From an uncultured Flavobacteriales bacterium (GTDB lineage Bacteria; Bacteroidota; Bacteroidia; Flavobacteriales_D; Crocinitomicaceae), in contig CAJQPA010000035.1 of the NCBI GenBank assembly GCA_905480145.1, positions 1 through 56,194 of the forward strand: DNA of 56,194 nt. The letters are read 5' to 3'. The position numbers and the translations under genes were made by a program. The notes under the pieces are model-generated. The model was given only the letters and a program-made list of their open reading frames with translations, did no database searches and had not been told where the DNA came from. Shown piece after piece: positions 1 to 56,194 of the stretch (position 1 is the stretch's first letter; each line of letters starts with the position of its first letter).

Positions 1-7
1 TGTGACA

Positions 8-463
8 CTAAAAAAGGCTAAACCATTTAGCAATTTTGAACCCTACGGGAGATGATTTTTTGAAAGCACAAGTGTCAAAATACACCCGTTTAGAGTGCTT
101 TGCAAAGTCATTATTATTCTCAGATTTCTTTATTGATTTCAAAATTGAATAAAAAAGATATGCATCTTTCAGAATATAGTCTGTAACTCCTTTCCTAACT
201 GTTTTAATTACATGAATAAAACTTGTATTGTTCGATAGAAAAATAATGTGAATTCTAGGGTGTTTTTTTAGTTCATCTAACAGAATCGCTGAATTATGAG
301 ATTCTTCCATTATCACGATACGTGTATTACAATTAAGCGAATTCGATCATAGTATTTCTTCTTTGAAATAACGCACGTTTTGCCTTCTTTTATTTAACTT
401 ACGGAATACTCCTTTCGCCCTTCTCCTTCCTACAATATAAATAGTGTTTTCTAATTTTTTCAT
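8..463 (-). pseudogene. Degenerate response-regulator receiver domain broken by an in-frame TGA
   Basis: Read from the ATG at 461-463, the frame gives 38 residues beginning MKKLENTIYIVGRRRAKG, a TGA at 347-349, and then about 112 more residues in the same frame to the stop at 8-10. Joined, the two pieces follow the CheY-like receiver plan: the first beta strand (IYIV), the strand that normally carries the phospho-Asp (RIVIMEES), the switch Ser strand (IIFLS) and the conserved Lys turn (DYILKD). The acidic pair after strand one is replaced by GRR and the phospho-Asp position reads Glu, so phosphorylation is unlikely. The downstream piece could restart at the ATG near 310. No output domain follows. 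The homology is inferred by eye from motif order; a decayed gene is more likely than programmed readthrough. Confidence 0.6.
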
Positions 464-478
464 AACTCATAATTTAAA

Positions 479-1834
479 TTATCGAAGAATTATTTTTTTT
501 ATGAAAGACTCATTTCTGGTTTGCAATTGAACAAAATAGACGCCGGAATCTTCATTCAACTCTAAAACAATTTGATTGCTTTTTGGGAATTCTTGATTAA
601 AAATTAACTGCCCCATACTATTCTTAATGGTGAGAATCGAATTTTCTGATTTATCATTCGTTTCAATCGTTAATAATCCATCCGAAGGATTTGGATAGAC
701 CATTAATTCGGCATCTGATTCCGACTGGACAATTATGGTGTTATGTGTTTCCATTTCTCCATTAAAATCAACTTGTGTCAATCTATAATAGTTTTTTGTT
801 CCTTCGAAAGAATTATCGATAAATGAATAGTTTGAAATGTCATTGGATGAACCCTGCCCCGGATAGAGAGTTATTTGATCAAATTGAATTCCATCTTCGG
901 ACCTTTCAATAATAAAATAATCATTGTTATGTTCGGTAGCCGTTTGCCAGCTTAGTAGATTTTCTCTCCCCTGATTCTCTCCTTCGAAAAAAACAAGTTC
1001 AACTGGTAAAGGTGAAAAAGAGCACGGCGTCGAAATACTTAAGTCAAATGCTCCTGCACTTATAGATGAATAGCCTTCTATGGCTAAGTAATAAACGCCA
1101 GGATTTAAAGTAATTGAAATTGTGCTCTGTAAACCACAGTCATCATCATTATAGGCCAAAACAACCCCACCGCATGGTTGTTCACTGAGATACAGATATG
1201 TATCCCATGTAGCTCCTTCACAAAGAGTAAAAGTATAATTACCAGGGCAAGATATTTCGACTTCTAATATTTGATCAGGGGAAGAGCGAAAATTGCAATC
1301 ATTGCAAGAGCTTAAAGTATTTGATACAATACTTGTTAATGGTGTAAGAATTGAGACAGAATTATCAATGCCTCCTGGAGGCGAAAAACATGGGCATGAA
1401 ATATTAATTATTCCAGTACTTACGGTAGTATTTTCATCATCAATTAAAAAATAATACGTCACTCCAGCAACTAAACTAAATGAATTTACAGAGTTTGCCC
1501 AAATATCATCAACATAAATCCAACCGTTTGCAGCGCAAGAAGATGTTTGAATAAATAAATCAACGTAGTAGTTGTCATTCGTTACTTGAATATCGAATGT
1601 ACCAGAAGTTGTTGGGGTATACGAAAAAATGGCCTCTGAACCAGGAGTGCCCCAAGGACCAGTAGCAGGATTCAAAACACCTGTAGCCGAAGGTAAAGTA
1701 TATGTAGAACTCAATTCGCAAGTTAAACCCACCTGACTTGAGCATGGATCAGGCTGTCCAATCGAAATTCCGGATATAAAAAGGGTGCAAATGATAATTA
1801 GTATACCAAAATTTGTTTTTCTTAAAGCATGCAT
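479..1834 (-). CDS. Secreted T9SS type A cargo protein with PPC-like domains
   Basis: A 451-residue exported protein of unknown activity. Residues 1-26 form a signal peptide ending near SGISIG. Two Cys-containing beta domains at about 40-147 and 185-268 carry the pattern of bacterial pre-peptidase C-terminal domains (tyrosine-rich strands, GVYYLAIEG). Residues 275-370 form a fibronectin-like region (LLSWQTATEHNNDYFIIERS, YYRLTQVDFNG) often found just before T9SS signals. The last 75 residues are a type A sorting domain (MVYPNPSDGLLTI, GVYFVQL, KKIILR), so the protein should cross the outer membrane through the type IX secretion system and be cleaved or anchored at the surface. No catalytic motif is visible; an adhesin or matrix role is possible but unproven. 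Confidence 0.85.
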   Translation of the reverse strand: MHALRKTNFGILIIICTLFISGISIGQPDPCSSQVGLTCELSSTYTLPSATGVLNPATGPWGTPGSEAIFSYTPTTSGTFDIQVTNDNYYVDLFIQTSSCAANGWIYVDDIWANSVNSFSLVAGVTYYFLIDDENTTVSTGIINISCPCFSPPGGIDNSVSILTPLTSIVSNTLSSCNDCNFRSSPDQILEVEISCPGNYTFTLCEGATWDTYLYLSEQPCGGVVLAYNDDDCGLQSTISITLNPGVYYLAIEGYSSISAGAFDLSISTPCSFSPLPVELVFFEGENQGRENLLSWQTATEHNNDYFIIERSEDGIQFDQITLYPGQGSSNDISNYSFIDNSFEGTKNYYRLTQVDFNGEMETHNTIIVQSESDAELMVYPNPSDGLLTIETNDKSENSILTIKNSMGQLIFNQEFPKSNQIVLELNEDSGVYFVQLQTRNESFIKKIILR

Positions 1835-2004
1835 AGTTAGAAAATTTGATAATTAGTCAACTATAACAAAGCCAAAAACAATAAAACCCTGAATAATAGC
1901 AACTTAATATTCATGGTTCATTTAAAAAATCCCTGTTTGGGATGATTTTCTCAAAAAAGAAACGGTTAGAGCTTTAATAGAATGCGGTGTCAAAAGTTTA
2001 AACA

Positions 2005-2034
2005 TAAAAAAAGCCCCTCATTTCTGAAAGGCTT
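2005..2034 (-). terminator. Rho-independent terminator of the small secreted protein gene
   Basis: On the minus strand a 10-bp stem (2025-2034 with 2011-2020, two G-U pairs) closes a GAAA tetraloop and is followed by a run of T at 2005-2010. It lies 20 bases past the stop of the gene at 2057-2416 and fits that gene's end. Confidence 0.85.
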
Positions 2035-2056
2035 CAATAAATATTTAGAATTGTAC

Positions 2057-2416
2057 CTATGACTTTTTCTTCATTAAGTAATGATATACATTTTGATTTC
2101 CTATTGTAATCGTATATGCTTGTTGAAAGTCGTATCCATTTGCTGAAAAGAAGTTTAATGCATCTATCATAGAATTGAATACCATTAACTTACCGTCTTT
2201 ATCTTTTACTTGCGTGTCTTTAACACTAAAAAATTTATTGAGTTGACCAAAATCAATATCAACCTTTGCTTTATTGCTAAACAATTTTGCAGTACCAACG
2301 ATTTGGATGTATTCAACCTCAATTTCAGAAATAAGTTTGTCGTTAACTGTTTGTGAGAATGCTGATGTTATTGCTAACAATGAAAGCATCAAAGTAAAAA
2401 ATAAATTCTTTTTCAT
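2057..2416 (-). CDS. Small secreted protein of unknown function
   Basis: A 119-residue protein with a clear signal peptide (MKKNLFFTLMLSLLAITSAFSQ, cleavage expected after AFS). The mature part, about 98 residues, has alternating hydrophobic strands and a basic tail ending in KKKS, with no Cys and no recognisable catalytic motif. It is probably periplasmic or secreted; with no T9SS domain and no lipobox, surface anchoring is not indicated. It is monocistronic: a strong terminator follows and the upstream gene diverges. I do not recognise the family. Confidence 0.75.
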   Translation of the reverse strand: MKKNLFFTLMLSLLAITSAFSQTVNDKLISEIEVEYIQIVGTAKLFSNKAKVDIDFGQLNKFFSVKDTQVKDKDGKLMVFNSMIDALNFFSANGYDFQQAYTITIGNQNVYHYLMKKKS

Positions 2417-2476
2417 AATAAATAGTTTATAGGGTTTCTTTTAAATTATAATGTAATGATAGTCATTCCCTTTCTA

Positions 2477-2586
2477 GACTGATTCAGTCAAGTTTTTTTT
2501 AATTCTAAAGAAGAATCCCCCAACCAATACCACATCTGTAATTGTATGATGAGGTATATCGTATTTGCTCCCATACAATTTTTTCA
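2477..2586 (+). other. Structured intergenic region: three hairpins, two followed by T runs
   Basis: Between two divergent genes, three inverted repeats lie in a row. GACTG/CAGTC at 2477-2489 is followed by eight T at 2493-2500. ATTCT/AGAAT lies at 2502-2516. A perfect 9-bp repeat (2540-2548 with 2572-2580, plus an inner GAG/CTC) runs into T at 2579-2584. Two look like terminators on the plus strand, although no plus-strand gene lies upstream. They could be a leader attenuator of the gene at 2665, a small RNA, or chance in AT-rich DNA. Confidence 0.35.
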
Positions 2587-2664
2587 AACCTCTTTCGTTT
2601 AACCATAAAATCAAACTTCATCATATAGAACAGCTCTACTTATAAATTAATAAATCAATAACTT

Positions 2665-3318
2665 ATGAAGCTGTTTAACACTGTATTTTTTGCACTTATT
2701 TGTACCGGTATATCGTATTCTCAAGAATCAGACACTTTAACTAAAGAGTCTGCCACAATTAGAATTAAACCATCATTTGGTTTTAATCTCGGTGTTGATT
2801 ATTCATTGGTGAATAATTACTCTTCTAACATTTCCTTTGCATCTTTCCCAACATCTGTCTATAACGCGCCAGGTTTTAGGTTAGGAGTTTTTGGTGATGT
2901 TAAAATTCAAGAACGATTCACACTTATTCCAAGAGGCGAACTCTCATTTAATTATAGTACAGCTCAACAAAATGGCGTGACGGTCAAGTTAGATCCTTTT
3001 ATTCTTGACTTCATGTTGCATTCAAAATGGAATTTTTTGAAAAGAAAAAGAAATGCGAAAGTAAATCCATATTGTTATTTGGGTCCTGCGATAAGGGTTC
3101 CAGTCAATCCTTTGAATGGAAACTCAGAAGATTATTATGACACGAAAAGTGCATGGTCAGGTGACGTCGCTTTTGGATTGGATATAGATTTGGGTTTGTT
3201 TTATTTCTCTCCAGAAATTCGTTTGAGTGCTGGTTTGTCAAATATTAAGAGGGAAGACTCTTGGGAAAAACTAAGCGGATCTTATACTGCGCTTGTTTTT
3301 AATTTTACAGGGAAGTAA
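2665..3318 (+). CDS. Outer-membrane beta-barrel protein (porin-like family)
   Basis: A 217-residue protein with a signal peptide (MKLFNTVFFALICTGISYSQ). The mature chain has the pattern of a small 8-stranded barrel: alternating strands such as FGFNLGVDYSLV, FRLGVFGDVKIQ, LIPRGELSFNYS, PYCYLGPAIRVP and FSPEIRLSAGLS, ending with a strand with a terminal aromatic (TALVFNF) close to the C-terminus, as in barrels inserted by BamA. This matches the PorT/OmpW-like small barrels common in Bacteroidota, although no specific subfamily can be named. It is transcribed alone, 85 bases after the structured region; the next gene converges. Confidence 0.7.
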   Translation: MKLFNTVFFALICTGISYSQESDTLTKESATIRIKPSFGFNLGVDYSLVNNYSSNISFASFPTSVYNAPGFRLGVFGDVKIQERFTLIPRGELSFNYSTAQQNGVTVKLDPFILDFMLHSKWNFLKRKRNAKVNPYCYLGPAIRVPVNPLNGNSEDYYDTKSAWSGDVAFGLDIDLGLFYFSPEIRLSAGLSNIKREDSWEKLSGSYTALVFNFTGK

Positions 3319-3355
3319 CTTTTTGGAATTTAATTTCAGGCACTCCTTGTTAGTA

Positions 3356-4111
3356 CTACCATATTTTCGGCAATACGGCCTTTCGGTTTTTTGGATAATC
3401 CTCAAAATTCTCCTTGTACCAATCATGATGATTCAGAGCTCTAGGAACTAGGTTACAGAAAGTCCATACGGCAAATGTAACTGCAGGAACACTCCAAGCT
3501 ACAATTGCAAATCCGATCCACTCTATGATTTCACCGAAATGGTTAGGGCAAGAAATGGAATCGAAAAGCCAACCTCTCGGAATTTGATATCCTTTTTGTT
3601 TTTTACGAAGCGCAATAAGTCTTGAGTCTGTTCCTTGATTGATATACATTCCTAAGAAAAATAGAGCAACCCCTAAAACAACGTTTATTGTGATTCCAGT
3701 TGTGTCTTCTGGCGCTAGATAACCCAAATAATATCCGTTCAGAAAACCGTTCATTCCATTGAAGAATAAGGCGCTGAAAACGATCGTCAATGGCATTTTC
3801 TTTCCTCTTGTTCTCAATCGAAATGGAAAAATAATCGTTCTATTGAAATAATGCAATGTCCAGAGTCCTACCAGGAGCCAAGTCAGCCAATCTTTTTCTC
3901 GTGGCCCCATAAAAGTTAGAATAGGAAAAATTATAAATGCAGGCAGTTCCATCCAGAACCATCCCCAGTGATTGGCAATCATTTTACCCCACTTTTCATT
4001 CGCATGTCGACCGTAAGGTGCTCTAATTTTTAAAACTACTAGGGCGAGAAAAATAAGTACAGCAAGAATTAGCCATGCGTAATTAAGCGAATAGAAGTTT
4101 TCAAGATTCAT
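3356..4111 (-). CDS. Steroid 5-alpha-reductase-like membrane protein (PF02544 type)
   Basis: A 251-residue protein with about six or seven membrane spans. The C-terminal half carries the family signature: NHFGEIIEWIGFAIVAWS, then WYKENFEDYPKNRKAVLPKI at the extreme end, which are the conserved NADPH/substrate elements of 3-oxo-5-alpha-steroid 4-dehydrogenases and related lipid enoyl reductases. Bacteria rarely make steroids, so the substrate is more likely another enone lipid or isoprenoid. Its ATG overlaps the stop of the upstream epimerase by four bases (ATGA), implying translational coupling and a shared pathway. Family assignment is good; the reaction is inferred. Confidence 0.75.
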   Translation of the reverse strand: MNLENFYSLNYAWLILAVLIFLALVVLKIRAPYGRHANEKWGKMIANHWGWFWMELPAFIIFPILTFMGPREKDWLTWLLVGLWTLHYFNRTIIFPFRLRTRGKKMPLTIVFSALFFNGMNGFLNGYYLGYLAPEDTTGITINVVLGVALFFLGMYINQGTDSRLIALRKKQKGYQIPRGWLFDSISCPNHFGEIIEWIGFAIVAWSVPAVTFAVWTFCNLVPRALNHHDWYKENFEDYPKNRKAVLPKIW

Positions 4112-5145
4112 GATTCAATATTACCGAAAAAGAAATTGATTTTTGCGACATCCTTCTTTTTATATGCTTTATAGGGCGCGGAGAGCTTTAGTAAGAACCA
4201 TTTTATAATTCTTTGAAAAGGAAGTGTGAACAGTCTTTGTATATAAGGTACTGAAGCGTCAAACCGATTGAAATAGGATTCGATAGTATCTGACCTAAAG
4301 TGAATAATCCTTTCTAGTTCATCTCCATCAATATAATATCCGCAATGAAAATTTTGTTTGGCGAAAGCATATTCTGGAAAGTGAGGTTTTCCCAATCCAA
4401 ATGCGTTAAATGCTTTTGATAAGAATTCAAGATAAGTAAGTCGACACAATTCTCCGCCACCAAGATTAAATATTCTGCCCGTCAATTCTTCTTTGTGATT
4501 CATAGAGTTGATAAAGGCACTTGCTGTGTCACGAACAGAAGCAATTTCAAATGGAGTTGCTAGAGGCACATCGAACATGATTCCCGAAATTTTGTGGTTT
4601 CCAATCCCCATGATTACCGTAAGTCTGAAGATGCTCCAGTTTAATTTACTGGATCTGATAATATCTTCAGCATCAACTTTCGTTCTTGAGTAATTATCTT
4701 GCTCAAGACCCTTTGGCGGATCACTAATTTGAATGTTTGGATCTTTAATTCGATCGCCATAAATCGCTATGGAAGAACTAAACAGAAGAAGTGCATCGGG
4801 ACACTCTTGCTCCATGCTTCTCACAATGTTTTCGGTGCCACCGACATTTACGCGAGTCACTAAATCATCATTGTCATCTATTACTGTTGGAATTATTGCG
4901 GCAAGATGAATAACGATATCTTGATTTGAAACGGCCTTGTTGACAATATTACGATTAGTAATGTCACCGTATATTACATTGATTTTACCGATAAAAGGTT
5001 TTAATACTTTTCTTGTTTTCTTTGAATTCCGAACTAAAACAGACACACCATCAAGTTGATTCTTTGCATCCAATTGTTTAAGAATCTCAGAACCTATAGC
5101 ACCAGTTGCCCCCGAGAGTAGAATGTTTTTTTTTAGCTGTTCCAT
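4108..5145 (-). CDS. NAD(P)-dependent epimerase/dehydratase (extended SDR)
   Basis: A 345-residue Rossmann-fold enzyme of the extended short-chain dehydrogenase family. The nucleotide-binding glycine motif GATGAIG is at 12-18, the acidic turn at YGDITN (59-64), HLAA near 80, and the catalytic YSRTK (Tyr152, Lys156) with an upstream Ser cluster (LFSSSIAIYG). The C-terminal 70 residues are basic and hydrophobic (FQRIIKWFLLKLSAPYKAYKKK), suggesting membrane association. Together with the overlapping reductase it resembles a 3-beta-hydroxysteroid-dehydrogenase-like/5-alpha-reductase-like pair acting on a lipid ring. Sugar-nucleotide epimerisation remains an alternative. Confidence 0.75.
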   Translation of the reverse strand: MEQLKKNILLSGATGAIGSEILKQLDAKNQLDGVSVLVRNSKKTRKVLKPFIGKINVIYGDITNRNIVNKAVSNQDIVIHLAAIIPTVIDDNDDLVTRVNVGGTENIVRSMEQECPDALLLFSSSIAIYGDRIKDPNIQISDPPKGLEQDNYSRTKVDAEDIIRSSKLNWSIFRLTVIMGIGNHKISGIMFDVPLATPFEIASVRDTASAFINSMNHKEELTGRIFNLGGGELCRLTYLEFLSKAFNAFGLGKPHFPEYAFAKQNFHCGYYIDGDELERIIHFRSDTIESYFNRFDASVPYIQRLFTLPFQRIIKWFLLKLSAPYKAYKKKDVAKINFFFGNIES

Positions 5146-5325
5146 GATTAATTTCTAATAGTAAAACTAATCTTTTCGGTCTACAAGGCATAAAAAGGAT
5201 TTGTTCAATTGGCTTATAAATTTCTTCTTGACCAATGAGTTGCTTATGTTAATTGTCGATTCTTGGGGAAGAATGTGTTCTTAATTCTTTCTGTTTTTCA
5301 TATCGATGCGCATAATCTGACGATA

Positions 5326-5799
5326 TTAATTATCCAATTCATACCAATCAATGCCTGTTAAATTTTCGCGTCTTCCCTTTTTCTTCAGTGGGTAATTAGT
5401 AACTAAATAGTTAACGATAACCTCTTGCTCGGTGCCTAAATCCCAAAGGTTTTGCGTCTCTTGCATCCACTTAATAGTTGTGTTCCATCCTTCGGTAGTC
5501 ATGCGGTTTTGAGTAATTATTTTAGACGAATGACAATTAGTGCAATTATTCACAACAGACATCATCCCTTGTGCATCAATTAATCCCGTTCTAACATGAA
5601 TCCCATTTTCAATTCTATTTGGATCAATTTCAATTAAGGCACTTGCAGCTACTTCTTGTTTAGGTTGAGCCTCAAAAAAATTAGGGAAAACCATATGGAA
5701 GAAAATACCGCCTGCGGTAAGTATAAGCAGTACAACCGAGAGGCGTATTATGCGGGAGGCTTTTTTTATTAAATCTTTTTCAAAATTCTCAAGAGACAT
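5326..5799 (-). CDS. Membrane-anchored monohaem cytochrome c, electron acceptor of the sulfite oxidase
   Basis: A 157-residue protein with an N-terminal anchor (about residues 17-37) and a periplasmic domain with one haem c site, CTNCH at 86-90. Met residues in the following helices (RMTTEGW, IKWMQETQ) are candidates for the sixth haem ligand. The start codon follows the stop of the molybdoenzyme gene directly (TAA then ATG with no gap), so the two are co-transcribed. In SorAB-type systems the cytochrome subunit passes electrons from sulfite to the respiratory chain; that role fits here. The upstream enzyme and single haem make the call firm, although the exact SorB homology was not tested. 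Confidence 0.8.
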   Translation of the reverse strand: MSLENFEKDLIKKASRIIRLSVVLLILTAGGIFFHMVFPNFFEAQPKQEVAASALIEIDPNRIENGIHVRTGLIDAQGMMSVVNNCTNCHSSKIITQNRMTTEGWNTTIKWMQETQNLWDLGTEQEVIVNYLVTNYPLKKKGRRENLTGIDWYELDN

Positions 5800-7020
5800 T
5801 TAATTAACTTTTACTGCAATTCTATGACATGCATTATTTAAATATCCTTTAGGATTCCATCCTGGCACAAGCATTGGTTGAGCATTGTTCTTGCTGTCAG
5901 TAGCTCTTGCCCAAACTTCATAATACCCTTTTTTTGGAAAGTTAACTTTGGCTGAGAAATGTTGCCAAGCTAATCGATTGGCAGGTTTTTCAACATTACA
6001 ACGAGTCCAGGTAGAACCAAAATCAATAGAATATTCCATTTTAGCAACTTCTAATTCCCCTGCCCAGGCATGGCCTCTAATGGATAAAGTTTTTCCTCCT
6101 TTTATCATCGCACCAGACTTTGGATATGTAATTAACGATTTTACGGGCATAGATTCAATAATGCACATGTCTTCATCCTTTACTTTTTCTCCCGGAGCAA
6201 CTGGACTGCATGGGACTCTATAAGCAGTTCCTGTCATTTTTGTACCATCATGAATTTTGTTACGGATACTAATTCTATTCACCCATTTTCCAGAAACTGA
6301 AGCTGGCCAGCCACCTGCCACTAAACGCAATGGATATCCATGTATTAAAGGGATATCCTCTCCGTTCATTTTAAAGGCCAAAATAGTTTCATCTTGCAAT
6401 GCTTTTCCTATCGGACAACCTCTGGAAATAGGTTCTTTTGATGAGTCCCCACTTAAATGCGAATCTACGGCATGAAATCCTATATATACAGCATTACTCT
6501 TAATACCCGCATCTTCCAAAACATCTCGCAATCGCACACCTGTCCATGTTGCAGCATGCACTGCCCCAACTGTCCATTGGTTTCCTTTTGCAGGCGGATT
6601 AAATTCGCTTCGTCCATTACCACCGCACTCTATCGTTAACTGGTATGTGTACTGTTTAAATTTAGATTTTATCTCAGCTAGTGTGTATGTTTTTTTGTTT
6701 ACAACCGACTCTCCATCTATTGTAAGTGTCCATTTTTTTGCATCAATGCCTTCAGGTATTAATCCATTATTTCTAACAAACATAGCTGAGTTGGGCGTAA
6801 TCTTATTATCCAGTAAATGTGCTTGCGCCTCAATATTCAAAGGTTTGTCATTGAGCAGAATCATGTCTTTGTGCTTACCAAATATTTTAAATGGATCCGA
6901 GTCTTCTAAAGCCAGAGGCTTATACCCTTCTAGTAAATTAGACCCAAAAACAAGTTCCGCTCCAATAAGCGCAGCAAACGAACTCAGGGTTGTTTTTTTT
7001 ATAAAGTCTCTTCTTTTCAA
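5800..7020 (-). CDS. Periplasmic sulfite oxidase, molybdopterin-dependent (SorA-like), Tat-exported
   Basis: A 406-residue member of the sulfite oxidase family, predicted to oxidise sulfite to sulfate and hand two electrons to the cytochrome encoded next door. The N-terminus has a twin-arginine signal (KRRDFIKKTTLSSF). The molybdenum ligand Cys132 lies in TIECGGNGRSEF, followed by GAVHAATWTGVRLRDVL and the active-site segment HGYPLRLVAGGWPASVSGKW typical of the fold; an Ig-like dimerisation domain fills the last 120 residues. The only start that keeps the Tat signal is a TTG at 7018-7020; no in-frame ATG lies near. The cotranslocated Moco enzyme needs TatC, encoded at 30.6-31.4 kb. No haem b5 domain is present, as in bacterial forms. 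Confidence 0.88.
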   Translation of the reverse strand: MKRRDFIKKTTLSSFAALIGAELVFGSNLLEGYKPLALEDSDPFKIFGKHKDMILLNDKPLNIEAQAHLLDNKITPNSAMFVRNNGLIPEGIDAKKWTLTIDGESVVNKKTYTLAEIKSKFKQYTYQLTIECGGNGRSEFNPPAKGNQWTVGAVHAATWTGVRLRDVLEDAGIKSNAVYIGFHAVDSHLSGDSSKEPISRGCPIGKALQDETILAFKMNGEDIPLIHGYPLRLVAGGWPASVSGKWVNRISIRNKIHDGTKMTGTAYRVPCSPVAPGEKVKDEDMCIIESMPVKSLITYPKSGAMIKGGKTLSIRGHAWAGELEVAKMEYSIDFGSTWTRCNVEKPANRLAWQHFSAKVNFPKKGYYEVWARATDSKNNAQPMLVPGWNPKGYLNNACHRIAVKVN

Positions 7021-7159
7021 AATAGGTGAGTAATTGGTTTCTAAAATAAAATTTCTTACAAATTACAAGTTTAAAAATTGACGGTATTTAAGTTTAAATA
7101 AATTCATTGTAAAGTCAATATTAGTAATTTCCTTAAACTTAACATTTTCTATTTTTTGC

Positions 7160-7180
7160 TTATGTAACATAAGTAACATA
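7160..7180. promoter_or_regulatory. Possible operator: palindrome and tandem GTAACATA repeats
   Basis: Between the divergent sulfite oxidase gene and the membrane protein gene, TTATGT-A-ACATAA (7160-7172) forms a perfect 6+6 palindrome. GTAACATA occurs twice with a period of nine bases (7164-7171 and 7173-7180). Position and symmetry suggest a binding site for a regulator serving one or both genes; no regulator gene is adjacent. Confidence 0.4.
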
Positions 7181-7267
7181 GAAAGGATAGTTTTTATTTA
7201 TATTGGCATCTTAAAGGATTGAATTCTTCAACTTAGTTTGTTTAATTCAGGTTAAAAAAATAAAAAA

Positions 7268-7948
7268 ATGAAAAAAGATTTCGAAACTAATTTTACAGGT
7301 TGGTCATTTATAATTGCAGCGATATTATTATGGGGAAGCTGGGCTTTTTCAACGCACCATATAGGCGAATACCTTATCGCTTCAGATTTTGTGACTATTA
7401 GTGAGGATGTATGGTATTGGATTTGGATGTTTCGATTTCATATTTTTGGATGGGTAACTATGGCTATAGCTACATTTTCATTGGTGTCAATTTTAGCGAA
7501 AAGACCCTATCGTGTAGTAATCCTTCCAGGAGCAGGGATGTTGATTGTGGGAACCTTTACTTTAGCAATTGCATCTGCCTTTTATTATAATTTCGGAGCT
7601 TGGGGAGTTGGAAAAACTGTAGGCAAGTCTCCTTCAGAAATTCAAGATTTCATGGATGGTATTTTATATACAAACCAATATGTAACTTGTTTTATACGTT
7701 TTGGCCGTATCTTCTCTGGCGTCGGTTTAGTATTGTTAGGCTTTGGATTTTTAAAATTTAAACTTCTACCTTCATGGCTAGGTTGGTTGACAGCTCTATT
7801 AGGTTTGTCAGCTGTAGCTGTTATTTTATCTATTCCTGACAACTTCGAAATCTACAAACCGTTATTCCACGTTAAAGTCATCTGGCTAGTTATGATGGGT
7901 GCTGTACTTCTAAAACAAGGTGTTAATTTACCTGAGTCGGAGTCATAA
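7268..7948 (+). CDS. Multi-span inner-membrane protein of unknown function
   Basis: A 226-residue protein with about six hydrophobic spans: 13-28, 50-72, 84-106, 140-160, 166-185 and 200-216. Histidines at the edges of spans (His30, His31, His58, and one in FHVKVIW near 200), together with many Trp, would suit haem or quinone binding, but no established motif is complete. It is divergent from the sulfite oxidase operon and shares its upstream region, including the repeated GTAACATA boxes, so co-regulation is possible. I do not recognise the family. The ATG follows an A-rich tract without a Shine-Dalgarno, as usual in this phylum. Confidence 0.7.
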   Translation: MKKDFETNFTGWSFIIAAILLWGSWAFSTHHIGEYLIASDFVTISEDVWYWIWMFRFHIFGWVTMAIATFSLVSILAKRPYRVVILPGAGMLIVGTFTLAIASAFYYNFGAWGVGKTVGKSPSEIQDFMDGILYTNQYVTCFIRFGRIFSGVGLVLLGFGFLKFKLLPSWLGWLTALLGLSAVAVILSIPDNFEIYKPLFHVKVIWLVMMGAVLLKQGVNLPESES

Positions 7949-8104
7949 CTTAAATAGTTACAGGAACTCAGCTTTGTTCAAATTTTGTCCCATCAAATAG
8001 GCCTGTTGGTATAAACATGATTTACTCTTTATTCTTCTCTTATTTCGACCACTGTTTATGCTTGGAACCTGTTCAAATAGTATGATTTATTTTTATATCT
8101 TTTA

Positions 8105-8341
8105 ATGAAAGAAATTAAAGCATATTTGCATTCAATAAATTTTCAAGACCTACCATTGGAAGACATCATTAAAGTTTTGAAAGAGAATCATTTATTTGAT
8201 TCTAAGATACATTCTTTCACTTCACTGAGACGTATTCTAAACGAAGTTCAAAAAGAGAAAAGAACAATCCCGAATTCTAAATTTGGATCTTGCGGAATTA
8301 ATTCAGACGCAAATCCATGTGGAGATGCTGATGAATATTAA
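8105..8341 (+). CDS. Short protein with Cys-containing acidic tail, unknown
   Basis: A 78-residue soluble protein. Residues 1-55 look helical and charged, with a basic stretch RRILNEVQKEKR; the C-terminal 20 residues are different, small and polar with two Cys (FGSCGINSDANPCGDADEY). There is no signal peptide. The split into a helical front and a Cys/Gly/Asp tail is seen in some peptide precursors, but no modification enzyme is nearby. A transport-linked role with the chromate transporter that follows 58 bases later is equally possible. Coding status rests on length, ATG start and intact frame only. Confidence 0.5.
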   Translation: MKEIKAYLHSINFQDLPLEDIIKVLKENHLFDSKIHSFTSLRRILNEVQKEKRTIPNSKFGSCGINSDANPCGDADEY

Positions 8342-8399
8342 TGATTATTTTTTTTTGAATTCGGTTTTTTAAAATCAATAGACTTATTATTTTGTGCTC

Positions 8400-9530
8400 A
8401 TGAATGTGCAAAATAAACTGGTTGAAATAGCAAAAGTATTCTTTAAGTTGGGGTGCTTTGCATTTGGAGGGCCAGCAGCACACATTGCAATGATGGAAGC
8501 TGAAATTGTTGACAAGCGAAAATGGATGACGCGAGAGTATTATCTTGATTTAATTGGTGCTACAAATTTAATTCCGGGTCCAAATTCAACAGAAATGACA
8601 ATGCATTGTGGTCATGAAAGAGGTGGGTTCAAAGGCTTGTTCATAGCAGGTGCGTCTTTCATTTTTCCAGCAGTTTTTGTGACAGGTTTATTGGCCTATT
8701 TATATGTTGAGTTTGGTGAACTCCCTAATGTGAAACCATTTATCTTTGGAATTAAGCCTGCAGTATTAGCAATTATTGCTGGGGCTGTTTTGAAATTAGG
8801 TAAAAAAGCATTGAAAGGGTTGGAGTTAGGAGTTCTTGGAGCAATTGTTTTGGTGTTGAGTATTGTGGGCGTCAATGAAGTTCTAGCTTTGCTTGGTGCA
8901 GGTATAATGGGAGCCTTGTATTTCTATGCAAAGCAAAAGACAGTTAACTCTACAAAAAGTATTGTGCCTTTATTTTTATTGCAAATTTCAACAGGCGTAG
9001 CGTCAAAATTGACAACCTCTGGTGTCTTCTTTACTTTCCTTAAAGTTGGAGCTGTATTGTATGGAAGTGGGTATGTTCTTTTTGCCTATCTAGATGCAGA
9101 ATTGGTCACTTCTGGTTTTATGACGAGGCAAGAATTGTTAGATGCAATAGCAGTCGGCCAATTTACACCAGGACCAGTTTTGTCTACGGCGACGTTCATT
9201 GGATATCAGTTAACTGGTTTTTGGGGAGCGATTGCCGCTTCATTAGGTATCTTTTTACCTTCATTTTTATTCGTGTTACTTCTTAATCCATTGGTTCCTA
9301 GAATGAGAAAATCACCATTCTTAAGTTATTTTCTTGATTCAGTTAATGTTGCTGCTGTAGCAGTAATGTTAGGGGTTTTAGTAACGATGTCAATGGAAAC
9401 ATTAATTACTTGGCAAGCTGTGGTTATTGCTTTAATTAGTGTGTTCTTTACATTTGGTCCTAAAAAGCTAAATCCAATGTGGCTTATACTTATCGGAGCT
9501 TTTCTGGGGTATATTTTATTTTTGTTTTAG
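8400..9530 (+). CDS. chrA: Chromate transporter, two-domain CHR family
   Basis: A 376-residue inner-membrane protein made of two homologous CHR halves. Each half has the GxGGP/GSG entry motif and a PGP motif: FKLGCFAFGGPAAHIAMME and ATNLIPGPNSTEMT in the first, KVGAVLYGSGYVLF and AVGQFTPGPVLSTATF in the second. Family members export chromate by proton antiport or act as sulfate/chromate exchangers. I start at the ATG 8400, two codons inside a possible GTG at 8394, because it restores the usual short N-terminus. The sulfite oxidase nearby makes sulfur oxyanion transport worth considering, but chromate resistance is the established activity. Confidence 0.9.
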   Translation: MNVQNKLVEIAKVFFKLGCFAFGGPAAHIAMMEAEIVDKRKWMTREYYLDLIGATNLIPGPNSTEMTMHCGHERGGFKGLFIAGASFIFPAVFVTGLLAYLYVEFGELPNVKPFIFGIKPAVLAIIAGAVLKLGKKALKGLELGVLGAIVLVLSIVGVNEVLALLGAGIMGALYFYAKQKTVNSTKSIVPLFLLQISTGVASKLTTSGVFFTFLKVGAVLYGSGYVLFAYLDAELVTSGFMTRQELLDAIAVGQFTPGPVLSTATFIGYQLTGFWGAIAASLGIFLPSFLFVLLLNPLVPRMRKSPFLSYFLDSVNVAAVAVMLGVLVTMSMETLITWQAVVIALISVFFTFGPKKLNPMWLILIGAFLGYILFLF

Positions 9531-9550
9531 CTTGACCCTGTAAGATTAAA

Positions 9551-9579
9551 ATGTTGATCTTGAATTCTTAGTTCAACAT
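9551..9579. promoter_or_regulatory. Inverted repeat upstream of the cotransporter-ATPase gene
   Basis: ATGTTGA (9551-9557) and TCAACAT (9573-9579) are perfect 7-bp arms around a 15-base spacer containing GAATTC. It lies 77 bases before the ATG of the 1662-residue gene and 20 bases after chrA. No T run follows, so an operator is more likely than a terminator. Confidence 0.35.
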
Positions 9580-9655
9580 ATTCTAAACAATTCTTATCTT
9601 GAGGCGAACAAAATCGCTTCATCTCCGTATGAACTAGTTGATTTAAAATTGTCAA

Positions 9656-12600
9656 ATGGCGAGTAAGAAAAAATTTGGTGCTTTTGCTGGTGTATTTACT
9701 CCTTCTATCTTAACGATACTTGGTGTAATCATGTACATGAGAATGGGCTGGGTTGTAGGTAATGCTGGCCTTATTGGTACCATTTTAATTATTCTTATTG
9801 CACATGTAATAGCTGTTTCTACAGGATTGAGTGTTTCCTCTGTAGCAACCAATAAAAAAATTGGAGCTGGAGGAATATATTATGTACTCTCACGAAGCAT
9901 GGGGATTCCAATTGGAGGGTCAATTGGAATTGCTCTATATGTCGGTACTGCCTTTTCGATTGCCTTATATCTCATTGGTTTTGCTGAAAGTTTTAATGGT
10001 TATTTTGGATTAGGAACCACAATAAATGACCTACGATTAACAGGAACGGCTGCTTTAATGATTCTTACAGCGTTAGCTTTAATAAGTACGTCTGCAGCAT
10101 TGAAAGCGCAGTTTTTTATTCTTGCAGCAATCGTAATTTCATTGGTGTCTATCTTTTTAGGTAATTCTGAATCAGCTCCGGAAACAGTAAATATGTTCAG
10201 TTCAGACGGCAGTGCCTCGTTGGAAGTTGTGTTTGCCATATTCTTTCCCGCGGTAACTGGTTTTACGGCAGGTATTGCGATGAGTGGGGATTTAGAGAAT
10301 CCCAAAAAGTCAATACCAGCAGGTACGTTATGGGCAATCGGTGTTGGATTGGTCGTTTATATAACACTCGCTGTATTTATTGCTTATTCTGTTGATCCAA
10401 AACTTTTGAAAACGGACAATAATATATTGATGAAAATCGCACTTTTTGCTCCGGCTGTGGTTGCTGGTATTTGGGGTGCAACATTGTCTTCAGCTATAGG
10501 AGGTATCTTAGGAGCCCCTAGGATTTTACAAGCAATGTCTTTGGATAAAGTCACACCTAAGTTATTTGGCAAAGGGAAAGGGAAGAACAATGAACCGGTC
10601 AACGCTTTGATTCTTGCATTTGTTATTGCTGAGACTGGAATCCTGATAGGAGAATTAGATGTCATCGCAAGGGTGGTTTCGATGTTCTATTTGACAGCGT
10701 ATGGTTTTATCAACATTTCATTCTTTCTTGAAAGCTGGGCGAATCCTGATTTTCAGCCAACTTTTAAAGTTAAAAGATGGATTGGCCTTATCGGTTTCCT
10801 GGCTTGTTTTGCTGTAATGTTTAAACTCGACATGGTCGCAATGTTTGGAGCATTTGCAGTTGTTGGTGGATTATACTTGATGCTGCAGAGAAAGCAAATA
10901 CAATTACAATCGAACGATGTTTGGCAAAGTGTATGGAGTAATGTTGTGAATAAAGGATTGAAAAGGTTGGGATCACAAGATGCCAAAAATGCGAATTGGA
11001 GTCCAAACGTTATTCTGTTTTCGGGTGATTATAAACACCGTACAAAACTATTGGAATTTGGAAAGACAGTTTCAGGTAAAACAGGGATTGTAACAGATTT
11101 CAAATTAATTGAAGGTGTTAGTACTTTTGCTAAAAATAAGCAATTTAATCAGGATCAAATTCTTGATAAACTAGGAATTTACGGACGTAAAGTAGCAGTA
11201 GAGGATAGGTATTCTGGCATTGAAAACATTGCGTCTACATATGGTTTTTCTGGTGTTGAGCCAAACACGATTATGATGAACTGGTCACGCACGACAGAGG
11301 ATCCCGTGAGGTATGCTCTTATGACGCAACGTTTAATGGAACTCGATTATAACTTGTTGTATTTAGATTTTGATGAACGATTTAATTTTGGAGATCATAC
11401 AACAATAGATATATGGTTGCGAGAAGCAGATAGTAAGAATGCAGAATTAATGTTAAATGTTGCTAGATACATTTCACAGTCTTCTGATTGGTCAAAAGCT
11501 AAAATACGCGTTCTTTTTGTCAATCAAAACAACACTGACAATGAGAAAATTAAAGCTAAGATCTCTAAATTGGTGGATAGTCTTAGAGTCGATGCTGAAA
11601 TTAAAATCATCAATAATGGAGTTGAACAGAAGTCGTTCTATGAAATTATTGAGCTTCAGTCTACTTCTATTGATTTGATTTTATTGGGAGTTCCGAACAT
11701 TAAAATTGAAGATCAGGCTCAATATGTTTTAAATACAGACCACTTATTTGAATCGGTAGGGACCACTCTGTTGGTAAAGGCATCGAAAAATTTCAATGAG
11801 ATTGATTTGGCATTCTCAGACAATGCATCAAAAGAAACGACAAAAGTTCAGCAAATAGAAGCGCTTCATGAGGGAGAATACTCTGGCGTTAACCTTTATG
11901 TAAAAGGATACAATGAGCATCTAGAGAATTCGGTAAGTGCGTTTACCAAACAATCAATTAGTGATATTTCTCGGTCGTATCAGGAGTTAATTGAGAGTTC
12001 GAAAATTCAATTTAAAAATTCAATTGATAAACTAGAGAAGAACCATTCATCGGCTAAGGTATTGAAAGTGTTTAAGAAGTTTGTTTCTTTTCAGATTCAA
12101 GAGGTAAAAGGTTTCAAAAAGAATAAACTACCTGTATTGGGAGAGCAACTTGATCAAAGTTTAGCGGTTTTTTTAGATGGACGAATTGACTTCATTAGAA
12201 AATCTTCAAGAAGAATTCATTTGGGAACCTTTGAAGGGAAATCAATGAATAAGAAAGTGAAATGGAAAAGCGTTTTAGGTCAACATTATCGCTTAAATAT
12301 TTTACCAAACACGAAAGTTGTTTTATTTGATTTTGGTGTCCAGAATACAATGTTTCTAAATAAATTGGGTGAGTCTGTTTCAAAAGAACTTCAATTGTAC
12401 TTAGAAAAAACTGAAAGTGATAAGTCAAATAGAAGTGACTATTTCGAGGCATTTAAAAAGGAATGTGAACAATTGTTTGATGCTTTATTGAAAAGTGCTC
12501 AGCAACTAGAGTCTGATATAGTGAATGGCTTAAATTCATTTGAAAGAAACCTAAGTAATGAATTGGCACAACAAATTCAATCCGAGAATTATCGTGCTAA

Positions 12601-14644
12601 ATTGAAAGCTGAATCAAAGTTGATTCATAGAAAAACGCATCGATATTTGCAGGAGGAGGTAGTTGATTTTGGAGGAAATTGGTTAAGAAATCAATTGTTG
12701 ACAATTACACAAACAGGATCAAACCTTGAACTTTCAAAGGTCGGAATGACTTTAATGGGGGTAAATATTCTGGTAAAAAATAGAATTAGTCGCATAACAA
12801 TAAAGCCTTTAGAGCACGAAATGAATGCTTTCAAAGAAGCAGTCGTTTATGTTAAAAATAACCTTGGGAAAGATGTTTTGTCAAGCTATAAAAATAAAAC
12901 ACTCGATAAATTAATAGAGGATGTACCTCAAATCAACTTTGATGAGGTGTTGAAAAATGAGGAAGATAAAATTCTTTCGATTTCTTTAAAAAGCCCAGAT
13001 CAAGTTAAGGTGATGAGCGCAGACTCATTCAATAATTTACGGGAATGCCAAAACGAAAATGTGAATGATGTGAGTGTCAGTCTGTCCAATATCATTGACT
13101 TTATTGTGCGAACAAATTACCTGACACCTTTGCAAGAGTCCTTGAGAAATTTAGAGGCAATATTCAAGGAAGGAACGGAAGAGATTTATAATTCTTCGAA
13201 CTTGGTTAAATACATTCTTGGAGAAAAACTGACAGAAGAAAACAAAGGTGAGTTTAGCAAGAGTCTGTTAGATGAGAACAATAGAATAGTTGAGAAAATA
13301 GATCAGCTTCATAAAATCGAATCATCTTTTAGTTATGATTTGGCCATTAAACTAAAGAGTACGTTATCTGCGTTAAATATCCGGAGCATAATAGAATCCA
13401 TTGATTCTTATTCCAAAGTATCGATTAAAACCATTGATCGCTCTCAATTAGGAAGTTGGTATTATAATCAAAAGAATAAAGTCGTATCTAAATATGACAA
13501 GGCTTATAAATACGTAGTTCAAAGAAAACGTGATGTCGATAACATTAATTTCATTCAAAAGAACGAAGCTGTATTAAGTAAAATAGAACGTGCGAGTAAA
13601 TTCGTTAAGGAGCACTCTTTAAGCAGCGATATTGGCGATGGTCTATCTTTCTATTATAAAAAATTATTTTCAGGCAGTCACCTTGGAAACATAAATCCAG
13701 AATATCGTGGTCGTGAGATTCAAGATATTAGCAATGCAATTGAACGAATTGACAATGGAACAAATGGTGGTTTGTTAATTTTAGGAGAATCACAATCAGG
13801 AAAGTCATTTTTCATTGAGTCAACAGCGAATAAAATTGGTAGAGAGAAAGTTTATATTTCTAAACCAGCGAAGCAAAAATTTAAAAAAGAGGATGTTATT
13901 CTTTCATTTCAAACTGCGTTTAACCAAGAAGCTACAATAGAAAATATACTAGAGAAAGTTGATTCTAAAACGGTTATTATTATCGAAGATATTGAGCAAT
14001 GGTGGTTGAAAGCAGAAGGGGGGCATGAGGCCATTGATTATTTAACATCTATAATTAAAGAGTACGGATCTAAGTTCTATTTCTTATTGTCTGCTAATAT
14101 TCATAGTTACGGTGTATTGTCTCAAACAACAACTTTAGACACTTGTTTAATTGCGAATGTGCTTGTTGCACCATCGAGAAGAATGGAATTTAAAGAAATA
14201 TTAATGAGCAGGCATAAAACGGCGAACTCAGAAGTATACTTTAATAAGCAGTTGGTTAAAAATGCGCATAAGTTAGACGGTTTAATTACAGAAATCATCA
14301 ATGAAACCAAAGGTAATACCGGGGCCGGCTTGAAACTCTGGCTAAGTCAAATTGAAAGATCTGATGACAATGAGATGGTTGTTTCCCGTCCAGACAATAT
14401 AGATTTCCCCAATATTAAGGATGCGAACTGGCGATTAACATTGTACTTATTAGTCATTCATGGAACCTTAGACGAAATTAGAATTGATGCAATGATCAAT
14501 GACGGAGCTGCCATTTTCTCTTCTCTTGAAGAAATGAAATTGGCATCAATCGTTTTACAAAAATCAAATGGGGATTATTTTATTTCTGACGCTGTCAAGT
14601 ATTATATTGAAGAGTGGTTGATAAAAATTAAATTATTGAACTAA
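9656..14644 (+). CDS. Cation-chloride cotransporter (SLC12-like) fused to a helical region and an AAA+ ATPase
   Basis: A 1662-residue protein in one uninterrupted frame. Residues 9-410 are an APC-fold transporter with cation-chloride cotransporter signatures: GVFTPSILTILGVIMYMRM, SVATNKKIGAGGIYYVLSRS, TGFTAGIAMSGDLENPKKSI and SSAIGGILGAPRILQAM. Residues 440-710 match the cytosolic SLC12 tail (IDIWLREAD, KAKIRVLFVNQ). Residues 745-1340 are long, charged and mostly helical, with no motif I recognise. From 1350 an Orc1/STAND-like ATPase follows: YRGRE, Walker A GESQSGKS at 1377-1384 (bases 13784-13807), Walker B VIIIED at 1440-1445, sensor-1-like LLSAN, and a winged-helix-like end from about 1590. 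Known bacterial family members lack the ATPase as far as I know. It probably moves K+, Na+ or Cl- under ATP-dependent control; ion and direction are unknown. An MscS-like gene starts 4 bases later. Confidence 0.85.
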   Translation: MASKKKFGAFAGVFTPSILTILGVIMYMRMGWVVGNAGLIGTILIILIAHVIAVSTGLSVSSVATNKKIGAGGIYYVLSRSMGIPIGGSIGIALYVGTAFSIALYLIGFAESFNGYFGLGTTINDLRLTGTAALMILTALALISTSAALKAQFFILAAIVISLVSIFLGNSESAPETVNMFSSDGSASLEVVFAIFFPAVTGFTAGIAMSGDLENPKKSIPAGTLWAIGVGLVVYITLAVFIAYSVDPKLLKTDNNILMKIALFAPAVVAGIWGATLSSAIGGILGAPRILQAMSLDKVTPKLFGKGKGKNNEPVNALILAFVIAETGILIGELDVIARVVSMFYLTAYGFINISFFLESWANPDFQPTFKVKRWIGLIGFLACFAVMFKLDMVAMFGAFAVVGGLYLMLQRKQIQLQSNDVWQSVWSNVVNKGLKRLGSQDAKNANWSPNVILFSGDYKHRTKLLEFGKTVSGKTGIVTDFKLIEGVSTFAKNKQFNQDQILDKLGIYGRKVAVEDRYSGIENIASTYGFSGVEPNTIMMNWSRTTEDPVRYALMTQRLMELDYNLLYLDFDERFNFGDHTTIDIWLREADSKNAELMLNVARYISQSSDWSKAKIRVLFVNQNNTDNEKIKAKISKLVDSLRVDAEIKIINNGVEQKSFYEIIELQSTSIDLILLGVPNIKIEDQAQYVLNTDHLFESVGTTLLVKASKNFNEIDLAFSDNASKETTKVQQIEALHEGEYSGVNLYVKGYNEHLENSVSAFTKQSISDISRSYQELIESSKIQFKNSIDKLEKNHSSAKVLKVFKKFVSFQIQEVKGFKKNKLPVLGEQLDQSLAVFLDGRIDFIRKSSRRIHLGTFEGKSMNKKVKWKSVLGQHYRLNILPNTKVVLFDFGVQNTMFLNKLGESVSKELQLYLEKTESDKSNRSDYFEAFKKECEQLFDALLKSAQQLESDIVNGLNSFERNLSNELAQQIQSENYRAKLKAESKLIHRKTHRYLQEEVVDFGGNWLRNQLLTITQTGSNLELSKVGMTLMGVNILVKNRISRITIKPLEHEMNAFKEAVVYVKNNLGKDVLSSYKNKTLDKLIEDVPQINFDEVLKNEEDKILSISLKSPDQVKVMSADSFNNLRECQNENVNDVSVSLSNIIDFIVRTNYLTPLQESLRNLEAIFKEGTEEIYNSSNLVKYILGEKLTEENKGEFSKSLLDENNRIVEKIDQLHKIESSFSYDLAIKLKSTLSALNIRSIIESIDSYSKVSIKTIDRSQLGSWYYNQKNKVVSKYDKAYKYVVQRKRDVDNINFIQKNEAVLSKIERASKFVKEHSLSSDIGDGLSFYYKKLFSGSHLGNINPEYRGREIQDISNAIERIDNGTNGGLLILGESQSGKSFFIESTANKIGREKVYISKPAKQKFKKEDVILSFQTAFNQEATIENILEKVDSKTVIIIEDIEQWWLKAEGGHEAIDYLTSIIKEYGSKFYFLLSANIHSYGVLSQTTTLDTCLIANVLVAPSRRMEFKEILMSRHKTANSEVYFNKQLVKNAHKLDGLITEIINETKGNTGAGLKLWLSQIERSDDNEMVVSRPDNIDFPNIKDANWRLTLYLLVIHGTLDEIRIDAMINDGAAIFSSLEEMKLASIVLQKSNGDYFISDAVKYYIEEWLIKIKLLN

Positions 14645-14648
14645 TCGA

Positions 14649-15329
14649 ATGAAAAATATCACAGATATACCGGTTCAAAGTTTATTCCTTCTGTTTTTTA
14701 TGGGAGGGGTTCTCGCGCTTTCTTTTTATATCATAAGAAATTACGTTATCCCATTGTTGAGAAACAACAAAGGAATCGTTAAAAAGTATTGGCAGAAAAC
14801 AGAAATAGTGACTTGGCTTGTGTATACTTCTGCCTTGCTGCTTGTTCTTTTAAGAGTGAACTTCTTTTTGTCATTGATAATTCTAGCGGTGCTGTTGATT
14901 TTAGGATGGAGTTATTTGAGAAATATTTTAGCTGGAATAATTATTAAATTAACTGACCAGTTCATAATTGATGAAGTGATATCTGCAGATTTTGGTGAAG
15001 GGAAAATCAAGTCAATTTGGATGTCAATGACGGAAATCAGTAATGGAAAAGGCGAGTTGATTTCTATTCCAAATCATGTTTTGAGGTCTTCGGTGGTAAG
15101 ACATCTGCATAAAAAAAGTAACCTAAAGACAAATACGTTTCATTTTACTTTAACTGAAAACAGTTCTTTACAGGCGATAAAAAAGATGGTCATTAATTGT
15201 CCTTTCATCGCGGTAAATCAAGATGTATTGGTTGAACGTGTTTCTGAAAAGGAATGCATAATTAAGGCGACACTGATTGATGCGAGTTTTGAGGAACAAG
15301 TATACTTGTATCTTAAGAATAGGGAGTGA
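14649..15329 (+). CDS. MscS-like mechanosensitive channel, short form
   Basis: A 226-residue protein with three spans (about 10-30, 47-67, 68-100) and a short cytosolic beta domain. The pore helix and beta entry align with MscS: NILAGIIIKLTDQFIIDEVI, then GEGKIKSIWMSM and GELISIPNHVLRSSVV, the latter matching the conserved IPN motif. It is shorter than E. coli MscS (286 residues), and the usual Gly/Ala-rich packing of the pore helix is weak (LAVLLILGWSYLRN), so gating may differ. The start lies four bases after the stop of the cotransporter-ATPase gene, so the two are almost surely one transcript; together they could balance ion uptake and release under osmotic stress. Confidence 0.75.
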   Translation: MKNITDIPVQSLFLLFFMGGVLALSFYIIRNYVIPLLRNNKGIVKKYWQKTEIVTWLVYTSALLLVLLRVNFFLSLIILAVLLILGWSYLRNILAGIIIKLTDQFIIDEVISADFGEGKIKSIWMSMTEISNGKGELISIPNHVLRSSVVRHLHKKSNLKTNTFHFTLTENSSLQAIKKMVINCPFIAVNQDVLVERVSEKECIIKATLIDASFEEQVYLYLKNRE

Positions 15330-15463
15330 AAAACTCTTCTAAATTCCTTAAAAGAACAAGTCACGGTGCAGTCCTAATTTAATAGATGGTTAACAGGAAA
15401 ATTAAATAATAATTTTTATATTGAAGTAAACCTTAATTTCGAGGTGATTTCGTAATAATTAAA

Positions 15464-16309
15464 ATGTCAAAAAAAACCTTAATAATTCAGGGTGGAGGTT
15501 TTAGAACTGGTTTTTCTGCCGGTGTTTTAGACGCTTTCATTGCAATGGAGTATAATCCATTTGACGCATACGTTGTTGTATCTGGCGGGGCTATTGCCGT
15601 TTCATATTATTTAGGAAAACAATACGGGAAATGTTATGATGCCATGTGCATGTTAGCAGAGGACAAGGATTTTATGAACTATTATCGGATGTTTGGTGAG
15701 AACGGGGTAATGGATGTTGATTATTTCAAAAAGGTTGCGGAGACTTTGATTCCATTTAATATTGAAACCGCGATAGAAGAATTAAAAGGCAAAGAGTTAT
15801 CGGTTGTAATGACGAATAAGGCTACTGGGAACGCAGAATACTTCAATCCGGACCGAATAACTTGGATAGATTCTATTATCGCCTCTTGCACTTTACCCTT
15901 TGTTACAAAAGGTTGTCATCACTTTAATGGCAAAGAATATATGGACGGAGGTTGGAGTGATCCATTGCCGGTAGAATGGGCCGTTAAAAATGGAGGGACT
16001 GACATTACTATTATTAGAACTACTCCAAAAGATCTAAAAGTAACTCAATCTTGGACGGATTACTTTGCGTCATATGCTATGAGAGGTAACGCTCAATTAC
16101 AAGCTTGTTATGAAAACAATCACAAGAAATATAATGAGTCGATTGACTATATTAAGGCCAACGAAACTAAAGCATTCATAAATCAAATTGCTCCAGATTC
16201 TCCGCTAATGGCCGGTACATACTCTAATTCGGTAGAGGTGATTAAAAAAGACTATCACTATGGAGTTCAGAAAGGATTAGATTATATACATCAGCTGCGA
16301 TCCGAGTAA
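15464..16309 (+). CDS. Patatin-like phospholipase family protein (YjjU-type)
   Basis: A 281-residue cytoplasmic lipase-like protein. The oxyanion loop GGGFRTGF is at 10-17, the nucleophile Ser40 in VVVSGGAIAVSYYL, and the catalytic Asp161 in YMDGGWSDPLPVEWA, so the Ser-Asp dyad of patatins is intact. The elbow normally reads G-x-S-x-G; here the first Gly is Val38, an unusual change that is sometimes tolerated. YjjU-type members hydrolyse acyl esters of unknown physiological lipids. No signal peptide or membrane span is visible. It stands alone between the channel gene and a T9SS protein gene. Confidence 0.8.
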   Translation: MSKKTLIIQGGGFRTGFSAGVLDAFIAMEYNPFDAYVVVSGGAIAVSYYLGKQYGKCYDAMCMLAEDKDFMNYYRMFGENGVMDVDYFKKVAETLIPFNIETAIEELKGKELSVVMTNKATGNAEYFNPDRITWIDSIIASCTLPFVTKGCHHFNGKEYMDGGWSDPLPVEWAVKNGGTDITIIRTTPKDLKVTQSWTDYFASYAMRGNAQLQACYENNHKKYNESIDYIKANETKAFINQIAPDSPLMAGTYSNSVEVIKKDYHYGVQKGLDYIHQLRSE

Positions 16310-16388
16310 TATTTCTCAAGAAAATTATTTCCAACCCAACCTATTCGTCCTAATAAACGTTCTTTATGTCGATTGATGTAATCATTTT

Positions 16389-16420
16389 TTGGGATTTTAC
16401 ATTCCAAATATGTATTTTTA
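16389..16420 (+). promoter_or_regulatory. Candidate Bacteroidota-type promoter of the T9SS protein gene
   Basis: TTG at 16389-16391 and TATTTTTA at 16413-16420 (one mismatch from TAnnTTTG) are 21 bases apart and lie 22 bases before the start codon. The match is imperfect. Confidence 0.35.
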
Positions 16421-16442
16421 AACAAAATTATAAAAACTAGTT

Positions 16443-18317
16443 ATGAAAAAAATTTACTTAAGTGTATTGTCACTTGCGATAGCGGCTGGAGCATCTGCTC
16501 AAAAGCAAACGCAAAACAAGTCTTTTAAAAAATCTCTTCCTGTTGCGTCTAGCATGAATGCTGCTAAGCCGACAAACAACATGACAAAAGCAGCACCTTT
16601 ATGGTCTAATACTTTTGCCAATCAAGCTGATTGGACTGTTGGTCACGATGCAACAGCATGCTCTCTTGATTGGACATTTAATACTTCGTGTCAAGGTTCT
16701 TATCCAATTGCTGATATCGAGTCAACTACTGCTGCAGATGGTTGGGCAATGGTGGATTCTGATTTTTATGGTGGAGACACTGGAGGAACGGAAGTTGAAG
16801 ATAGTTGGATTACTACTACTAACCCAATTTATGATTTAAATGGTTACCCAAATGTAGTTGTTGAATTTGAGTCGAATTATAGAAACTTTAATTCAGAAAA
16901 CACTTATGTGGTAATCGGTATTGGAGATGGAGCAGGGAATGTTACATGGCCAGAGTTAACACCAACAACGGATATTTCAATGATGAATAATGTGTTTGAG
17001 GCACATCCATTAATTGGTGGTGGAGATAATACAGAGAATCCAGAATTAAGACAAGTTAATATTAGTTCTGCCTTAGTTGGTTTGACACCTGCACAAACAG
17101 CAGATCTTTATTTAAGATTCCATTGGACTGGAACTTGGGGGTATGCTTGGTACGTTGATGATGTTAAAATTGTTGAGCAACCAGCTGATGATGTTAAAAA
17201 TCAAGGTTCTTTTATCGTAGGAACAAACAACGAAGGATCTGAATACGGAAGAACACCATTATCGCAGTTAGACAACACATATGATGTTGGAATGGTAGTT
17301 TATAATTTTGGTATTAATAATCAAGATCCAGTAAATGTAACAGCTGACTTTGGAGTGTTTTCTTCTTCATCAGTTGATGCAATACTTTCTGATTCTACCA
17401 AAACTTTACAAAACACAGAAACTTTGTCTTTGACAACTGGAGTTTACTCTGGAGAATATAAGGTTGAAGCTTCTACAGATATTGTGGGTGGAGAACATTA
17501 TGGAGATAATACGGCGAATAGAACGTTTGAAGTTACAAACCAAGTGTATTCATTAGATGGAATAGGGGTTTACCCAGCAAGTGAAGTTTCCTCTACAGGG
17601 ACAGGTCAATTTAATTTAGATGCAGCTGCTGGTACTACATATGATGACAATGTTTTGGTTGCTGCTATGTATCATATAAAGAATGATTTTACAGTGGCTT
17701 CTCTTGAGGTTTTGATTGATCCAAACGAGACGTTTGAAGGTGCTGAAATTTATGGTTCTATCATTGATACAGCTACTTTATTGGCAGATGCTACGACTCC
17801 ATTGTTTGTTGCAGAGCCATATTCAGTTACAGCCGCGGATATTACTGCTGGTTTTGTTACTTTAGGTTTCTCAGGTGGAATTACTTTAACTCCAGGGGCT
17901 TATTATGCTGCAGTTGAACTAGTGTCTAACGGTGGAAGTTCTCATATTAGAATACAAGATGATGAGACTGTAGAGCAGCCAGCTATTGCAAGTGTTTTAT
18001 ACTTGCCAGGAGATCAAACTTATACGAATGGAGTTGCATTTGGAATTAGATTAATGGGAACTGCTTTAGGAATTAATGAAAATACAGTTGATGGTGTTTC
18101 TGTTTATCCTAATCCTTCTAAAGGAGTTATTACAATTTCTAATGATAACAATACTGAGAATACAATTGCTATTTTCAATGTGTTAGGAAAAGAAGTTTAC
18201 AATACAACATCTTCTTCAAGTACAACTGTTGATTTATCAACGAAAGGTGCAGGAGTATACTTAGTGAAAGTTTCTAATGGAAACGGAACAATGGTAGAAA
18301 GAGTTGTAATTAAGTAA
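16443..18317 (+). CDS. Secreted T9SS type A protein with choice-of-anchor-like domain
   Basis: A 624-residue exported protein. A signal peptide (MKKIYLSVLSLAIAAGASAQ) precedes a Thr/Lys-rich linker. Residues 50-245 resemble a MAM/choice-of-anchor J beta sandwich (LWSNTFANQADWT, WAMVDSDFYGGD, YLRFHWTGTWGYAWYVDDVK). The middle part is Asp/Thr-rich with two beta-sandwich-like segments, including YDVGMVVYNFGINN. Residues about 544-624 are a type A sorting domain (VSVYPNPSKGVITIS, GAGVYLVKVSNGNG, VERVVIK). It should be delivered to the surface by the type IX system. No enzyme motif is visible. A strong terminator lies 22 bases after the stop, so the gene is monocistronic. Confidence 0.85.
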   Translation: MKKIYLSVLSLAIAAGASAQKQTQNKSFKKSLPVASSMNAAKPTNNMTKAAPLWSNTFANQADWTVGHDATACSLDWTFNTSCQGSYPIADIESTTAADGWAMVDSDFYGGDTGGTEVEDSWITTTNPIYDLNGYPNVVVEFESNYRNFNSENTYVVIGIGDGAGNVTWPELTPTTDISMMNNVFEAHPLIGGGDNTENPELRQVNISSALVGLTPAQTADLYLRFHWTGTWGYAWYVDDVKIVEQPADDVKNQGSFIVGTNNEGSEYGRTPLSQLDNTYDVGMVVYNFGINNQDPVNVTADFGVFSSSSVDAILSDSTKTLQNTETLSLTTGVYSGEYKVEASTDIVGGEHYGDNTANRTFEVTNQVYSLDGIGVYPASEVSSTGTGQFNLDAAAGTTYDDNVLVAAMYHIKNDFTVASLEVLIDPNETFEGAEIYGSIIDTATLLADATTPLFVAEPYSVTAADITAGFVTLGFSGGITLTPGAYYAAVELVSNGGSSHIRIQDDETVEQPAIASVLYLPGDQTYTNGVAFGIRLMGTALGINENTVDGVSVYPNPSKGVITISNDNNTENTIAIFNVLGKEVYNTTSSSSTTVDLSTKGAGVYLVKVSNGNGTMVERVVIK

Positions 18318-18338
18318 TAGACTTAATTTATGAGAGAA

Positions 18339-18365
18339 AAGGTCGACGAGAGTCGACCTTTTTTT
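18339..18365 (+). terminator. Strong rho-independent terminator after the T9SS gene
   Basis: A perfect 9-bp stem, AAGGTCGAC with GTCGACCTT (18339-18347, 18352-18360), closes a GAGA loop and is followed by T through 18365. Confidence 0.92.
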
Positions 18366-18382
18366 ATGTTCAATAGTTTGAT

Positions 18383-18390
18383 TATTTTTG
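18383..18390 (+). promoter_or_regulatory. Candidate -7 element of fabD
   Basis: TATTTTTG matches TAnnTTTG exactly and ends 17 bases before the fabD ATG. The expected -33 TTG would fall in the T run of the preceding terminator and is not well matched. Confidence 0.45.
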
Positions 18391-18407
18391 CATTAAAATA
18401 AATAAGT

Positions 18408-19289
18408 ATGAAAGCATATGTTTTTCCGGGTCAAGGAGCTCAATTCTCAGGAATGGGTAAAGATCTTTATGAGAATAATTCAGTAGCCAAAGAAATGTTT
18501 GATAAAGCAAACGAAATATTAGGCTTTGATATAACAAAAATAATGTTCTCTGGAACTGCTGAAGAACTCAAGGAAACTAAGGTTACGCAACCTGCAATTT
18601 TTTTACATTCTACTATTTTAGCGGCTTGTCTAGGGGAAAGTTTTGCTCCCGATATGGTTGCTGGTCACTCTTTAGGAGAATTATCAGCCCTTGTCGCGAA
18701 TAAAACATTGAGTTTTGAAGATGGGTTAAGAATTGTTTCAAAAAGAGCTCAAGCAATGCAAGTAGCTTGCGAAAACCAACCATCAACGATGGCTGCTATA
18801 ATTGGATTGGATGATGTTGTTGTGGAGGGTGTTTGTGAGAAAGTCGATGGAGTCGTAGTTGCAGCAAATTATAATTGCCCTGGACAATTAGTTATTTCAG
18901 GATCTATCCCAGCTGTTGAAAAAGCATGTGAATTATTAACAGAAGAAGGGGCGAGAAGAGCATTGATACTGCCCGTTGGAGGAGCTTTTCATTCTCCATT
19001 GATGGAGTCAGCAAGAGCCGAGTTGGCAAATGCAATTAATTCAACGGAATTTAAGAAACCGCTTTGTCCCGTTTATCAGAATGTAGTGGCAAAAGCAGTA
19101 ACTGACCCAGCAGACATTAAAGTTAATTTAATAGCACAATTAACTTCTCCAGTCAGATGGACTCAAACAATGTATTCCATGATCTCTGACGGAGCAGAAG
19201 AGGTTATTGAAGTAGGACCAGGAAAAGTTTTACAAGGTTTGTTTAAAAAAGTAGATCGAAAATTTCCAACATCAAGCGTGGAAGTTTAA
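18408..19289 (+). CDS. fabD: Malonyl-CoA:acyl carrier protein transacylase
   Basis: A 293-residue enzyme of fatty acid synthesis that moves malonyl groups from CoA to acyl carrier protein in the cytoplasm. The N-terminal FPGQGAQFSGMG, the nucleophile Ser88 in GHSLGE and the catalytic His195 in GGAFHSPLM are all present, as is the C-terminal EVGPGKVLQGL. Length is normal for FabD. It is flanked by two strong terminators, so it is transcribed alone rather than within a fab cluster. Confidence 0.95.
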   Translation: MKAYVFPGQGAQFSGMGKDLYENNSVAKEMFDKANEILGFDITKIMFSGTAEELKETKVTQPAIFLHSTILAACLGESFAPDMVAGHSLGELSALVANKTLSFEDGLRIVSKRAQAMQVACENQPSTMAAIIGLDDVVVEGVCEKVDGVVVAANYNCPGQLVISGSIPAVEKACELLTEEGARRALILPVGGAFHSPLMESARAELANAINSTEFKKPLCPVYQNVVAKAVTDPADIKVNLIAQLTSPVRWTQTMYSMISDGAEEVIEVGPGKVLQGLFKKVDRKFPTSSVEV

Positions 19290-19307
19290 AAAGATATCAT
19301 ATTGATG

Positions 19308-19342
19308 AACTCCTTCTCATTTATGGGGAGGAGTTTTTTTTT
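19308..19342 (+). terminator. Rho-independent terminator of fabD
   Basis: An 11-bp stem (19308-19318 with 19325-19335, two G-U pairs) with a six-base loop is followed by a run of T to 19342, 19 bases after the fabD stop. Confidence 0.9.
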
Positions 19343-19404
19343 GATTTTTTTATGGATAATCTAAACAGTGAGCATCTATTAAGAGAACACTAAATATATT
19401 AGAT

Positions 19405-20136
19405 ATGAAAAAAATTATAACAATAGCTGCTTTGTGTATAGCAACAGTTAGTTTTGGACAAGGCAATACAGGAGAAGTAATTGGAACAGTTTTAGACAAG
19501 GCAACAAATGAATCTGCCTATAATGCACACATTTATATTGATGACAACGGAAGAAAATACAATGCCCGTGCAGATGAGGATGGACGTTTTAGAATCAGTG
19601 GCATTCCAGCAGGAACCTATCTGGTTAATATTCGCTATAAAGAAGATACGTTAACAAACCTTTTAGCAGAGGTACCCATGGACGGTTTTTTTCAAATGGG
19701 TACTATTTTGTTTGAATCTGGTGTGCTTGATCTTGCTATAATGGATGCGGTATATGATCGAAATGCATTGAAATTAATCGATGGAAATTTACCAGTCGCA
19801 ACTCTTACCGCTGAAGAAATTGAAAGATCTCCTGTTAAAACAGATGTTAAGGCATTGATAAATTCAATGTCTTCTGATGTAAGAATGACTAATGACGGAG
19901 AGTTGGTTTTTCGAGGAGCAAGAAAAGGTGATATGCTATACCTTATGGATGGTGTCAAGACCGAGTCCATTGGAAACGTCCCAAGCTGTTCTATTGGAAG
20001 ATTAATGGTATATACTGGAGGATTGCCGGCTAAATATGGCGACACAATGGGAGGTGTTGTGGTTATGGAGTCGAAAAGCTATTTTGACCTTCACCGAAAA
20101 TGGGTGTCATCTCAGTTGAAGGAGGGTAAAATGTAA
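19405..20136 (+). CDS. Secreted carboxypeptidase-regulatory plus TonB-plug-like protein, no barrel
   Basis: A 243-residue exported protein. A signal peptide (MKKIITIAALCIATVSFGQ) is followed by a CarboxypepD_reg-like beta sandwich at 22-105 (GEVIGTVLDKATNESAYNA, DEDGRFRISGIPAGTYLV). Residues 125-230 follow the pattern of a TonB-dependent receptor plug: VATLTAEEIERSPVK, ELVFRGARKGDMLYLMDGVK and YTGGLPAKYGDTMGGVVVM. The outer-membrane barrel that normally follows, some 500-700 residues, is missing, and a terminator lies just downstream, so the gene is not an obvious 5' fragment of a larger one here. It could be a truncated receptor or a real periplasmic adaptor; the frame is intact and starts and ends cleanly. 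Confidence 0.8.
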   Translation: MKKIITIAALCIATVSFGQGNTGEVIGTVLDKATNESAYNAHIYIDDNGRKYNARADEDGRFRISGIPAGTYLVNIRYKEDTLTNLLAEVPMDGFFQMGTILFESGVLDLAIMDAVYDRNALKLIDGNLPVATLTAEEIERSPVKTDVKALINSMSSDVRMTNDGELVFRGARKGDMLYLMDGVKTESIGNVPSCSIGRLMVYTGGLPAKYGDTMGGVVVMESKSYFDLHRKWVSSQLKEGKM

Positions 20137-20146
20137 TGCCTAAAGA

Positions 20147-20184
20147 ATAAAAAAAAGCGCAAGTCTCAACTTGCGCTTTTTTTT
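20147..20184. terminator. Bidirectional terminator between the plug protein gene and manC
   Basis: A perfect 10-bp stem (AAGCGCAAGT with ACTTGCGCTT, 20155-20164 and 20169-20178) has A on its left and T on its right, so it can end transcription from both converging genes. It overlaps the manC stop by one or two bases. Confidence 0.92.
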
Positions 20185-21241
20185 ATTTTAGTTCTTTCAA
20201 GAATTTTTTTAGTTCCTGTTCATTTTCTTTTTTTAAGATCATCAACTTGTCGTCAGATTGAATGACAATTACATTATCCAAGCCATCAATCAAAGCTGTT
20301 TTTCCCTCAGGAATATTAATGATACAATTAGAAGTGTTAAACACTTTGACCTTATCTCCAATTACCGCGTTGTTCTGATTGTCTTTAGTAAGATGTCCAT
20401 CTAAACTTCCCCAAGTTCCCAAGTCTGACCAATCAAAACTGGCAACAACGACATCAATGTTTTGAGCATGCTCCATAATCGCAAAATCAATAGAGATGTC
20501 TTCGCATTTTGAAAAGGCATTATTTACCATTTGCTGTTCTTCACTCGTATTGTACGCGGATAAATCCGCTGTAAAAAATTGGTGTAAAGCTGGCTGAAAT
20601 TCTTTCAATGCACTAATTACAGTAGATGCTTTCCATATAAAAATACCTGAATTCCATAAAAAATTCCCACTCGACAAAAACTCTTTCGCGGTTTCTAAAT
20701 CTGGCTTTTCTCTAAATTGCTTGACCGAAAAGGAATGATTTGGTATCGCATTCGAATTGCTGTCAATTTCAATATATCCATAACCATTGTCTGGCCTCGT
20801 AGGCATAATACCTATAGTCGCGATTCGATTTTTTTGAGCAGAGATGATTGCTTTGTTAATTGTTTCAGAAAAATTATTTTCCTGAATTATTAAATGGTCT
20901 GCTGGCGATATAATAAGATTAGCATCAGGGTTAATTGCTTGAATTTTTCCTGCGGCATAGGCAATACAAGGTGCCGTGTTTTTTCTTTCTGGTTCTGTTA
21001 AAACTTGATCAGGGCGTAAATCTGGTAATTGTTCCAAAACCAAGTCTTTGTATTCTACATTTGTTAGAATATAAATGTTTTCCTTAGGGGATACATTCAA
21101 TAACCTGTCGTAAGTCATTTGAATTAATGATTTTCCGATTCCTAAGACATCTAAAAACTGTTTTGGGTACTCTGGTGTAGAAAGAGGCCAAAATCGGCTT
21201 CCTATTCCTCCAGCCATTATAATACTATAATTATTTTTCAT
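20183..21241 (-). CDS. manC: Mannose-1-phosphate guanylyltransferase
   Basis: A 352-residue nucleotidyltransferase that makes GDP-mannose from GTP and mannose 1-phosphate for surface polysaccharide or glycoprotein glycans. The pyrophosphorylase signature AGGIGSRFWPLSTPEYPKQF starts at residue 10, followed by ILTNVEYKDLV, EPERKNTAPCIAYAA, ISPADHLI and FREKPDLETAKEFL. It lacks the C-terminal isomerase (cupin) domain of the bifunctional type II enzymes, so it is the short form typical of Bacteroidota. Its ATG overlaps the stop of the upstream SprT-like gene by four bases, so the two are co-transcribed. Confidence 0.92.
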   Translation of the reverse strand: MKNNYSIIMAGGIGSRFWPLSTPEYPKQFLDVLGIGKSLIQMTYDRLLNVSPKENIYILTNVEYKDLVLEQLPDLRPDQVLTEPERKNTAPCIAYAAGKIQAINPDANLIISPADHLIIQENNFSETINKAIISAQKNRIATIGIMPTRPDNGYGYIEIDSNSNAIPNHSFSVKQFREKPDLETAKEFLSSGNFLWNSGIFIWKASTVISALKEFQPALHQFFTADLSAYNTSEEQQMVNNAFSKCEDISIDFAIMEHAQNIDVVVASFDWSDLGTWGSLDGHLTKDNQNNAVIGDKVKVFNTSNCIINIPEGKTALIDGLDNVIVIQSDDKLMILKKENEQELKKFLKELK

Positions 21242-21858
21242 TCTTTTATTTCTTTCACTTGTGCGAGAGCGTGCACGAGGTATTCTTTATTCGAACCTAG
21301 TTTCTTACATAAGAAACGAGTTCTGCGAAGGTTTCCTTTCTTAAATTGGACATTGTTAAGTGCGAAAATACTGTTTTTATCCAACTCTTCTAGCGGAATA
21401 CTGTCTTCATTTTTTGTGTTGTATGCAATCAAGATTCTTTGAAGTCCAAGATCTGAACAGGAAGAAGCTTTAACATTAACCAGTGACTCTAATAGAGCGG
21501 ATTCTATGTCTTTTGGTAATTTATTTTGTTCAATAATTGGGTAAATCAAACGTGTATATTCCTTTTGCCACTCTTTACCATGAGGAGCAACCCTTCCTCC
21601 AAATAAATTATAAGTCGTTAAATGCGCAAATTCATGCAGAGTAGTGATTAAGAAAGCAAACTTATTCAAATTGTTATTAATCGTTATCTGATGCTTTTCA
21701 TTTTTGTTACCTGCTCTAAAATCACCTAATTTTGTTTTTCTTGGTTTGACGATTTTAAAATGAACGGTATGCTTTAGGTATAAAGCCACCACATAATCGA
21801 CATATTCTGCTGGAAGATATCTTGAGAAAATTTGATGATGCTTTGAAGATGCTTGCAT
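21238..21858 (-). CDS. SprT-like zinc metalloprotease domain protein
   Basis: A 206-residue protein with the SprT/Spartan-type zinc site: HEFAH at 75-79 and a third His at 93 in APHGKEWQ. Proteins of this family include DNA-protein crosslink proteases in eukaryotes; the bacterial short forms are poorly characterised. Here no zinc-finger Cys set of the SprT C-terminus is obvious, although Cys residues occur at about 128 and 190. It is cytoplasmic by lack of a signal. It sits first in a two-gene operon with manC, without an obvious functional link. Confidence 0.8.
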   Translation of the reverse strand: MQASSKHHQIFSRYLPAEYVDYVVALYLKHTVHFKIVKPRKTKLGDFRAGNKNEKHQITINNNLNKFAFLITTLHEFAHLTTYNLFGGRVAPHGKEWQKEYTRLIYPIIEQNKLPKDIESALLESLVNVKASSCSDLGLQRILIAYNTKNEDSIPLEELDKNSIFALNNVQFKKGNLRRTRFLCKKLGSNKEYLVHALAQVKEIKE

Positions 21859-21951
21859 GAAGTGTAAAGATAATTATATTGAATCGTTAGGAATGAAATT
21901 GTTTCGAATAAATTGGATGCATAAAAAATACAATTAACTTTACAGAACTTG

Positions 21952-22692
21952 ATGAAATTATTACAAAATATAGGCAGGTTCATGAGTATGCTCTGGGTGG
22001 TTTTTTCCAAGCCAGAAAAGTGGGGCGTATTTAGAAAAAAATTATTTGAAGAAATTCAGTTAATTGGTATAAACTCTATTCCCATTGTTGCATTAATGTC
22101 CCTTTTTATGGGGGGGGTTATTGCTCTGCAAACGGCTTCAAATATGGATTCTCCATTTCTACCTGAGTATACAATAGGATATATTACTAGGTCGAGTACC
22201 ATACTTGAGTTTTCTCCGACAATTATTTGTTTAATATTAGCGGGTAAAGTAGGTTCAAATGTGGCTTCAGAAATTGGGACGATGAAAACTACAGAACAAA
22301 TTGATGCTCTAGAAATAATGGGCGTTAATAGTTTGTCGCATTTAGTGTTGCCGAAAATTCTAGGTGCAATAATGTTCTTTCCAGTACTCATTGTGTTCTC
22401 AATGGGTTTAAGTCTTATTGGTGGATGGTTGTCATTGGTTTTATCCGGGCTTTCTTCAACTGAAACGTACGTTCTAGGTTTAAGATCATTTTTTGAGCCT
22501 TCTAATATTGTTTATGCTCTTACAAAAACAGTAGTTTTTGCTTTTCTGATTGTTGCGATTGCTTCATTTTATGGTTATTACACCAAAGGAGGAGCTTTAG
22601 ATGTCGGTAAATCAGCCACGCGCGCCGTTGTATCAAGCAGTATTGCTATATTGATTGCCAATTTCTTCTTAACTCAAATGATTTTGTTATGA
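21952..22692 (+). CDS. mlaE: MlaE-type ABC transporter permease (phospholipid trafficking)
   Basis: A 246-residue inner-membrane permease with about five spans. Family motifs include IGINSIPIVALMSLFMGGVIALQTA, GKVGSNVASEIGTMKTTEQIDALEIMGVN and KILGAIMFFPVLIVFS (the EIGTM...EQIDAL core of MlaE/YrbE/TGD1). Partners in other bacteria move phospholipids between outer and inner membrane. I start at ATG 21952 rather than the preceding TTG. The stop overlaps the ATPase start by four bases. No MCE (MlaD) gene follows, so the substrate-binding subunit lies outside the window. Confidence 0.92.
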   Translation: MKLLQNIGRFMSMLWVVFSKPEKWGVFRKKLFEEIQLIGINSIPIVALMSLFMGGVIALQTASNMDSPFLPEYTIGYITRSSTILEFSPTIICLILAGKVGSNVASEIGTMKTTEQIDALEIMGVNSLSHLVLPKILGAIMFFPVLIVFSMGLSLIGGWLSLVLSGLSSTETYVLGLRSFFEPSNIVYALTKTVVFAFLIVAIASFYGYYTKGGALDVGKSATRAVVSSSIAILIANFFLTQMILL

Positions 22693-23456
22693 TAGAGGTA
22701 AAGGGAGTCAACAAATCATTCGGTGATAATCATGTCTTGCATGATATTGATACACAGTTTGAAAAAGGGAAAGTTAATTTAATCATTGGGCAATCAGGAC
22801 AAGGGAAATCCGTTCTTGCAAAATGTATCGTGGGCCTTCACAAGCCTGAAACTGGTCATATTTCATACGATGGACGTAATTTCACAGAGCTTAATCGATT
22901 AGAGAAAAAGGATATTCGCAAAGAAATAGGCATGCTTTTTCAAGGGGCAGCTCTTTTTGACTCAATGACTGTAGAGGAAAATATTATGTTTCCTTTAACG
23001 ATGTTCACTAAAATGACAAAGAAGGAAAGGCTTAAACGGGTTAATTTTTGTTTGGAACGAGTTAATTTAAATGGTATTAATGATTTGTATCCTGCGGAAT
23101 GTTCTGGCGGTATGCAGAAAAGGGTGGCCATTGCGCGTGCCATTAGCATTAAACCAAAATATTTGTTTTGTGATGAGCCAAATTCGGGTTTAGATCCCAA
23201 AACAGCGATTGTTATTGATAACCTTATTCGTGAAATAACATATGAATACGATATTACAACAGTAGCAATTACTCATGATATGAATTCTGTAATTGAAATT
23301 GGAGATACGATTTTGTTTATCCATAATGGAAGAAACTGGTGGCAAGGAGATCGTCAATCGATTATAACTACGGATAATAAAGAAATTTCTGAATTCGTGT
23401 ATGCTTCTGACTTTATGAAGGAAATACGTACTTCTATGATTGCAAGAAGGAAATAA
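22689..23456 (+). CDS. mlaF: MlaF-type ABC transporter ATPase
   Basis: A 255-residue ATPase that powers the permease above. Walker A is GQSGQGKS near residue 33, the Q-loop FQGAALFDSMTVEENI, the signature CSGGMQKRVAIARA near 140, Walker B YLFCDEPNSGLDP and the switch His in AITHDM. The signature with Met after GG is usual for MlaF. ATG overlaps the mlaE stop (ATGA), which indicates translational coupling. The next gene converges five bases after the stop. Confidence 0.93.
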   Translation: MIEVKGVNKSFGDNHVLHDIDTQFEKGKVNLIIGQSGQGKSVLAKCIVGLHKPETGHISYDGRNFTELNRLEKKDIRKEIGMLFQGAALFDSMTVEENIMFPLTMFTKMTKKERLKRVNFCLERVNLNGINDLYPAECSGGMQKRVAIARAISIKPKYLFCDEPNSGLDPKTAIVIDNLIREITYEYDITTVAITHDMNSVIEIGDTILFIHNGRNWWQGDRQSIITTDNKEISEFVYASDFMKEIRTSMIARRK

Positions 23457-23461
23457 AACGA

Positions 23462-24697
23462 TTATTCATCGAGGAACTTCTGATCTAATTTTTTCTTTGA
23501 TTTAACACCTAATTCTTTAAGCTTTTCTGCTGAGCGTGTTAAATTTCCTTTCCCATCCTTTAATTTTGACATCGCATCTTCATATGCCTTGTTAGCATCA
23601 TTTTGTTTTATTCCAATTCTTTCAAGATCTGAAACAAACCCGACAAACTTGTCATATAATCGCCCAGCTTGTTCAGCGATTTCAAAAGCATTTTTATTCT
23701 GCCGTTCTTGTTTCCATAGCCCCTCAACTGTCTTTAATGTTGCCAGCAGGGTAGAAGGAGTAACAAGGACAATTTTTCTTTTCCAGGCTTCTTGATATAA
23801 ATCAGGCTCTTCTTTTATTGCTAAGGCAAAAGCGGATTCTACTGGCATGAATAATAAAACAAAATCGGGAGAGTTTACCCCAGGTAAATGAGAATAATCT
23901 TTCTCACCTAATCCTTTTATATGGGCTTTAATTGATGTTAAATGGAGTGCAAGAGCTAATTTTTTCTTTTCAAAGTCATCTTCATTTACATATTGTTCGA
24001 ATGCCTTTAAGGATACTTTTGCATCAATTATGATGTGCTTATCATCAGGTAACTGTATGATAACATCAGGCCTAAGTAATTCTCCTTTTTCATTGCGGTA
24101 AGACGATTGTGTATGATATTCCCTTCCGTTTTCAAGGCCGCTAAATTCGAGGATTCTTTCAAGGGCCATTTCTCCCCAATCTCCTTGCGTTTTTTGTTCA
24201 CCTCGCAGTGCGTTGACTAAATTCTGAGCTGTGTCTTGTACTTTAGAATGCTGTTCTGATAAAGTTTTGATCAGCGTTTCCATGTTTGTGAATTGCTTAA
24301 TGTCCTTTTCATTATTTTCAGCAATTTTCCGTTCAAATTTTTCAAGTTTCTCCTTCAAGGGTGATAAAATCTGATTGAGACGAGTTTCATTTTCTGTATT
24401 GATAGATTTTGAGCCTTTGCTTACAATTTCATTCCCAATTAACTCGAGTTGTTCTCTTAGCTCAACTTGTTTGTTTTTAGCAGATTCTCGCTCAATGTCA
24501 AGTATTTTTTCTAAGCTATTTTTCTCGGCTTCCAGTTGAATACTTTTTGTTTTATATGTTTCAACACTTTCGATTAATTGTTCCGAAGAAGCCCTTGAAT
24601 CGCTTGTTTTAATTCTTTCGCTTTTCAATTGGGAGAAGAAAAACACAGATGTGGAAATCGCAAGAATTAGTAATATTATTAGAATAGATTCTACCAT
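23462..24697 (-). CDS. rmuC: DNA recombination protein RmuC
   Basis: A 411-residue protein with one N-terminal anchor (residues 4-20), a coiled coil to about 150 and the RmuC catalytic-like domain: TQGDWGEMALERILEFSGLE, GELLRPDVIIQLPDDKHIII, DAKVSLKAFEQYV (the PD-(D/E)xK-type core) and VLLFMPVESAFALA. RmuC limits recombination at inverted repeats; its nuclease activity is inferred from the fold. It starts three bases after the stop of the upstream Omp85 gene, so they are likely co-transcribed, a common type of unrelated pairing. Confidence 0.92.
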   Translation of the reverse strand: MVESILIILLILAISTSVFFFSQLKSERIKTSDSRASSEQLIESVETYKTKSIQLEAEKNSLEKILDIERESAKNKQVELREQLELIGNEIVSKGSKSINTENETRLNQILSPLKEKLEKFERKIAENNEKDIKQFTNMETLIKTLSEQHSKVQDTAQNLVNALRGEQKTQGDWGEMALERILEFSGLENGREYHTQSSYRNEKGELLRPDVIIQLPDDKHIIIDAKVSLKAFEQYVNEDDFEKKKLALALHLTSIKAHIKGLGEKDYSHLPGVNSPDFVLLFMPVESAFALAIKEEPDLYQEAWKRKIVLVTPSTLLATLKTVEGLWKQERQNKNAFEIAEQAGRLYDKFVGFVSDLERIGIKQNDANKAYEDAMSKLKDGKGNLTRSAEKLKELGVKSKKKLDQKFLDE

Positions 24698-24700
24698 AAA

Positions 24701-26404
24701 TTAAAAATAGACAATATAACCGAAATGAACCTTACTGTCTCTTATAAGAATCGGATTGTCGAATTGTTTCCCAAGAGCAGTTGAAATAGAGAAAACACCA
24801 AAGTTCGTGCTAAAGGAGAAGCCTATCCCAAAACCTAATGGCGAATCATTGTAATAATTCTCTGAATTATTCTCATACCATGTTTGATCATAAAAAGCAA
24901 AAACATGAGAGTTTTTGTCTAATAAAAAGCGATACTCAACAATTGAAGAGGATTTGGTGGTTGATACTAATTCGTCTTCATCAAATCCACGTTGGTTTGT
25001 AAGACCACCAAATCTAAATAATTCATTCTGAAAAATATTTGGCGCATTGTAAAATTGACTTCTGTTGGATAATTTAAGAACATGTCGTTGACTAAGTGGG
25101 AAGTAGAATTGCGCATTTACTTCTCCTCGATATGTTAAATCTTTTAAGATGGTTAGAGAATCGCTGCTTGTTGAGGTCCTGTTTCCGGCGCTGCCAGTAA
25201 TCTCAATTACAAAACCACTTGATGGATTAGGAATATAATCTATTCTACTCGAGATAAATGACAATCCATAGTTGTTTGATTTTACGGAGCCTAGATTTGA
25301 ATAAGTTGGGTTGTTCAATCCACCAGAAAGCACACTAGAAGAGATATTCTGAAAGAATACTTTTAATACATTTCCTTTGTTTAAATAGTATTGTACACCT
25401 ATTGATGAGTTTAACTCAAGAAACGAAGTGTCTCTTTTGTATAAGTCAAAAACTCCATCAATACCAAAGGATGTGTTAAATAAAAACGGGTAATTAAGTT
25501 TTGTATTCAGCGATTGAGTTTGATTCCTGATGCTTTGCCATTTAAGATCTAATAACTCTCCATGTTTTAAAGTGTTCTGTAATTTTAAGCTTAACTCACC
25601 GGTAACACTTAATTTATCGCTTAATGGATCAGGTTGGAAACCAACAATTCCATTTACGGCACTAATTTTTATTGATTCTAGATATAAAAAAACTTCAACC
25701 CCTTCTTTTGTATATAGAAAATCAGCAGGTTTAGTTTCTTTAACAAAAGGAACGGCGTTAATTTTTTGAGAAAAGGTTCGTGTTAATGCTTCATTATAAG
25801 GTTGCCCTGTTCTTATGCCAAGTAAGTTGGATAAATATTTTTCGGAGATACTCGAATCTCCTTTAATATTTATCTTTTTCCAAAGTAATAAAGGACCTGT
25901 ATCAATTACTAAATCAGCATTAAGAGAATTTTGCTCGAAGGATGTTTTTGCTAATTGTATTTTTACGAAAGGATAGCCGTTATTTAAAAAGCTCTCCTGT
26001 ATTTTTTGTAGAACAGAAGTGTATTCAAAAGGGGTAAGAGGAATTTTATTAATAAGTTTTTCAGAGTAACGAGTGTTTTTAAAAATAAATCGTTTATGGT
26101 CCTCAGGTAGCGTTAAGTTTAAAGTTTTAAATTTTTCTCCCAAATGAAAATATACAACCCCCTTATCTTTTGAGTAATGAGCAGAGTCTATAGAGGCGAG
26201 TAAATAACCTTTTTGAACTGCTGATAAACGAAGGTTGCCTATATATTTAGATGCCTTTAAGCTATCTTTAAATTTTAATTTAGGATTTTTAATAAAATGA
26301 TGTAAATCAACCGAATTAAATTCAAGATGCAATTTGTTTTGCCCATATGAATTGGGTGTACAAAAAAACAGTAATATGATGTATAGCCTAAATTTCAGAA
26401 ACAT
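24701..26404 (-). CDS. Omp85/BamA-superfamily outer-membrane protein with POTRA-like part
   Basis: A 567-residue exported protein when started at the ATG 26402-26404; a TTG three codons upstream is less likely because the ATG gives a compact signal peptide (FLKFRLYIILLFF...YGQ). Residues 20-260 are periplasmic with POTRA-like alpha/beta segments (FEYTSVLQKIQESFLNNGYPFVKI, LGIRTGQPYNEALTRTFSQK). From about 265 the chain becomes a 16-strand-like barrel with surface-antigen features (RFGGLTNQRGFDEDE, reminiscent of the conserved RG-F motif; GFGIGFSFSTNFG near the end). It is too short for BamA itself and more like the TamA/surface-antigen branch. Substrate and partner are unknown. Confidence 0.78.
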   Translation of the reverse strand: MFLKFRLYIILLFFCTPNSYGQNKLHLEFNSVDLHHFIKNPKLKFKDSLKASKYIGNLRLSAVQKGYLLASIDSAHYSKDKGVVYFHLGEKFKTLNLTLPEDHKRFIFKNTRYSEKLINKIPLTPFEYTSVLQKIQESFLNNGYPFVKIQLAKTSFEQNSLNADLVIDTGPLLLWKKINIKGDSSISEKYLSNLLGIRTGQPYNEALTRTFSQKINAVPFVKETKPADFLYTKEGVEVFLYLESIKISAVNGIVGFQPDPLSDKLSVTGELSLKLQNTLKHGELLDLKWQSIRNQTQSLNTKLNYPFLFNTSFGIDGVFDLYKRDTSFLELNSSIGVQYYLNKGNVLKVFFQNISSSVLSGGLNNPTYSNLGSVKSNNYGLSFISSRIDYIPNPSSGFVIEITGSAGNRTSTSSDSLTILKDLTYRGEVNAQFYFPLSQRHVLKLSNRSQFYNAPNIFQNELFRFGGLTNQRGFDEDELVSTTKSSSIVEYRFLLDKNSHVFAFYDQTWYENNSENYYNDSPLGFGIGFSFSTNFGVFSISTALGKQFDNPILIRDSKVHFGYIVYF

Positions 26405-26486
26405 ATAACGCAATTGAGAGAGGTTTATTTCTTCTGTTAATAATGAATTGTTAATAATTAATTTTTTAGAATCATGTAATTTATTG

Positions 26487-26494
26487 TAAATTTG
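26487..26494 (+). promoter_or_regulatory. Candidate -7 element for the 46-residue lipoprotein gene
   Basis: TAAATTTG matches TAnnTTTG and would place the transcript start about 35 bases before the ATG at 26534. The -33 region has only T-rich sequence. Confidence 0.4.
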
Positions 26495-26533
26495 GCGTTA
26501 TTAGTGCAACAAACTAGAACAAAACTAAGTAAT

Positions 26534-26674
26534 ATGAAGAAATTTTTGGCCTTGACGTTAATGGGATTAATGTTAACAGTAGTATTAGTTTCATGTGGGT
26601 CTTCGAAAGGAGGTCATTGTGACGCTTATGGAAGTGTAGATCAAATCGAAAGTACTGATTTAACGAAACTGTAA
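26534..26674 (+). CDS. Very short lipoprotein, 46 residues
   Basis: The reading frame is open further upstream, but the ATG at 26534 gives a canonical lipoprotein signal: MKKFLALTLMGLMLTVVLVSC with lipobox LVSC, Cys21 acylated. The mature peptide is only 26 residues (CGSSKGGHCDAYGSVDQIES...), with a second Cys and His in GGHCDAYG. It has its own candidate promoter and a strong terminator, so it forms a transcript of about 220 bases. Function unknown; such peptides can be accessory subunits of envelope machines. The GGHCDAYG motif would be a good query for conservation. Confidence 0.7.
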   Translation: MKKFLALTLMGLMLTVVLVSCGSSKGGHCDAYGSVDQIESTDLTKL

Positions 26675-26696
26675 TATTTCTCTCAGAGAAAAATTC

Positions 26697-26724
26697 AAGG
26701 TCATCATTCGGTGACCTTTTTTTT
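26697..26724 (+). terminator. Terminator of the short lipoprotein gene
   Basis: A 9-bp stem (26697-26705 with 26710-26718, one G-U) with loop ATTC is followed by T to 26724. Confidence 0.9.
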
Positions 26725-26742
26725 GTACTCAATATTTAGATC

Positions 26743-26778
26743 AAAAAAAATCGCTTCTTATATGAAAGCGATTTTTTT
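26743..26778. terminator. Bidirectional terminator, mainly for the minus-strand lipoprotein gene
   Basis: AATCGCTT (26749-26756) and AAGCGATT (26766-26773) pair, with A on the left and T on the right. It ends 13 bases before the stop of the gene at 26791. Confidence 0.85.
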
Positions 26779-26790
26779 ATAAAGGTTAAT

Positions 26791-27258
26791 CTAGCTGGGT
26801 ATTATTTCTTGCTCAAATAATACTGTGTAGTTCGACGGAATTTTTGGTACCAAAACATAATTTTCTACAAACCTAACCTCCTTGCATGATTCACAAGTAG
26901 TCGCAATTACCTTATATCGAATTATATTGTTTACGTCATCTCTAGTTACTGACTTCTCAAAAGAAGCTTTGCAGTTGACTCTCATTGGATTTGCTAATAC
27001 AGTATAGGAATTAAAATCTAAAGCAATTCTAGATAATCCCTCATCAAAACTAATTTCAAAACGATCTGGATATTGTTGTCCATTAAAAACGTCAGGTGAC
27101 ACACTTTCCGTAAGATATCCTGAACTCGCATAAATAACCGAGTTTGTTACAATTTCTCCTGAAATTGTATCTTCTTCTGCTACAGTGCATTTTTTACAAG
27201 AAACTGATCCGATTAAAAAAGCGGAGACTAATGCTCCAAGTAGTAATGTTCTTTTCAT
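26791..27258 (-). CDS. Lipoprotein of unknown function
   Basis: A 155-residue protein with a lipoprotein signal (MKRTLLLGALVSAFLIGSVSC, lipobox SVSC, Cys21) followed directly by KKC. The mature part is a beta-rich domain; a pair of Cys in TTCESCKEV near the end could form a disulfide or bind metal. No family recognised. It lies downstream of lptB with a 77-base gap, and the terminator follows its stop, so it may be the last gene of that transcript or have its own promoter. Confidence 0.75.
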   Translation of the reverse strand: MKRTLLLGALVSAFLIGSVSCKKCTVAEEDTISGEIVTNSVIYASSGYLTESVSPDVFNGQQYPDRFEISFDEGLSRIALDFNSYTVLANPMRVNCKASFEKSVTRDDVNNIIRYKVIATTCESCKEVRFVENYVLVPKIPSNYTVLFEQEIIPS

Positions 27259-27335
27259 AATTATTTAATTGTTCCAGCCTCAAAATATTGGCATAGAATG
27301 AAGTAAAAGTAAAGTTTTTTCTCAATACGGAGAAA

Positions 27336-28064
27336 TTATTTCTTTCGAAGTTCAAAATTCTTTCCTAGATAGACTTTTCTAACTTGTTCGTCTGCAGCGA
27401 GTTCTTCAGCAGTTCCTGATTTTAAAATGTCACCTTCAAATAAAAGATATGCCCTGTCTGTAATAGACAAAGTTTCTTGTACATTGTGATCCGTAATTAA
27501 GATGCCAATATTTCTCTTTTTTAATTCTGAAACAATGGACTGAATATCTTCTACTGCAATTGGATCTACCCCTGCAAAAGGTTCATCTAACAAAACAAAT
27601 TTAGGATTGGTAGCCAATGCTCGCGCAATTTCTGTTCGTCTCTTTTCACCTCCAGATAGTCTATTTCCCAAATTTTTCCGGACATGGCCAAGACTAAATT
27701 CACTAATTAATTGTTCTAGTCTTTTGTGTCGGTCTTCTTTATTTAAATCTGTCATTTCAAGAATAGCCAAGATGTTATCTTCAACACTTAACTTTCTAAA
27801 GACAGAAACCTCTTGTGGTAGATAACCAATGCCCATTTGAGAGCGTTTATACATAGGTAGACTTGTTATTTCTTTTCCATCTAAAAAGACTTTTCCACCA
27901 TCTGGTTTCACAAGCCCTACTATCATATAGAAGGAAGTTGTTTTACCAGCTCCATTTGGACCTAAAAGTCCAACAATTTCACCTTGATTTACTTCTACAG
28001 TAACGCCTTTTACAACTTGGCGTCCACCGTATGATTTCTTTATTGCTTGAGTGTATAGTTTCAT
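27336..28064 (-). CDS. lptB: LPS export ABC transporter ATP-binding protein
   Basis: A 242-residue ATPase that drives lipopolysaccharide extraction from the inner membrane by LptBFGC. Walker [10 protein letters not shown] near 35, the LptB-specific Q-loop region [21 protein letters not shown], signature [16 protein letters not shown], Walker [14 protein letters not shown] and [10 protein letters not shown] are all present. It begins two bases after the stop of the DUF5686 outer-membrane gene, so LPS export is co-transcribed with that barrel protein and probably with tatC. Confidence 0.95.
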
Positions 28065-28066
28065 AT

Positions 28067-30541
28067 TTAGAAATTGATCACGTATTTTGCCCTGATTCCA
28101 AAAGCTGCTGCGTCAGTTACCTTTACACCCGGATCAAGGTGGGTTAGTCTCCAGAAAACGTCCACTCTTCCAAGCTTAAAAATGTTTTCTATCCCCATGG
28201 CAACTTCAACAAAAGGAGTTTTTCCAAACGACTTCGTAAAAGATGGCACTATTAAAAGTTCTCTGTGCCTTTTTGACATCGTGCCATAGGCAATTTTAGC
28301 GGTTGTTACCAGTCGTAACTTCATTTTTTTTATGAGCGGAATTCTATCAAAAAATAAACCGTCCCAATGATTTTCAATTAAACCTGTTATATAGTTGTCA
28401 GATATAAATTCAAAAAAGTTCATCGTATTAAATGCATTGTCCATTAGCCAAAAGGACTGATTTCCTTCATGAACTTTTAAAAAAGGGTAGGCAGTTTTTC
28501 CGAATATAGTTCCAATATTTGCGCCGTATCTAATTCTACCTAAAAGGCCAATAGAAATTTTATGCTCAATGAATAAGTCAAGTTTTTGATAATCGTAATC
28601 ACCTCCTAAAAAATCTTTTACTCCTACGATTCCTTGAAATGCAATTACTGGATATTTAGAGCTAACAGATTTTCTATCGAATGCACCAGAAATAAATTCT
28701 TCATCTTTTGCCCATCTATAGCGGGCAATAAACTCTGTCGTTTGGATTCTTGAAATGGTGTCATCAATGCCTGTTGTAAAATTTGGCCTGATATAGTTTG
28801 CAATTCCAACTGCACTATATTCTTTCCATTCGAAACCAGCGTATAGAATTACATCCTTTCTGATGTCCTTTTCTAAATTAATCCCCACTTTTTCTACAAA
28901 AGTTAATTTGTCAAGAGGTCCTGTCCGTAGAATTGCGCTGAAGGTGGATCCAACTGCAGCGGCAGTTGGTGACTGTCCAATTTGTTCTAGATCAATATTA
29001 TAATATGCCGTGAGCATTCCTCGTTTCTTAGGTGAGATGTTAAAGCGGGCTGATGCTCCATACTTATATATTTTATCTCCAAATCCATACGCTAATTTTC
29101 CGCCAAGCTCCAGTCTTTTACTAAATTTATTTGATGTTCTAAGAGCTAACCCAAGTCGAAATGTTTCAACAGGGTTAAAGCTAAACAGTGAAAAGGCATT
29201 TCCAATCTCAATTTTTCCGATGGGGTAATATCCAGTAGTTGAAAGGTAAATTACGTTCTTCATGATCTTGAAGAATTTTATTTCGTTTAGCGAATCAAGC
29301 ATGTCTGTTATTCCCTCTTCTTGCTCTGCTAGAGGTTCATGTCTTATTCTGGCCCAGTATTCATCAGAACGCATTCTAGCGCTATCATCAACTTCTACTG
29401 TGCTGTTTGATGAATAAAATTCTAAAGGTCGCTTATCGTTAATTTTGAAATTATTTCTTGTTGAATATCTTCTGCCAAATAATCCATATAAGCCAGTCTT
29501 CTTTGTTAACTTTAAATCGGCTATCATTCTTTCACTCGTTAACATCCACACTTCTTTTTCAACTTGCTCGAATGAATGTTCGATATGTAAACCTTGAACG
29601 TAATTAATGTTGGTCCAAGGTGCAATGTCCATTTCAATTTGCTTGATCGCATAAGTGGTATCATGTATCCACATTTCACCCTCGAACGTCATATCTCCTG
29701 TTCTTTTGGGTGTGAATTTGAGTTGGTAGCACCAGTAATTATCAATGAACATTGAGTCTTCTAGGTAAAAACGATAGAAATTTCTAGCCGAATTCGCGAC
29801 TGGACTAATAAAAGTTTTGTTGAACAAGTAAAGGTTATTGTCGTATACATTAACATCTAAATACATGTCACCTAAAAACTGATTTAGTTCTATATTTTCG
29901 ACCCCACTAATTCTTGAGGCTTTAACAACTTCCTTTCTCTTTTTTGGGGTTTTGTTGTAATAAAAGTCGGAAACAGACTCACTTAAAATCATGGGTAAAA
30001 AACCATTGCCACTTTCTGTTGAGTCTATATAATCGAGTATTAAATCAAGTCTTTTTACAACCTGTCTTTCTTTGAATTTTTCTCCAATATTATTAATGTC
30101 AAGTTGAACCTTATTATAAACCTCGTAAGAATAAGATTCTAATTTTTCTTTATTATTAATTCGTTTATGGGCAATAACTTTTTTGTGAAGAATTGTAGAA
30201 GGAAGCTCGTCAGGCGCTCTAACTATAACTTCTTCAAAATTTGAAGAAGGAACATTTAAAGTTACATTTATGTTTTGTTCGCTGTCTAAGTTTATAAATT
30301 TCGTGGATTTTAAATAGCCAGAAAAAGAGAATATCAAAGAATCCGTTGCGTAATATGTTTCTATTGAGTATTGACCAATTGAATCTGTTAAGACTCCAAT
30401 TTTTGTATTTTGAAAACGAACAGTGACAAAAGGCATTGGTTCCTCTGTAATTTGATCAACAACAACGCCATATACCTTTGTCTTTTGTCCTATCGAACAA
30501 AACGAAACAAAATAAATAAAGAAGAAAAGGATTAATTTCAT
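28067..30541 (-). CDS. DUF5686 family outer-membrane protein with carboxypeptidase-regulatory domain
   Basis: An 824-residue exported protein. Signal peptide 1-18, then a CarboxypepD_reg-like sandwich at 20-105 ([36 protein letters not shown]), then the long DUF5686 region with the early signature [19 protein letters not shown] and [13 protein letters not shown], a middle domain ([20 protein letters not shown]) and a C-terminal beta-barrel ending in [11 protein letters not shown] with a terminal Phe suited to BamA insertion. The function of the family is unknown; it resembles a TonB-receptor-like barrel without the plug. Position just before lptB suggests a part in the outer-membrane lipid layer. 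Confidence 0.85.
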
Positions 30542-30581
30542 TCAATGGTGTCTTGATGCTAAATTAATCAAGTCTTTTGGA

Positions 30582-31379
30582 TTACTTATTTGATTCCTGT
30601 TGAATTTTCATCTTTTTATCTACTCTCGCAGAGACAAAGATTCCGGTTTCATAAAGAATTGCGATAGGGATGCCTACAATTACCTGGCTAATCAAGTCTG
30701 GAGGGGTAATGATTGCTGAAAGAATTAGTATTCCAATAATAGCATGCTTCCGATATTTCCTTAAAAAATCAGGGGTGATAACTCCTAGTTTTGTAAATAA
30801 ATATGAGATAACTGGGAGTAAAAACAGTAGGCCAGAATAAAAAACGGTTGACAATATCATACTCATGTATGAAGTAATTGTGAAAATATTATTCAACTCT
30901 TTACTAATCTGGTAAGACCCAAAGAACTGAACACACAAGGGGGCAACAATAAAATACCCAAAAGATATTCCTAGAAAGAAAAGGATACTCACATAGAATA
31001 CAATTCCCTTAGAGATGGAGATCTCATTTTTCTTAAGACCTGGCTTGATAAACGACCAAATTTGATAAAAAATAAATGGGAATGCTAAAACAACACCACC
31101 AAGAATACTCATCATAAGCGCGTAAGAGAATTGACCTGTCATGGTCATGCTTTGAAGGTCCAGTGGAATCTCGTCAACGCAAACTCCAAGAAATTCACAG
31201 ATGATTTTAAAAGTAATGAAGTTTGGATTTTTCATAGAGAGAAAAAGATTCTCCATGATCCATCCTTGAAAAAACCAAAGTGCTACTGCAAAAATTACAA
31301 TAGAGATGGCAATTCTAACCAAACGCCATCTTAATTCTTCAAGATGACCAAGAAATGTCATGTTTTCATTTTCTTCCAT
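30582..31379 (-). CDS. tatC: Sec-independent protein translocase subunit TatC
   Basis: A 265-residue, six-span protein that recognises twin-arginine signals. The N-terminal TatC signature MTFLGHLEELRWRLVR is present, as are FYQIWSFIKPGL and the conserved SAIITPPDLISQVIVGIPIA. The frame is open for 29 more codons upstream, but those residues are not TatC-like and would span the candidate promoter, so I start at ATG 31377-31379. The sulfite oxidase in this window is a likely substrate. TatA/B genes are not in the window. Confidence 0.93.
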   Translation of the reverse strand: MEENENMTFLGHLEELRWRLVRIAISIVIFAVALWFFQGWIMENLFLSMKNPNFITFKIICEFLGVCVDEIPLDLQSMTMTGQFSYALMMSILGGVVLAFPFIFYQIWSFIKPGLKKNEISISKGIVFYVSILFFLGISFGYFIVAPLCVQFFGSYQISKELNNIFTITSYMSMILSTVFYSGLLFLLPVISYLFTKLGVITPDFLRKYRKHAIIGILILSAIITPPDLISQVIVGIPIAILYETGIFVSARVDKKMKIQQESNK

Positions 31380-31387
31380 TGTCGAGA

Positions 31388-31395
31388 CAAAAGTA
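31388..31395 (-). promoter_or_regulatory. Candidate -7 element of tatC
   Basis: On the minus strand TACTTTTG matches TAnnTTTG and lies eight bases before the chosen ATG, implying a very short leader. A TTG lies 25 rather than about 19 bases further upstream, so the site is uncertain. Confidence 0.35.
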
Positions 31396-31516
31396 ATGAA
31401 ACTGAAAGATAATATTGAATCAATCATGGAATAAGAATGCATTCGACGAAAAAAAGACATATTCATTGTCAGAAATAGTTTTGAAACTAAGTTTTTTACT
31501 ATTTTAGATAGTAATT

Positions 31517-31522
31517 AAGGAG
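31517..31522 (+). promoter_or_regulatory. Shine-Dalgarno-like AAGGAG before recQ
   Basis: AAGGAG stands 4 bases before ATG 31527 and 10 bases before the second in-frame ATG 31533. Such sites are rare in this phylum; neither spacing is ideal, so the start remains ambiguous between the two. Confidence 0.5.
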
Positions 31523-31526
31523 ACAG

Positions 31527-33710
31527 ATGATTATGGCAGATTTGGATTTAAAAGCATCATTGAAAGAACACTTTGGATTTGATAAGTTTAAGGGTGATCA
31601 ACAAGATATAATACAAAACGTATTGGATGGAAATAATACGTTCGTTATTATGCCAACAGGTGGTGGAAAGTCAATGTGTTATCAGTTGCCAGCTTTGTTG
31701 CAAGAAGGAACAGCTATTATCGTTTCTCCATTGATTGCTTTGATGAAAAATCAAGTAGACGCAATGAGAAATGCTAGTAATGATGAGTCTATGGCTCATT
31801 ATTTAAATTCATCATTAAATAAAACGGAGATTATTCGTGTTAAAAGTGATATTACTGAAGGGAAAACAAAACTTTTATATGTTGCGCCGGAATCTTTAAC
31901 AAAGGAAGAGAATATCATTTTTTTTAAAGGCATTAATATTTCATTCTTTGCCATAGATGAAGCACATTGTATTTCTGAATGGGGACATGATTTCAGACCT
32001 GAATATAGAAGATTAAGAGAGATTTTTGAAGAAATAACTTCAGTTCCGATTATAGCTTTAACAGCAACAGCGACACCTAAAGTTCAAAGTGATATTCAGA
32101 AAAACTTAAATATGCTTGATGCGAAGATTTTCAAATCTTCGTTCAATAGAGATAATTTATACTATCAAATTTTCCCTAAGCGGGAAGTGGAGAAACAAAT
32201 AATTAAATATATTCGTTCAAAAGAAGGTAAGAGTGGTATCATCTATTGCTTAAGTAGAAAAAAGGTAGAGGAACTATCTGAATTACTTCAAGTAAATGGT
32301 ATAAATGCCCTACCTTATCATGCTGGCTTGGATGCTGGGACAAGAGCGCGTCATCAAGATATGTTCTTGATGGATGATGCAGCGGTTATTGTTGCAACGA
32401 TTGCTTTTGGAATGGGAATTGACAAGCCAGATGTGAGGTTCGTAATTCATCACGACATACCAAAATCACTTGAGAGTTATTATCAGGAGACTGGACGAGC
32501 TGGACGTGACGGTGGTGAGGGCGAATGTATTTCATTCTACCGTTATAAGGATGTAGAAAAGCTAGAAAAGTTTTTGCAAGGAAAGCCAGTCGCTGAACAA
32601 GAAATTGGAAGGCAGTTGCTGAATGAAATTGCTTCTTACTCCGAAACATCTGTTTGTCGAAGAAAAATGATACTTCATTATTTTGGAGAGGAATTTAACG
32701 AAGAGAAATGTCAGGGTATGTGCGATAACTGCAGAAATCCTAAGGAAAAACAAGAAGGAAGCGACCGAGTGTTAAATCTTTTAGAAGCGATTGATTTATT
32801 GAAAGAAACACAGCGATCAAATCACTATTGTCTATTTTTATCTGGAACTAACAAGTCAGATATTCAAGCATATAAACACGACAAGCTTCCTACTTTTGGT
32901 ATAGGAAAAGATAAAGATGTAAATTTTTGGAACGCTGTAATTAGGCAAACTGTTGTGGCAGGATTAGTATCGAAAGATATTGAATCATATGGTGTTCTTA
33001 AAATTACCAAAGAAGGACGGGCATTTATGGAGAATCCAACTTCATTTATGCTCATAAAAGAACATGACTACCTCGTTTCTGACGAGGATGCAATAATTAC
33101 GAATACCGGGGGAGCTGCTTTTGACCAAATACTTTATGATCAATTGATTGATCTGAGAAAAGATCTATCTAAGCAAAAGAATATACCGCCCTTTGTAATA
33201 TTTCAAGAACCTTCATTAAAAGATATGTGTTTTCAGTATCCTATTACAGTTGAAGAAATGACAAACGTTCAAGGGGTAGGTAATGGGAAGGCAATGAGGT
33301 ATGGCGCTCCATTCACAGCACTTATAAAAAGATATGTTGAGGACAACGATATTGAACGGCCACAAGATCTTGTCATGAAATCGATTGTGCGAAAGTCAGG
33401 ACTTAAAGTTCAGCTTATTCAAAATATTGATAGAAAGCTACCTCTAGAAGATATTGGCCAATCCCAAGGTAAGTCAATTGACGAAGTCATTGATGAAATA
33501 GAGCAAATTGTGACTTCAGGTACTCGAGTGAATATTAATTATTACATAGATGATATACTTGATGCTGAAACACAAGATGAGATTTACGATTATTTCTCCG
33601 AGGCTGAAACAGATGATTTGAACGCGGCCTATGAAGAGTTTGAGGGAGAGTTCTCAGAAGAAGAATTGCGTCTTATGTGGATTAAATTTATGAGTGAAAT
33701 GGCTAACTAG
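31527..33710 (+). CDS. recQ: ATP-dependent DNA helicase RecQ
   Basis: A 727-residue superfamily 2 helicase for recombination and repair. Motif I TGGGKS at 44-49, DEAH at 144-147 followed by CISEWGHDFRPEY (the RecQ aromatic loop), motif V/VI IAFGMGIDKPDVRF and QETGRAGRDG. The zinc module follows (CRRKMILHYFG, then KCQGMCDNC), then the RQC winged helix and an HRDC-like domain near 525-610. The C-terminal 110 residues are acidic and carry another helical bundle, slightly longer than E. coli RecQ (609). It is divergent from tatC. Confidence 0.95.
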   Translation: MIMADLDLKASLKEHFGFDKFKGDQQDIIQNVLDGNNTFVIMPTGGGKSMCYQLPALLQEGTAIIVSPLIALMKNQVDAMRNASNDESMAHYLNSSLNKTEIIRVKSDITEGKTKLLYVAPESLTKEENIIFFKGINISFFAIDEAHCISEWGHDFRPEYRRLREIFEEITSVPIIALTATATPKVQSDIQKNLNMLDAKIFKSSFNRDNLYYQIFPKREVEKQIIKYIRSKEGKSGIIYCLSRKKVEELSELLQVNGINALPYHAGLDAGTRARHQDMFLMDDAAVIVATIAFGMGIDKPDVRFVIHHDIPKSLESYYQETGRAGRDGGEGECISFYRYKDVEKLEKFLQGKPVAEQEIGRQLLNEIASYSETSVCRRKMILHYFGEEFNEEKCQGMCDNCRNPKEKQEGSDRVLNLLEAIDLLKETQRSNHYCLFLSGTNKSDIQAYKHDKLPTFGIGKDKDVNFWNAVIRQTVVAGLVSKDIESYGVLKITKEGRAFMENPTSFMLIKEHDYLVSDEDAIITNTGGAAFDQILYDQLIDLRKDLSKQKNIPPFVIFQEPSLKDMCFQYPITVEEMTNVQGVGNGKAMRYGAPFTALIKRYVEDNDIERPQDLVMKSIVRKSGLKVQLIQNIDRKLPLEDIGQSQGKSIDEVIDEIEQIVTSGTRVNINYYIDDILDAETQDEIYDYFSEAETDDLNAAYEEFEGEFSEEELRLMWIKFMSEMAN

Positions 33711-33825
33711 ACAACTTTCTATCATTCTTTTTCGTCTTTACTAATAGAACTTAATAGTCAAGTCATTAATAGTTTTTCAATTACAGCATTATCAACAACA
33801 TACAAATTCAATTACGTTTTCAACT

Positions 33826-36800
33826 ATGAGATTATTCCTTTTAATTATTTCGTTTTTCTTTATCCAAAATTCTTTTTCTCAGTTGACTGCTGATTTTTCA
33901 GCCGCTTCTGTGCAAGTTTGCATAGGAGAGTCAATAGAATTATCTGATTTATCCACAGCCGGTGCTTCAGCAATCGAGTTTTGGACATGGGATTTTGGTG
34001 ATGGAACGAACTCTTCAGATCAAAACCCAACGCATACTTATGCAATAGCGGGCAACTATAATATTACTCTGACAATTCAAGCTTTTGACGGTTCTTCAGA
34101 CTTTGAGGTCAAACCAGCTTATATTGTTATTAATGCCTTACCACTTGTAGATTTCACTGTGAATTCAGGAGGATGCATTGTACCATTGGATGTTACTTTT
34201 AATAATTTGTCTTCTGCAGGTGCCAATATAGAATACAGCTGGGACTTTGGCAATACTCAAACTTCTACGGATTTTTCTCCAATTGATATAAGTTATGGAG
34301 CTACTGGTAATTATTCAATTATTCTAAATGTCCTAGATACTGATACTGGTTGTTCTAATTCAGACACTTTAGATTTAGTTGTGAATGATTTTTCAGGAGG
34401 TATTGATGCTCCATTAACTGTTTGTGTTGGTGAAGCCGCTCAAATTGACAATGCTTCTACTGTAGGAAGTACATCTTGGGAATGGGAATTTGGAGATGGA
34501 GGAGTTTCTTCATTGGAGAATAATTCACACATCTATTCTACTCCTGGAACTTATACAATATCTCTAAGTGTTTTAAATTCAGTTGCGGGCTGCTCGGATG
34601 ATGTCACGCAAGAAATAGAGGTACTTCCGCTTCCGGTTCCAACTTTTACTTCATCAACCAATCTTGGTTGTGCGCCTTTGGATGTCGATTTTACTAATAC
34701 TTCAGTAGGTGGTGTTAGTTATGATTGGGATTTTGGAAATGGCAATGTGTTTTCAGGTGAAACACCGCCGACTGAGTTGTATGCTTCAAATGGATTTTAT
34801 GATGTTAGTTTAGCGATGACTGATGCCAATGGATGTTCAAATATCGTCGTAATCGATAATATGATTGAAGTGGATGCATTAGAAGTTGAATTTGTTGCTG
34901 ATGTTGTAAATGGATGTGCTCCATTAGATGTTCAGTTTACGGATAATTCCCTGCCTCTTGACGCTGCTGACCCAATTACGGGGTGGGATTGGGACTTTGG
35001 AAATGGAGGAACTTTTAGTGGAGAATTCCCCCCTGTTGAAACATATGGAACCGGTGTTTATGATGTGACGCTAACAATTAGTACTGATAATGGTTGCTCT
35101 GCTGATAGCACTTATACTCAATATATAGAAGTAGGTACAGTTGGTACCGTAGATTTTAGTCTTTCACTAGTAGATTCTTGTGCCAAATCTGAATTTCTTT
35201 TTACAAATGAGTCTATTTTCGTTCCAACTCCTGATCCAGGAGAGGTAGATTTTGAATGGGACTTTGGAGATGGTGGTACATCTACAGATGAAAATCCTAC
35301 GTATAATTACCCATCAGACACCGGATATTTTGATGTACAACTTATAGTTGATTTCCGAGGGTGCAGAGACACTTTATTGATTCCTCAAATGGTATATATC
35401 AAAGCACCAATTTCAATGTTCAACGCATCAAGCACGTTGTTTTGTAACCCTAATTCTTTTCCGGTAACAGTTGACTTTACCGATAATTCAATCATTGGTG
35501 CAATACCTGACGATGCGGAAATGTTTTGGACATGGGGAGATGGCACCTTTGACAATCTAGATGATCCAGATTTTGATGATAGCGACTTAGGTTCGATGTC
35601 TCACGATTATGGAACATATGGGACTTATACAATTCAACAAGCCATATATAATTATACCACCGGATGTGAAGATAGTACAACAACAACAATTGTTATTTCA
35701 GAAACGATTGCTGATTTTTCAATCTCATCGGACTCAACTTGTTTAGGTTCAAGTGTTTCTTTAATGGATAATTCTTCATCAACAGACCCTTTTGGAACTT
35801 ATGCTTATAATATGGGTAATTCTCAATCTCTAACTGGGGCTAATGTGAATTATACATATCCAAGTTCTGGCGCATTTGATGTTCAACTAATTGCAACCAA
35901 TAGTGTTGGTTGTTCAGACACCGCAGATTATGCAGGGTTTGATGTTCTTGCTAATCCTGTTGCTTCATTCACGGCTTCAGATGTTACGGGTTGTGCACCT
36001 TTGGATGTTGATTTTACAAATACTTCATCTATACAAGGAAATGGAGTTCCAATAGAATCATCTTTATGGACATTTTATGATTTGTCGACTGCGACTACGC
36101 CAGACGTCAGTTTTACTTTCACCACACTTGGAACATATGCGACTCAGTTGGTAGTTACTGATGAGTTTGGTTGTGTTTCACCTTCCGTGTCGGTGAATGT
36201 CTCCTTAACTAAACCTGTAGCAGATTTTATTATGGATTCTGTTGTTTGTAATATGGTAGATTATTCAATAACAAGCTCATCTGGTGGAGTAGGTCCTTTA
36301 GTGTACGTTTGGAATATTGATGGGGTTAATGTTTCTAGTGATCAATCCTATACAGGGCAATTTAACGATATTGAAACACCTTCCGTTAACGTACAAGATC
36401 ACGATGTTGAACTAATTGTTTTTGATGCTAACGGTTGCAGTGATACTATGATCATGGATGTTCAAGTTTCGATGCCTTATGCAAATGTCAACTATGCTTT
36501 TAATGGAGCGAGTGTGAACGCAGATGGTGATTATAATTGCCCTCCAGTTTTTGCCGATTTAACAGATGTTTCATCATCTTTCGGAGATATAGCGAGCTGG
36601 AATTGGAGCTTTGGTAATGGTAACACTTCAATTGAAGCTAATTCTGCATCAAATACATATGTGTTTGCAGGAACATACACTTTGGATATGATGATAACTG
36701 ATCAATGGGGTTGTGTCTCGGATACTTCATTAATTGATTACTTGACTATATTCGGACCTTCAGCTGAACCTACATTTGTCAATATTGGTAATTTTTGCGA

Positions 36801-37548
36801 GCCATTATATGAATTTAGTATTGATGATGAAATCAATGTTAGTGATATTCAATGGACGTTGGGAGACGGGACAAATAACGCGGGTAATCAAACATTTGAG
36901 CATGATTATTTAACTTCAGGTACATACAATCCTCAAGTAACAATTTCAGATGAAAATGGATGTGTAGTGGTGTATGATTTAGGTTCAATTACAATTAATA
37001 ACAATCCAATTGAAGTTAATGTAGTTTCATCTATGAGTATCGGTAACGCCAATGAAATTTTCACTTTTTCGAATACAACTACAGGCGGTTCTGGACCTAT
37101 TGTTGACTGGATGTGGGATTTTGCAGAAAGTGGAGTCATAAATAACTCGGGAGAAGATGTTACCAATTCATGGAATATTCCAGGTGGCCATTATGTTGTT
37201 TTAACAGTAACTGATGCGAACGGATGTACAGGTATTGATTCAGTATTAATACAAATTTCAGATGTTGTGAATGTTCCTAATGTATTTACACCGAATGGTG
37301 ATGGCATCAATGACTTCATGACATTAGATTATAATGTATTTGATGATGGATTTGATTTGGTTATTTTAAATAGATGGGGTAATGTTGTTCATGAAGTGAA
37401 GGCTGAAGCAGGCTTAATTTTATGGGATGGTAATTCAATGGCGGGTAAGGAATGTAATGACGGTGTTTATTTCTATAAAATCAAGGGTGTTTTGTTCGGA
37501 GAAGAAACCGTTAAACAAGGTCATGTAAGCTTATTAAGAGGTTTATAA
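33826..37548 (+). CDS. Giant PKD-repeat surface protein with T9SS type B signal (copy 1)
   Basis: A 1240-residue exported protein. A signal peptide (MRLFLLIISFFFIQNSFSQ) is followed by about 13 PKD-like Ig domains of 85-95 residues, each with variants of the W-x-FGDG and Y-x-x-x-G-x-Y-x-V motifs (TWDFGDGTNSS, WEFGDGGVSS, WDFGNGGTFSG, WTWGDGTFDN). Cys recur once or twice per domain and probably form intradomain disulfides. The last 94 residues are a type B (gliding-associated, CHU_C-like) sorting domain: NVPNVFTPNGDGIND, LVILNRWGNVV, GVYFYKIKG. It should be secreted through the type IX system and attached to the surface, likely as an adhesin or matrix protein; no enzyme motif. A full-length paralogue follows directly. 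Confidence 0.9.
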   Translation: MRLFLLIISFFFIQNSFSQLTADFSAASVQVCIGESIELSDLSTAGASAIEFWTWDFGDGTNSSDQNPTHTYAIAGNYNITLTIQAFDGSSDFEVKPAYIVINALPLVDFTVNSGGCIVPLDVTFNNLSSAGANIEYSWDFGNTQTSTDFSPIDISYGATGNYSIILNVLDTDTGCSNSDTLDLVVNDFSGGIDAPLTVCVGEAAQIDNASTVGSTSWEWEFGDGGVSSLENNSHIYSTPGTYTISLSVLNSVAGCSDDVTQEIEVLPLPVPTFTSSTNLGCAPLDVDFTNTSVGGVSYDWDFGNGNVFSGETPPTELYASNGFYDVSLAMTDANGCSNIVVIDNMIEVDALEVEFVADVVNGCAPLDVQFTDNSLPLDAADPITGWDWDFGNGGTFSGEFPPVETYGTGVYDVTLTISTDNGCSADSTYTQYIEVGTVGTVDFSLSLVDSCAKSEFLFTNESIFVPTPDPGEVDFEWDFGDGGTSTDENPTYNYPSDTGYFDVQLIVDFRGCRDTLLIPQMVYIKAPISMFNASSTLFCNPNSFPVTVDFTDNSIIGAIPDDAEMFWTWGDGTFDNLDDPDFDDSDLGSMSHDYGTYGTYTIQQAIYNYTTGCEDSTTTTIVISETIADFSISSDSTCLGSSVSLMDNSSSTDPFGTYAYNMGNSQSLTGANVNYTYPSSGAFDVQLIATNSVGCSDTADYAGFDVLANPVASFTASDVTGCAPLDVDFTNTSSIQGNGVPIESSLWTFYDLSTATTPDVSFTFTTLGTYATQLVVTDEFGCVSPSVSVNVSLTKPVADFIMDSVVCNMVDYSITSSSGGVGPLVYVWNIDGVNVSSDQSYTGQFNDIETPSVNVQDHDVELIVFDANGCSDTMIMDVQVSMPYANVNYAFNGASVNADGDYNCPPVFADLTDVSSSFGDIASWNWSFGNGNTSIEANSASNTYVFAGTYTLDMMITDQWGCVSDTSLIDYLTIFGPSAEPTFVNIGNFCEPLYEFSIDDEINVSDIQWTLGDGTNNAGNQTFEHDYLTSGTYNPQVTISDENGCVVVYDLGSITINNNPIEVNVVSSMSIGNANEIFTFSNTTTGGSGPIVDWMWDFAESGVINNSGEDVTNSWNIPGGHYVVLTVTDANGCTGIDSVLIQISDVVNVPNVFTPNGDGINDFMTLDYNVFDDGFDLVILNRWGNVVHEVKAEAGLILWDGNSMAGKECNDGVYFYKIKGVLFGEETVKQGHVSLLRGL

Positions 37549-37633
37549 CTCGACTGTTTCCGATTTAATAGATGCGTCAATAAGGATAATTAATAGTGCG
37601 TTGAATCAATATACTGCGCCACAACATACTTGT

Positions 37634-40600
37634 ATGAAAACATTAATATTTTGTATTGGTTTTATTTTACTAAATACACATTCTTTTTCTCAGTTAAATG
37701 CAGATTTTTCAGCAACCCCTCTGTCAATTTGTTTGGGAGAAGAAATCATTTTTAATGATTTATCAACATTCGGAGGATCTCCAATCGTAAATTGGACATG
37801 GGATTTTGGTGATGGAACTGGATCTTCAATTCAAAACGCGTCACACACGTATTTGACTCCAGGTACTTATTCTGTTACATTGGTAATTCAGGCGCTAGAT
37901 GGCACTTCAAACGTTGAGGTGAAACCTGCTTATTTGGTTGTCTCATCACTTCCAACTGCAAGCTTTACTGTTAATACTAACGACTGCACTGTTCCAATGG
38001 AAGTTACTTTTACTAATTTTTCTTCATCAGGGTTTGATTTTACATATGAATGGGACTTGGATAATGGTCAAACATCGAATGAATTCTCCCCAGTTGGCAT
38101 TTCGTATTCGAATGCAGGGGAATATACGGTTATTCTCGATGTGTTAAGTAGTTCATCGGGTTGTTCAAATTCAGATACCTTAACATTCAATGTAAATGAC
38201 TTTGCAGGTGGTATTGATGCCCCTTCGCAAGCTTGTGTCGGTGATATTGTGCAAATAAACAATGCATCTACAGTCGGCAGTACATCTTGGGGATGGAATT
38301 ATGGTGATTTAGGGACTTCAAATACCGAAAATGGTTCTCATATTTATTCTACCTCAGGTACTTATACTATAACCTTGAATGTTCAAAACACTGCAAATGG
38401 TTGTTCTGATGTCGTAACTCAGGATATTGAAATTTTATCTCTTCCAACTCCTTCTTTAACGGCATCACCAATAATTGGTTGTTCCCCGTTGAATGTTACG
38501 TTCACAAATACATCTATCGGAGGTACTTTATATAATTGGGACTTTGGAAATGGAAATACATTTAGCGGAGAAACACCGCCTGATGAACAATACACTTCCA
38601 GTGGAATATACAGTGTGGATTTAACAATGACTGATGAGAATGGTTGTACAAATACTATGACGTATGATGATTTGATAAATGTTCAAGAGTTAGAAGTTGT
38701 TTTTGTGGCGGATGTAATAGACGGTTGTGATCCAGTATTGACTCAATTTACAGATAATTCAGTTCCTATAGAAGCAACCGATCCAATTATTAATTGGGAT
38801 TGGGATTTTGGAAATGGAGTCGTTTTTAGTGGTGAGAATCCACCCATTCAGACATACACGGCTGGTGTTTATGATGTTGCATTGACAATTACTTCAGCCA
38901 ATGGGTGCATGACAAGTGGTACTTATGTTGGTTATGTTGAAGTCGGAGATATTGATCTTGTTAATTTTAGCGTTGATCCAATACTTAACTGTGCAAAATC
39001 ACCGTTTTCATTCACTAATTTATCCGTGATATCCGTTCCTCATAATCCCAGTGAAATTGATTATGATTGGAATTTTGGAGATGGTGGTTCATCTTCACAA
39101 CAAAATCCAACATATAATTACCCAGTTGATACAGGTTATTTTGATGTGCAATTGGCTCTTGATTTTAGGGGGTGCAAAGACACTTTGATACAACCTCAGG
39201 TGGTATTTGTGAAAGCACCTATTTCATCGTTTAGTCCTTCGAATACATTGTTTTGTAATCCTTCTTCTTTACCCTTAAATATTGACTTCACGGATAACTC
39301 AATTATCGGAGCTATTTCAGATGATGCAGCAATGATTTGGACTTGGGGTGACGGTACTTTTGATAATTTAGATGATCCAGATTTTGATGATGGAGATTTG
39401 GGTTCTATGTCACATGATTATTCAGCATATGGAACTTATACTATTCAGCAAGCGATATATAATTATTCTACTGGTTGCGAGGATAGTACTTCTGTCACAA
39501 TTGTAATTTCAGAAATCAATTCTGATTTTGGAGTTTCAACGGATTCCGTTTGTTTGAATTCGCTAATTACATTAACTGATAATTCAAATTCAAGCGATTC
39601 AATTGTTAATTACTTGTATAATATGGGTAATGGATCATCACTCAATGGAGCAGATCAAATATATACATATCCTGCTTCTGGTAATTTCGATATTACTTTA
39701 ACCACTACTAATGATGAGGGGTGTAGTGATTCATATATATACAGTACCATGAATGTTTTGGAGTTACCTATTGCCGATATTTTGTCGTCTCATGATTTTG
39801 GATGTACTGATTTAGACGTAATATTTACTAACAATTCATCAATAGCTGGAAACGGTGTTCCCATTGATTTTTATCAATGGACTATGCCTGATTTATCAAA
39901 TACCTCAATGTTAAATACAAGCTATACGTTCACTACAGAAGGGTTTTTTACAACTAGTTTGTTGGCAACGGATGTGTTTGGTTGTGTTTCTTTGGTTGAT
40001 ACTGCAATCGTTCACTTAACAAAACCATCGGCAAGTTTCATATTGGACACCGTGGTTTGCAATAATGAACAGTTTCTTGTCACCAATACATCTGATGGGT
40101 TTGGAGCGCTAATATATACATGGTATGTTGACGGAGTAGCTACTTCTGGGTTTGAGAATTATACAGGCCAATTTGATGAAATTGAGGACCCTCTAGTTCT
40201 TTTTACTGATCATACTCTTGAATTAATTGTTGAGGACGCGCATGGATGTCTAGACACTTCAAATATTAACATGCACGTTTCTATGCCAAACGCCAATGTA
40301 AATTACTCGTTAAGTGGAGCTAGTATAAATACAGAGGGTGAATTTGTTTGCCCTCCTGTATTTGCAAGTTTTGTAGATTCTTCATCTTCTTATGGAGAAA
40401 TCATTGGTTGGAATTGGAATTACGGCAATGGAAATACCTCGACGGTGCCTGATTCCTCTGCAAATACATATGTATTCGCTGGTACATATTCTATGGACAT
40501 GATGATTACGGATGAATGGGGATGCACTTCAAACGACTCCTTAATAGATTACCTTACAATTGGCGGACCTTCCGCGGATTTCGAATGGGTGAATATTGGA

Positions 40601-41359
40601 GACATTTGTGAACCTAGACAAGAATTCAGTGCTACAAACCAAATAAATGTGGATAATATTGAATGGATTCTTGGGGACGGAAATGTTCTATTAGATTCAG
40701 CAACTTTTGACTATGCTTATGGCTTAACGAACACATACTTTCCCCAAGTTATCCTAACGGATACAAGTGGTTGTGCTGTTACTTATGAGTTGAATCCTAT
40801 TTCAGTTGATGTAAATCAAGTCAATGCTTTATTCAGTTCTTCACTTTCTTCAGGGATTACAGGTCAGGAGTTCATCTTTATGGACGAAACTACAGGGGGT
40901 ACAGGACCAATTGTAACATGGGATTGGGATTTTACTCAAAGCTCTTTATTCAATTCTACGAACACTGATGTATCTTATGCCTGGACTACTCCTGGTGTTC
41001 AATTAGTGACCTTATCGGCCACTGATAGTAATGGCTGTGTTGGAGTTTATTCATTAGAGTTTCCTATAATCGATGCGACTAATGTTCCAAATGTTTTTAC
41101 ACCAAATGGAGATGGTGTAAATGATCAATTAATTTTGGATTTCAATATGTTTGATAATGGTTTTGATTTGGTCATCCTGAATAGGTGGGGAAATACTGTT
41201 TACCAAGTGACTGAAAAAGAAGGATTAGTTCTTTGGGATGGACTCGCTATGGACGGAAAAGAATGCGTTGACGGAGTTTATTTTTATAAAATAAAAGGGA
41301 CAATGCTAGGCGAAGAAATATTAAATCAAGGACACGTTACTTTATTGCGAGGGTTTTAA
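37634..41359 (+). CDS. Giant PKD-repeat surface protein with T9SS type B signal (copy 2)
   Basis: A 1241-residue protein that aligns end to end by eye with the gene before it, domain for domain. I start at ATG 37634 (MKTLIFCIGFILLNTHSFSQ, a clean signal peptide), 11 codons inside a TTG-initiated frame. The same number of PKD-like domains follows, then the type B sorting domain (NVPNVFTPNGDGVND, LVILNRWGNTV, GVYFYKIKG). Conservation is highest in the seventh domain (WTWGDGTFDNLDDPDFDD identical in both) and in the C-terminal signal, and lower in the outer loops. The gap between the two genes is 85 bases with no terminator, so they are probably co-transcribed. The stop overlaps the converging lipoprotein gene by four bases. 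Confidence 0.9.
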   Translation: MKTLIFCIGFILLNTHSFSQLNADFSATPLSICLGEEIIFNDLSTFGGSPIVNWTWDFGDGTGSSIQNASHTYLTPGTYSVTLVIQALDGTSNVEVKPAYLVVSSLPTASFTVNTNDCTVPMEVTFTNFSSSGFDFTYEWDLDNGQTSNEFSPVGISYSNAGEYTVILDVLSSSSGCSNSDTLTFNVNDFAGGIDAPSQACVGDIVQINNASTVGSTSWGWNYGDLGTSNTENGSHIYSTSGTYTITLNVQNTANGCSDVVTQDIEILSLPTPSLTASPIIGCSPLNVTFTNTSIGGTLYNWDFGNGNTFSGETPPDEQYTSSGIYSVDLTMTDENGCTNTMTYDDLINVQELEVVFVADVIDGCDPVLTQFTDNSVPIEATDPIINWDWDFGNGVVFSGENPPIQTYTAGVYDVALTITSANGCMTSGTYVGYVEVGDIDLVNFSVDPILNCAKSPFSFTNLSVISVPHNPSEIDYDWNFGDGGSSSQQNPTYNYPVDTGYFDVQLALDFRGCKDTLIQPQVVFVKAPISSFSPSNTLFCNPSSLPLNIDFTDNSIIGAISDDAAMIWTWGDGTFDNLDDPDFDDGDLGSMSHDYSAYGTYTIQQAIYNYSTGCEDSTSVTIVISEINSDFGVSTDSVCLNSLITLTDNSNSSDSIVNYLYNMGNGSSLNGADQIYTYPASGNFDITLTTTNDEGCSDSYIYSTMNVLELPIADILSSHDFGCTDLDVIFTNNSSIAGNGVPIDFYQWTMPDLSNTSMLNTSYTFTTEGFFTTSLLATDVFGCVSLVDTAIVHLTKPSASFILDTVVCNNEQFLVTNTSDGFGALIYTWYVDGVATSGFENYTGQFDEIEDPLVLFTDHTLELIVEDAHGCLDTSNINMHVSMPNANVNYSLSGASINTEGEFVCPPVFASFVDSSSSYGEIIGWNWNYGNGNTSTVPDSSANTYVFAGTYSMDMMITDEWGCTSNDSLIDYLTIGGPSADFEWVNIGDICEPRQEFSATNQINVDNIEWILGDGNVLLDSATFDYAYGLTNTYFPQVILTDTSGCAVTYELNPISVDVNQVNALFSSSLSSGITGQEFIFMDETTGGTGPIVTWDWDFTQSSLFNSTNTDVSYAWTTPGVQLVTLSATDSNGCVGVYSLEFPIIDATNVPNVFTPNGDGVNDQLILDFNMFDNGFDLVILNRWGNTVYQVTEKEGLVLWDGLAMDGKECVDGVYFYKIKGTMLGEEILNQGHVTLLRGF

Positions 41360-41781
41360 TTATCCTTTTCAAAAATTAAATAATGATTTCCATACTCATC
41401 TTTCAATTCAATTTCCATTTGTGAGTTGTTCAAGTGCAGCACTCTGCATGGAATAATTGTCACAATGTCCATTGGATCCAGTCTAAGTAGGTTGAAATGT
41501 TCAGCATCCTCCAGAACGGTGTAAGTACCCGATTCGTATTTTTGAAGATTAATTCCATCGGCAACGTATGAAAGTGCTAAATTGTAGTTGCAATACTCAG
41601 TTTCACATTGGTTGAAAGTTAATGTTCCCGAGGCAGTGTATTTGTAGGATAAGCCATTTGGATTTTGGAATGTATATTCTATTATATTCCAATCTCCTGA
41701 CATTTTTTTCTCTACTCTTTTTACCTTGCTGCACGCAAGAGTTAAGCTCATCAAAAGTACACTTAGTATTATTCTAGTCAT
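41356..41781 (-). CDS. Lipocalin-like lipoprotein, unknown
   Basis: A 141-residue lipoprotein: the signal MTRIILSVLLMSLTLAC has lipobox LTLAC with Cys17. The mature chain begins with a helix and GDWNIIEYTF, then eight or so short beta strands (GTLTFNQCETEYCNYNLAL, ESGTYTVLE, MEIELKDEYGNHYLIFEK), the layout of small lipocalin-like proteins of Bacteroidota. Function unknown. Its start overlaps the stop of the upstream DUF4230 gene by eight bases, so it is translated from the same transcript. Confidence 0.75.
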   Translation of the reverse strand: MTRIILSVLLMSLTLACSKVKRVEKKMSGDWNIIEYTFQNPNGLSYKYTASGTLTFNQCETEYCNYNLALSYVADGINLQKYESGTYTVLEDAEHFNLLRLDPMDIVTIIPCRVLHLNNSQMEIELKDEYGNHYLIFEKDN

Positions 41782-42394
41782 GGTTAAATGTAATAATTAC
41801 AACTTTCCGATCATCAATGATTGATTTAAAGAAACGAATAACATTTACTTTGGCTTTTTTTCCAAGGTTAAGTTTTTTTGCATTTCGTTTAAGTTTTTGT
41901 TTGGCTAAAAGTTCAATTTTTTTTCTTTCCGTATCGGTCCATATTCCTGATTCTTGGAAAATTTCAGTCCTACTTGGAGATACTAAAACATCTAAAATAC
42001 CTGGTGTGGGCAAGTAAAGCCAAATAGTGTCAGTGTTGGATCTGATGCTATAATTTTCATCGTTCAAGTTGATTCCATACTTTACTTCACCTTTAACGAT
42101 AAGGGTTATTCTCCGTTTAATGTTTCTATCATAAATTCTAATCCACTCTCTCGGATCATAGACACTTTTTTCAGAACGGTAAAACTCAATAGAATCCATA
42201 ACCACTTCATCCTTGTAACTAATTGTCGCTATTTCTGCTATTGCTTTTATTGATTCAATATGCATTGGACTCTTGTCGATTGTGAGTTCATTACTTGCTT
42301 CCTTGAAAAAGTAGTTGTAAGCATAATACCCTACAATAATAATAGTTCCTATTGCGATTATGTTTTTTAAAAGACGAAACAATTCACTTTTCAT
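41774..42394 (-). CDS. DUF4230 family protein, membrane-anchored copy
   Basis: A 206-residue protein with one N-terminal anchor (about residues 8-26, IIAIGTIIIVGYYAYNYFF) and a DUF4230 domain: IESIKAIAEIATISYKDEVV, LIVKGEVKYGINLNDENYSI, DTIWLYLPTPGILDVLVSPS and a basic helix near the end. I use ATG 42392-42394 rather than a TTG upstream, leaving an 11-base overlap with the preceding gene, itself a second DUF4230 protein. The family has no established function; tandem membrane and lipoprotein forms suggest a heteromeric periplasmic complex. Confidence 0.8.
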   Translation of the reverse strand: MKSELFRLLKNIIAIGTIIIVGYYAYNYFFKEASNELTIDKSPMHIESIKAIAEIATISYKDEVVMDSIEFYRSEKSVYDPREWIRIYDRNIKRRITLIVKGEVKYGINLNDENYSIRSNTDTIWLYLPTPGILDVLVSPSRTEIFQESGIWTDTERKKIELLAKQKLKRNAKKLNLGKKAKVNVIRFFKSIIDDRKVVIITFNHD

Positions 42395-42947
42395 TCTCAA
42401 CGTTTTTTGGAATGACAATTATTTCTTCAAAGCCTAAGTTTCTGTAAAATTCTTTAATAAAAGAACCTGCGTTGTCATTGGCATCTTTAATAATTCCTGT
42501 TTGTCTTAAGTCCTTTCTTATTGCAACCTCTCCCTGCTTCAAGAATAGGTTTTTTTCAGTTTGTGTGAATTTATCTCTAAAACCACTGATACTCTCCATT
42601 TCGGTATGAATGTCATTTGGATTCATTTCAAATGATGTTATTGCAGCTGTGGGAAGGTGGATGACAATTTTTTTACCACTAACGACAATGTCACCTTCTT
42701 CGAGCAATGATAAATTCACTCCTGCTTTTATTTTTGCTTTACAACTGATTAGTATTTTGCGCTCACCATACTCATACCATTCATTTGCTTCATCATTTAA
42801 TTTGATAATTTTACCAACAGTATATTCTGTCGTTGATAAGTCACCTATATTTTTTATTTCATATATATCAACGTTGCGAATTTCCTTCTCTTGCGAGCAG
42901 GACATAATAAGAAATACAATCACTAGATGTATAAGAATTGATTTCAT
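42384..42947 (-). CDS. DUF4230 family lipoprotein
   Basis: A 187-residue protein with a lipoprotein signal (MKSILIHLVIVFLIMSC, lipobox LIMSC) and the same DUF4230 plan as its neighbour: IGDLSTTEYTVGKIIKL, ILISCKAKIKAGVNLSLLEE, KKIVIHLPTAAITSFEMNPND and a C-terminal helix-strand EFYRNLGFEEIIVIPK. It overlaps the downstream copy by 11 bases. The copies share the order of strands but are diverged, so the duplication is old. Function unknown. Confidence 0.8.
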   Translation of the reverse strand: MKSILIHLVIVFLIMSCSQEKEIRNVDIYEIKNIGDLSTTEYTVGKIIKLNDEANEWYEYGERKILISCKAKIKAGVNLSLLEEGDIVVSGKKIVIHLPTAAITSFEMNPNDIHTEMESISGFRDKFTQTEKNLFLKQGEVAIRKDLRQTGIIKDANDNAGSFIKEFYRNLGFEEIIVIPKNVENEK

Positions 42948-42957
42948 AATCTTATAA

Positions 42958-44136
42958 TTATAAAAGAACCGACGAGCTCATCATTTGCATTCCAATTTTT
43001 AACGATTCATCGTCAATATTGAATTTTGGATGATGCACCCCATAGGTAATTCCCTTGGCTTCATTTCTGACGCCTAAGCGGAAAAAACATACAGGTGCGA
43101 TTTGAGAATAAAACGAAAAATCTTCAGCTGTTAGCCTTATTGGTAATTCTTCAACTTTATCCGCACCTAGCAATTCAATAGCTCTTTCTCTAACTTCAGA
43201 AGTTACAACAGGATCATTTTCTAAAAATGGATATCCTTTACTAATTTCAACAGTAACTGTTCCACCAAAGCTTTTTGCAATATCTTCAGCGGTGGCTTTA
43301 ATGAAATCCAAGGCGTCTGCTCTCCATTCTTCATTCATAGTGCGAAATGTACCCTTTAAATGCGCTGTAGAAGGAATAATGTTCGTTGCCCCTAAGGCTT
43401 CAAAATGTCCAAAAGAAAGTACACACGGAATTTTAGGGTCGCATTTACGACTAACGATTGTTTGCATCGAAGTAATAATATTTGCTCCAATAAGAATTGG
43501 GTCGATGCATTGATGTGGTGTTGCTCCGTGACCTCCTTTACCATGAATCGTAAGATAAACTTCATCACAAGAAGCCATATATATTCCTTCTTTAAAACCA
43601 ACTTTACCCACTTCCATGTCTGGAAATACATGGAGAGCATGTAGTTTTTTAACAACCGGGTTTTTCATTACGCCATCATTGATCATGTATGTAGCACCAC
43701 CTGGATTTTTTTCTTCGCCCGGCTGGAAAATTAACTTTACAGGAGAATTTAATTTATTCCTATTTTCATAGATGATTTCAGCTGACCCGAGTAGAATTGA
43801 GGTATGAACATCGTGGCCACATGCATGCATGATACCATCTTTTTTTGAAGCGAATGACAAATTGGTTTCTTCAAGAATAGGCAATGCATCCATGTCAGCG
43901 CGAAGCCCAATGGCATGATCTTCTTTAGTATGATGATCTCCGCGAATAACAGCAACTATTCCAGTTTTACCAACTCGAGTTGTATGATCAATACCTAATT
44001 CATCAAGTTTTTCTGAAATGAAAGCCATCGTTTCATGTTCTTCATATGACAATTCGGGGTTGGCATGAATATATTCTCTATATCCTCTAATTTTTTCAAA
44101 AATCTCTTCAGATTTTTGGATAATTAATTGTTTCAT
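42958..44136 (-). CDS. M20 family metal-dependent amidohydrolase
   Basis: A 392-residue hydrolase of the IAA-amino acid/hippurate/N-acetyl-diaminopimelate deacetylase type. Metal and catalytic segments are DMDALPI, MHACGHDVHTSILL, FQPGEEKNPGGATYMI, a lid domain with GKGGHGATPHQCIDP, and RLTAEDFSFYSQIAPVCFFRLG at the end. It hydrolyses an amide bond of an N-acyl amino acid; the substrate cannot be read from sequence. I start at ATG 44134-44136, one base after the stop of the TauE-like gene; in-frame ATGs at 44148 and 44160 would overlap that gene. Confidence 0.88.
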   Translation of the reverse strand: MKQLIIQKSEEIFEKIRGYREYIHANPELSYEEHETMAFISEKLDELGIDHTTRVGKTGIVAVIRGDHHTKEDHAIGLRADMDALPILEETNLSFASKKDGIMHACGHDVHTSILLGSAEIIYENRNKLNSPVKLIFQPGEEKNPGGATYMINDGVMKNPVVKKLHALHVFPDMEVGKVGFKEGIYMASCDEVYLTIHGKGGHGATPHQCIDPILIGANIITSMQTIVSRKCDPKIPCVLSFGHFEALGATNIIPSTAHLKGTFRTMNEEWRADALDFIKATAEDIAKSFGGTVTVEISKGYPFLENDPVVTSEVRERAIELLGADKVEELPIRLTAEDFSFYSQIAPVCFFRLGVRNEAKGITYGVHHPKFNIDDESLKIGMQMMSSSVLL

Positions 44137-44137
44137 C

Positions 44138-44530
44138 TTATGATTCATTTGATAAGGCATTATAACCCGAAAGGATTAGTTTAAACGAAACAAAGGCCAT
44201 TATGATTCCAAAAATAAGTTTGACTAGTGCTGGTGAAATCTTTAACGCGACCTTTGACCCAATAAAACCACCAATAACAAATGTTATCGCGATAATTAGC
44301 CCAAATTTCCAGTTTATTTCTCCGTGCTTAGAGTAGTTGAATACAGCTAGAATTCCAACTGGTAAAAGTAAAACAAAAAGACTGGTGCCTTGCGCTTCGA
44401 ATTGAGACATACCCAATGCGTACACTAAAGCTGGGACAATTATTACACCTCCCCCAACACCTACAAAACCGCTTAGTATTCCGGCAAGAACTCCAATAAG
44501 CACTAGGATCAAGATAGTTTGTGTTGTCAT
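44138..44530 (-). CDS. Half-length TauE/SafE family membrane protein
   Basis: A 130-residue protein with four spans that equals one half of the usual eight-span TauE/SafE sulfite/organosulfonate exporter. The family motif GILSGFVGVGGGVIIVPALVY near residue 17 is intact, followed by EAQGTSLFVLLLP and GFIGSKVALKISP. The gene starts and stops cleanly, so it is not an obvious truncation; half-size forms may work as dimers. The sulfite link is only a family property, although a sulfite oxidase is encoded elsewhere in this window. Confidence 0.8.
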   Translation of the reverse strand: MTTQTILILVLIGVLAGILSGFVGVGGGVIIVPALVYALGMSQFEAQGTSLFVLLLPVGILAVFNYSKHGEINWKFGLIIAITFVIGGFIGSKVALKISPALVKLIFGIIMAFVSFKLILSGYNALSNES

Positions 44531-44557
44531 TGTAGGATAAATATAATGATTCTTCTG

Positions 44558-45526
44558 TTATTCAACTAACAGATTACATCCTCTAACGTCTGAATTGTCA
44601 AAACGACCGATAATTTCAAATCCATCTTTATGAACTTTTCCCAAATCTTGGGTTGCAATGAATGAACAACTGTATAGGTTTGCTAAATCAATGATATTGA
44701 TACCGCCTGTTTTACCTAATTCGGTATAAGTAAAAGGGTCGTCTGTTTCGCGGATTAAGATCTTCATTAAACTGGTCGTATTGAAGAGGCCATTCTCTTT
44801 ACTATATGCTTGAGAAAGTAATTCTGTCATTCCATATTCAGAAGAAATATTTTCGCATTTAAGTCCTATTTTCAGTGCTTTGTGTAATTCTAATTTTGTC
44901 AACTCTTTTCTTTTACCTTTCATGCCGCCGGTCTCAATAATTAGAGCTTTTTCAAAGTTGAAATTGAGTGCAGCTAAATCCAGAAGGGCATAAGAAACAC
45001 CAAAAATAACAACAGGGATATTTAACCTTATTGCTTCGTCATAGCGTTTTTTGATTTCGTCTAGGTCATTTAAAACAAATCCGGATAAAGGGTGAGGGCT
45101 CTTGGAAATTAAATTGTCTACCATATAGATTAAACTAGATTCCCCTTGCTCCATGTAGTTAGGAAGTAGCGCTAGAATAACTTGTTCTTGAGGATTGCCG
45201 AGTAATTTTTCATAGTTGAAATTAAATGATTTTTCGTACAATGAAGTTTGGGCTACATAATGTGAGCTACGTTTTCCACCAGTGCCACTACTTTTGAAGA
45301 TAATTTCCTGGGTAAACTCTTCCGAAATTATCTTTTGACTTTTGAAAAAATCAATTGGTAGGAATGGAATTTCCTCGATTTTTGTTGGGTATGGCCAATT
45401 TAAATAATCAATGTATTTTTTGTAAACGAGGCAGTTAGATTTTTGGTATTCAAACACTTCTAGAGCTATCTGTTCGAATTCGGTATCATTCTGAATTGAA
45501 AAAATGCGATCGACAAGTGCCATCAT
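44558..45526 (-). CDS. LuxE-like acyl-protein synthetase
   Basis: A 322-residue enzyme of the LuxE branch of the ANL superfamily, which activates fatty acids with ATP and passes the acyl group to a protein thiol. The adenylate loop FKSSGTGGKRSSHYV lies near residue 80, with PYPTKIEEIPFLPIDFFKS before it and SEYGMTELLSQAYS near 225. No luxC or luxD is present, so luminescence is unlikely; an acyl-protein ligase for an O-antigen or lipid pathway is more plausible. The start ATG follows the stop of the permease gene directly. Confidence 0.75.
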   Translation of the reverse strand: MMALVDRIFSIQNDTEFEQIALEVFEYQKSNCLVYKKYIDYLNWPYPTKIEEIPFLPIDFFKSQKIISEEFTQEIIFKSSGTGGKRSSHYVAQTSLYEKSFNFNYEKLLGNPQEQVILALLPNYMEQGESSLIYMVDNLISKSPHPLSGFVLNDLDEIKKRYDEAIRLNIPVVIFGVSYALLDLAALNFNFEKALIIETGGMKGKRKELTKLELHKALKIGLKCENISSEYGMTELLSQAYSKENGLFNTTSLMKILIRETDDPFTYTELGKTGGINIIDLANLYSCSFIATQDLGKVHKDGFEIIGRFDNSDVRGCNLLVE

Positions 45527-46771
45527 TTAGTGCTTAACTTCCAAGTCTTCGTTTGGATCGTGCTTGTACTTAAAGATAATTGCAAATGCGACTGCTACGA
45601 TTAAAGCATAAAGCGCAAAAATGAACCATATGGTCGGCCAGTCTCTCATGCCTTCTGCTCCAGTATAGAGGTCAACAACGAATCCACTTCCGTATGCACC
45701 AATTATTGCGCCTATTCCATTTGTCATGAGCATGAATAGACCTTGAGCGCTTGATCTAATTGCAGGGGTTGATTCTTTCGCCATAAACATTGAGCCGGAA
45801 ATGTTGAAAAAATCAAATGCCATTCCGTAAATAATCATGGACATTGTCAAGAAAATAAAACCTGATCCTGGATCACCTATGCCAAAGAATGCAAATCTAA
45901 GCACCCAAGCAATCATGCTTAAAAGCATTACTTTTTTAATTCCAAACATCTTTAAAAACCATGGGATTGTTAAGATGAATAGTGCTTCAGAAACCATTGA
46001 GAAGGACAAGAATACTAAAGAGTGCTCTGTAACGAATGAGTCAGCAAATTCGTCACCAAATGATTGCAGAAATTGATCGCCCCACATGTTAGAAATTTGT
46101 AAAACACAGCCAAGTAGAGTTGAGAATATTAAGAATAGCGCAATTTTTTTTGATCTAAAGAGTGCAAAAGCATCTAATCCAAGGGCTTGTATAATTGTCT
46201 TCTGTTCAGTAGATTTCTGAATACCAACTTTAGGTAATGTAAATGAATAAATTCCAAGAATTGCGGATGCTGTGGCGCTCACGTAGAACTGATTCGGAGT
46301 AATTCCAAACTCTAAAAAATCGACTAACCAGGCAGCAAGAATAAATCCGACAGTTCCCCATACACGAATTGGTGGGAATACTTTTACGATATCCATTCCA
46401 CGATTTTCGAGGGTTGCAAAAGAAATAGATCTATTAAGACCTATAGTCGGCATGTAAAACATGGAAACTAGAAATATTAATGAATAGAAAGCGCTAAACT
46501 CGGTTGCTTGTGTTAGAGCAATCAACACGCCCGCAAGAAGAAGGTGTAAAATACCCAACAACTTTTCAGCGCTTATCCACTTATCGGCAACAATTCCTAT
46601 GATAGCAGGCATAAACAACGAGGCAAACCCCATTGTTCCGTAACATGCCGCAATTTGAATGCCACTAAACTCAAGAGTAACGAACATGTATGCTCCTGCG
46701 GATAAAAGCCAAGCACCCCATGCAAAAAATTGTAATAAATTTAGAGTTTTGAGTTTTAATTGAATTCCCAT
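45527..46771 (-). CDS. Nucleoside:H+ symporter, NupG/XapB family
   Basis: A 414-residue, 12-span major facilitator protein. Signatures of the nucleoside:H+ symporter family are LKTLNLLQFFAWGAWLLSAG at the start, GFASLFMPAIIGIVADKW after the second span, NRSISFATLE and YGMAFDFFNISGSMFMAKE in the second half. It imports nucleosides with protons across the inner membrane. The next gene starts with no gap after its stop. Confidence 0.85.
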   Translation of the reverse strand: MGIQLKLKTLNLLQFFAWGAWLLSAGAYMFVTLEFSGIQIAACYGTMGFASLFMPAIIGIVADKWISAEKLLGILHLLLAGVLIALTQATEFSAFYSLIFLVSMFYMPTIGLNRSISFATLENRGMDIVKVFPPIRVWGTVGFILAAWLVDFLEFGITPNQFYVSATASAILGIYSFTLPKVGIQKSTEQKTIIQALGLDAFALFRSKKIALFLIFSTLLGCVLQISNMWGDQFLQSFGDEFADSFVTEHSLVFLSFSMVSEALFILTIPWFLKMFGIKKVMLLSMIAWVLRFAFFGIGDPGSGFIFLTMSMIIYGMAFDFFNISGSMFMAKESTPAIRSSAQGLFMLMTNGIGAIIGAYGSGFVVDLYTGAEGMRDWPTIWFIFALYALIVAVAFAIIFKYKHDPNEDLEVKH

Positions 46772-46818
46772 TTGATGTTGATTGTAGTAGTTAATAAAAA
46801 TGAAAGGATTAATTTTTC

Positions 46819-47409
46819 TTATGCCTTTCTCTTTTTAATTTCATCCCGAATTTTTGAAGCTAATTCGTAATCTTCATTCTCTATGGCTTCAGCTAATTGT
46901 AACTCGAGATCTTCGATACTTTGAACTTCAATTGATTCATTTTCGCTTGTTTCGTCTAAAACTTCTTCAAGGAAATCATCATTTTCGTCTAAAGAAGATT
47001 CGTCCAATAATATTCCTGCGCTTGATAAGATTGCCTCAGAAGTGTAAATAGGGCACTCAAACCGAACTCCAATTGCTATTGCATCTGATGTTCTTGCATC
47101 AATCTCTGATATTTCACCGTCTTTTTCACAAACAATCTTAGAATAGAAAATTCCTTCTTCTAGTTTGTAAATATTCACTTCTTGGATATTTATTTGAAAT
47201 GAAACAGCAAAATTCTTAAATAAATCATGCGTCAGAGGTCGAGTTGGAGTCATTTTCTCCAGCTCAATTGCAATTGCTTGCGCTTCAAAACCGCCAATGA
47301 TTATGGGTAACCTGCGATTACCTTTTGTTTCTGATAAAACAAGAGCATAGGCACCAGATTGTGTCTGGCTATATGATAATCCTACAATTTCAAGTTTTAT
47401 TTTATCCAT
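46819..47409 (-). CDS. Bifunctional nuclease family protein (DUF151) with UVR motif
   Basis: A 196-residue cytoplasmic protein. The DUF151 core has LEIVGLSYSQTQSGAYALVL, GNRRLPIIIGGFEAQAIAIE and the acidic EIDARTSDAIAIGVR. A flexible acidic linker then leads to a UvrB/UvrC-type motif (LELQLAEAIENEDYELASKI) at the C-terminus, an architecture known from plant and bacterial BFN proteins. I start at ATG 47407-47409; a TTG-initiated frame seven codons longer is less likely. Nuclease activity is known only for some members. Confidence 0.85.
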   Translation of the reverse strand: MDKIKLEIVGLSYSQTQSGAYALVLSETKGNRRLPIIIGGFEAQAIAIELEKMTPTRPLTHDLFKNFAVSFQINIQEVNIYKLEEGIFYSKIVCEKDGEISEIDARTSDAIAIGVRFECPIYTSEAILSSAGILLDESSLDENDDFLEEVLDETSENESIEVQSIEDLELQLAEAIENEDYELASKIRDEIKKRKA

Positions 47410-47442
47410 CTTGTTAATATCATTAAACAATTGATATAAATA

Positions 47443-47471
47443 ATTAGGGAAGCAAATGATGCTTCCCTAAT
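47443..47471 (-). terminator. Hairpin after etfA
   Basis: A perfect 11-bp stem (47443-47453 with 47461-47471) with a seven-base loop lies 42 bases after the etfA stop. On the minus strand it is followed by a mixed A/T tract rather than a pure T run, so termination may be partial. Confidence 0.6.
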
Positions 47472-47512
47472 GTTGCTCAATAGCATAAAGTTAATATTTA
47501 TATGCAAATATT

Positions 47513-48451
47513 TTAGTTCGATGCTTTGAATTTTTTTATCGCCTCGTTTAATCTTGGAAGAACTTCAAAAGCATCTCCAAGAACACCATAATCTGCAGCT
47601 TTGAAAAATGGAGCTTCAGAGTCTGTGTTGATTACGACAATTACTTTGGAACCATTCACTCCTGCTAAATGCTGAATTGCTCCCGATATTCCAGCGGCAA
47701 TATAAAGGTTTGGACGAATAGCGACTCCTGTCTGACCAACATGCTCATGGTGAGGTCTCCATCCAATATCTGCAACAGGCCGAGAACAAGCAGTAGCGGC
47801 TCCTAATGTCTTAGCTAAACCCTCAACCATCCCCCAGTTTTCAGGACCCTTTAACCCTCTACCTGCAGAAACAACTAATTCAGCTTCTGGTAGTGGAATT
47901 TCTCCATCAGGAATTTTAGTTTCAATCAACTTTATTTTTGCTTCACCAGCGTTTCCATTAAATTCTTCTACAGTACATACTGAACCATTTGCTTCGGGCT
48001 GCAAGCTATTTGGTAAAACAGAAATTATTTTTTGCTCGGAAGCTATCTTAACGGCTCCAAACGCTTTCCCAGAGAATACATTTACTTTTACCGTGTCACC
48101 TTGAGGAATCTCAATTGCTCCAGATATAAGTCCAGCTTTTAATCTCACAGACAGTCTTGGTGCGACTGATTTTGCAATTAAATCATGAGAAAAAACAATT
48201 GTTGATGCTCCTGTTGATGCAGCGGCAGTTGCGATAACTTTAGTGAGCTGCTGCGCGTCGTCATTCGAAACGCTTCTTTCGACTAATACTTTTGATGCGC
48301 CAAACTCTCCTAATGAAGCTAAAGTTGCATCATCTGCCCCTCCAGTTGTAATAGCTATTACTTCTTCTCCTAATTTTTTTGCGTAAGTAATTGCTTCAGT
48401 TGCACTTTTAGCAATTCCATCACGACTATTTATATATACTAATGTTGACAT
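47513..48451 (-). CDS. etfA: Electron transfer flavoprotein alpha subunit
   Basis: A 312-residue FAD-binding subunit that, with EtfB, carries electrons from acyl-CoA dehydrogenases to the quinone pool. The FAD domain has GRGLKGPENWGMVEGLAKTL, ACSRPVADIGWRPHHEHVGQ and KVIVVINTDSEAPFFKAADYG. It starts nine bases after the etfB stop. Confidence 0.95.
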   Translation of the reverse strand: MSTLVYINSRDGIAKSATEAITYAKKLGEEVIAITTGGADDATLASLGEFGASKVLVERSVSNDDAQQLTKVIATAAASTGASTIVFSHDLIAKSVAPRLSVRLKAGLISGAIEIPQGDTVKVNVFSGKAFGAVKIASEQKIISVLPNSLQPEANGSVCTVEEFNGNAGEAKIKLIETKIPDGEIPLPEAELVVSAGRGLKGPENWGMVEGLAKTLGAATACSRPVADIGWRPHHEHVGQTGVAIRPNLYIAAGISGAIQHLAGVNGSKVIVVINTDSEAPFFKAADYGVLGDAFEVLPRLNEAIKKFKASN

Positions 48452-48460
48452 ATTCTTTAT

Positions 48461-49201
48461 TTATATAACTTTTGCCTCTTGGTGCAATAACTCAACTAAC
48501 TCATCCATGTTTTCCGGGTCGATCATTCTGCATGCAGATTTTGCTTCAGGCAATGTGTAGCTTTCATAAGATGTAAGCATTTCAACCTCTATCGGAGCGA
48601 CAACATTTAATGGTTTTGTTCTCGCAGCCATGATGCCTCTCATGTTTGGAATTCTTTGCTCTGCCATCCCTTTTGCACAAGATACAACGATTGGTAGCTC
48701 AACTTCAACCAATTGCAGCCCACCAACTATTTCCGTTTCCAATGAAGCTGTTGTGCCATTAATCTCTAGTTTTGATGCTAAAGAAAGAAAAGGAACATCC
48801 ATTGCTTCTGAAATCATACCGCCTACTTGAGATCCATTGTAGTTAATTGTTTCTTTACCTGTCAAAACAAGATCATATGAATTTGCTTTAGCATAGGCTG
48901 CAATTTGCATTGAAACATAATAAGCATCTGTTGGATTAGCGTCTATTCGGACAGCGTCATCTGCGCCAATTGCTAGTGCTTTTCTGATGATTGCATCATC
49001 TTGGGTAGTTCCGACATTGATTATGGAAACTGTCCCTCCATTCGCTTCCTTTAATTCAAGAGCGCGAACAAGAGCGTACCATTCATCGTATGGATTTACA
49101 ATATATTGTACTCCATTTTCATCAAACTTTGAATTGCCGTCTGTGAAGGCTATTTTCGAAGTTGTGTCTGGAGATTTACTTATACAAACGAGTATTTTCA
49201 T
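48461..49201 (-). CDS. etfB: Electron transfer flavoprotein beta subunit
   Basis: A 246-residue partner of EtfA. Signature segments are KILVCISKSPDTTSKIAF, NPYDEWYALVRALELKE, GADDAVRI, GKETINYNGSQVGGMISEAM and the ETF-beta motif region VELPIVVSCAKGMAEQRIPN leading into MRGIMAARTKPL. It is first in a minus-strand operon and divergent from pdhB. Confidence 0.95.
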   Translation of the reverse strand: MKILVCISKSPDTTSKIAFTDGNSKFDENGVQYIVNPYDEWYALVRALELKEANGGTVSIINVGTTQDDAIIRKALAIGADDAVRIDANPTDAYYVSMQIAAYAKANSYDLVLTGKETINYNGSQVGGMISEAMDVPFLSLASKLEINGTTASLETEIVGGLQLVEVELPIVVSCAKGMAEQRIPNMRGIMAARTKPLNVVAPIEVEMLTSYESYTLPEAKSACRMIDPENMDELVELLHQEAKVI

Positions 49202-49366
49202 ATGGTCTTTAATTTACTTTTTATCGGCTACGAAAATACAAAATTTCGCAAGAATGATAGGTTAGAATTAGCTTAATTTTCACTTTTAACCCAAAAAAAA
49301 TTGTCTTGCCTGTTATTTATAAAGAATAAGTTTGTTAATTCGTACTTTATCTCAATTGGAATTTGT

Positions 49367-49374
49367 TAATTTTG
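49367..49374 (+). promoter_or_regulatory. Candidate -7 element of pdhB
   Basis: TAATTTTG matches TAnnTTTG and lies 33 bases before the chosen ATG. The -33 position reads CTT rather than TTG. Confidence 0.4.
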
Positions 49375-49407
49375 ACGACTTCAATTTTGATTACAAAAGA
49401 ACTTGAT

Positions 49408-50388
49408 ATGAAAACATTACAATATAGAGAAGCTTTAAATGAAGCAATGTCAGAGGAGATGCGTCGCGACGACAAGGTTTTTCTTTTAGGAGAAGAGGTG
49501 GCAGAGTACAATGGAGCTTATAAGGTTTCTCAAGGTATGTTGGATGAATTTGGAGCTAAGAGGGTTATTGACACACCAATTGCGGAGCTTGGTTTTACAG
49601 GAATTGCTGTGGGAGCATCAATGAACGGATTAAGACCTATAGTTGAGTTTATGACATGGAATTTTGCAATTTTAGCGGCTGATCAAATTATCAATAGTGC
49701 GGCCAAAATGTTACAGATGTCAGGTGGTCAGTATAATTGCCCGATTGTATTTAGAGGAGGTAATGGACCAGCTGGTCAACTAGGAGCAACGCATTCTCAA
49801 AGTTTTGAGTCGTTTTATGCTCATGTGCCTGGGTTAAAGGTGGTGGTACCTTCAACGCCATATGATGCGAAAGGTTTATTGAAGGCAGCGATTAGAGACA
49901 ACGATCCTATTGTTGTGCTTGAATCAGAAAGGTTGTATGGAGTGAAGGGTGAAGTTCCAGAAGGAGAATACATTATTCCTATTGGTGTAGCTGATGTAAA
50001 AAGGAAGGGTACAGATATTACTATTGTTACTTTCGGTAAAATTATTTCTGTTGCTCATGAAACAGCGGATGTTTTGGCAAAAGAAGGTATTTCTTGTGAG
50101 ATTATTGATTTAAGATCTGTGCGACCAATTGATTATGGGACTGTTGTTGAGTCAATTAAAAAAACAAACCGCTGTGTTGTTCTTGAGGAGAGCTGGCCTT
50201 TAGCGTCGATTTCTTCGGAAATTGCATATCATTTGCAGCGATACGCTTTTGATCATTTAGACGCTCCTGTTCAACGAGTAACTCAAACAGATACACCTTT
50301 TGCTTTTTCACCAACATTAATTGATGAAGCTTTGCCAAACGTTGCCCGTTTGTCTAACGCTATAAAAGCAACACTTTATAGAAATTAG
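49408..50388 (+). CDS. pdhB: Pyruvate dehydrogenase E1 component, beta subunit
   Basis: A 326-residue subunit of the alpha2beta2 E1 that decarboxylates pyruvate with thiamine diphosphate. Signatures: LQYREALNEAMSEEMRRDD, FLLGEEVAEYNGAYKVSQGM, ELGFTGIAVGASMNGLRPI, FRGGNGPAGQLGATHSQSFE and EIIDLRSVRPID. The frame is open 15 codons upstream, but the family start is MKTLQYREAL at ATG 49408. The alpha subunit is not in the window. A homologous branched-chain E1 beta is a less likely reading. Confidence 0.93.
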   Translation: MKTLQYREALNEAMSEEMRRDDKVFLLGEEVAEYNGAYKVSQGMLDEFGAKRVIDTPIAELGFTGIAVGASMNGLRPIVEFMTWNFAILAADQIINSAAKMLQMSGGQYNCPIVFRGGNGPAGQLGATHSQSFESFYAHVPGLKVVVPSTPYDAKGLLKAAIRDNDPIVVLESERLYGVKGEVPEGEYIIPIGVADVKRKGTDITIVTFGKIISVAHETADVLAKEGISCEIIDLRSVRPIDYGTVVESIKKTNRCVVLEESWPLASISSEIAYHLQRYAFDHLDAPVQRVTQTDTPFAFSPTLIDEALPNVARLSNAIKATLYRN

Positions 50389-50484
50389 AAGTTTTTTACA
50401 TTTTAAAAGTGAAATCAATCAAAGCCAATGTCTGATTGAGTAGCACGTCGTTTACGTTTAATTTCCTGAAAGATGTAAACATTA

Positions 50485-50516
50485 ATATGTGAAAAAAAAG
50501 CTTTTTTTTTACATAT
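50485..50516. repeat. 32-bp palindrome beside the str promoter
   Basis: ATATGTGAAAAAAAAG (50485-50500) is followed at once by its complement CTTTTTTTTTTACATAT region (to 50516); every position pairs, with one G-T. It ends four bases before the -33 element of rpsL. It could end pdhB transcription in either direction or act as an A-tract upstream element. Confidence 0.6.
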
Positions 50517-50520
50517 CCCT

Positions 50521-50550
50521 TTGATTCATAAGTATAATGTACTATCTTTG
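50521..50550 (+). promoter_or_regulatory. Promoter of the str-S10 ribosomal operon
   Basis: TTG at 50521-50523 (within TTTG), a 19-base spacer, and TATCTTTG at 50543-50550 match the Bacteroidota consensus TTTG-N19-TAnnTTTG in every defined position. The start should lie near 50556, about 53 bases before rpsL. Confidence 0.85.
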
Positions 50551-50553
50551 CAC

Positions 50554-50571
50554 CCCGAAATAGGTTTCGGG
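50554..50571 (+). other. 5'-end hairpin in the rpsL leader
   Basis: CCCGAAA and TTTCGGG (7 bp, loop TAGG) would form at the very 5' end of the transcript. A role in mRNA stability or ribosomal-protein feedback is possible but not shown. Confidence 0.5.
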
Positions 50572-50608
50572 AGTGATATAATATTAATAAAAGAAACAAA
50601 GTATTTTT

Positions 50609-50983
50609 ATGCCAACTATACAACAATTAGTTCGCAAAGGGAGAACAGCGCAGATAAAGAAAAGCAAGTCAGCAGCACTTGATTCTTGTCCACAGCGTAA
50701 AGGAGTATGTGTAAGAGTTTACACCACTACACCTAAGAAGCCGAATTCGGCGATGCGAAAAGTAGCCAGAGTTAGATTGACTAACGGGAAAGAAGTAAAT
50801 GCCTATATCGGAGGAGAAGGACACAACTTGCAAGAGCACTCTTTAGTGTTGGTGCGTGGAGGTAGAGTTAAAGATCTTCCAGGTGTACGTTACCACATTG
50901 TGCGTGGAGCTGAAGATACAGCAGGTGTTGAAGGAAGAACTCAGCGTCGTTCGAAGTATGGAACAAAGAGACCAAAACAATAA
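50609..50983 (+). CDS. rpsL: 30S ribosomal protein S12
   Basis: A 124-residue S12. It starts with [12 protein letters not shown] and holds the universal [19 protein letters not shown] and [18 protein letters not shown] loops that contact the decoding centre; the Lys in KKPNS that mutates in streptomycin resistance is wild type. First gene of the operon; no Shine-Dalgarno, but an A-rich leader. Confidence 0.98.
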
Positions 50984-51002
50984 CCTTTTAAGAAGTTAAA
51001 AG

Positions 51003-51473
51003 ATGAGAAGAAAAAAAGCAAAAAAAATTGCCATACTTCCAGATCCAAAGTTTAACGATGTTCAAGTAACAAAGTTCGTTAATAACTTAATGTTGGATGG
51101 GAAGAAAAGTTTGGCATTCAGAATATTCTACGACGCAATCGATATGGTTGAGGAAAGAGTAGAAGATGCAACAGGATTAGAAATTTGGAAGAAAGCATTG
51201 GATAATGTAACTCCAAACGTAGAGGTTCGTTCTCGCCGCGTTGGTGGGGCTACTTACCAAATTCCAACGCCAGTTAGAGAAGGAAGAAAAGAGTCATTAG
51301 CTATGAAGTGGTTAATTACCTTTTCGCGAAAGCGTAATGAAAAAACAATGGCTCAGAAGTTAGCTTTTGAAATCGTTTCTGCTTCAAAAGAAGAAGGCGC
51401 TGCATACAAGAAGAAAGAAGACACATTAAGAATGGCTGAAGCAAATAAGGCATTCTCACATTTTAGATTCTAA
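51003..51473 (+). CDS. rpsG: 30S ribosomal protein S7
   Basis: A 156-residue S7 ([52 protein letters not shown]). It nucleates the 30S head and is a translational repressor of this operon in E. coli. Nineteen bases after rpsL and two before fusA. Confidence 0.98.
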
Positions 51474-51475
51474 TC

Positions 51476-53581
51476 ATGGCTAAAAGAGATTTAACATACA
51501 CACGTAATATTGGGATTATGGCCCATGTAGATGCTGGTAAAACAACAACTACAGAGCGAATTCTTTATTATACAGGTATATCGCATAAAATTGGTGAGGT
51601 GCATGATGGTGCTGCAACAATGGATTGGATGGAGCAAGAGCAGGAAAGAGGTATTACAATTACTTCTGCTGCAACTACTTGTTTCTGGAAGTACAATGAC
51701 GAAGAGTTTAAGATGAATATCATTGATACTCCTGGTCACGTTGATTTTACAGTTGAAGTTGAACGTTCATTAAGAGTGTTGGATGGTGCGGTTGCATTAT
51801 TCTGTGCTTCTTCTGGAGTTGAACCACAATCAGAAACAGTTTGGAGACAGGCTGACAAGTATAAAGTACCTCGTTTATGTTTCATTAATAAAATGGATAG
51901 AATGGGTGCTGATTTTTTCAAGACTATTGCTGAAATCAAAGAACGTTTAGGTGGTAATCCTGTTCCATTGCAAGTTCCAATTGGATCTGAAGATGAATTC
52001 GTAGGGGTTGTTGATTTGATTACAGGAAAAGGAATTACTTGGAATGATGCAGATATGGGAATGACATTTGAAGAAATGGAAATTCCAGAAGATCTTAAGG
52101 AAACAGTTCAAGAATATAGAGAATTATTGATTGAGTCCATTGCAGAGTCAGATGATAAATTAATGGAAAAGTTTTTCGAAGATCCAGAATCTATTACTGT
52201 TGATGAAATGATGGCTGCAATTAGAGTTGCAACAATCAATATGACGATTCAGCCAGTTATGTGTGGTTCTGCTTTCAAGAACAAAGGTGTTCAAACGATG
52301 TTGGATGCAGTTATGGCATTTATGCCATCTCCATTAGATATTGATGCAATTGAAGGAACTAATCCTGACACGGATGAAGTTGCCTCTCGTCAGCCATCTA
52401 ACTCTGAGCCAATGGCTTCATTGGCATTTAAAATTGCAACAGATCCTTTCGTAGGAAGACTTTGTTTCGTTAGATGTTACTCAGGTAAAATTGATGCTGG
52501 TTCTTATGTATTCAATACTAGATCAGGTAAAAAAGAAAGAATTTCGCGTTTGTTTCAAATGCACTCGAACAAGCAAAACTCTATCGATGCTTTAGAAGCT
52601 GGTGATATTGGTGCTGCTGTAGGATTTAAAGATATTCGAACTGGAGATACATTATGTGATGAAAAGAACAAGATTGTTCTTGAGTCTATGGATTTCCCAG
52701 ATCCAGTTATCGGTATCGCAATTGAGCCAAAAACTCAAGCGGATATGGATAAGTTGGGTGTAGGTCTTAATAAGTTGTCCGAAGAAGATCCAACTTTCCA
52801 AGTTAAAACGGATGAGGATTCAGGACAAACTATTATTTCTGGAATGGGTGAGCTTCACTTAGAGATTTTGATAGAGCGTTTAAAGCGTGAGTTCAAAGTT
52901 GAAGTAAATGAAGGTGCTCCTCAGGTTTCTTATAAAGAGAATATTACTCAGCCTGTTGAACACAGAGAGGTTTATAAAAAACAATCTGGTGGTCGTGGTA
53001 AATTTGCCGACATCGTTGTGACTATATCTCCTCAAGAGGACCCAGAGAAAACAGGATTAGAATTTATAAACTCTATTAAAGGTGGTAATGTTCCTCGTGA
53101 ATTTATCCCTTCTGTAGAAAAAGGATTCAAAAATTCTATGAAGAACGGTATTTTGGCTGGTTTCCCGATGGATGCAATGAAAGTTGAATTGAAAGACGGT
53201 TCTTTCCATGCTGTGGATTCTGATGCTTTATCTTTTGAAGTATGTGCTAAAATGGCATTTAAGAATGGATTGAAGCAAGCAGGACCTCAATTACTTGAGC
53301 CAATCATGAAGCTAGAGGTGGTGACACCAGAAGCAAACATGGGTGATGTAGTTGCCGATTTGAATAGACGTCGTGGACTGATGAAAGGAATGGATGACAG
53401 AAATGGTGCTAAGGTTGTTAAGGCTGATGTTCCATTGTCAGAAATGTTTGGATACGTTACAACGTTGAGAACAATTTCTTCAGGTAGAGCAAGTTCAACA
53501 ATGGAATTTTCGCATTACGCAGAAGCTCCTAGAAATATTGCAGAAACGGTAGTAGCAAAAGTTAAAGGTGTAAAAGCATAA
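51476..53581 (+). CDS. fusA: Elongation factor G
   Basis: A 701-residue translocation GTPase. G1 [16 protein letters not shown]2 region [12 protein letters not shown]3 DTPGHVDFT and G4 NKMDR are intact, followed by domains II-V ([38 protein letters not shown]). Normal length; no insertion. It directly precedes rpsJ, with no tuf in between. Confidence 0.98.
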
Positions 53582-53591
53582 TTTAAAGCAG

Positions 53592-53897
53592 ATGAATCAA
53601 AGAATTAGAATCAAATTAAAATCTTACGATCACAATTTAGTTGACAAATCAGCTGAGAAGATTGTAAAAACAGTAAAATCAACAGGTGCTGTAGTTAGTG
53701 GACCAATTCCATTACCAACACACAAGAGAATTTACACAGTTTTAAAGTCGCCACACGTTAATAAAAAAGCGCGTGAGCAATTCGAATTGTGTTCTTTTAA
53801 AAGAATGATGGACATATATAGTTCGTCTTCAAAAACTGTTGATGCATTAATGCGGTTGGAATTGCCAAGCGGTGTTGATGTAGAGATTAAAGTGTAA
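53592..53897 (+). CDS. rpsJ: 30S ribosomal protein S10
   Basis: A 101-residue S10 ([54 protein letters not shown]). It is also the NusE antitermination factor. It begins ten bases after fusA, joining the str and S10 operons. Confidence 0.98.
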
Positions 53898-53930
53898 ATA
53901 AATTAGGTTTAATAAATAAATAGTTAAAGT

Positions 53931-54545
53931 ATGCCAGGTATTATTGGTAGAAAAATCGGAATGACTAGCGTATACAGTGCCGAGGGTAAATCATTACCAT
54001 GCACGGTTATAGAAGCTGGTCCTTGTGTAGTAACTCAGGTTAAGACACAAGACAGAGATGGTTACGAGGCTGTTCAGTTAGGATTTGGAGATCGTAAAGA
54101 AAAAAACACTCCAAATGCAATGAAAGGCCACTTTAAGAAAGCTAAAACCGACCCAAAATCGAAATTAGTTGAGTTTAAAGGATTTGAAGAACTTAATCTC
54201 GGTGATACAGTAAATGTAGACATCTTTGAAGAAGGTGAATTTGTTTCTGTAGCTGGAACCTCTAAAGGAAAAGGGTTTCAGGGAGTTGTTAAACGTCATG
54301 GTTTTGCTGGTGTAGGACAAGCGACACATGGTCAGCACAATAGATTACGTGCGCCAGGGTCAATTGGAGCTGCATCATATCCAGCACGTGTATTCAAAGG
54401 AATGCGCATGGGAGGTCAAATGGGAAATGAAAGAGTAACGATGGAAAATCTTCAAGTACTTAAAGTACTAGCTGATAAAAATCTAATACTTGTTAAAGGT
54501 TCTATCCCTGGATCTAAAGGTTCAACCGTAATAATTGAGAAGTAA
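53931..54545 (+). CDS. rplC: 50S ribosomal protein L3
   Basis: A 204-residue L3. [20 protein letters not shown] at the start, and the central loop [20 protein letters not shown] followed by [20 protein letters not shown] that reaches the peptidyl transferase centre. Its stop overlaps the rplD start by one base (TAATG). Confidence 0.98.
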
Positions 54546-55171
54546 TGAAATTAAAAGTAACAAGCGCAAAAGGAGCTGCTACAACTAAAGAAGTTAGTTT
54601 GTCAAAAGATGTTTTCGGTATTGAGCCAAATGATCATGCAATCTATTTAGATGTAAAACAGCACTTAGCTAACAAGCGTCAAGGTACGCATAAAGCTAAA
54701 GAAAGAGCTGAAATAACTGGGTCTACAAAAAAGATCAAGAAACAAAAAGGAACTGGTGGAGCACGTGCTGGTAGTATCAAATCTGGTACTCGTGTAGGTG
54801 GTGGTAGAATATTTGGGCCACGTCCTCGAAACTATAGATTTAAGTTGAATGTTAAGTTGAAGAGATTAGCTCGTAAATCAGCATTCTCATACAAAGCAGG
54901 TGCTAAAGATATTATGGTGATTGATGATCCTAAATTTGGAGAAATCAAAACTAAAGATTTCAAATCACTTCTTTCGAACTTAAAACTTGATAACGAGAAA
55001 GTTCTAATGATATTAGGTGAGAAAAATGATAATGTTTATTTATCATCTCGTAACCTTAAGAAAGTAAAGGTCGTAACAGCTGATTCTGTTAATACTTATG
55101 ATGTATTAAACGCAAGTAAGGTAGTTATGACTAAAAGTTCAATTGAAGCAATCGAAAAGATTCTAAACTAA
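54545..55171 (+). CDS. rplD: 50S ribosomal protein L4
   Basis: A 208-residue L4. The exit-tunnel loop KKIKKQKGTGGARAGSIKSG and GGGRIFGPRPRNYRFKLN are conserved. L4 is the autogenous regulator of the S10 operon in gamma-proteobacteria; its action here is unknown. Confidence 0.97.
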   Translation: MKLKVTSAKGAATTKEVSLSKDVFGIEPNDHAIYLDVKQHLANKRQGTHKAKERAEITGSTKKIKKQKGTGGARAGSIKSGTRVGGGRIFGPRPRNYRFKLNVKLKRLARKSAFSYKAGAKDIMVIDDPKFGEIKTKDFKSLLSNLKLDNEKVLMILGEKNDNVYLSSRNLKKVKVVTADSVNTYDVLNASKVVMTKSSIEAIEKILN

Positions 55172-55178
55172 TTGAGAG

Positions 55179-55475
55179 ATGAAGAGTATTATTAAAAAGC
55201 CAATAATTTCTGAAAAAGCAACTACACAAAGTGAAGCGTTTAACCGTTTTTCTTTCGTAGTGGACAGAAAGGCAAATAAGATTGAGATTAAAAATGCCGT
55301 CGAGAAGATGTATGGAGTTCAGATTACTGAAGTTCGGACCATGAATTATGGCGGTGGAAAACCCTCTACGAAGTTTACGAACAGAGGTGTCGTTGAGCAA
55401 CCTAGCAAAATGTGGAAGAAAGCAATTGTGACGGTAGCAGATGGAGAAACGATTGATTTATTTAATAACTTTTAA
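55179..55475 (+). CDS. rplW: 50S ribosomal protein L23
   Basis: A 98-residue L23 ([35 protein letters not shown]). It lies at the tunnel exit and docks trigger factor and SRP. The C-terminal half ([20 protein letters not shown]) is typical of Bacteroidota. Confidence 0.96.
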
Positions 55476-55496
55476 GCACGTTAACAATGGGTCTTA

Positions 55497-56194
55497 AAAA
55501 ATTCAAGCCTACAACTCCAGGGCAAAGGCACAAAGTCAATCATGACTATTCTGAAGTAACTACAAACATCCCTGAAAAGAGTTTGGTTAGAGGAAGAAAC
55601 AAGTCAGGTGGACGAAATAATGACGGTAGAATGACCATGAGGTATATTGGAGGTGGTCACAAACAAAAATACCGTGTTATTGATTTTAAACGAAACAAGC
55701 ATGGCATTCCTGCTACGGTTAAAACGATCGAATATGATCCAAATCGTACTGCAAGAATTGCATTGTTGTTTTACGCAGATGGTGAGAAGCGTTATATTCT
55801 TGCACCAGAAGGATTAAAAGTGGGTGACACATTGATGTCTGGTCCAGAAGCTGCACCAAATGTTGGTAATACACTTCTTTTAGCTGATATTCCATTAGGA
55901 ACAGTTATTCACAACATTGAATTAAAACCTGGTAAAGGTGGTTCAATTGCACGTGGAGCTGGAACTTATGCGCAATTGAATGCAAGAGATGGACGTTATG
56001 CAATCGTGAAAATGCCTTCAGGCGAAACGCGATTGATTTTAACAACATGTATGGCAACTATTGGTTCTGTATCTAACGCAGAGCATAGTTTAACTGTTTC
56101 TGGTAAAGCTGGTCGTTCAAGATGGCTAGGTAAGCGTCCACGTGTTCGTGGAACGGTTATGAATCCTGTCGATCACCCAATGGGAGGTGGTGAA
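55497..56194 (+). CDS. rplB: 50S ribosomal protein L2, 3' end outside the window
   Basis: The frame is open from ATG 55497 to the window edge, giving 232 of about 274 residues. [20 protein letters not shown] begins the protein, followed by [20 protein letters not shown], the RNA-binding core and, at the edge, [14 protein letters not shown], which holds the conserved His of the peptidyl transferase region. The last codon in the window is partial. Confidence 0.97.

Follow-up and report, generated by a model that had tools for sequence, protein, structure and literature searches.

The window, a stretch of 56,194 nucleotides from an uncultured Crocinitomicaceae bacterium (Flavobacteriales), encodes a cation-chloride cotransporter (CCC) of the SLC12 family whose chain continues as a long helical stretch followed by an AAA+ domain of the Orc1/Cdc6 type. 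The gene for an MscS-family channel-like protein lies directly downstream. The fusion recurs in other genomes, an MscS-family gene constantly adjoins the AAA+ part, and in related loci the AAA+ part is joined to a different type of transporter. On balance, it is probable that the helical-AAA+ protein and the MscS channel form a unit for the control of ions and turgor, with the CCC transporter fused to it as a third arm.

The fusion gene (9656-14644, forward strand) is a single open reading frame of 1662 amino acids with no internal stops. From the N- to the C-terminus, the chain consists of the SLC12/CCC cotransporter, its cytosolic domain, the long helical region, the Orc1/Cdc6-like AAA+ domain and a winged-helix end. 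The features, all on the forward strand, are as follows.

9656-10900, +: membrane domain of the CCC/SLC12 transporter, residues 1-415 (Pfam, phmmer alignments to PDB chains, site counts in 43 fusions)
10901-11800, +: cytosolic C-terminal domain normal for CCCs, residues 416-715 (the alignment to KCC1 and KCC4 ends at residue 654-655)
11882-13561, +: long-helix region, residues ~743-1302 (AlphaFold model, conservation by block, dN/dS)
13709-14242, +: Orc1/Cdc6-like AAA+ core, residues ~1352-1529 (Pfam, AlphaFold model, Foldseek, PDB profile search)
13784-13807, +: Walker A, GESQSGKS, residues 1377-1384 (sequence; Lys in 39 of 43)
13976-13990, +: Walker B strand, IIIED, residues 1441-1445, with Glu at the Asp position (alignment to 2qby; counts)
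14243-14644, +: lid and C-terminal winged helix, residues ~1530-1662, and stop (AlphaFold model)
14649-15329, +: MscS-family channel-like partner, 226 aa, 4 bp past the fusion gene (PF00924, profile, model, adjacency)

The window protein has SLC12/CCC sequence similarity across both the membrane and the cytosolic domains. Residues 13-414 match AA_permease in Pfam (E 7e-48), and residues 5-655 align to the PDB chains of KCC4, KCC1 and NKCC1 (E ~1e-71 to 1e-70). The NCBIfam K-Cl cotransporter model matches with an E of 2.5e-110, yet with 370 bits against a curated cut-off of 953. The positions of the K+, Cl- and Na+ sites of KCC4 and NKCC1, taken from PMC11994965 and PMC7035313, were placed onto the window protein via the PDB-chain alignments and counted over 43 fusions. 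The K+ and Cl- sites together draw on TM1, TM3, TM6 and TM10; I21, Y105, P198 and T201 of the former and G23, V24, I25, G202 and Y349 of the latter are identical in all 43, as are A275, S278 and S279 of the NKCC/NCC-type Na+ site in TM8. Two positions depart from this pattern: the Asn of the K+ site is replaced by T20 in 43/43, and the TM1 Trp of the NKCC1 Na+ site is Leu22 in the window protein. The pattern as a whole favours a Na+-coupled, NKCC-like carrier, which may or may not use K+.

Pfam matches the AAA+ end weakly. AAA_16 (E 4.4e-6) and AAA (E 4.6e-4) both match residues 1350-1481 slightly below the Pfam gathering scores. Residues 700-1662, as modelled by AlphaFold (mean pLDDT 83), form long helices at ~743-1302, then a P-loop alpha/beta domain, a lid and a winged helix, the placement of these domains being unreliable at a pTM of 0.54. 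The best Foldseek match of this model is Cdc6/Orc1 (2qby; E 9e-7, target TM 0.52), and ClpX and ClpC are also matched. In a search of the PDB with an AAA+ profile, 2qby (E 1.4e-6) ranked second behind a designed P-loop protein; the tail alone had no match in the PDB by phmmer. As modelled, the tail ends in a P-loop fold of the Orc1/Cdc6 type that includes both the lid and the winged helix.

The preliminary description of this DNA had proposed a CCC transporter joined to a helical region and an AAA+ domain in one chain, and an Orc1/STAND-type P-loop ATPase with a winged helix and intact Walker A and B motifs. The single chain is borne out by the open 1662-codon frame and by the survey of other genomes that it had suggested, in which 43 full-length copies were found and aligned. 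The type of ATPase agrees with the Foldseek and PDB profile matches and with the P-loop fold present in the AlphaFold model. The claim of intact motifs holds for Walker A, where GESQSGKS satisfies the GxxxxGK[ST] pattern, and only loosely for Walker B (pattern hhhhD[DE]), where the window protein reads IIIED and Glu1444 occupies the position of the Cdc6 Asp. That position is acidic in 15/43 fusions and Asn in 16/43; the residue after it, Asp1445, is Asp in 34/43, and G1553 and W1562 are invariant in all 43. Given the Walker A Lys in 39/43 and the degenerate Walker B Asp position, the AAA+ domain is probably a nucleotide switch that would bind nucleotide, its hydrolysis being doubtful. Nucleotide binding may have been lost in some copies, the Lys being absent from 4/43 and the Walker B Asp position non-acidic in 28/43.

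All surveys were made within Bacteroidota. Of 199 genomes sampled from the window's own order, 48 have the tail, and a profile of the AAA+ end matches 76 in a sample of 395 genomes across the phylum. The 43 aligned fusions, window included, are made up of 41 (40 from the order search plus L032, with the window among the 41) and L103-L105, which are fusions from other classes of the phylum. L032 is a named contig ('Crocinitomix sp.', order Flavobacteriales) and the one relative obtained by scanning genome contigs with the tail. Outside the alignment stand several pieces (L005, L012/L013, L019, L022, L025, L028), L041, which has no transporter, and L048, which is split. Length is kept among the 43 (1633-1705 aa), including that of the helical region, which is poorly conserved in sequence. 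Mean identity per block is ~0.5-0.85 in the transporter, ~0.25-0.35 in the helical region and ~0.3 in the tail. In close pairs, dN/dS is 0.02-0.05 for the transporter, 0.10-0.18 for the helical region and 0.08-0.16 for the AAA+ domain (computed in 11 of the 12 closest pairs, the twelfth being saturated in the tail). Purifying selection thus acts on all three parts in close pairs and, together with the kept length, this indicates that the tail is a working part.

AAA+ folds often act as protein remodellers, and the tail might remodel membrane proteins or help to assemble them, the MscS partner included, with the transporter as a mere membrane anchor. The ClpX and ClpC matches would fit such a role. 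Against it stand the degeneracy at the Walker B Asp position, the ion sites of the transporter, conserved in 43/43 fusions, and a constraint on the transporter that is tighter than on the tail; this explanation is unlikely.

The partner gene is assigned to the MscS family by Pfam (PF00924, E 6.6e-9) and by profile matches to YnaI and MscS (E 9e-11). The best Foldseek match of its model (pLDDT 76) is MscS (2vv5) with an E of 1.6e-10 and a TM of only ~0.4. The model contains TM helices, a beta-domain and an alpha/beta end, so that the protein has the predicted MS_channel beta-domain and MscS fold; gating by tension is putative.

An MscS-family gene abuts 83 of 88 AAA+ loci, downstream in 71 and upstream in 12, and follows all 43 full-length CCC fusions. 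The MscS-family ORF is at most 120 bp away in 80/88; in L122, L123 and L124 it overlaps, a gene start having been placed too early by the ORF finder. As a background, 784 other neighbour ORFs in 81 of the AAA+ loci include five further MscS ORFs. The 88 loci come from 87 records (G266 is counted twice, and the duplicate L012 was dropped); they cover 47 of the 48 tail-bearing genomes of the order, all except G090 (L164), whose tail lies at a contig start, and 40 of the 76 phylum genomes with the AAA+ module. The MscS profile used here was partly built from these partners themselves; PF00924 was found independently, by Pfam, in the partners of the window, L041, L103, L106, L107, L110, L115, L128 and L131. 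Five loci lack an abutting MscS gene. L022 lies at a contig edge with a trace of a match, the CCC piece of L025 has no channel gene within 1.3 kb, and that of L028 has none in the 735 bp remaining. In L048 the MscS part lies inside the same ORF as the AAA+ part. This was considered as a Rosetta-stone fusion of AAA+ and MscS and rejected, since the single ORF is due to insertions that neither L043 nor L046 has; the first of these insertions, two bases long, is missing from L163 as well. The fifth locus, L120, is considered below. Beside an unfused AAA+ gene in L106 (1848-5986, reverse strand), a row of three MscS-family ORFs is found with a CorA gene.

The channel gene follows the AAA+ part and not the transporter. 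In L041 and beside unfused AAA+ proteins (~750-1140 residues), the MscS gene is kept where the AAA+ protein carries no transporter. Conversely, the order also contains tail-less CCCs (~750 aa, 30-34% identity) in 24 genomes, one of them in two pieces. The loci of 20 of these 24 were fetched, some as short stretches owing to contig ends, and the AAA+ and MscS profiles matched none of their 163 ORFs (0 of 20 loci). Closer CCCs sit in frames of ~1640-1706 aa unless cut or broken (e.g., G096, at a contig end). One tail-less CCC, L162 (3906-7223, forward strand), lies in a 1105-aa ORF with ~360 residues ahead of the transporter, either a fusion or an over-called start. In L110 (6995-7891) and L111 (8193-9089), AAA+ ORFs without the helical region (298 aa by start codon, in 448-codon open frames) are still followed by MscS.

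In a second group, the AAA+ protein carries a different transporter. L115, L116, L117 and L142, four of the five fusions of this clade, have a Na+/H+ exchanger (PF00999) at the N-terminus. The fifth, L118, belongs to the clade by the tree, and its N-terminal piece has no Pfam match, PF00999 included. TrkH adjoins the MscS gene in all five loci, three of them (L115, L116 and L118) have a confirmed TrkA, and an exchanger-like gene precedes the fusion in the two loci tested (profile scores of 36 bits in L115 and 35 bits in L116). The gene run of L115-L118 and L142, with an exchanger-like gene, the exchanger-AAA+ fusion, MscS and TrkH (and TrkA after it in three loci), looks like an operon for K+/Na+ homeostasis. 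In L119, L120 and L121, the PF00999 exchanger is a separate gene beside an unfused AAA+ gene. L122 (5995-10392, reverse strand) encodes a 1465-aa AAA+ protein with 10-13 TM helices at its N-terminus, and TrkH and TrkA lie upstream; neither Pfam, the PDB nor the exchanger profile identified this N-terminus, and L122 may be a third case of a fused transporter.

In a quick tree that covers 70 of the 88 AAA+ domains (midpoint root, no bootstrap), the exchanger fusions fall into one clade (SH-aLRT 98) and the 12 upstream-MscS cases into another (SH-aLRT 100). The CCC fusions need two changes on this tree, with L041 as the one unfused row within them. From this tree, an ion transporter was fused to the AAA+ protein at least twice and was likely lost once.

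Beyond the pair itself, there are 103 operon-like neighbours, the majority of which do not code for ion-related proteins. Pfam assigned 15 to SDF symporters and 12 to chorismate synthase, counts that come largely from closely related genomes, 6 each to an oxidoreductase and TrkH, 5 to TrkA_N, 3 to Na+/H+ exchangers and 2 to CorA. In the window, a chromate-transporter family gene (PF02417; 8394-9530) lies on the same strand 125 bp upstream of the fusion; phmmer did not find it as a neighbour in other loci. The CCC part of the window is 71% (G105) and 69% (G075) identical to that of another family, compared to 55-59% within its own, and the four same-genus genomes among those listed have neither the CCC part nor the tail. 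This could be explained by transfer between lineages or by an error in binning. Further along, at 33826-41359, two tandem proteins (1240 and 1252 aa) carry PKD domains and CHU_C ends of type IX secretion.

A STAND-like P-loop with a winged helix, a fast-changing tail (~0.3 mean identity compared to ~0.5-0.8 in the transporter) and patchy presence (76/395 phylum genomes) would also fit an anti-phage or conflict system, in which the AAA+/STAND domain would open the MscS pore on sensing an invader, so that the cell is killed or arrested. Weak matches to the PADLOC mad8 ATPase in L107, L115 and L121 (three of four AAA+ proteins, and none in that of the window) point the same way. However, the window fusion and its partner match no PADLOC family at E 0.01. 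Among the 103 neighbours, at E 1e-6, no family has more than two members among the matches listed (25 of 108 families). Phage records contain no match, the AAA+ part has no plasmid match, and the module is fused to ion transporters and has TrkH, TrkA, CorA and exchangers nearby. We regard a conflict system as distinctly improbable; a defence island was rejected on the PADLOC results for the fusion, the partner and the listed neighbour families, together with the phage records. The preliminary description had offered both ion regulation, by an ATP-gated or self-assembling protein, and defence. Ion regulation gains support from MscS next door and from the exchanger, TrkH and TrkA genes of related loci, with gating by ATP and self-assembly as putative features. 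Defence is not supported, with no PADLOC match for fusion or partner and none in phage records, the weak mad8 matches of three relatives speaking in its favour. Right about the fusion, the ATPase type and the ion role, it had overlooked the MscS partner, the unfused form and the exchanger fusion.

The partner might also be a scaffold and not a channel, with the AAA+ domain regulating the transporter alone. L120 carries at the partner position (6426-6983, reverse strand) a 185-aa membrane ORF without the MscS beta-domain, which implies that some copies of the unit do without a functional pore. Pfam did not find PF00924 in the partners of L119 and L120, that of L119 having no Pfam match at all. 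Against this, an MscS gene stays beside AAA+ genes that carry no fused transporter, and the partner of the window is modelled with TM helices, beta-domain and alpha/beta end; there is little chance that the scaffold explanation is correct. An assembly artefact or a chance read-through of two genes, which the broken or cut pieces of several relatives (private insertions in L048, contig edges in others) might bring to mind, is refuted by 43 full-length, one-frame copies in independent genomes and by purifying selection.

The preferred explanation thus remains a control unit whose constant core would be a cytosolic helical-AAA+ protein encoded beside an MscS-family channel. The fusion, the fold, the constant adjacency and the change of transporter type are observed, whereas contact between AAA+ protein and channel, the direction of transport and the effect of nucleotide belong to a mechanism that we infer. 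In this clade, fusion of an NKCC-like CCC to the AAA+ protein would mean that the arm for salt uptake, the channel for its release and the controller that binds nucleotide are made together. The Orc1/Cdc6-like domain would bind ATP or ADP as a switch, not as a motor, and the long helices might relay its state between the cytosolic domain of the transporter and the cytosolic vestibule of MscS, thereby setting salt uptake and release against each other. It is tempting to go further and to speculate that all of this is one volume-control machine, where the AAA+ switch holds both the transporter and the MscS channel and gates them oppositely; this is a tentative proposal. If true, turgor would be set by energy state and ion load through an AAA+ switch acting on transporter and channel, and a channel of the mechanosensitive type would be gated by an AAA+ protein.

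In osmotic control, secondary transporters and MscS channels are regarded as distinct devices. An AAA+/MscS pair to which different transporters are fused would be a case where a single nucleotide-binding controller governs both uptake and release, and the constant pairing of AAA+ protein and channel suggests a built-in system for the control of cell salt and swelling. It would offer a testable system for the setting of bacterial turgor, and a bacterial counterpart to SLC12 regulation in cell-volume control. No description of such a fusion or gene pair was found among the open-access papers searched, a collection that mostly excludes subscription papers. The novelty lies in the system, as every part belongs to a known family.

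The fusion shares its membrane and cytosolic domains, the K+ and Cl- residues other than T20, and the Ala-x-x-Ser-Ser of the NKCC-type Na+ site with SLC12 proteins (NKCC1, KCC1-4 and tail-less bacterial CCCs). It differs from them by a ~950-residue helical-AAA+ tail, by Thr at the position of KCC4 N131 and NKCC1 N298, and by the constant adjoining MscS gene. With the Orc1/Cdc6 AAA+ ATPases (2qby), the tail has in common the P-loop core, lid and C-terminal winged helix, but it is membrane-tethered or encoded beside a channel gene, it shows degeneracy at the Walker B Asp position, and its gene context suggests no role in replication. The partner has the TM helices, beta-domain and C-terminal alpha/beta domain of MscS/YnaI channels, and is distinguished by its short length (226 aa) and its tie to the AAA+ gene. 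The TrkH-TrkA and KtrB-KtrA systems of K+ uptake offer an analogy, as there a cytosolic protein that binds nucleotide governs an ion transporter; TrkA, however, belongs to the Rossmann RCK proteins and not to the AAA+ proteins. The pairing of a transporter with a nucleotide-binding controller would be alike here, whereas the controller is an AAA+ protein and a channel partner is added, and TrkH and TrkA themselves sit in the same gene run as the AAA+ fusions of the exchanger clade.
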